Below are positions 1 to 64,000 of a stretch of 64,000 nucleotides of DNA, one piece after another (positions within the stretch are counted from its first letter, which is position 1; every line of letters starts with the position of its first letter). A model generated the notes under the pieces. That model saw only the letters and a program-made list of their open reading frames with translations. It was not told the DNA's origin and made no database searches. Source of the stretch: Lota lota (lineage: Eukaryota > Chordata > Actinopteri > Gadiformes > Lotidae). The stretch lies in contig JACYXH010000479.1 of assembly GCA_026745465.1 (NCBI GenBank), positions 5,177,011 to 5,241,010 of the forward strand, written 5' to 3'. The translations under genes were made by a program, and so were the position numbers.

Positions 1-483
1 GGCGCCCTGAACTTTGGGGCGGACCTCATGTCTCGCGGCGGTCCCCGCCGAGACAAGTGGCGGTTACATCCCGACATTGTCCGACTGATCTGGCAGAGGT
101 TCGGGATGGCTCAGGTGGACCTTTTTGCGTCCAGAGAGAACACCCACTGCAGTCTGTGGTTCTCTCTCAACCCCTAAGATCATCCCCCGTTGGGGGTAGA
201 CGCGATGGCGCAAGCACCGTGGCCGCGGGCTCTCTTATATGCATTCCCGCCGCTTCAACTGATCCATCCTCTCCTGAAGCAGGTCAGGCAGGAGGGATTG
301 TCCCTCATTCTAGTGGCCCCGGAGAACCGCTCAGCTCTGTGGTTCCCAGAGCTAGCGGCGCTCTCTTGCATGGAGCCCTGGCCGGTACCGATCAGACCGG
401 ACGCGCTTTCACAGGCGCACGGGACGGTGCACCACCCGCCCGATGTGGCGGGTCGGTTGTTGGTTTGGCTTCTGAGAGGTTGA
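1..483 (+). pseudogene. RT/RNase H-domain C-terminal remnant of DIRS-like element
   Basis: Frame 1 reads through a conserved DIRS RNase H-side block including the motifs ADLMSRGG, VDLFASRENTHC and LGVDAMAQ, and ends at the stop at 481-483 after WLLRG. The frame is broken by a stop at 175-177 (taa), just after the FASRENTHC block, so this copy cannot make a full product. The 5' reverse-transcriptase part is outside the window. Recognition is by motif only. Confidence 0.72.
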
Positions 484-594
484 TTCTACAAGGCAGAGGT
501 CTGCCAGGAGCAGTTATCAACACTATTCAGAGCTCTTGCGCGCCTTCCACTTCCTCCCTTTATGCGGTGAAGTAGGGCGCTTTCTCTACGTGGT

Positions 595-1614
595 GTGACC
601 TCAACCACATTGTCCCATCTCTCTGTGAGGTGGGAAGCGTGCTTGGGTTCCTTCAGTGTTTGCTGGAGTAAAGTTTGGCTTTCTCCACTATCAAAGTCTA
701 TGCGGCAGCCGTTTCAGCTGGCCACGCAGGATATGACGGAAAACCGGTTTTCAGTCACCCACTGGTCAAGACATTCTTGCGTGGGGTTAGACGTGTTAAA
801 CCTGTTTCTCATGTGCTTACACCACGTTGGGATCTTCCCACCGTGTTGCGTTATTTATCCAAGGACCCTTTCGAGCCTCTGTCTCAAGTCCCTTTGGATG
901 TCCTTTCCTTTAAAACGGCGCTCTTATTGGCTTTGGTTTCTGCCAAACGTGCCGGCGAGTTGACCGCGCTGTTAGCCCGAGCTGCTTGTTATTGAACGAG
1001 GACAGCTCCTTCGCGCTGCTTAGACCCAATCCTGCGTTCCTTTCCAAGAACACTAACAGTTATTTTCGATCTAGGGATATTGTGCTTAAGGCTTTTCACT
1101 CCCCGCCTAATACTAGTGAGGCGGAAGCGGAGTTGTATCTCCTGTGCCCGGTGCGGGCATTGGCTATGTACGTGAAACGCTCGGCTGCGTTCCGTTCCAC
1201 ACAACAGTGGAATGTGTAATGTGTGTGTGTTGTTTGTGTCGAGATGAAATGTGTGGTGTTTTTCTTTTCTTTCTTCCAGCGTCGCTATAACACACAAACT
1301 TGTGTTATAGCAACGCTGCCAAGGGCCGCGCTCTTTCAAAACAGCATCTGTCTCGCTGGATATGTGAGGGTGTCTGCTAAGCCTACACTCGGCAGGGCTT
1401 AGCTTCACCGTTGGGTGTTAGAGCTCACTCTGCACCGTGGCCGCTTCATCTGCCCTATTCAAGGGGGTTTTGGTGGAGGACATTTGCGCGGCTGCGTCAT
1501 GGTCTTCCCACGGTCCTTTTATCCGTTTTTACATGTTGGACATTTCCAGGGGCTCACTCGGCCACTCTGTGTTGCAGTCGGGAGCCCTTTCTACGGATTA
1601 GATATTGAGTTTGT
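595..1614 (+). pseudogene. Tyrosine recombinase remnant of DIRS-like element
   Basis: Several frames carry successive parts of a tyrosine recombinase. The N-terminal core-binding part, with FSTIKVYAAAVSAGH and then SAKRAGELTAL, lies at about 675-990. A middle part follows at 986-1219 (LLCPVRALAMYV). The catalytic C-terminal part, with the RAHS block and then CAAASWSS, is at about 1411-1614, where the frame changes between the two blocks. In DIRS elements this enzyme integrates the DNA copy by recombination. At least two frame changes and a non-coding GT-rich stretch at 1219-1290 show the gene is dead. Confidence 0.7.
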
Positions 1615-2172
1615 CACTCAGATTATTTTCTCTCTCCCTGCTGTCACCCGGTGGTGTTTCAGCGTGGGTACTGAGCTCAGGAGTGACCGGTTACTATTGC
1701 TTTGATTACGGTTCGTAACCGGCGTTTTAATATCCTGTCATCTAATATTGAACATTGCACAACATCGTCCCTCTTTTTGAGCGGATGTATGAAGGGCCTT
1801 GTTGCTTGTTGCTATTGGTAGCTTGGTTCTTCTGCCTAGTTCCGCCCCTATGGTAGCAGATGTAGGAGATGCCTTGTTGCTCTGCATTCCTCCTTTTTCA
1901 TGTTTCAATTAAATACGGGTTGAGTCAGAGTTACAGACTCACTCTATTGTCTTGATCATCGCTTTGCGTGTTCTTAAGAGAATTTAGGGTTTCTTATTTA
2001 GCTGTTGTGTTATGCACATCTTCGGCGTTTTGAGTCTGATGTGCCCTGTGACTTAGGTCTTAATTTTTGTGACTTGGGTCCAGCAGGAGTACATTTATCG
2101 GGCTCCGCTCGCAGCTTCACCTTAGCCCATAAGGCGAAGCCTAGACGGTGAGCCTACATGAAATAGAACGAT

Positions 2173-2453
2173 AGTTATGTTATTATAACTCTAGTTCTAT
2201 GATTGTAGGCGTAGCTGTCTAGTTTCCCACCTGCTGTACCCTCCAAATGCTGAAAAAATAGCTGGGAGGACGAACACAGCTGTGCACCGCATTATATACA
2301 CGGTGTCGTGGGAAATGTGGGCGGTGCCCACGTTGATTGGTGCATTGCTGAAAATGTTCAGTGCACGCGAGTGCCCGCACGGGACAAGCCCATAAGGCTA
2401 CGCCTAGACGGCTACGCCTACAATCATAGAACTAGAGTTATAATAACATAACT
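2173..2453. repeat. 50-bp inverted repeat pair at DIRS-like 3' end
   Basis: The arm at 2173-2222 and the arm at 2404-2453 are reverse complements over 50 bp with one mismatch. They enclose about 180 bp of unique sequence. A degraded third copy of the arm lies just upstream (about 2126-2180), sharing the cataaggc and cctagacg blocks. Inverted repeats of this kind are expected near DIRS element ends. Confidence 0.85.
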
Positions 2454-2552
2454 AGGACTGCAAGCAGTCACACAAGGTAGTCACAGCCCACGCACCGCCT
2501 TCCCCACGCACCACCTTTCCCGGCGGCCGCCCTTTTCGAGCCACGTCTCGCA

Positions 2553-2697
2553 AAATGCACGGTCGAGGTTGGACTCGAACCGGCGACGCCGCGTCCGTGC
2601 AGCGTTTCAAAGCAATTCATGGTCGGGGTCGGATTCGAACTGTCGACCCTAAGCTTGTGGGGCAGAAGCAATACCACTTCACTATGCAGACATGTGA
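2553..2697 (-). repeat. Two tRNA-like units in tandem (SINE or tRNA pseudogene debris)
   Basis: Read on the minus strand, both units contain a Pol III B-box: GGTTCGAGTCC near 2580 and AGTTCGAATCC near 2640. The unit at 2624-2697 also has an A-box-like TAGTGAAGTGG and a possible anticodon arm, so it resembles most of a tRNA. The acceptor stem does not close, so it is not called as a functional tRNA. The two units share the spacing between B-box and the downstream CGACC block. Confidence 0.45.
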
Positions 2698-2811
2698 ATT
2701 GACAGGTTCAAATCAATCTGATTTGAGAGGGAGAAGTCTTCCAATAGTGGCAGATGTATGACTTGTACACAGGTTTACTGGAAGTAAACACATGTAAATA
2801 ATCAAAGACAG

Positions 2812-2896
2812 GTGGTTTCATAGTAGATGCCGTTTATGTGTGATATTTTGCCACAGACGCAGTGGTTACATAGTAGATGCCGTTTATTTGTGATAT
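2812..2896 (+). repeat. Direct repeat, ~35 bp with 50-bp period
   Basis: The block around catagtagatgccgtttat occurs at 2812-2846 and again at 2862-2896 with two differences. It lies in the intergenic stretch before me2 and may be part of an unrecognised interspersed repeat. Confidence 0.6.
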
Positions 2897-2899
2897 ACT

Positions 2900-3672
2900 C
2901 CCATCTGCTGGCGAATTGGTGCAATCAACTTAAGAAAAATCACTATAATTGACACTGTGACGTCATGGAATGAGATATCAACACCAACATTGTATCAAAT
3001 GTTAAGGGTTAATGTGCTTGCCAAGTTTCTGCCTACTTGTAAAGCTGATTTGTGGCTGATATAGTAATGTTAGATCATTTGCATATTATGAATTTGCCAT
3101 AAGTCTGCCATTTCTTTCCAATCAGAAATCTCCTTGAAAAATAAGCTCAGACAAGCCCACAGATCATGAATCTGAAATCCGTTTTTCTTGGCAAGCTCTG
3201 GTTCTGTAGAAGAAGATTTTTGAAGGTTTCACACAATTTTCACTGTACAGCCAAATCTATCATGACAGACTTTATGGTCCCAAGAGCATACAATGTTCAG
3301 CATGTGAAATAAGGCGTATACACCAAGTTTCTGAAATTTTCATCCATAGGGGCGGACGTGCCGATCGTTTAAATTTGACCGGATGTTATAGCGCCACCTA
3401 CAGTATGCGCAATTCGCCGGCAGACTTTTTCGAGACCTGAATATCAGGGATATGTACAAATCCCCCAAATTCAAAAATACAAGCGTTGCCAATCAAGAAT
3501 AATAATAGGCGACCGCGACAATAACAATAGGTATCCACAGATACACTGTGAATATTTAACTATAGTTCTTATTATAATCTTTCCTTGTGTGTGTCTTTGT
3601 GTGGCTCTCTCTCTCACTCTCTCTCTCAGAGTCTTTCCACCACTGTGTGTGTAGAGCAGGTGACTGTCCGCC
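2900..3672. other. Intergenic and me2 upstream region
   Basis: No gene is visible upstream of the me2 start. Bases 3300-3470 include gttatagcgccacctac, a motif I associate with dispersed teleost repeats; a related ggtggcgctataac occurs at about 22114. A CT/GT-rich stretch at 3585-3660 immediately precedes the me2 start codon and probably includes the 5' UTR. No convincing TATA box was seen. Confidence 0.4.
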
Positions 3673-14329
<10,657 letters not shown>

Positions 14330-15083
14330 ATGGAAACGGAAGAGGCTAACACGAGACCCTGAGCGTGGCACACGTCATCGCTCGCTCGCTCTGCTCTCAT
14401 TTCGCCTCAGATCTTGGATCACAGTGGGAAACAAAAGGCAGTTTACATTATTAGACATACTCTACACAATTGCCACCTTTGAATATTAGATATATTATTA
14501 TAAACGATTTGTTTAAGATTGGCAAGCTCATTAGGTTTTAGAAATTTAGAAATTTAGAAAGGTTCATGTTTAAAAATCATCCGACCACAGTTGGTTTCTG
14601 ATGGTCAAGATGAGAAACTGCTGGGGGCGAGGAGCTACTATTCGCAGAGGAGTGTGAGAAAATGGGATTGAGGATGTTTGTGACCCAGAGCTAAAAATGT
14701 ACCCTTAGGTTCATGGGGGACACTATTTTCAGGGTCAGATAATGAACAAATAGACACTCAACAGTTGAGATAACACCAAATGAAAAGCCAACATCCACTC
14801 CTTGCTGGAAAGGGGATTTCAGTTCAATGTATTGTTTTATTGTTGTTTCTCCAAATGTTGTTCTCCAGTATGCTTGTCTTGAACGTCAACTTGTTTTGGT
14901 ATTATGTGTCAATTATGTAATCTCTCCTTCTTCATAATGTTCAACTATATGTGTTACAAACACTCCTTGTGTAGGTTGTGGTAAAGAGTGCAGCTAAATA
15001 GAAAGAAATATATATAAAAATCTATATAGATATACAAACATACATAAACTATCCAAGTGGATAACACAACAAAGTAAAATAAA
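14330..15083 (+). other. me2: me2 3' UTR (inferred)
   Basis: From the stop codon to a canonical AATAAA at 15078-15083. AT-rich, with no other gene. Transcript end inferred from the signal only. Confidence 0.55.
15078..15083 (+). promoter_or_regulatory. Poly(A) signal AATAAA, me2
   Basis: First clear AATAAA hexamer downstream of the me2 stop, about 750 nt away. Confidence 0.55.
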
Positions 15084-15480
15084 GATTTATTTTAAACGTT
15101 TTGGGTGACATTTATGTTCTGAATATGAATGCTTTATGGACAAGTTTCACAGTATAGCTAAAGTTTTATTTAGGTAAAGCTATTTATATCAAAAACGTGA
15201 TCATGTTATCATGATAGCACTTTCAGCCATTTGAAAAACCTGATGATGCACCGGTATTGTGTTCATCGTTTCATTAACTTTTGTATCTTTGGGGTGTATT
15301 TGCATGTCAGTGCAATGCTACATATGTCTACAGTGGTATCCAACAAGCTTATGTAGTCCTATAACTTCAGCTCCCTTATCAAACAGCTTATTTTTTTTAA
15401 TTTAATGTAAGGAGTAGGCCTGATTGAATGTATAAGCACACTTACATTTAATTTGATTAAGTTAACTTTTTATTTTCACC

Positions 15481-15665
15481 GTATATGACGCTTGGATGGG
15501 ATGACGTCGCGTCGCCCCGCATCTTCCTCGGTCTGTCTGAACGTCGCATGTAGAATGCGTCACAGCAACGTGATTGGTTACCTACTACAACAACCCAGTT
15601 GTTGCTGGTTGATGAAAATGTCAGATTGTATTTGTATTTGTATTTGTATATAATTTCTGGAAACC
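15481..15665 (+). promoter_or_regulatory. elac1: elac1 promoter / 5' UTR region
   Basis: A short CpG-rich patch (15485-15560) contains TGACGTCG at 15502-15509, a CRE-like site, about 160 bp before the start codon. Just before the start is a short (TTTGTA)n run at about 15630-15650. Function is inferred from position. Confidence 0.4.
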
Positions 15666-16429
15666 ATGACAATGGATCTGACTTTCTTGGGGACTGGATC
15701 TGCATATCCGTCCCCCCATCGCGGTGCTTCGGCGCTGGTTCTTAGGACGGAGGGGGAATGTTGGCTGTTTGATTGTGGTGAAGGCACTCAAACCCAACTC
15801 ATGAAAAGTCAACTAAGAGCAAGTGAGTAACGTTAGTACTATAGTTGAAAAAAATCTTGCAATTTGTGTTTGATCAATTTGATCATGTCGCTAGTGCTAA
15901 GTAACCCGCCTCTAATACAATAATCACCATTACAACATTGTACTGATCCAGGTCGCATCACCAAAGTTTTCATCTCCCATTTGCACGGGGACCACCTATT
16001 CGGTTTACCCGGTCTCCTCTGCACCGTGAGCCTACAGACAAACCCCAGCCCCACTCAGACTCTGCCCTGCGTGGACATCTATGGGCCCACGGGCCTCAGG
16101 AAGTACCTCAGGGTGACTTTGGGTCTCACGGGCTCACAGCTCATCTTCCCTTATGCAGGCAGGTACCAAATATCAATACACACCCTCTGCCGCTATGAAA
16201 TGGCCCGTCTAATACTGATACTGGGAGAAAATATCTCATAAGTAGAAGTATATGTCCGTAAAACATTTGTTTTGTTCCATAGTCCCTTGAAGCACATATG
16301 CACAAAACAAACCATGCATATAAAACACTATCAACCCTAAAACACCGAATATTTTGGGTTGCCAAAAAAACTCTTATTAAGCCTAGTATTAAGAATATCT
16401 AACTACTAATATATATACATATATATATA

Positions 16430-16481
<52 letters not shown>

Positions 16482-17790
16482 TAATATATTTTATATTTTA
16501 AATTTAACGTTATGGTGATCTGATTAAGGTGTATGTTTACTGTCTTACTTTCTTCCATTCTAGTTCATGAGCTTGAGACTCTGCCTGACCAGAGTCCACC
16601 AGAAGGGCAGCTGAGCTGTGAGGTTTGTGTCACATTTTGAAATATAAATATGTTGCAATGTGCAACCTGTTAATAATGCAAACACACAAAACAAGACTTA
16701 CAGTGAATTTAGATATACGTCATCCCAAAATAGACTAGCATGCCATCTGCTTTTTCTGAGTTTTTCCTCAATATTTCTCATCTTTAAAGATGACCTCAGA
16801 GTCTGGTCCGCTGCATCCTCAAGAGCAGCTGGGGAGAAGCGTCTCCCTGGACTTCTCCACTGACTGCTACCTGCTTTTTCAAGACAAGAGGTTTGTGGTG
16901 AAGGCCTTCAGGTTGTTCCACCGCGTTCCCTCCTTTGGCTTCTGCGTTCAGGAGCATGACCGACCTGGCAGACTCAACACAGAGCTGTTGAAAGAGTTAG
17001 GTAAAGCTGCTTTTTTAATGACGTTTAATATATTTTCTATCAATTGTACAAGGTACAAGTTGATGTCTGCTTGGCTAAGTGCATTGGTGTGAGCTACTAT
17101 TAATCTCAATAACAACAGTGTATCAACTATTTGAAGAGTATTTTAAATAGATCCAAGCCCAGCAGAGCCTGGGTTTGGATCTCTTAATGGTGACACAAGT
17201 TAAAAATGTTTGATTTTTCAGTACCTAGCGGTACAACAGACCAAAATCATCACATAACTAACAGTGACACGGTCTGTCCAGCGCTGCTTGTAAAGCGAGT
17301 CATTCTTTACGCTCTAGGCCTTAACCCCGGACCCCTGTATGGCCGTCTGAAGGCTGGGGAACCTGTGACCCTGGAGAACGGCCGTGTGCTGCTGTCCAGT
17401 GAAGTCATGGAAGAAGCTATTCCAGGGAGGAAAATCTGCATTTTAGGAGACTGCAGTGCCATTGTTGGAGATGGACCGCTGAAGGCATGCTATGGAGCAG
17501 ACATTTTGGTTCACGAAGCTACGCTCGCTGATGAGCAGCAGGAAAAAGCCGTGGAACACGGGCACAGCACTCCCAATATGGCTGCTGCGGTAGCCTTGGC
17601 TTGCGCTGCGCAAAAGCTGGTTTTGTATCACTTCAGTCAAAGGTACAAGCCTTGTGCCCTGCAGAAGGAAGGGGATGACGATGACATTCTCCTGCTCAAA
17701 AGACAGGCAGAAGACGCCCTTCAAGGTAGCGGTGTAGATGTTACTCTGGCTGAGGACTTCCTTACTTTGGCAATACCCCTAAAAAGGTAG
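15666..17790 (+). CDS. elac1: Zinc phosphodiesterase ELAC protein 1 (short-form RNase Z)
   Basis: Metallo-beta-lactamase-fold endonuclease that removes tRNA 3' trailers; the mammalian short form is cytosolic and is linked to repair of tRNA 3' ends. Coding exons: 15666-15822, 15952-16158, 16564-16622, 16790-17000, 17318-17790, joined in frame to 368 aa (human ELAC1 is 363). Zinc-site residues are present: His62, His64, Asp66 and His67 in SHLHGDH, His185 in LFHRVPSFG, Asp256 in GDCS, His316 in HFSQRY, plus the HEATL (277-281) and HGHSTP (292-297) motifs. Two methionines lie at the start (M1, M3); the first is used, as in human. Intron 2 must start with GC (see finding). The gene follows me2 on the same strand, 1.3 kb after its stop, and faces mier3. 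Confidence 0.97.
16410..16480. repeat. (TA)n microsatellite, elac1 intron 2
   Basis: About 70 bp of almost pure TA, roughly 85 bp before exon 3. Confidence 0.9.
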
Positions 17791-17870
17791 TTTGTTTTTT
17801 ATATAATGCATTTATGATTCAAAATAGCGAAGAGGCCGCCCGGTTCAGAAGTTGACTGAAAGATGTAGAC

Positions 17871-17911
17871 AATAAACCAATTGTGCAATTACCTAGTTAT
17901 CTCCCAATAAA
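17871..17911 (+). promoter_or_regulatory. Two AATAAA poly(A) signals, elac1
   Basis: AATAAA at 17871-17876 and 17906-17911, 80 and 115 nt after the elac1 stop, implying a short 3' UTR. Confidence 0.6.
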
Positions 17912-18189
17912 AAAAAGATATCCCTAAGGAACCCCATGAACTGATTTATTTATCTTTTCTACTTTGATTGCATAAGATTCAAGTGCTGCTCGGTTTGACT
18001 AATAGCCACAAACCCACAGCATCATAGCATGATTATTTCTCAAAGTAGGGCGTGTCAACATTTGAGAAGACAAAGAAATGAAAACTATGCTGAATAATTG
18101 AAATATTTGTCATGTCAGTTATTGTGCGGTTATAGCTCATGTTTGCAGCGGTTTAATGAGTAAAACAAGAACAGAACCTTTTCCAGAGC

Positions 18190-18195
18190 TTTATT
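18190..18195 (-). promoter_or_regulatory. Poly(A) signal AATAAA, mier3
   Basis: tttatt on the plus strand in the context gagctttatttctgg. Most distal strong signal before elac1; other candidate signals occur upstream in the UTR. Confidence 0.45.
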
Positions 18196-20526
18196 TCTGG
18201 ATCTGTACACAAGGTATTAAAAGTACAACAGAAAATACAAAAGAATGTTTAACAAAAGAAAACAAAACAATGTCTATGTACAATTTTTTTTTATAAACAA
18301 TAAAGAGCTTCTTGAACATTTTCTGATAGTGAATGTTTTGATTGTCTATATTTCTGGATATACATTATAAGTTTTGTAGGTTTTTATTCACAAAATGTAT
18401 TTTTCTTTATCACCAAAGGACTTAAATGTGTTCTTAAAACCACAACTGCTATACCTTTTCCTTGTTTAACTCCAAAAACAACAAAAAATTAAGTGCTTGC
18501 GTACACACACAATTCCGATACCAGTTATCAATAAAAGGTCACATTTTCGAGATGGGTGGTAAAATAAAAAATAGCCTACTTTTAAGTCAATGGCCTTTAC
18601 ATTCGGACAGTTTGTCTCCATCTTTGTACAAAAAGGACAGGCAAAATAAATTATCACTGGACTGCTAACGCTAGAAGAGCCGAGAAAGGATCTACTGCAT
18701 TTTACTGCACGTTGCATTTTTCAAAGAGAAACTAGCTCTCCACAGACATCTCTACAGCCATCCCTATACCATCGAGCCTAAACAGACACTTTACTGTTTT
18801 TTCTTTTCGTTTTGTTGTAAAAAGGGAAGATGAGTCTTTTACACATGACAGAGTTTTGAACACAAAAACAATGCAACATTGAGTAATAGTACCAATGATC
18901 TTCAGTGAAGCAGTTTTTTCAGAAGTGGTAAGAGAAGACAGCGGTCATGTGTCGTTAAGCGGTCTCTTGGTATCTGGGTGTAAATTCTTTCTAAAATGGA
19001 AGATCTAAAATAAATCCAAAATTCTTTAATAAATAAAAAATGTGATGTTCAATTGGGGGGAGACAAAATAAATCTGTACATATCTACAAATTATTGCCTT
19101 TTGACAAAATAATGAAATCACAAGCTTTGTTTTTCAGCACTGATTCACAAGTGTTAAGAGGTCAGGTAATAGACTTTAAAGGCTATTTGCTAATCAATTT
19201 ACAAGAAACACAGAAGTGAATATCTCCTATGATGCCGGACATTGAGTTTTACTAATTTTGACTTCACAAACGAATGATGGTTCATATAGACAAGAATCCT
19301 GTCTGTACACACAAAATTGTGGATTAAACTGCAGATTTATGGACATGACGAGACATTCAGCACAATGTACCCCTGAAACAAACTACTTATATCACAATGC
19401 ATAGATAAATTAACACTACTACTGCATCCATTCAACTGACAAAACATCTGCCAAAATGACTTCACCTTACAACTGCGTGATTCAGTCTATGAGAAAATAG
19501 CTTAATTTCTGCTACAAGATGCCGACTGGACACAAAACTAAAAAACAGACAATGCAAAAGCATACTCTCTAACAGTGCAGAGATTCAAAAACCCAAGAGT
19601 GGCTTATAATGAAGAAATAATACTGATAGCAGGTAAACGCAAACTACCAAAGTGGTTTATAACTGGCACTACTTAAAGAAAAATATGTTCATTATTAGAA
19701 CCGTAAATGATACAAAAATAAAATAAATTGACATTGGATTACCATTGTGCCTACTTTTTCTGACATACAAATTAAAATTTTAATTATTAACATGGTGGTG
19801 CATGACGACCTTAATGCTTTCGGGTAACTTTACATCTATTTTTATATTGCCGCTGTAATGTTTTGCAAGTATGATGACTGCTACCTTACTATAAAAATAA
19901 ATAGATTCCTGTAATGTTACTGTAAACAAGTGCTGTACAGCCACCCAGGTTAGTGAATATATGGAATTACTACATTTCATAAATAAATCAAAGATCAATT
20001 GAAGGAGAGAATGAAAGGGAAATAGGGATTCCTAGGACACGATTCCTTTTGGCAACTTTGGATTGTTAAACAACTGAAGTGACAAAAACTATGAAACAAG
20101 CTTCCACAGGAGAGGAGAATAAAAACGTAAAAAGTAACAGACCACTCAAACAGGAGGCCGTAGCAACATAAGTGCTTCTTCCTGTAACCGTCTAGATCTC
20201 CGTGCTAAGCTAGGTTGCCTTTCACTTAAAGCCAGGTTAACCATGAAAGCAAAAAACAAACCAAACAATGCAAATGACTCCAACCTGGCTTCAATTAAAG
20301 AACCTGTAAACCAAAACACTGAATTAACAAATGTACCGCTTGAAAAAAAAATAAAAAAACTTTAAAAAAGAATAAGCGTATACAACTGAAAATGATTAAT
20401 ATAGGCAGAAACATAGGCCGTTTTTGGCAGCTGAATACAATGGCAGGATTACGTGTGGATGTGTGAGGGGAAGGAGGAAGATACACAACGCTCCTAAAAC
20501 TGCAGCCTCTGGGCCCCACTGTACAT

Positions 20527-20680
<154 letters not shown>

Positions 20681-20907
20681 TAAACTCTTGAGAGAAAATC
20701 AAGATTTTAGTACTATATGATAGACATCACTGATGTCATATTACACAAAAAAGAACAAACAAAGTATATTCATGTACATATAGATATATGTATATATATT
20801 TATATAATAGAATTTAAACAAATCCGATTCTCCAGTGAGTCGAGTCCTATGTACAAGTAAGAGGTTGGTTTTTAAAAAGGGATGGAAGGGGGCGTGGCTG
20901 AGGAAGA

Positions 20908-28949
<8,042 letters not shown>

Positions 28950-28958
<9 letters not shown>

Positions 28959-29110
28959 ATTGGTACCTTTAGCTAATGGGCTCGTTCCAGCCCAGTACCC
29001 GGATAACCACTATCAGCCAATCAAAGCTCCAGGTACCACTCTCAGCCAATAACAGCTCCTGTTAACATTACTAGTCGTGAGGCCTTTCAAATTGAAAAAT
29101 GTATTGAGCT
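28950..29110 (-). promoter_or_regulatory. mier3: mier3 exon 1 and promoter with two CCAAT boxes
   Basis: The initiator methionine is at 28958-28956. Within 100 bp upstream (plus-strand 28985-29060) gccaat occurs twice, at about 29015 and 29044, each followed by a similar caaagctcc/aacagctcc block. On the mier3 strand these are inverted CCAAT (ATTGG) boxes, typical NF-Y sites. No TATA box was seen. Confidence 0.5.
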
Positions 29111-29408
29111 AATCTATATTAATTTAGTATTTAAACATATTTTAGACAGATTGTCATGGAGCAAATAGGCTGTATAACAAAAGTATTGCATATATCTAAT
29201 CTAGCACGTTTTGTTTCAGCACAAGTTGCTTTGCTAATTGCAAACTCATCCATTTTTCTCTTCTTAACATGTTCATCTTCTTCAGCTTTTCGTCACACTT
29301 AAGTATTTTCGAACCATTTATCTTATTTTGATCTATTTAATTAAACACATTCGATGTGTTCAGCAATCCCAGAACCACTGCGCAAGGATTTAACATGTAG
29401 GTCTAGAC

Positions 29409-29496
29409 CAGGGGTCTGCAACATTCACCATCAAAGCCAGTGCAAAGGGGTGGAAGAGCCGCATGCGGCTCCAGAGCCGCGGGTTGCTGAATCCTG
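29409..29496. mobile_element. Very short hAT-derived MITE, 88 bp
   Basis: Starts caggggtctgcaac and ends gttgctgaatcctg, imperfect inverted termini of a widespread vertebrate hAT family, with the internal block gccgcatgcggctcc. The flanks gtctagac (29401-29408) and gtctagac (29497-29504) are an exact 8-bp target duplication. Confidence 0.8.
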
Positions 29497-29582
29497 GTCT
29501 AGACCTACCTTTAAAATCTCAGAATATGCTTATTTTTTAAAACACCCTAAGAGAATGACCAAAAGGGGGCAAACAACGCCCC

Positions 29583-29625
29583 CTTGTATAACACCTTCCA
29601 ATTTACTTGGAAGGTGTTATACAAG
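29583..29625. repeat. Perfect 19-bp hairpin with 5-nt loop
   Basis: cttgtataacaccttccaa (29583-29601), loop tttac, then its exact reverse complement (29607-29625). It overlaps a second small hairpin, gggggc / gccccc, at 29565-29583. Confidence 0.85.
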
Positions 29626-32600
29626 TACAACACAAAGTTATACGAATAACAATAATCACTATCACCCCAGCCTATCAATACCACCCCACACTACCCTACT
29701 ACTAGCCTACTTCTGAAACACTCACTAATATTATTAATTAAAGGCATTGGTTATAGTAGGACTATTGTATTTCATCAGTAATATCTAAAATATTTGATAT
29801 ACATTTTTGACATTATTTATATATGTTTGTATGTATATGTATGTGAATATATATGGGTGTACATGTATGCATATGTATATTTATGTATAAATGATTATCC
29901 AATTATCTTTCTTTCTTCTTTGTAAGAAAAAAAATATTTTCCTGAACATGTCTTAAGAAGTGAAAACTACTTAACAGAGCAAGAAATACAAATGGAAATA
30001 TCCCTTTCCCTCTTGCTCATTTAGTTATTTGGACAAATAAGGATCAGCCGGAAGCAGAAATTTCCCCAATAGAAAAGGGCTCAGGTTATCAATCCATGAC
30101 GTGTATGACGGACGTGGGCAAAATGGAGAGGTAGAATTTATTGTTGTATTACAAAGGAAATGCCTCTCTTCACAAGCCGACGCCCACTCTATGTGTCTGT
30201 TGCTCTGGTCATTGCCAACCGGAAGTTCAATTAGATGAGTAACAAACAGCGAACAGAGACAAACAACAACTATTCACCTTCAAACGCATGTGTGTCCAAT
30301 TCTCATTTGGCACATGTTCTTCCCACATAAAGATATGAACTTGTCAAAATGTTTGTTGAAGGGACAGAGTTGTGTCAGTATGGTTATTTTTTTTTAAGTT
30401 TGTAACGAGGATATGACATCAAAATGACAGTGTAGCATGAGCAATAGATGTTTTTCAGTCAATTTGTTTCTTTCGGGAAAGGAGAAAGGAGATTGTTTGT
30501 AATCGTCACTCACTGAAGCAACACCGGAAATGTGTGTTTATAGTTTTTCTTTTTTCATTGGATAATGCGTGGGCAACTTCATCGCTGTATTTATATTTCT
30601 CTGCTTACAGTTTGGGTTGTTACTTCCACACTTTTGAGAAACAATGATGCATTTGAGGGTTTTTTGCTTACATCTGTATGTTTCCTCTTCAACTCATTCA
30701 AATGGCTGGCTGACTGAACAAAGTAGAAAAAATGCAAGGATATCATTTAAATGTAAAAAGTAAACATTAGATATTGCATATAGAAACCTATTCACTTTAA
30801 TATCTTGTGTCGGTGATTTGACAACAAAATTTAGCATATATGTTTGTGTATTCAAGCCAATGAAAATGCTGGAGGCCACCAGGTGGCGATGTGTGATAGC
30901 AATCCCTGACTCCACACCAGATGACTGATATTATTCTGCATTTGTATGTTGCAATTGTTACATTCTCCTCCCACAAAAGTAAGACTTGTGCTGATAATGA
31001 AAGTCAAATTAGTGTGTGTGGCTCTGTGTGTCTGTGTGCTTGGGCACTACAGAGCATGTCTTTATCTGGTATTGGACCAGACCAAATACATTAATCAAAT
31101 TGGTGGTTTACACTATTTCTCACCAACAACAAATCAATATGCAATACAATATTAGCTTTTGGAAAATGCGTGAAATCATAGAGAGATGTTTTGATGCATG
31201 TAGACCCACAGTGTTCTGCTCAAGCAGTGTGGTGCATAGGATTAGGAATAGCATGAGTGCGCTATGAGTATTTTGTATTTTGTTATGATTTAATCTGTGA
31301 GTCAAATTGCTGAATCACAATTGAATCCTCCAAAATGCCAATGTTAAAGCGATTTAAAAGCATTCTAAGTCTATTGACTTAAGAGTTTCCTGATTATTCA
31401 TAAAAACTCTAAACCTTGACACCAGTTCAAGAAAAAACTACAGTACATAACTATACCCATGTTATAGTCGGCGCTAGGTGATATCATGAGCCATGGTCAT
31501 GGAATAAAGGGTATCTATTTAGCTTTGATGTTGACATATGCATATTGAGAAATTTGAGAGACTAAATGTTATCAACTTGTAAAACGAACCAACAGGAACA
31601 GAACAGACATTCTGCATTTGGTGCCTCTTGTGTATTTCTTGGTTTTCTTGGCTATACCTGGCTCTACCTAGTGACCATTTGAATCCCACAATATTATATT
31701 TTAGATCATAATTTACATTTGAGTGACACACAATGATACAATGAGTGTCTGTAATGTATTCTGTATAACTAGGTTTACAGAGTTCCAAAAAGCAATCCAA
31801 AAAGAGAGCAAAACACATGGGCCAGCCTGTTCAAGTGAGGGTGAAATCTAAATCATGGTCCTCTTCAATGCTGCATCTAAAGTCTCCCCAAAGCACTACC
31901 GATGCAGGCATTATGTGTTAACAGAGACTACTCTGTAGCCTGAGAGGGACAGCTGTGGCTTGATATTCACTGGGCATGCTATCACCAAGAGTCAGCGGAT
32001 TAGCTGTGTTCCCACTCACTTAGGACACACACTGTGGCTCAGCGGGGTTCACCTTTAGCTTGGCGTAGCATAGAGTTCATGTGTGTGCGTGTGTGCGTGT
32101 GTGTGTGTGTGTGTGTATGTGTGCGCGTGCGTGTGTAAGAGAGACATAGAGACTTTATGTATGTAGACAGAGCCAGACAAGACATGATCTGTGTCTCTGT
32201 CCTTAGTTAAACTGCTAGGTTGGAGAATATTACCGCATGGCTCTACTTCAAGGAGCACTAACAGTGAGTGGGCATAGCAGTGTCGTTATTGATTTGGTTT
32301 TTCGTCAGACTCAGTAGCTGCGCATGTAGGTGTGGATGTATATTTTCGTCAACTTGCGTCATACTGTAGACGCACACCTCTAAAGAAAACTTGCGAGCAG
32401 AGAGCAGAGTCGGGATTTCCGTTCAGCGTAAAGAGTGCAACGTGGGTACGGGTTTTGTCCACGCATTGGACGAACAGACAATTCAATCCTCTAAACAAAA
32501 TAAAGGTTCTCCAAAAAAAACGGTTAATATTTTCAAGGAAGTCTGTTAGTAACACTGCAGACCAACACTATGAAGCTGTTTTTCTGTGGTTGTTAGTGAG

Positions 32601-33731
32601 CAGAAGACCAGTTTAATAAATGTGTGGGCAGTTATGAATAAGAGGCTCTTCATGAGGAGACATGTGGGTGAAAGTCATCTCCATAATGAGATGGCATCCT
32701 ATCGGCAGCAACAGCAGCAGAGGATTTGGAAGACGGGGGACAACGTTTACAGAAAAACAAAGCATTCACTAAAGAATTCCCTTTTCACAGAAATTCCCAA
32801 AATTTTCTCATCTTTTAGACATTCTTGGGAGAAACGCAAAGGAGGACTGACATTTTTAACCCACACTGCAGTTTAAAGACGGCTTTACAAAACTTAACTG
32901 TTAACTTAGAGCTTTGGGCTACATGGCATTACTGAACCTCCTGTGGATCATTTGGACAGGTGGCTACATTACACAGAGGGCGGATTAAGGAAATAAACAT
33001 TTTTCTAGGCAGGCACAGGACACATCAAAGCCTTAAACTGACGAAAACTGGAAGTTGCTGAGTTATAGTCATAACAAACAGCTGTAAGATGTGAAGGAGA
33101 AAAATCTGAATATATCAAAAAGAGATATAATTGCAATTTGTTATGGTGAATCGATGTGAAAAGTAGGTAACCATATGCTTAATAAACCAAACATGGTTAG
33201 GATATTAGCCTATAGTTATCAAGATTTAAAAAGCGAAACCTTGAGCTATGCGATAAAGCACACCATTCTATAACTCCATTACAGAGTCGTACATTCATAA
33301 TCTTTCTAAAACACACTCAACTGCAGTTTCAAAACAGCAGTCCCATTTCAGGAGCAGTACATTCCATATTTTTCATTTCACTCTCATTAGTATTTTCTTT
33401 GTACGCTTTGGCCTCAAGTTGAATGAGAAAACCATAGGGTAACGCATAGGTAAGGAAATAATTTAATTATCTAGAAGATCAGGAACAAATATTATCTGCA
33501 GAGCTTGAGCATTTCCTATGTCATTTTCAGTGGAGCAGTGCAGGTCATTACGGTGGAGGTTACACAGTTAGTCAGGGATAATTACCCAGAGATAGAAAAT
33601 ATGAAAGTCCTTGCTCATCACTTTATACATCCCTGTGACTTCACTCCCCATTCCCAGAATCTTTATCTTGCAATACTGTGCACATTTCTGATGACGGCCA
33701 GCACGACTTTAATCCCAATCGCACATTCTAG

Positions 33732-33760
33732 AGAATCCAATCGGTCACCGATTGGATTCT
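33732..33760. repeat. Perfect 14-bp palindrome with 1-nt centre
   Basis: agaatccaatcggt (33732-33745), one c, then accgattggattct (33747-33760). Confidence 0.8.
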
Positions 33761-34377
33761 GCTCTGAATGGATCATGAGAGAGATTTGATCTCTGTAGTG
33801 TTAAGGAAAAATAATTACAGGTTTCTACTTGAAAAGCTATTTACAGCAACACCACGAGAAGGTTTCTAATAAAATGCCCTTTCAAAGAAGTCAATTTCTT
33901 CTGGTTTTATTTCCCCTGAACAGAGAACAAACCGCAGGCTTTCTTTGACTTCAATCGTCCAATTTTCTCATTACCTGAGCAGGATTATGTAAATACTTGT
34001 CTGCATAGGGGTCTACATCGAAAGACGCAGGGGCCTTGTGACTCATGTGCCCTTTGATGCCTGAAATCGAATGAACAAGGAGGGAGCCTCCTGGAAACTC
34101 TGCCGGGTTCAGGAACACAACAGTGTATTGGCACCACAGCTCCAACTTGAAGCTGGTTTTATGCATGTCTGTGTGTATTTGGGGGTATGTGCAGGTCGCC
34201 ATCGAAAAAAAGAAGAAATTTGGCTGCAAATAGTTGGATTAAAGCTATTTAAATGAACATATTAGCATAATACATTTATAATTTAGTATAATGGATAAAC
34301 AATAAAACACTTTGGTATTAGAAGCCAACAAGGGTCCTCCAAAAAGTACAGAAGATCAGAAGGTTCAATGACATGAC

Positions 34378-34491
34378 TGTTACGACCCTGGTGGCTGTCG
34401 AGTGTCAAGGGCCGCAAACATAGATCCACCAACAGGTGAGTGACAAACATGTTTAATTGGGTCCCACTTATTTACAATATGGACAAAAAAA

Positions 34492-34547
<56 letters not shown>

Positions 34548-35046
34548 GGACTGAAGGTGGTGCCAAATCAAAGAACGTAACATAACAAAACAAGTCTTCC
34601 TAAAAGTAGAGGCAACTAGAAATCATTGAAAAACAAACCTTCATACTCTCTACTTTAACAAAAATACAGGGTTGGCACACACCACTAACCTAGTGTAGTT
34701 AACAAAGGACAACCTACGTGTACCCCAACCTTTGGGTACCCCAAACTCACCTAGCCCTTTCCCGACAAAGGAAAAACATAAAGGGACAGGAGAAGTAGCA
34801 TAAACAAGCTAATCATAAGAGCAGCGCTGACTCTGGCAATGTCAAAATGCAAGGAGCTTCCAACAGGAAATGCACATTTATATATCCTCCTTGGTTGAAG
34901 CGGATTGGCTGTTGAGGAGTGGTGGACCAATCAGGTGGGTGGCATCCGGAAGGAATCAGCATTTCCTGGATTCTGTGGTGGCAATTAAAGGGACAAACAC
35001 ACACAGCATGCAATATAAGTGCAGGCCTAAAGCACTGCACGTAACA
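34378..35046. mobile_element. Solo LTR, 669 bp, with 5-bp target duplication
   Basis: Begins tgttacg and ends cgtaaca, the TG...CA inverted ends of an LTR. The flanks atgac (34373-34377) and atgac (35047-35051) match exactly. No internal coding part is present, so it is a recombined solo LTR. It carries a 55-nt G run (34492-34546). No coding frame inside was credible. Confidence 0.8.
34492..34546. repeat. Poly-G tract, 55 nt
   Basis: Uninterrupted G run inside the solo LTR. Confidence 0.9.
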
Positions 35047-35203
35047 ATGACTAATGCTAGATAGAAAACCATGTACATTTTGTGGCATTGAGGACAATAT
35101 GCAAACAGAAGGGATGATACGAATGATGATAATACAATGTACCAACCAGAAGGAATAAGAGGTGAAGAAATGACAGGAGCAATGCTTTGTCCTCCTCCCC
35201 TTT

Positions 35204-35378
35204 GTAGTAGTAGTAGTAATAGTAGTAGTAGTAGTAATATAAGTGTTAGGAGTAGTAGTAGCAGCAGCAGCAGTAGTAGTAGTAGTAGAAGCAGTAGTAG
35301 TAGAAGTAGTAGTAGTAGAAGTAGTAGTAGTGGTAGTAGCAGTACTACTACTAGTAGTAGTAGTAGTAGCAGTAATGG
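35204..35378. repeat. (AGT)n trinucleotide microsatellite
   Basis: About 58 imperfect AGT/AGC units abutting the LTR remnant. Its frames give poly-Ser, poly-Leu and poly-Thr ORFs that are not genes. Confidence 0.9.
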
Positions 35379-35447
35379 TATGTGGGAGTGTGTGTGGATG
35401 ATGGCTGGCAGCCACCTAGGTGGCGTGTAGCATTGTCGTTGCTTCAC

Positions 35448-35465
35448 TGGCGCCCAATGTGGGGC
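35448..35465 (+). other. Retroelement primer-binding site (tRNA-Lys-type)
   Basis: TGGCGCCCAATGTGGGGC lies one base after the LTR end. It matches the 3' end of tRNA-Lys except for T in place of C at position 11, as used by many vertebrate retroelements. Confidence 0.7.
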
Positions 35466-35699
35466 CTCTCCAAACCGCTTGGGACACAGAAGGGCTGTCC
35501 AGGGACGCACTGGGTCACCAGCAGTGGGCGATGGACAGTCGCCTCCCAGCACCAGCCCTTTCCCCAACAGAGCAGTCCCCAGTCCCCAGGATGGAGGGGG
35601 AGGGTGGATTGGTGGGTTACACTGGGGAGGTGTGGGGACAATTGGGTTTTGGGGTTTATGTTTTTTATTTGAGGTATGGCAACCCTGAAAGAGTCTGAT

Positions 35700-35915
35700 T
35701 GCAATGGCAAATGGCAATCGGCTGGCAAAAATTGGAAGGTTGCTAGTTCGAGCCCCGACTTCAACCCTAACTATGTCGAGGTGTCCTTGAGCAAGACACT
35801 TAACCCCAACCGCTCCCCGGGCGCTGTGATTGGCTGCCCACTGCTCCCTTGAGGGATGGGTTAAATGCAGAGGAAAAATTTCACTATATGTATGTGACGA
35901 TAAAAGTACCCTTAC
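35700..35915 (+). mobile_element. tRNA-derived SINE
   Basis: The block ggttgctagttcgagcccc contains a Pol III B-box. It is followed by gtccttgagcaagacactta, ggttaaatgcagagg and a tail with a gataaaag block. These are the body and tail of the teleost SINE group also seen at 13979-14133 and 60251-60362. The A-box end is degraded. Confidence 0.7.
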
Positions 35916-36092
35916 CTTTATGTATCATTATCTACAAACTTTACAATAAACCGGCTTCAACATTACCACACTGCGTCCAGTGTTTGGAGGAGCCCAATAA
36001 AAGTCCCCTAGGTGGATGTGACAGCCACCTAGGTGGCATGTAGCATTGTCGTCGCTACATAGTAGTTATGGGAGTAGTTATATAGGTAGTAG

Positions 36093-36160
36093 TCGCACAT
36101 TAGGATTTGAACCCAGAACAGTTTTTCTGGGAGTTAACACCCAAACACTAGACAATCCTA
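36093..36160 (-). repeat. tRNA-like repeat unit
   Basis: On the minus strand it reads a TGTCTAGTG A-box-like start, then GTGTTAACTCCCAGA, then the B-box GGGTTCAAATCC. The same GTGTT-AACTCCCAGA block occurs at 51541-51602. Probably SINE-derived, not a working tRNA. Confidence 0.45.
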
Positions 36161-36606
36161 GTAGTAGGTGCAGTAGTAGTAGAGTTATACTAGGTGTACA
36201 AGTAATATAACTAACATCATAGGCTCATAGAGATAACCATCATTTTCTGCTTAGCAGAGACCTTCCCTCTACATTTTCCAATCATGCCTCACGGCGTACC
36301 TCCCTGTTGAACACCATTATCACAAGCTGGTGGGTGGCTATGGAAACGGAACATTATTTAAGGATATCCCTGGTGGAGTACAGTGTTGTGGCATTACATC
36401 ACTGCTCAGTGTTCTCTGGCAGAGTAGCTCTGGCTAAAAATACAATTGCCATTGTTGGAGAATTCCCACGGTTTAGTCGCCGTTAAAGCATGCCGTGTAA
36501 CATGAAAGCACAGCATGTTGGTTGTTTTAGAATATAGACCCCCAGATGACCAAGTGTTACTTTGAGATAATATGGAGGAGACTGCGCAAATGACTCCATT
36601 TTGCAC

Positions 36607-36611
<5 letters not shown>

Positions 36612-36667
<56 letters not shown>
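36612..36667. repeat. (TG)n microsatellite
   Basis: 28 TG units. Bases 36160-38200 around it hold no recognised gene, and a further CA-rich stretch lies at 38018-38130. Confidence 0.9.
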
Positions 36668-36670
<3 letters not shown>

Positions 36671-38209
36671 ACGTGCAGAGAGTGAGAGAGAGACACATTT
36701 GCAATCCAAATAGGTATTTGGGACAATGCAGAGTGGTGTAAATATAGCGTTCCTCCAACATCCTAAAAACATGGAAGTAGTCTTCCTCCATCCTCGTTTC
36801 TATTTTTATCAAGCAGTGACGCTTGGCAACGTGAGAATCTTTGTGTTTTTTGTGGCTTATTTGTTTGGCTCTGCTGAACACCACTCGAAACACCAAGGAC
36901 TTGTCTACACTTTTTTGTAAATCAACAAGTCTCCCACTGAACTTCTTTAATAATAATTATAATTGTCACAGAGTACCATGGTTGTGCGGCCCAATTGAGG
37001 TTGAGCATATGTTGAAGTAGCTTCTTTACGGTTTTATAAAAAAAATGCTGAAGCAGATTATATACACAAACTACACTGAAAGACATGCATAACATAAAGC
37101 CTGTAAAATTGGACTAAAATCGAGTGTCATCGCCACTATTCAATGTGGTCTCCTGCAGGGGCTGCTGGGACCGGAGAGGCCACCAGAACCAGCTCCAGCC
37201 CATCCATAGCGACCTCCTCTTGAATCTGCTTGAACTGCTGTGCCACATATCATCTTCCTGAACTCTTTCTCGGCCACAATAACAATACTTATTATTACAA
37301 TGATGTTAGTTACGATGAACAATAAGTAAGGAATACAATTCGATGAGGTGTCCCATTATTGGAGAATAATGAAGGGGGGTTATGCCACTCCGGACACCAC
37401 AGAGTCATTATTCTGCCTATACCAGTTACGCATAGTGATTCGATATTAGTGACTTCAATCTATAACGCTTTTGGCATTTTATGGACATTAGTCAGCTGAA
37501 ATTTCATTATTCTTCTGCGGTGCTTTGAGCATATTTCGTCTTTGCATTTTCAAGGAAACATCTGGTCGATAGTTGGGCCAAATAATGCAAACCCTTGGAA
37601 AGTTGTTGACCCATCAGGATCATTTAACAATGCTGTGGTATAATGAGCAATCACTTTGTGCAGTTGCATTTTTCCCACTTAATTATATATGGTATGAGAA
37701 ATGAGACGTTCTTCAATACATTTCAATCTTTTTAGGCTACAGCATTGTTAGAGAATCCCTTGGATTCTGCACAAAGGCCCAAAGAGGAAAGTGTTCCAAT
37801 ACGTAGTTCCTATCTCAATAATGCAATGTGCTTGGATCAGCCCCCATACCCCTACCGCCATGACCTGGGTGGTGGCGGATTTTCACAGCATTGTTCCTAC
37901 CTCTCATACTTCACCATCTTGTTTCCTGTTCAGAACAGGAAGTCCTGCCTGCAGCTGTTCCCAGCTCTGTTAACTCTGAAAAGTGCATTTGTATTTTTGT
38001 GAGTGTGTTATATTTGTTTAACACACACACAAACATACACACAAGAGTGTGCACACCCACTCACACATGCATTGCACACACACCGACACAAACATGTGCT
38101 CTCAAACACATACACACACACACCCAAACCAACCCTACGCACACTACAACAACCGATTATTTGATTATCTGCATAATATACGTTCTGTATTTTGCATAGC
38201 ATTTTTTAT

Positions 38210-38416
38210 TTATATTTTTTTGCAATACCACCATGGCTGGTACCACTACCACTTGAACACTTGTATTGATGTTGCTACTTATTATTATTTATTATTACTT
38301 ACTTTGTTATTGTGATCTTGTATTGATGCTGCTATGTGACTGTTGAGGATCCAAGCCTAAGAATTTTACTCTTGCGTACTTGTACGTTTAGATGTAATAA
38401 AAGCAACTCTGATTCT

Positions 38417-38420
<4 letters not shown>
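38210..38420 (+). mobile_element. Possible LINE 3' tail
   Basis: A run ending aataaaagcaactctgattctga resembles the 3' terminus of fish L2/CR1-type LINE copies, which end in short ATTCTG repeats. No coding part is attached. Confidence 0.35.
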
Positions 38421-38795
<375 letters not shown>

Positions 38796-39259
38796 TTCAC
38801 ACACACATCCTTTTCCTTTTGGCTTCCACTCCTTTTGGTGCAGATTACCCCCAGGAGAAGGACGACCAAGGGAGAAGCACGTATGCTCACCTAGCCAGGA
38901 TATGACATCTTCCTGGACACCTCCGCGTGCTCAGGTCACTTGCGAGAAATGGTGTTTGTAGAATGTTAATGGATACAGCATACTGAACTGTATGAACATA
39001 CGGACTGGAATGGAACGATTTATAACACTGCTAAGTATTACTCAGGTAATATTAGACTATTGAAAATACAGACAGAGGGACAGACATTATGAAAACAATT
39101 CAGAAACATTAAACATGCACAAATCATGTGTTAGAAATGATTGGGGGAAATGATTGTGGAAGATGTATTTAGATATTTTGTGATTTATTTCGTTTTTTGT
39201 AATTATGACTGGATCATGGAGTGGAACAGTATGTGCAAATCTAGACCTTCAGAGACCAT

Positions 39260-39261
<2 letters not shown>

Positions 39262-39347
<86 letters not shown>
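39262..39347. repeat. (TG)43 microsatellite
   Basis: 86 nt uninterrupted. Sequence between 38800 and 39700 otherwise shows no gene. Confidence 0.95.
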
Positions 39348-39348
<1 letters not shown>

Positions 39349-39701
39349 TTGTCGTTTCCCAGTCAGCGAGGATCAGATCTATCCTCATTACGCTGACAGG
39401 GATAGATGGGTGGATGGATGCAGACACGGGCCTAAATGGATTCTGCTTATCATTATTTTCCTGTTTTGCACCCCCTGGCTTTCCAAAGGCTGTCTAAACA
39501 GAATCAAATCCCTACAAAAAGAAACATACAATATAAAAATCCCACCCACTTTCCGAATATCTCACTTTTTTATAGTTTCAGAACATATGGTGGAAAGTCT
39601 ACCAACTCATACCCTATACTTGGTATAGTAGTACAGTAGAAGTTTGCGTCGTAACATGACCTCCTAAACCCGTTGGTAAAGCAAAAACAGAACTGTTGAT
39701 G

Positions 39702-40038
39702 TGTGTGGAGTGTGTGTGGATGATGGCTGGTTTAAGCAGCCTCACCTGGCCCGAGTCAGACTGATTGGACTCTGGGGCTGGGTGAGGCTGCACACCTGTT
39801 GTGCATTGAGTAATCAATGTGCACAGGTTAGACCAGCCATCGCCACGCACACTCAGATGGAGATCTCCTGCATGGCAGCATGGAGCACCTGGTCATGTAT
39901 CATTATCTGCAAACTGTACAATAAACCGGCTTTCAACACCACCACCCTGCGTCCTTGTATTTGGAGGAGCCCAGAAAATGCCACCTAGGTTGAGTGTGGC
40001 AGCCACCTAGGTGGCGTGGAACCACTGACATTGCTACA
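39702..40038 (+). mobile_element. Solo LTR related to the element at 35381-36059
   Basis: Starts tgtgtggagtgtgtgtggatg and ends cattgctaca, matching the LTR ends at 35381 and 36059. Shared blocks include caataaaccggctt and cagccacctaggtggc. It holds about 250 bp missing from the 5' LTR at 35381. The exact start within the GT run, and so any target duplication, is unclear. Confidence 0.65.
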
Positions 40039-41729
40039 ATGTCATGTTAATGATTTCAGAACATTTCATTTAGATAGTAGTGGAAAAGCATGAAGTCCCC
40101 CAATAAATAGTCAATAAAAATGCCTCAGTACAGCAGTTGAATAAACGTATGTCCCACTACTCAACATGTCCATCGACCTTACGGAACACCTCATGTTAAA
40201 CATGCATCTAAGGTTATCTTCCAGCGCCGCCTCCTCATCTATCGACGCACTTTGGATGGCATAAGCACTAAAAGACGACTCATAAATCCGTGTTAAGCTC
40301 TTCCTTCACACAAAGCACTTAATGACGTCTGCCGCACCCACGCCAGTGATTGTTAGAAGATAACTCTCCTGCCTTGACCTGTAGATCCACAGGGTTTTCC
40401 TGGCGTTCAGCAGCCATATGCTTCCTCTGAGGAAGGAGCTTGCCACACCTCCTGGCCGTAGGAGCTCCACCCTTTTCCCTTTGACCTCCAACCTGACTAG
40501 GTGATGCTGCGAGGCTTCAGCGGCTGTATCCGGACCAGGGTGTGGGCAGGGTGTAGGTAGCACATTGTGTCCACAACATGGTAGAGAGAGAGCAGAGGTG
40601 GTGTGGTGACTTCATCTGTTCATAGGGTATCACTTGCAACAGAAGAAGACTCATTATGAGTTTGTTATGGTTTGATGGTTTGTTGTTGTTACTTTAAATA
40701 AAGACATGTTCTCCCCCAGTGAAATTCATGTTATGCAATCCAGCACAGGGATTTAATATAATTATGTAGTCCTACGTATCCTACGTAAAAATAAATGTAT
40801 TCCCCATAAATGTCCTGTCTGCTGATGATCTTGTATTCCTCGTTGACAAGTACAATAACTAGGTGCATAGCTTGCAGTTTATGTCGATGTTTCCCGCAGG
40901 ACCTTTGGACCACAGTGGTCGGGTTATCCTTTTAGATGAAGAGCCTTGTGATGATGAACAACTCCTAGCTGCAGTAGCAGCACTTGAGCACAGGGGGCAG
41001 CTTCCGCCCACACGGGCCATCTAAATATGTGGAATCGCTTGTGAGTCAGCGAGGAAAAGCGGCAGATGATGAAGGTCAGGAGGAGGAGGAGCGCAAAGTC
41101 TTTTAGCTCTGCCGGAAAAGCAGCAAGCTTAATTTATTTTCAATATCAAGCGAGCCTAATGAATCACGGCTGGGATCCCTCTGTGTGCACAAGGTCGGTA
41201 AAGGCTTTCTCTGCTGGCTCCGCAGGAACCCTCTCCCACTGGGTGGATGAAGAGGTGAGAGCCGGGGAAGCGCCTCCTACGGGGGAGCAGCAAGGCCCAA
41301 GGAAGAGGAAATATGCAAAAGGTGTGGTTGAAATGTTCACAGCAGCCCGTGCCGCCATCTGAATCATCGTGCTCAAATCCCTTGCTGGGAGACTAAAGCA
41401 TTGCTTCAAGCCCTGCGGATTTGGCTTCATTAAAGATTATTAGTACAGGCAGGTTCACTTCAGAGCAGTCACGCTGATTAGCACAATGGAGAAAATAAGC
41501 GTATAAATAAGTCATCTGTAATCATTTTTTTCTCAACCGAAGATCCAAAAGCAGCGTTACTCCACACATCCACACTCAGTACGTGGGAATATCCCTTTGA
41601 ATGAGTCTAGAAGTTGTGTCCCGCCCCCCACCTGTGTGTGCCTACGGCACAGAAAGCAAACGCTTGTGGCAGCCTTTACGTCCCTGGCAACTCCTGCGGC
41701 AGCTGATAGCAGAGAGGCTCAGTGGGGGT

Positions 41730-41755
41730 GGGGGGGGGGGGGGGGGGGGGGGGGG
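41730..41755. repeat. Poly-G tract, 26 nt
   Basis: Uninterrupted G run following gggggt. Confidence 0.9.
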
Positions 41756-43150
41756 TGAATCTATCTTGGCAGCTCTCTCGGCTCTTCCTGAGAAAGCCGC
41801 CAAGATACGCTAGCTCTTAATGTCCTAGAAATTAGCAGTTAGCTCATAGCTGAGGGGAAAGAGGTGCCACAGAACACTGCTGGTTGGTGGGATGTAGTCA
41901 TGATGACGTGATCACACCAAGCAGTAAAATATGGAGTATGCAATCAGAACCGACTGATTATTGTGATTGAATGGTCAGCACAGTAAGAAGATGAAAGGAG
42001 TCTGCAAAATGAGTCTGAGAATTGCAATGTCATTGCGTCATTATACTGGAGTGGAATGGCTTAACAGGTATTCTTAAAGCTTAGGAATGCAGATTCACCT
42101 GCTATACCACAGATTTCTGGACATCGGTGGGACTTTGATGTCGTCATCCTGTTAGATGGTGCAATGATCAGCCTATCTAAGTAGGTTGCATGATCTGGCC
42201 TGCTGACAAAGCCAAGATTGTAACATATATATAAATATAGAGCAATAGGGTACTTGAATACTATAAGTAATCAAGGGAAGTGAGCTACTCCTACCGTACT
42301 TTATATTTCAGCGTACTTTATACTTTTACTCCACCACTTTTCAAAGCAAATATTCAACCCTTTCTTAATATTGTACTTTTTAGGCTTACACTGGATTTTC
42401 TTGTAGCACTTCACATCACAGTGTCTTTGTTACAGTGTAATTAACCAGCCATAAGAATTGTAATTACCTGTAACAGCATGTTCTTATGTATGTTATGGAA
42501 CAGCCTGCTACTACACAGCGTGGTTAGGGTAAGCAAGGAATTCACCTTTCTCCTAACCTCAACCCCTAACCTAACCCTTTTTTGGTTTCAGAGCTTCAGG
42601 TATAACATTGAAAATGGTCTGCAACGTCCTTTGTACTAAATAACGCATGGTTCTATGGAGCTGTTTACGGTCTGATCTACAAGTAGTATAGTAGTACAAG
42701 TAAACAGCTGTATTTGCGCCCTGAAAACAAGTTGCATGAAATGGCTAATGTCATCCGTTGTGTGGTGATATCAGTCTCTCAACGTGAGGCAGTAAAACAA
42801 TGGAAGTGGTACGTTTTCAAGGACAATTTGGTTTTATTATTCTTTCTGAGCACCTAGGAACAGGGAGCTTATGGAGGGTTTATGGGTGAGCTCACAGGGC
42901 GAGAGATTCAATTTTATTTTAAAACTCATTATTTACAAAAATGATTTACCCGGTTACATAATAAAATGTACACAGACATAAAAACACACATTACAAATAA
43001 TGAAAACAAAAACAAAGTTGAAGATGACAGAGAGCGAGACAGGAAATGATAAACTACTCAGACCTTCCATTGACTGTTTGGATGAGGATGAAAACAATGA
43101 TGTGAAGCAAACAGTGGCCTTCCTTTCTACGTGGTCTACACAAGATCACG

Positions 43151-43179
43151 CCCCCCCCCCCCCCCCCCCCCCCCCCCCC
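43151..43179. repeat. Poly-C tract, 29 nt
   Basis: Uninterrupted C run. Confidence 0.9.
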
Positions 43180-45056
43180 GCAGGGACACCAGAGCGCAAC
43201 ACATGTGACAACTATGAAGACCACTGTTTATCTTTTTATCTTAGCATCTGCCACGGTATCAAAAACAAGCGGGTCTGGAATATTATAGCATTTATACTCA
43301 TGTTTTATCAAAGTCTATATGAAATCTAATTTCCATTGTAATTGGACTGCGTTTATATAACGGTTTCCTGACCACTTTGGACTTTGGCAGTGCTGTAGCC
43401 TACAGTTAGTATCTCACATTTAGCAACAGATTTGCACATTCACACATAAAGGTGTCAACCAACCAACTAAGCAAGCCGACAACCAGGTGCCTTCAGGGGT
43501 CAAGTTATCATGCCTAACGCCATCATGACATTTCTTTCTGCCATGTGCAAGCTATAACAATATTTTCTTGACACTTTTTGAAACATCATAATAATAGCCA
43601 AAATAAGTGCTCCTTTGCTTGTGTGTCACCTCGAGAAACAACACTGGTGACAAAGACGCTATATAACACTGCATGAACTTCACCTCTCTTCCTATTTTGT
43701 CATATTTGTTCCATGATGTCATCATGTAGTTCTGTGAAGTCCACCAGGCTGAGTCATAGGGTATTTTTGTTGCCTTGAGATTACCTATTTCGGTTAAAAT
43801 CCCACCACGTGAAATATGAAATCACCTGTATCCAGAGATAGCAACAGTCCCTTTTTTGTTATATAATAGGTAAACAACCAACTCTGATATTTCTCAAATT
43901 GTCAAGCTTTGTTTGTCAAAGATTTGTTCCTATAATTTACTTTTTATTCAGCGATGCATTATACGGGAGTGAAGACTGTAACCAAAGAGTAAACTGAACT
44001 GTGCAAAGAGGTATTGTCTAACAACAAAGTTACACAGATTATCAACTTGACTGGTCAAATACAAATTTCCGTTGCCACTATAGAGATCTACTGCACATCA
44101 ACAGCTCACAGCCAACTGTGAGCCGTCGTCCTCTGTTTACCGAGCTAGCCACGGGCTCATTAGAGCGCTGAGTGCAGCTGGCAATGACGCTAACATGCAG
44201 CGTGTGGTCGTAAAAGCCCCCTCTGTTATTCCCGTGGCAAAGTTCCCTTCGGGAAGACACACATCTGGCGTATGTAAAAAGTAAACAGAGATTTGTTTAC
44301 AAAGAGGTAAATATTTTAAAGCAAAGGGAGGGGGCGGCGGCTCTTTTCAAAAACAGCATCCATTTAGCCACTCGAGTCACTAACACCTGCATGCTACACG
44401 CCACAAGCTAGCAGTGGAAAAACAAAAACAGAAGGCAGTGGCCGGCTTTGTGAGGCATGTTTGTATTTTGAACAGCCTGTTCTCCAACCTCAACGACAGA
44501 ATAGGTTTTTGTAAAAATGACCCAAAACGACCTATTCGAACATTTGCTGGTACAGTGCCCCCCAGTCGACTGGTCGAAGAAACAGCAATACGTCGTGTAT
44601 GTCAATGTACTGTCTAACTGGCTAATATGGGACGTTTTTGGGTCATTCATATTGAAAAACATCAAATTCTGTTGTTTAGGATGGAGATCACGTTGATTTT
44701 GAAAGTGTACTGGATCCATGATGAAAGGTTGTGGGGAGAGAGCAAGGCAGATTAAAGAGTCACAAGAGGGGCGGTATTAGAGGATAACCTTTAGCAGACC
44801 CACTCTAGAGAGTGCAGTGAATGCCCCCCGTCAGGCTGACGCAAAGACCCAGGGAGACGACACCAGACCAGACAAACTAACGCTTCCAAATACATGCCAC
44901 TCCAGCTGGATGAACAGAGAGTGGTTGGCAAGGGCATCAAGAGCCTGGAAGTGTGTTAATCTTAGTGTCTGTGTGTGTAAGAGAGAGAGAGCGAGAGAGC
45001 AATATAATGTGGGAAAACAAGTGTGCTAATGAGACTGCAGCACACAACCCTGTGCT

Positions 45057-45060
<4 letters not shown>

Positions 45061-45137
<77 letters not shown>
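45061..45137. repeat. (TG)n microsatellite
   Basis: 77 nt uninterrupted, preceded by a GAGA-rich patch at about 44983-45000. Confidence 0.95.
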
Positions 45138-45138
<1 letters not shown>

Positions 45139-47876
45139 TCAAGTCAAGTCACAATTTGGCTCTTCAGATAGTGATGATTTGGTGCAGGGAGGCAGAGAGA
45201 GACAGAAAACATTTTACTCTCTGAAGTCAAACTGCCACGTCTGTTTGCCATCGCCATCTTCTTCTCATCTTCATACAACCCACATCGAACCCCATTTTAA
45301 AACAACCCTGGTATGACGTTTAAAATTTCATTTAATATTTGACAATTTACCAAATGATTGTCAATGTTAATGCCTGGTGTGAAACGTGAACACCAGCGAA
45401 CAAAATCACACAAGATAGGTATAGTTAAAGCTAAAATAAACATTAGGCCTGCATACTGGAGTAAGATCAATAATCAAGTGTGCTGCACATGAATATTCCG
45501 TCTGCCCCAGGTGTTTCATCGAACGTATACAGGGCTGACTCAATCCCTCACAGGGTGCCTGACCTCCATCAATAAAGAGATAAGAGATGACACCAGCCCT
45601 ACCTGTAACCTGCCCGCGATAAACATTACTGATCCATCAATAATGCGATGTCAACAATAATATTCCACGGTGTATTGTTATTAACTCATATATATGCCTT
45701 GATACTAAAGGCTCAATTGACCAATTTACCTCAACATTAATCATTTTCTGTTTATTTGAATGGTAAACGTAACACTTGAGTACTAGACTACAACTAATGG
45801 GTGTAGCTAGTTCTGGCGGGACACTCTAGCCATGCTCCGCCTATCAGCTCACAGCTAGAGCGGTCCAATCAAACGCACGTACACTGATAGGCTGCCAACT
45901 GAAGACCTTCCATCTCACACACATATCCTCATCGAAGTAAAGTGTGCTGACCTGTGCAGCCTCCACTTTGGTTCTGATCTGTATTGCATGTAGCCTACAC
46001 AATGGGTTGAGAAATCTGATGTACAATATAGGGGGATGGTATAGTGTTCCCTGTGTCAAATGTTGATATGTATCTGTATCTGACATGTCACGCTTTAAGT
46101 CCTACAGCAGGGAGCACCCTAAAAAAGTGGACCCATACCGCCAAATCAAAGCATATTACCATGTCATGCAATAAATGGTATAATCTATGACATGAGGGTT
46201 TTCTGACAGAAGTGACTTGGTGGTTTGCCTCAGTTTGCTTCAAGGTTAACAAAAGATGATTCCCTGTAAGATTCGACCCACCATTCAAGTAGATTCGCTT
46301 CAGTGTTGACTTCACAGTGTTCCACTTTGAGTACGGGAGGGAGAGGGGTGCAGTCAGCAGAGATGAGCTTATGTCTGGGCAGTTGCAAAGTATCATGTAT
46401 ACTGCAAGCAAATACAGGCGATGAATACTGATAAACCCCTTACGCGGTATTCACTCAAAACATACTGGAGATGAGACGAGGCTCACTAGCAGTTTATTTG
46501 AATATTAAAGCATCTCCATCAAGAGACGTGGTTTTGAAACGTATCACATTTGGCAACGGATGACACTGATGCTGATGTGGAGTGGCAGCTGGGATGAGAG
46601 TGAGAGAGGCGTTCAGAATATCAAAGACTCCGTTCTTGTTAAGATGGAGAGACTCTTGGTTAATGTCCCCCTTTTGATATTATTTGACTTATACAGCCGT
46701 ACACGTGCTCAATCTTTGCGCATGTTGTTACAACAACGGAAACTATTACATTGCCACAAAAAGCTTTTCTTTCGGATAAGCTTCTTTTAAAAATTATATT
46801 AGAATAGTGAACGGTTGTTGCGGATAATCTTTTGGAACAAAAAGTAAAGCTCTGAAATGCTTTGAGGTTCAACTTTGCTTGTTAACATGATTTGAATGGC
46901 TAAGTGCTGAGTGGACCTTAGGAAGGTTCTAGAACAAAAGGAGATTATAAACGGTTAAAAACCTTTCCAATTATAATTAATTACTTTTACCCCCCTTTGG
47001 GATTGCATAATGTGGGCGTGTGCTGCGTGAGTCACAGGATGCAGGGACCAAGAGAAGACCCAATCATGAAGCCCGTGCTTAGCAGGATAAATTGATTCAT
47101 TGCAGATAGGGAGCCTTGTTGGAAACAAATTGGGTAAGTGGACAGTTAATTTAATGACTTTGGAGCACACCAAGAATTAACAGCTCTGGCTGTTCTAAAA
47201 ATATCAAGAGGCTTAGTTGAAGGAATGGACAGGAATGTTATGTATTGGAAAAATGCAGACACAGATAGAGAAAAAACAAATATATATTTTCACGGTGTTG
47301 AAATATGAATGTCACAATGCTCATTGAAATACTAGCAAATGGATTACAGCTGAGGTTACTGCAATACCTGCTAGATAATTATATGAACACATTTATACAT
47401 CATGTCTAATAACACTCACAATTGGCTATTATTTACTGCTAATTTATCATCTCCCTCTCTCAAGTCTTGGTATTTAGGTGCATTCCCTCAGTCTACTCAA
47501 TATCCACCATTTTGTCCTTCAAGAGGTTAAGGATTGGTGGTGTGGGATTTACTTTCCACAATCTTTTTTTTGGGGGGGGGGAGGGGTGTTCTCCTCTTTT
47601 TCATTTCTGGTCACACTCGTTCGGCTTCATTTTCCATCTCTTCATTTTGCCTCTCTCTCTGCTCCCTGACTCTCTGTGTCCGCCCCGCCCCTCTCTGTGC
47701 GTTGAGCTTCCGTCTACCTAGCTGGAGAGCATTAGTATTCTGTTCATCCTCCGCCAGTCTGAGCCAAAAAGCCTGTGGCTGTCTTGCTTCTCCCATTTTA
47801 ACTGCTCCACTGTGGTGGAGCCCAGCTGCATGGCAAAATACTCAATTTATCAATTAAAAGCACACAAAATACACAG

Positions 47877-47878
<2 letters not shown>

Positions 47879-47912
<34 letters not shown>
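47879..47912. repeat. (AC)n microsatellite
   Basis: About 17 AC units, followed by 200 bp of scattered ACAC motifs. Confidence 0.9.
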
Positions 47913-47914
<2 letters not shown>

Positions 47915-49439
47915 ACACATGCTCACATGTACTCATACGGATATACACCCGCCCACCACCACTGATTACTAGTCATTCAAAGAACAAATCCTGCAAAGCA
48001 ACACATTCGACACACACCCATCACTGCACTAACACATACACACAAACAAACACTCTCACCACTGCATTAACACACACACACAACAAATCCACAGCGCGAA
48101 CCCAAACTGGAGGCAAACCGGCGTGACGCACGTGCACACGAGTACAAACGCGCACCCAAAAACACACACATTGTCCATCTCTGTAACCAGAACACATAGT
48201 CTATACCTCCCTTCTTCTCTCTCTTCTGCACTCATTGGTTTGCCTGTACTGTGTGCCGGTGTTGTATTCTCAGTAGTGCTGCTGCTCTACTCCAACATGC
48301 AGTCACAGCTGACAGGTTTCATTACAGCTAAGATGCAGCATGTCTCCGCGTCTGGCGCCCTAAGCCCCTCAGGATACCTCTACACCCAGATGCGACGTGA
48401 CAGGGCGCCGCACAGCAACACACATCATGACAGAGCCAAACGGAGAGGAGCAGAGCATGCCGCCAAAACACAGACAACAGTGCTCTGTTGTGAATAGCAT
48501 AACAGAATCCCTAGAACATTTGACCAAAAAATGAAACGTCTCATTTGCAAATTATCTACTTATTAATTATTCAGAAAAGGATGACTTCATGCTGCAATCC
48601 TTTACGTTTTTCTAATAGCACGTGTTTTCTTATCACAGGGGAATTTATATTTCCTATTTCTTTAAGTTTGCCATTGATGTTTGTAGGTTATGTGTTGTGT
48701 TAAACACAGCACCTGCTGGAATGATTGACCATAATATTCTCACAGCGAGATTGTGGTTCATCGTTCAGATGGTCGGAAACCTCACAGACACATCAACATT
48801 TATTCCCTGAGTCATACATCTTCATACAGATTTTACACCAGAAAAAAAATCCAAACTGTTGTATGTCAGATACCTGTTGTACCCTAGTAAGCCAGATGGT
48901 TGGACCTACATCTCAAGCATGTGGAACCTGACGAATTTACACCCACAACACAGTATGTATGTAACGAGTTATTGATGTGTCACGAGTTGCTTTGAACAGA
49001 CCTTCAAAGAGGGATTACTGTCGACTCTCAGTTTGCCCAGATACTTACTTTCCTTGAACATCTCCATGTATGGGAAGAGGGGTCACATGTGATTTCAGAA
49101 AGAGAAGGATGAGAAGGGAGGGGAGGGGTGATTGACATCAGACCTACCCCAGGCCTAGGTAAATAACAAGATCAAAGGTTGTGCTGGTGACATCATTGAG
49201 GCAGGTGCTGGGGGGGGGGGGGGTAAACTGTGTCTACCTGCATGCACACACACACTCACACGCGCGCACACACACACAAAGACGCACATGTGCATGCATG
49301 CACATACAGACACATCAAGACACATGTAAACCCACACACAATCACACACACACAGTGTGTTCATGTGTCATGGTTTTCTTCAAACCGACAGTATTGTTAG
49401 TCAGAAAGTAAGAAAATAAAAAACGTATCCACTCCCCAT

Positions 49440-49444
49440 ACACA

Positions 49445-49501
<57 letters not shown>

Positions 49502-49515
49502 ACGCACACACATAC
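49440..49515. repeat. (CA)n microsatellite
   Basis: CA units with a few CATA and CG interruptions. Confidence 0.9.
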
Positions 49516-51540
49516 CATTCGGAGTAATCAGATTCGCCTCTCATGAGGACACCAAGTGGTACTGCCTGAGGCTGGAATTTTCTTACAATATTAAGTCTTC
49601 ATTGGTACCAAGGAATACCAAGGAACTCCTAATGAATGAATGTACAGATACCAAGGGCACTGTTCATTAGTAGGCCTCTACTGCAAGCAGATGTCATTAC
49701 AACTTAACCTATGTATGCTGGATCCATCATACAACTAGGTGGACACTCCCACTTGTGATTTCACTAAGGCACAAACGGCTTGTAATGACTAATCACACTC
49801 ACACCTGGTGGCTTCTATTAAATATATATTTTAAATTACATACATTTAGAAATCATTTATATTGGGGGGTACAACTTCATGTTTTTCAGAAGTTGGAGGG
49901 GACACGTCCCCTCTGCCCCCGGTATCTGCGCCCATGCTCTACTGGTCAACTTCCATGTTATCCTGAATCCTTATCCCAGCCTTGATTCTAACCAACCAAA
50001 TATGCAGCATGCCTGTAAAAACACATTGTATTATTGTTGTCAGATCACCAGCCAGTTTTGCTTACACATCAATCAGACAATTTGGCTGGCACGTTTGTCT
50101 TCTTTTTTTGCACGGCAGACAGAAATGAGAGATAACATAGTGGTGATGAAGATGATAATGAAATCCCAGTGAATCCTGAATACACACAGTCCTTCAGAAG
50201 CACCACACTTTAACAGATATGACCGCTGGTGTAGAGCTGGCCAGCTGAACCCAGCGAAGGGTTACACGTGTCCTGAAGAGCTCCACTTCATTTATCACTC
50301 CCTCTAAAAGCTTTTTAAAACCAGCCCCCATAATGCACCTCTGAGGTAAGAACACCCCATGGAGCCTTCCACCACTCCAATTCTATCTTTCTGCCAACAG
50401 AGTATATTTTGTTGTTACACACCACAGATAAGTTAATAATAGAATGTATAATAAACATGTTTAATATAGTTATTTTGCTTTTTGATGATTAACATGGCAT
50501 GCAAGTGTACACATGCGCTACTGCACATGTTCATATTTCCATATACATTCTTTAAATTTGTGAATTTACATGAATCATCCTTCCCTGTAGTGAAATAATG
50601 AAATGTATCTCATGGTGCAACTCTCGTGGAGGCCATTACCACACTAAATAATGAAGCCTTGATATGGAAGAAAAATCTCTATCCCACCTCGTTTCTTCTC
50701 TTTCTGCATTTTCGTTGAGTCATTGTTTCAAGCCCACTCTAAACTACGGTTAGATGAACACAATGCATTGACAGAAAACTTTTTCTTCCTCTCTGCTTCT
50801 CATTCTGTTTCTCTCTGCACTCCTACCCACACAACTGACTGACTAGATATGATGTCATTTTACACCAGCACTGTGGCAGTACTGTAGCAACAGTGTAACA
50901 GCAGCAATATCACACCCGTTCTGTTCATCTCAGCCTTAGGGAGAGCAACACTTTCAAATTGCATTTCATCAACGCCACAGATTTGATGAAAGTTATCAAT
51001 GCCACCTATTTTATTTTCTGTTAAAATTCAAGGTTTACCAAAAATGTTACTGTTTTTACAAAACTAGAAGCTAATATAAACACATCCCAAATGAATTGTA
51101 TGTCAAAATAAATATACATAAAAATTAAATAAATAATAGAATCTGTCCCCAGATACATATATCTATATCTATACACATATATTATATATATATATAATCC
51201 AATTCACTCCATTTTGTATTCTTCTTTCAGCGTCCTGTATTTTGACTGATTAGCAGAAATAAAATACACCATAATAGTAAAACACAAACAAAAAGCATCC
51301 TGCCAGAAACTTTTGGAATTCCCTTAACATTCTTGAACGGTGCTACAGAAATGCCCGGGCGTTTTGTGAAGCCACAGCCAAGCCACACTGCATGCCTCAA
51401 GTCAGGTACTGGAGCTATTCTTTCATAGTGGAACTGAGATGAACTTGTAGAGCCTGTGCCTTCCTACGTTCTCACCAGCCACCCAGGGACAGGACACCTC
51501 CAACGGAAACCCACGAAAAACTAAATCGCTCGGTTCTTTC

Positions 51541-51602
51541 GGCTACGGAATCGGATACCGGAGTCCGTCTGGGAGTTGAACACCCCAGTCACTGCACCAT
51601 GC
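51541..51602 (-). repeat. tRNA-like repeat unit, related to 36093-36160
   Basis: On the minus strand: ATGGTGCAGTGACTGGGG (A-box-like), then GTGTTCAACTCCCAGA. The B-box region is degraded. The shared block with 36093-36160 suggests one dispersed family. Confidence 0.4.
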
Positions 51603-53405
51603 TCTCTCTCTCTCCTGACACACACACAAAACAACACAACTTCTCATCCATCCGCCTGATGCACTGTATTTGGATACCTCGCAGTGTAGAGTACAATGAA
51701 ATGCTAGTCTTTCCCATTACACCTATAGCTATCTGGGTAATTTGTGGTTCATCTATTTGTTTTCATGTTTTTAATATTTGATATAAGTCTCAGTGCAACA
51801 AATTACTTGTAATAGGCAACACATGTCGGTACATGTTGTGGCATAGTTGGCAAAATTTCATGTACAATGACAAGTCTTGTGCTAAGCCTGTATAAAAGAT
51901 TGGTTTTCTGTCAGGTACTGGCTTGCCCACACATTCAAAGCCACGCAAATGAATCAGTTGGTAGGAGACTTAAAATTGTTGTAGATGTAAATGTGTGGTA
52001 TTTGGTTGCGCGAGTGTGTGCATCTTTATGTGTGAATTCAAGGTTTCCCCATGTGGTTATCAAATGAAAGTAAAGAAAGACATGGTCTATTCTGTTTGAG
52101 TATGTAAAACCCATTTTTGATCAAATGATATGCATTATTAACTGATAAAAGACCTAATCAAATGCATTATTATTATTGTTTTTTGCATTCTTATAATATA
52201 TAGTTTTTTTTTTTTTAACCAGCCACTTACACAATTTGTTTGTTTATGTGTATGTTTTGGTACCTTGATGAGGGAAATGCATTGTCTAGTATTACTCAAT
52301 GATTATACATGGGTGTATATGAGGGAAAATGTAAGATAAATAGAAGAATAAAATAGAGAAAAAGTACCAAACTATGCTGCAGTTCTTGAAGATCTGACAT
52401 GGCTTTCACGTGAGAACCCCCAAGCTTTCCAGCATTCTCTCATCCAAAGTCTATGGAATAGAACAGTGGTTGGTGAGGGTGGGGGTGGGTGTCCAATCAG
52501 ATGTACTTTACTTGGACTATATGTTCTTTTTCACAAATTAGAATTGAAGCGCACCCTTTCACCACAAGATCCGGGGTTAATCACAGGAAGAGACAGAGAT
52601 AACGCACTCTAACGCTGTTTATGTTCCTTCTTCGTAGAGGGCTGACTGCACCTGCAGAGGAAACCAGAGACAATGGAGCGAAATAATCAGATCCCTTTTC
52701 TCGCCCTGGTCACAGTTTCCTGTTGTGAAGGAAGTACAGGAAGCTCACCCTGCCCACCGCCAGCGAGATAGGGCCAACATCATGTGATCCTTACCAAGTG
52801 AGGGAGAGAGGGAGAGAGGGAGGGAGAGAGAGAGAAACACAAGATTGTCAAAAAGATATTTTTAGAACAACATAGTATTAGATATAAAATAAATAATGTC
52901 TCATATCTACAGGATTCACAGGTACCGTAATGTGCCAACAGGTTAATAAACCCAAATGCACAGAGGGTGCTGCTATTTGAACAGTATCGGAACATCTATC
53001 TATGGCTACCTGAGCTACAACCACTAATTGGTGTTCGGTTTTTCCATGGCAAATGTAGTATTGTGTTGTGTCAAATGTCATGTCGGAGTACAATCTGACC
53101 ACAACCTTTACTTAAAGCGCTTGAGCGGTACCACAAAAGAAAGAGCCTAAACAAGTTTCATGGTCAAACCTCAGGAGCTATGAAATGACAGGAGATATGA
53201 AACATATATATATATGACAGGAGATTTGAAACAATTCTACTTTTCATAGTGAGAGACAACCAGTGGTCCATTAACCAAGGAAGTGGCATGAGGAAAAAAG
53301 CTGCAGTGTTCAATTAGACAGCAGGAAGGCCATTGCTTGGATAGTCATCTACTTCCTGTGGGAAGGAAAGGTGCAACACCCCACCCACTTGTGCATGTGG
53401 TCGGC

Positions 53406-53418
53406 CACACACACACAC

Positions 53419-53498
<80 letters not shown>
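53406..53498. repeat. (CA)n microsatellite
   Basis: 93 nt with one CG interruption. Confidence 0.95.
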
Positions 53499-53500
<2 letters not shown>

Positions 53501-53997
53501 ATACACAAACACCTTATGAAAATAGTAGTGAAGGGAATATGGTGAAAAAAAGCGCTGGTAGGCTGTCGAAATGCTATTCAATGATATCTTGGTGTTCTGC
53601 CACTGTAAACATCCTACATTGTTTGATTTAACATTGCTATGATTATTATTCTAACTAGTAATTAGCAGGCATTTCTAGTCGTTTTTTACAGCTTGATATT
53701 CATGTCCATTCACTCCCTCAAAAACTTTACTGCAGTTGTATTGCATTACTACGCTGAAGATTTGGCAAGCAAATAGCAGCTCTGTGGGCATTTGGTTGTA
53801 TTTACCTATTGGCAATCGACAGCCCAATATGGTGCCTGCGAATCCTGCAGATAGAGTTCACAATACATTGGCTATGATATTACTTTTTATATATCTAAAT
53901 CCTGTTGCCATTTATTCAATAAAAATAACTTTATGTACATCATGCAATAATAATAATAATAATAATGCACACTTGCTGCCATGTTAATTCACTTACT

Positions 53998-54001
<4 letters not shown>

Positions 54002-54058
<57 letters not shown>

Positions 54059-54093
54059 ACAGACACACAAACACACACACACACGCAGACACG
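54002..54093. repeat. (CA)n microsatellite with CAGA variants
   Basis: About 25 CA units, then ACAGACAC variants. A short (AAT)n run lies just upstream at 53947-53965. Confidence 0.9.
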
Positions 54094-54763
54094 TTGAGAT
54101 TGGATTGGTTGTCATTATCCTCAGTCACTCTGACAGCTGATGCTGATAGCCTGAAACAGGAAGTCATGCTCTGGGCTTCCTGCACACTTAGTTCCACTCG
54201 CCGGCCGGTGACCCCGGCCGCAACCCGTTAGACGTCACCCCCAGCTACGGTCAAAACCTCACACCCCTCCACCCTTCGACCTCACCACCACCAATTCTCC
54301 AACACCACCCTCCTCTGCGTCGGGGTTTGGATGAGCGTCATATGTTATGTGCTATTAAAGGCTTCTCCCCGTGCGTCGAGCAGGTAAACATCTCAGCCCA
54401 AGCCTTCGAGACTGGCAGCCCCAGCCTAGAGAGCTGAACTTCATGTCCCACAAAGGTCATTACAGATTTAACGAGATTCCTCCCTGCGTTTGGAGAGATT
54501 AAAATTCACCTTGTGACAATAATATGTGTAATGTAACATTGTGCACTCAGCCAATGCCAAAATGAAGTAAAGAAAATAAGGTAATTGCAGCTCTTCAAAA
54601 AAAGTAGGGGGTTTATCATGGAAATGAACAGCACTCTGCCTGTGACAGCTTTCATTCCCAGGTATCATGTTATCGACTTTAAGTATTCACTACTTTAATT
54701 GCCCTCCTTTTCCTATTCCTGGAACCATGTTTGAATTTCAAAGGGGGCTGACATAGAAATGTG

Positions 54764-55040
54764 TAACGTGTGTGTGTGTATAATGTGCGCGTATATGTGT
54801 GTGTGTGTGTGCTTGTGTGTGTAATGTACGTCCACGTGTATGTGTGTGGGTGAATAATGTGTGTGCATGTGTGCTTATAATGTGTGTTTATGTGGATGTG
54901 TGTGTATAATGTGTGAGTGCGTGTGTGTAACGTGGGTGTGTGTGTATAATGTGCAAGTATGTGTGTGTGTCAGTGTGTATAATGTGTGTGTGTGCGTATA
55001 ATGTGTGCAAGTTCGTACGTGCGTAGCATGTGCGTGTGTT
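54764..55040. repeat. GT-rich minisatellite with ATAATGTG spacers
   Basis: Runs of GTGT of varying length are separated by taatgtg about nine times, at irregular 20-40-bp steps. Confidence 0.75.
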
Positions 55041-55718
55041 CCCTGCAGAGATGGCTAGACAGTGAGAAAGATACAAGGAGGATAGAGTGAAAAGGTATCC
55101 AATACCTCACAATGTTTGTAACATATAACTGGCGCCTCTTCAGTCTAACAGAACAACAACATACTATTCTGTTCTAACCCTTGGCATCGGACAGTGCAAC
55201 CATATACCATGACAATGTGTAATAAAAAACGTTTTATAGATGCAGGTATTCAAAGGAGTGCCCAACAGGCTCGTTGAGAAGGAAGAAGACTTATAAGAGG
55301 TATAAGGTGGATGCTTTGACGTGTCTGGGCGTGTCGCTTTGCCAAAGGCCAAGAACATGGTTGTATCATGTTGTTGGAGTTTCCCAAAGTCTTACTGGGA
55401 CTACTAGAAAAACGTGCTGTTGAGAAAAGGGAGCATTTTATTGAACCCAAGAGATAGCAATTGAAAACAATAACACTTCAACACAATAAGAGTAGAAATG
55501 CAGATTACAAAATATGTGTAAGCATTATCGGCAGAATAAACACTCAATGCATTCCCATTGTATATACTGTATGTGTTCGTAGCACAAACCCTGGGGGTTA
55601 CTGTTTTGAAACGAATCACATTGTTAGAGTGCAATAATACTGTACTATACTGAAAACGAATAAACATATCAATGCACACAAACAGAAACAAACATACATT
55701 ACACACACACGCGTGCAG

Positions 55719-55749
<31 letters not shown>
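55719..55749. repeat. (AC)n microsatellite
   Basis: About 15 AC units, preceded by ACACACGCG. Confidence 0.85.
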
Positions 55750-55751
<2 letters not shown>

Positions 55752-55819
55752 TGCCATCACTGTGGTCCATGGTGAGTAACCTTGTTTGTCCCACACACAT
55801 CAATCTGTCTTCTGTGGAT

Positions 55820-55848
55820 GGGGGGGGGGGGGGGGGGGGGGGGGGGGG
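55820..55848. repeat. Poly-G tract, 29 nt
   Basis: Uninterrupted G run followed by aagaggggggc. Confidence 0.9.
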
Positions 55849-56360
55849 AAGAGGGGGGCTCAGCCTGGGGTGATTCCCGCCAACAGATACTCAGGTGAAC
55901 AGGTGCGCTCCCCTCCACCATGAGACATGCTCATCTCTCACACACACACATCACGCTGTACAAAATAAAATAAAAAGCCCTTATAAGGCCACTGATAGAG
56001 ACGGATGGCCATCCAAAATTGTGCACCTTTCTAACACAAACCAGAACCAAAGTACCAGTGAATCGTTCAAGGTGTTCAGTGTAAGCTCTCATAGTTTGTC
56101 CCTTCAACTATGTTTAATGAGTAGTGAGGGTTCGAAATATGGTGTAGTGTTATTGTTATTCGACATAAAAGATAAACAAGCAAACACCCCAGAGCGGAGA
56201 TTCATATGATGAAGCTGTCTGTGTTGTGACATCAGCAAATACACCTGCACCTCTCTCTCTCGGCTTCACCTCATCGCAGCCTCCTGAATCCTCACAATCC
56301 TTTCCTGGATCCTTCTAGCAATTTTCCTCTCACCCATCTCCTCCTACCTCCTCCCGTTTC

Positions 56361-56365
56361 CTCCC

Positions 56366-56435
<70 letters not shown>
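56361..56435. repeat. (CT)n microsatellite
   Basis: About 75 nt of CT with two early CC interruptions. Confidence 0.9.
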
Positions 56436-56437
<2 letters not shown>

Positions 56438-57375
56438 GGTGATTGTTCCCATCCTAGGGCTTCCTCACAGTGCTGAACAGAGGACATCCAGGAGGATGTG
56501 TTTTGGTTACACCCCAGCACCCCTCTACTCCCTCCCCCAAACCCCTTGCCGCAACATCCCTTGTCAGAAAAAAACACTCAATATTAGCAATCCTTTTCCT
56601 GAGTCTACAGAAGCAAGAGAAAACAATATCCTTCCTCTCATTAATTTCTCTAGAGCAGGGAAAATCAACTATTCCACCACATTGCCCATGGTTGATTTTG
56701 TAGACATTGTGGATTCAAATAAGTATTCATTCATCCATTCATGTAATAAATACTGCAAACATGTTGAAAGACTCATGTCCTCAAAACACAACCCGTATTG
56801 AAATTAAAATCATAACCACCAGACTCTGATGACCAATTAAACTGCTGAAGTATCCACTTCAAGTTCAGAGTTTCACTGGTAGGTAAATTACTAATTTTGT
56901 ATTTTGCCCCTCATGTGACAGCTGCCTTTAGCAATTATAGTAGACCCCAGACTGACATGAAGAACACGACTACTTAATCTTTTTAGGGCAAACATCTCTG
57001 TCCCTCTTGACTTGAAATGTAATTAAGTAAAGCAAATAGGCATTTTCTGAATTATTCTAATCAAAATATTAAACATTTAACTTAAAAGTTCAATTGGTAT
57101 TCCTCCCCATGATTGACGCAATTCTGTATCTCTTCACGTGTCTCCAAAAATTGCAGTGTGTCTATGTGTCACTGAGGAGGAAATAACGCAGGTTGCCATG
57201 GAAACAGCAGTGCATGTCTCGTACTCAGCTCGGAGTACAGATAAGTGGCGACTACAGGTCTATAATCAGAAACGATGCTTTGATTGGTTTGTTCACGCTG
57301 GCTGTTGTCAGACAAATGACAGGAAGCGTGTGCCTTGACCGTACTTGCATAACACCGTTGCCACCCTCGTATTCT

Positions 57376-57391
57376 CCCCCCCCCCCCCCCC
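57376..57391. repeat. Poly-C tract, 16 nt
   Basis: Uninterrupted C run. Confidence 0.85.
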
Positions 57392-60154
57392 ATCCTTTCA
57401 TATTCATCACGCCCGATTTTTCATGAATGGAGGTGCACAGGCAGGGACAGTACTTATGCACTGAAGCGGAAAGCACTGTGACATAACAGCCAATCGACAA
57501 TATAATGTAGAGCCTGGGACTCCTGAAGTCATCATCTACGTCCGGCTGGCAATCACCGGCTGAGTCTCTTTTTTCTTCATTAGTTTTGTCTATATAAAAA
57601 AAGGCTGATTTGTTTCAATAGCTCTTCAAGTAGTTTCATGTGTGTCTCTGTGTCTATCGGAGTGACGTTTCTGTGTGGGGGTGTGTGTGTGCATGTTTGT
57701 CTGTGTGTCTGGGTATATGCAGGTTGTGCACACGTTGGTTACGTCATCTGATATGCCAGCTCTATAAACCATCAAGTAAACTCTCCTTTATCCATCTGAC
57801 CTCAGGCATCCAGCACTCTCTCCCTCTGCCCTGCAGCGCTGCCCAACCAGTCATGCATCGTGTCCATCGCAAGCACGCTCTTAGTAAAAACCTTCCAATA
57901 AATGACATTCCGCTTGGTATTTTCCAGGACCAGGCTTGGGCCTGTTGGCCTTGAGAAATACCAAAGGAGTGTCTGTCTCAGAGACATTTCTGCTAACATT
58001 TCTTGCAAAACCTGTCTGTGTGTGGGACATACTTTCAAAAGATTTTCTAAGAGGGCTTAGATGAACTGATCCTTTGTAATACAAATAATTATTACCAGCT
58101 TGAAATATGCTGGACTTTGCTTGTGAAATGTGTCTACATTCATATGTAATTCTAAACAACAAGAACAAGTTGTGGCAATGTTGAAATTATGTTTGAGAAG
58201 GTTCCAAAAAAAAAGGGATAGGCTTATTTTGGATCAATCAATCCATCATATTCAGCTAGGTCTATTCCATCCAGAGCAGCGACAAAGACTGTAAAGGCCA
58301 ACCACAAGGAAGGCCTACTATTACCAATAACTGTAACCTATGTGAAAACAAAGAGGGAATGTGTGTGAAGGCTGGATGTGTCTTAAGACACAAGATCAGC
58401 AGTGACGCACAGGAATGACACGTTGCTTTGAAGCTGCTGGAGTTACCTCCCTCTAGCATGGAAGGGTGTATTTAGAAATCTCCCAGTGCTTCATGCACCA
58501 CTGCTGAAAAGCGGGTGCTCAACATCGAGCCACCCACACCAGTAGCAACTGCTTTGCAAGAACCACTGGTCTTCTGGTTCGCCCTGTTGATGACTCAACC
58601 ATTAAAGGGAATATAGTTGTAGGAGTGGGTTCATTCGTTATGTTTTGGTCATTTAAAAAGGTTGATATTCGACTTGTTCAATCAAAAAAAGTGAATTAAA
58701 TGAAACATTATTCAGATCTGATAAGATTATCAGAATTCCTCAACATTGTCACAGGTTTATTTTGTATACACCTGGTTGAAAAGCTATTCTTGACTTTGAT
58801 GTATGAATTGGTTTGGCTTCCATTACCTTTTCTTTGCTCATTGAGAACACAAAAGAACATCTTTCACCAAAGACCTCACACACGGCCTACTCTACAGGCT
58901 ACCAAGTATAATGATACACACGTTTGTGTCAAGCTTCGAGGTAATGTGTTTTCGATCATTCTTCTAATCATTTAAGTCACATTGTCACAAGTCACATTAG
59001 CCTGAAACCTGCTGGCTTTTTAAGATCAAGTGGTCCCTGTCCCATGCTGTTTATATGCATACACATTTAGAACATCTAAATGCATTATGGTTTAGGCCTC
59101 AACCGAAATGCATTGCAATGGTGTTGAACCATGTCGGTTCTTGCTCCCTTGGCGGAGAGACAAGCCAGCCTCTGCAATCATGTGATGTTTGTGATAACAG
59201 AGTTCTAACAGGATGCAACTTCCATTTCAAGGGAGTCACACGCTAGAGTGACATCACTGAGTAACAGGGTGGTGGAAGAGGAAATGTCAAACAACCCATT
59301 ATTATTTGAAGGAAATTTTGTATAAAAGAAATATGCCTTATCAGTCATCTGAAATTCACTGATCACTCTGTAATCATTATTCACCACACAGCGCATCAGC
59401 CCTTTTCCAGAATGACGTAAACACCACGCAGCAGTCTGCCTATGTTGTTCACACAACAACGCAGTGAGTTGCGTTTTTCCTGACTCACGTAATTGATAAG
59501 GAACGGACAAATAAAATCATGCTTATTGTATTCATTGATGAAAAATTCTAGTTACATTCTAGTCGTTTGTACCCGATAATATGATGAGTAAAAGATAGAC
59601 AACAAGTTGGAGCAGTCCTATGTCAAATGTGTGCAGCACCGGGGCTTAACCAAATGGATTTCTTTCTTTGTCCTAGCTAAATAATGGAAGTGACTGTGTC
59701 GGGGCCGCTATTCCCAGCTGAGAAAGTATGTACGATTATACCTAGGCTATTCAGAGGGACGTCACATAAATAAACCTGCTGCTGATCGAAATGGAAAAAC
59801 ATGTAACTTTCAGCCATCCATTGAAAAAATAATCTTGATTGTGAGTGTGGCAATCAGACCGGGTGGCCAACAACGTCATCACATAATGTTGACTCATTTT
59901 ATTCACGTGTGTACTGCTAGCTTTATGCTGGCGTCCTCCTGGTTTAGTTGAAGCAGCACATTTTATTCCGTCGAAAATGTCAGTGCTGAAAAATAAGATA
60001 TTAACCTAACCAAGAATGTTTCTTTACTTCACACTTCCTGTGACCTTCAAATCCACAGTGACGTACAGCGTGGCCATGATCCGAGCTTTTCTGGATGTGT
60101 GATTCTCTTAGATTGACAAACTAGTGGCAAGGGGAGTGTGCCTACGTATTGATT

Positions 60155-60156
<2 letters not shown>

Positions 60157-60192
<36 letters not shown>
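60157..60192. repeat. (CA)n microsatellite
   Basis: About 17 CA units. Confidence 0.9.
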
Positions 60193-60195
<3 letters not shown>

Positions 60196-60250
60196 TCACA
60201 CACTGACGGCAGTGTGTACACCATGCAAGACAACAACTAGTCAGGAGCAG

Positions 60251-60362
60251 GTAGGATCAACTGTCTCTTGCTCAGGGATGCCTCCAACATTAGGCAAAAT
60301 CAGGAGCGAGTCTGCAACGTTCTGCCAGACGACCATCTCCACTTCCTGAGCTACTGCTGACG
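60251..60362 (-). mobile_element. tRNA-derived SINE fragment
   Basis: On the minus strand the A-box region reads AGTAGCTCAGGAAGTGGAG followed by GGTCGTCTGGCAGAACGTTGC, then a degraded B-box and ATCCCTGAGCAAGAGACAG, the same body block as the SINE at 35700. The 3' tail is missing. Confidence 0.65.
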
Positions 60363-61364
60363 TAATAAACAGTACAGGCAAACGAAAGAGCAAGCACAGC
60401 GGAATCACATCATTATTTATTATTGTATTGATAAATGTATTATATAGTTGGAACATCCACCTACTTATTACTAATAATAACAGGACATCCACTTGCAGGA
60501 AGAACTCCATGTAAAAAAATGGCAACAGTTCAGCACTTTAAATCCAAACTGTTAATTTGTCTTACTTCACAGGTTCACACACTGCCTACACATGTTCTCA
60601 AACTCTGTGATTCTCTGACAAAATGTATCTTTTTAGTTGAGACCATAAGAATAAGGGTGATGTCGCCTTGGCAACCGAGAAACCTTCACGTCACTGCTGG
60701 AATCTATTTCTGCCTGTCTGACTAAAGCATGGCATCCACTTTACAGGCCATTATTTTCAAACCACACAAGTCATGTGGACTGGAGGAGGTGGTGTCATGA
60801 ATAATTCCTGCTCCATCCGGTCACGCTTCCTGTTCTCAAAGTGCGACCATGTTTATGCATGAAGCATTCATTATTCCACCCATTAGAAGGTGCTCAGACA
60901 TTCTAAGGGAATACCTTGATGCGTGTAATATTAGTGTTACGGAAGTATAGAAGTGAGGAAGACGAGATATTTTGGAATCAGCTAATATGTGTGTTGTTAT
61001 GAATGGCTTTCTTGTTGAACTGCAAATTAATGACTTAAGTTCTGGTTCAGTGTGTCCGGCTAACAGCACATGTTTCTTAAATGTTTTTTTACATTAAAGT
61101 GGGTTATACCCTACCACAGCATTGTTAAATACTTGATCATGATTGGTTAACAAAACTTCAAGGATGTGCTTTATTTTTCAATAAAGGTACACCTCTGCCT
61201 TTAGACAGTTCCCAATCAACAAGCTACAAATCCAACATTAATCCAACAGTTAAATACATCCATAGTATATGTTTCATTGTCAAAGCAAAATAAATATTCT
61301 CTAAGCGCTGCAGAAGAATACTAAGTAAGTCCCCATCAACATAAACCGCATCTTACATTATTTA

Positions 61365-61397
61365 ACGGGGTGTCATGTAATTAACATGACACCCCGT
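61365..61397. repeat. Perfect 14-bp hairpin with 5-nt loop
   Basis: acggggtgtcatgt (61365-61378), loop aatta, acatgacaccccgt (61384-61397). Two more imperfect inverted pairs follow: cgtggttt/aagccacg at about 61398-61424, and aggtagggc/accctacct at about 61456-61505. The cluster suggests a MITE. Confidence 0.7.
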
Positions 61398-62113
61398 CGT
61401 GGTTTATTAAAGCAATAAGCCACGAGAGGCCGTGGTTTAGAGTGATTTTAGAACAGGTAGGGCTGTTGTTAGGCATACTCAAAGCGGAGTGCCTAAACCC
61501 TACCTAGTAAGATTTCACAAAATGACCGCACAGCAATCAACAACATAATTATCAATAATAATCATCAATCATCTGCCAATTGATATAGTTCCCCAAGATG
61601 GCAAAATGGTTGCCAAGCAACAATGGCTACCATTCTTTGAGATTGGTGGCATGTAAATACTTTAAAATGAATTGTTATGAGGTCACAGGTGTGTTTTTCA
61701 ACGGCTTTGAGGCAATCAGAATCAAGGAACTGAACTATCTGTTTTATAATCCTTACTTATTCATCAGAACTTAAGAGATCAGAACAGCCAGCTGTTCAAA
61801 TTCACCATAAACCCACAAATGGGTGATCATTTCAACGAAACAAAGAAGTAGTTTTATGCTTTGAGATATTCTCTTGAGAAATTGAGAATAAAGGGCCATG
61901 CGATGCAGCTTTTAGTGCATAATTTCTATTGATTTCTGATGGTCACTGATAACCAAATGCTAGTTTCCATGGTGACATGGTGGTCATTCAATATTTACAG
62001 ACACATCCTACCATTCATCATTCTATTGTTTACCTGCTTATGTCATCCATAGTGAGGCTGAATCCTGTTCCAGTTGACCATGAATTGATGGTGAGGCCAT
62101 GGTGTCTATGTCT

Positions 62114-62639
<526 letters not shown>

Positions 62640-63985
62640 TATGGCAAGCCCTTTTAACATTTATTCAGTTGGGCTGACTAGTAGTGATTTAGTTTTCACT
62701 AGTGGAAATGACATTTCAACATGTCAAAATGTCGTTTTGACTAGTTCAAATGTTAATTTAAGATATCTGTAAAACAATTTTGACATGTTACAAATATATT
62801 TTCACATGTAGAAATTACATTTAGACTAGTCAAAACTGATTTACAGATATCTTTAATTTAATTATAGATATCAGTAATTCCTTTTTCACTAGTAACAATA
62901 ACGATTACAGATATGTACAATTGAATTTCCACATGTTGAAAAAGGATTGTAACTAGTGGAAATGTAATTACCCATTTCAGATATCAACAATTGCATTTCC
63001 GATATATATTAAAATACTACAAAGCCATTGGTCGCCCTAATTACCATATTCGTTTCGAATATGTATGTCCGTCATTGAAGATTTCTACTATTACATTTTG
63101 ACTAGTCGAAATTCCATTTTTGATATCTAAAATTCAATTCTGACTAGTTATAAAGGGAATTGTAGATATCTCAAATAGAATTGTAACTAGTACGAATATA
63201 GTTTTCACTAGTTACAATTGTATTTCAGCTATCTGCAATGCAATTCTAGATATCTGAAATGCAATTCTAGATTTCTGAAATTACATTCTTACTAGTTACA
63301 ATTCCAAGCCAACATATCAATATTTTAATTTTGACTAGTCAGAATTGAATTTTAGATATCTAGAATTCAATTAATGATATATGTAATGTAAGAACAATTG
63401 TATATATCTCTAATTAACATTTCCACTAGTTAGAATTGAATTGTAGATATCTACAATTCACATTTACACTAGTGAGAATTGAATTGTTGATATCAAGAAT
63501 TAACATTTTGACTAGTGAGAATTGAGTTGTAGATATCATTAATTAGAATTGCAACTAGTCAAAATTACATTATGGATATGTTGGCTTGGAATTATAACTA
63601 GTGAAAAAGGAATTGTTGATATCTACAATTGATATTACCGCTACTGTTTAAATGTTAAAAGGGCTCGTCATAGTTACAATCCTTTCTCAACATGTGGAAA
63701 TTCAATTGTACGTATCTGTAATCGTTATTGTTACTAGTGAAAAAGGAATTACTGATATCTATAATTCAATTAAAGATAACTGTAAATCAGTTTTGATTCT
63801 AATCTAAGTTATTTCTAAATGTGAAAAATTATTTGTAACATGTCAAAATTGTTTTACAGATTTCTTAAATTAACATTTGAACTTGTCAAAACGCATTTTG
63901 ACATGTCGAAATGTCATTTCCACTAGTGAAAACTAAATCGCTACTAGTCAGCCCAACTGAATAAATGTTAGAAGGGCTTTCCATA
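62640..63985. mobile_element. Non-coding TIR element made of a 21-bp palindrome array
   Basis: Inverted arms at 62640-62956 and 63669-63985 (317 bp each, roughly 93% alike by eye) begin tatggcaagccc / tatggaaagccc. From 62677 to 63948 the hexamers ACTAGT, GATATC and ACATGT recur every 21 bp (sometimes 22): about 40 exact copies and some 15 one- or two-base variants. The spacers are about 15 bp, AT-rich, and often contain AATT or CATT. A non-repeating core of about 73 bp lies at 63007-63079. There is no ORF. I infer a non-autonomous DNA element or foldback element; I cannot name a family. Confidence 0.75.
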
Positions 63986-64000
63986 GAAACTGCTAGAAAA

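Follow-up and report, generated by a model that had tools for sequence, protein, structure and literature searches.

The sequence at 62640-63985 of the window (the whole 64,000-nucleotide stretch of Lota lota DNA that was analysed) belongs to a dispersed, non-autonomous, MITE-like DNA transposon with terminal inverted repeats (TIRs), whose body is filled with six-base palindromes, or dyads, in helical phase. Comparison of its copies suggests that the dyads were preserved during amplification of the element, and that they are unconstrained once a copy is inserted. With a probability of about 0.62, we read the family as a transposon moved by a transposase that is encoded elsewhere or lost, and the dyads as cooperative sites of a dimeric protein, likeliest the transposase itself. 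The first-pass annotation of this DNA had recognised the phased symmetric array, while it missed the TIRs, the 7-bp target duplications, the TT/AA extension of the motif and the composite state of the window copy.

The copy in the window

Forty exact hexamers (20 ACTAGT, 13 GATATC and 7 ACATGT) lie in 62640-63985. The first eleven start exactly at the positions given in the first-pass annotation, as does the last, at 63943. The spacing of 21 or 22 bp proposed there holds for 27 of the 39 steps between hexamers; six further steps are 42 or 43 bp long, and the remaining six measure 28, 63, 70, 72, 84 and 121 bp. The array therefore has gaps. G+C content is 28% in this interval, compared with 42% for the whole window.

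What had been taken for a single element is a composite, formed by one element (62640-63672) and an inverted extra left arm (63673-63985). The element opens with the left TIR (TATGGCAAGCCCTTTTAACATTTATTCAGT; 62640-62669, forward strand), located by comparison of fetched copies and genome-wide end counts. It continues with a left array of 14 exact dyads (62677-62985), which start at 62677 to 62980 in steps of mostly 21-22 bp and correspond to positions 38-346 of the family consensus. A central region without exact dyads (62986-63090), delimited by the consensus alignment, separates it from the right dyad array (63101-63623), in which hexamer scan and consensus reveal some decayed slots. The right TIR, identified in the same way as the left one, closes the element (63643-63672, reverse strand) and ends CTCGTCATA. 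The extra arm, on the reverse strand, equals consensus positions 1 to about 316 and includes a separate left terminal repeat (63956-63985). The junction, at approximately consensus position 316, is the same as in another locus, L053, as read from printed flanks. The whole interval is 76% self-complementary, and the 7-mers that flank the composite, TGCATAG and GAAACTG, do not match. Two inverted left ends are found both in the window composite and in L055.

An alternation of ACTAGT and GATATC, described earlier for the right half, was not significant (P 0.065), and we rejected it as a code. The statement that the interval is not an ordinary satellite was borne out: TRF reports only short patches inside the element, which does not form a head-to-tail array of like units, and the copies are dispersed with target duplications.

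Elsewhere, the window contains a 33-bp minisatellite (10519-11282; 23 copies, 96% alike) that is open in several frames, a mostly-C run of about 160 bases (38613-38772; 89% matches) beside CA repeats, and a Tc1-type transposase frame of 278 aa (25215-26051) with HTH_Tnp_Tc3_2 and DDE_3 domains. It also carries a MIER1/3 domain. Rfam and tRNA scans of the window gave no hit.

A dispersed transposon family

A search of the genome (575 Mb) with the element returned at least 261 matches, a bound obtained by scoring 40 of the 350 candidates. Apart from the window's own, the listed long direct matches were 78-92% identical. In the standard element, the left and right arms differ in sequence, but share the unit design and the roughly 28-bp terminal repeat TATGGCAAGCCCTTTTAACATTTAATCAGT, which is inverted between the two ends and starts TATGGCAAGCCC at both. 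The ends are numerous. The 29-base inner left end was found in 145 places at up to two mismatches, the right end in 150 places at up to one mismatch, and the 19-base tip in 234 exact places genome-wide, with zero places for each of the reversed controls.

Insertion left 7-bp target duplications. Of the 40 loci that have a left-right pair of ends (L009-L068 and the window, taking the best frame for each), 29 show flanking 7-mers that agree in at least 6 of the 7 bases; the duplication length refers to the frame in which TATGG is read at both tips. Other end pairings rarely have matching 7-mers (left-left 0 of 6, right-right 1 of 3, a locus with an unclear end 0 of 1). Perfect 7-mers occur in 17 of the 169 end-pair rows, which include off-by-one duplicates, against 0.4 expected; for flank 7-mer matches, the shuffled expectation is approximately 1.2 of the 169 rows. 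The 29 target 7-mers are diverse, and the target site is weakly symmetric, in the form W-S-N5-S-W. Taken together, dispersed copies, terminal repeats and 7-bp duplications identify a non-autonomous cut-and-paste transposon.

For alignment we used 51 of 76 loci, leaving out the 25 without a left-right pair of 500-1500 bp. The aligned elements are 573-1433 bp long and 88-98% identical to their consensus. Longer forms, for example L012 with 43 exact dyads, contain about 237 bp more, close to the right end.

Several copies (L053, L033, L032, L057, L058, L097 and the window copy) are joined to further members of the family, in or beside the arrays. Because L053-L059 were chosen partly for inverted pairs in the end lists, the share of composites among them is not a frequency. 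In some fused copies, the TATGG tip adjoins an ACTAGT or GATATC dyad, which hints at self-targeting or end-to-dyad joining. A copy at L038 (positions 1-600; C19:2022160-2022760) lies next to a tandem array made of at least 14 repeats of the left-terminal 43 bp. The 43-bp unit consists of the terminal repeat and the first dyad, with ACTAGT joined to TATGG, and forms a nascent satellite of transposon tips.

Consensus motif and helical phase

The 1110-bp consensus of the 51 copies contains 39 hexamers, compared with a mean of 1.5 and a maximum of 6 in 1000 first-order Markov simulations. GATATC is the commonest (18 of 39), and 33 of the 38 steps are 21 or 22 bp long. Individual copies retain a median of 34 exact dyads.

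The full motif is wider than the hexamer and reads ATTnnn(ACTAGT/GATATC/ACATGT)nnnAAT. In the consensus units, T is present at -8 and -7 in 38 of 39, and A at +7 in 38 and at +8 in all 39, although these bases played no part in defining the unit register. Around the 1633 exact dyads of the 51 copies, TT is found 1461 times and AA 1496 times, whereas the same hexamers in the window outside the element have TT in 5 and AA in 7 of 54 cases. The earlier description, that hexamer and spacing are kept while the rest drifts, is wrong for the TT/AA bases 7-8 bp from the dyad centre, which are kept too. An asymmetric relative of the motif, GGATATGT, occupies two register slots and recurs in the central region. 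There, at consensus positions 347-517 (window 62986-63090), its repeats resemble a mix of GATATC and ACATGT halves.

In 50 copies, the helical period that best fits the dyads has a median of 10.52 bp, and the median vector strength of the dyad phase is 0.67, compared with a maximum of 0.58 in 500 random sets. Genome-wide, the pattern ACTAGT-N5..35-GATATC-N5..35-ACTAGT occurs in 812 places, not every one of them necessarily in this transposon family, versus 69 for the reversed control. In the 50 distinct places listed of the 812, all spans are 47-50 bp, where 28-88 bp were allowed.

Family copies share in-register deletions of 21 and 43 bp. We considered shared deletions of 21, 32, 32 and 43 bp as phase-keeping events and rejected the idea, because slippage between repeats explains them. 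Shared deletions of 1, 1, 1 and 2 bp, as well as an 8-bp central insertion, break the phase.

Constraint on the dyads

Variants shared among copies represent changes in a source lineage that were copied on, and private variants represent changes after insertion. A role of the dyads in movement predicts that shared variants are depleted there and private ones are not. CpG sites were excluded from the main variant tests.

Private variants were about equally frequent everywhere in the 51 copies, with 0.0172 per cell in hexamers, 0.0148 in the TT/AA bases and 0.0164 in spacers. Shared variants were not. At a threshold of three or more copies, 15 non-CpG variants fell in hexamers (private 181) and 85 in spacers (private 358; odds ratio, OR, 0.35; P 0.00014). 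The contrast grew with the threshold, to 4 versus 46 for four or more copies (OR 0.17), a roughly sixfold rarity in hexamers, and to 1 versus 33 for six or more (OR 0.06), counted on hexamers of the majority consensus, which can hide high-frequency variants. Restricting spacers to those strictly between adjacent dyads gave, at four or more copies, 4 (private 181) versus 34 (private 264; OR 0.17, P 0.00017). With linked variants merged over both arrays, the OR for dyads was 0.24 (P 0.0006). When a 6-bp mask was slid along the unit, the minimum of shared variants (4) lay at offset 0, which is the hexamer, and the maximum (26) at -10 and +10. Stronger conservation of hexamers than of spacers in aligned copies was the test suggested in the first-pass annotation, and its outcome supports the expectation. 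Because shared variants are depleted and private ones are not, the dyads appear to have been constrained during amplification and not after insertion.

The left array shows the same tendency on its own, at one threshold. At four copies, hexamers had no shared variant (private 67) and spacers 9 (private 96; P 0.013), and hexamers together with TT/AA again had none (private 114; P 0.001); at thresholds of three and six, the left array alone gave no significant difference (P 0.20 and 0.15). In the right array, the shared spacer variants could come partly from exchange between units.

A second set of 32 other loci, which share ancestry with the 51 copies, repeated the depletion at a threshold of three (hexamer OR 0.23, P 0.010; hexamer with TT/AA OR 0.15, P 0.0003) and also at four. 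At five, hexamer depletion in this set was not significant (P 0.28). Private variants were somewhat rarer in hexamers here as well (97 of 4630 cells versus 189 of 7062, or 0.021 versus 0.027). Thirty-four loci had been given, two of which (L035 and L098) yielded no aligned bases; L099, which has the same flank as L098, L048 and L049-L052 were not part of the set.

The TT/AA bases taken alone were borderline against spacers (P 0.054). Terminal repeats did not differ from spacers in shared variants (P 0.69), perhaps for having too few sites. Only 1 of 31 double changes in a hexamer restores the palindrome, and thus there is no sign of compensatory half-site evolution within the family.

Search for a mobilising transposase

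No autonomous partner was recovered among the copies and ends compared. With lengths of 573-1433 bp, none of the 51 aligned elements can hold a usual transposase gene. Among the 14 loci at which frames were listed, one long frame lies between family ends, in L071 (2.5 kb between ends), and we take it to be a Tc1-like insertion. L071 was consequently rejected as an autonomous copy; it is a family copy carrying that insertion. Apart from L071, no adjacent facing ends 2-10 kb apart were seen by eye among the best 100 of 164 and the best 100 of 234 ends. Most facing exact tips among those listed are separated by 0.6-1.3 kb; L071, nested copies on C47 and stretches on C41 and C42 depart from this.

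On C41 and C42, both small contigs, two right ends face outwards at a distance of about 12.5 and 13.3 kb, and family copies flank both sides of a larger inverted stretch. The frames between these copies are presumably retrovirus-like and hAT-like. The interior is not an element of this transposon family, and the stretches were rejected as the autonomous partner. The corresponding loci (L049-L052; C41:31900-45200 and C42:2200-16200) are 13-14-kb stretches, 99% identical, with inverted flanks and family copies on both sides, and repeated 349-base matches suggest tandem units within them.

The 7-bp duplications would fit the P superfamily. The P-type transposase profile PF12017 had no match in the genome, and its controls likewise had none; PF21787 found one fragment with stops and PF21788 one fragment. 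The stretches of about 3.2 kb compared around the two fragments do not contain the family terminal repeat.

Further ends that were not among the exact left or right matches also carry dyads, in 10 of 10 and 13 of 13 cases (23 in total, with L098 and L099 sharing a flank), and the 13 have 2-18 dyads in about 500 bp. Two loci, L106 and L077, resemble the family only up to about position 163. Beyond it, neither interior shows any relation to the other or to the further loci compared, which indicates truncated or deleted copies, and a second subfamily was rejected. In L077 (tip C221:1377927), a left arm of about 165 bp is directly joined to the right-tip GCTTGCCATA, possibly as a very short, internally deleted copy.

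Proposed function and alternatives

In the favoured model, each dyad would be bound by one homodimer, with (AGT/ATC/TGT)nnnAAT as the half-site. Steps of 21-22 bp correspond to two helical turns and would place neighbouring dimers on one face of the helix, where they could bind cooperatively along each arm. The arrays might thereby raise the local amount of protein and assist the pairing of the element ends, and short, weak sites would owe their specificity to being many and in phase. Homodimers on the dyads, cooperativity along one face and the transposase as the bound protein are proposed on the strength of when the constraint acted, of the two-fold symmetry and of the precedent of Galileo. 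The platform for a dimeric protein proposed in the first-pass annotation thus remains the best reading, given same-face two-fold sites that are kept over spacers, with the transposase as the likeliest protein. If the dyads do bind the transposase, end recognition could be probed by varying how many there are and how they are phased. The few hundred ends are in themselves a natural experiment, as changes before and after insertion can be separated and so show which bases transposition needs.

A bolder version, which we regard as rather unlikely, is that the body acts as a filament nucleator. On each arm, the phased dyads would line up transposase, or another dimer, without interruption along one face; end pairing would be set by array length and phase more than by the terminal repeats, and the element would outcompete its autonomous partner for the protein. 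If true, this would be a design of transposon ends that is absent from the literature consulted.

Binding of the transposase to the dyads is not the only way to explain their constraint. The same transposon could carry sites for a dimeric host factor, transcriptional or architectural, that aids its amplification or expression. Selection in the amplifying lineage fits any factor needed in cis, and its footprint would be identical. Two of the three hexamers, ACTAGT and ACATGT, conform to RCWWGY, given as the core of the p53 decamer in excerpts of PMC3485254, which describe a zebrafish non-autonomous element carrying p53 sites. However, GATATC, with 18 of the 39 consensus hexamers, misfits RCWWGY, so p53 was rejected as the dyad binder, and we consider a host factor an unlikely explanation.

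It is still less probable that the array is a functionless remnant, left when a palindromic unit of 21 or 43 bp was duplicated in tandem, its apparent conservation arising from homogenisation or misalignment. The in-register deletions of 21 and 43 bp, the tandem amplification of the 43-bp terminal unit at L038 and the clustering of shared spacer variants in the right array fit such an origin. Yet in the left array, where each of the shared spacer variants listed stands alone at a single site, the count is still 0 versus 9 (threshold 4, P 0.013), and the effect survives the merging of linked variants.

Nucleosomal DNA has a period near 10.2 bp. A phased array that shapes chromatin or bends DNA, positioning nucleosomes, an option of the first-pass annotation in its chromatin part, found little support and is the least probable reading: AA/TT periodicity near 21.8 bp, with a weaker 10.5-bp component (9.4 versus a highest peak of 8.8 in 60 simulations), speaks for it, but the WW signal at 10.5 bp (3.5) is below the peaks of Markov simulations (mean 7.2), the dyad period of about 10.5 bp is the free-DNA value, and hexamers are unconstrained in inserted copies.

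Comparison with known systems

Short, non-coding elements with TIRs and repeated subterminal transposase-binding motifs are familiar from the Ac/Ds, CACTA and Hermes types, in which the repeats are fewer, located near the ends and usually non-palindromic. Compared with MITEs that have such subterminal repeats, the repeats described here span most of the element and do so in helical phase. hAT elements generate 8-bp target duplications, and the 7-bp duplication speaks against assigning the family to them. Foldback elements share the repetitive arms, and some of our composites have two inverted left ends; the long inverted arms of foldback elements are absent from the standard element, in which the arms differ, but present in composites such as that of the window.

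Among fish transposons, Dada elements make 6-7 bp target duplications, according to excerpts of PMC8869645. Dada-U6 and Dada-U1, as presented in parts of PMC3706591, are located in small RNA genes and have no terminal inverted repeats. An assignment to Dada is unlikely, because the elements in those parts of PMC3706591 lack terminal repeats and here TIRs of about 28 bp are present.

Galileo, a P-superfamily element of Drosophila, is alike in the 7-bp target duplications and the internally repetitive arms. The P superfamily (Galileo/1360) duplicates 7-8 bp of target, and the 7 bp found here lie within that range. In excerpts of PMC3688188, Galileo has several transposase sites within its arms, with THAP sites at approximately 70, 561-577 and 701-718 bp; the transposase domain binds multiple arm sites, and the authors propose that many sites give specificity. 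The same excerpts raise, for Galileo, the open question of why some transposons have long repetitive arms. Chimeric Galileo copies are flanked by non-matching 7-mers in the portion of PMC3573991 consulted, and resemble the window composite and five other left-left pairs, 0 of 6 of which have matching 7-mers. There are differences as well. Galileo's target consensus, GTANTAC in the available part of PMC4168063, is not found at our insertions, which are weakly W-S-N5-S-W. Galileo TIRs, as described in these excerpts, mostly measure hundreds of bp, and few sites are mapped in Galileo, whereas here a TIR of about 28 bp is combined with some 40 symmetric sites that fill the body. Titles and abstract openings in the literature revealed no element with such density, symmetry and phase, and repeat libraries may already catalogue the family. 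That transposase sites form arrays at the ends of transposons is known, as in Galileo, and it is their density, phasing and symmetry that are unusual in this Lota lota family.
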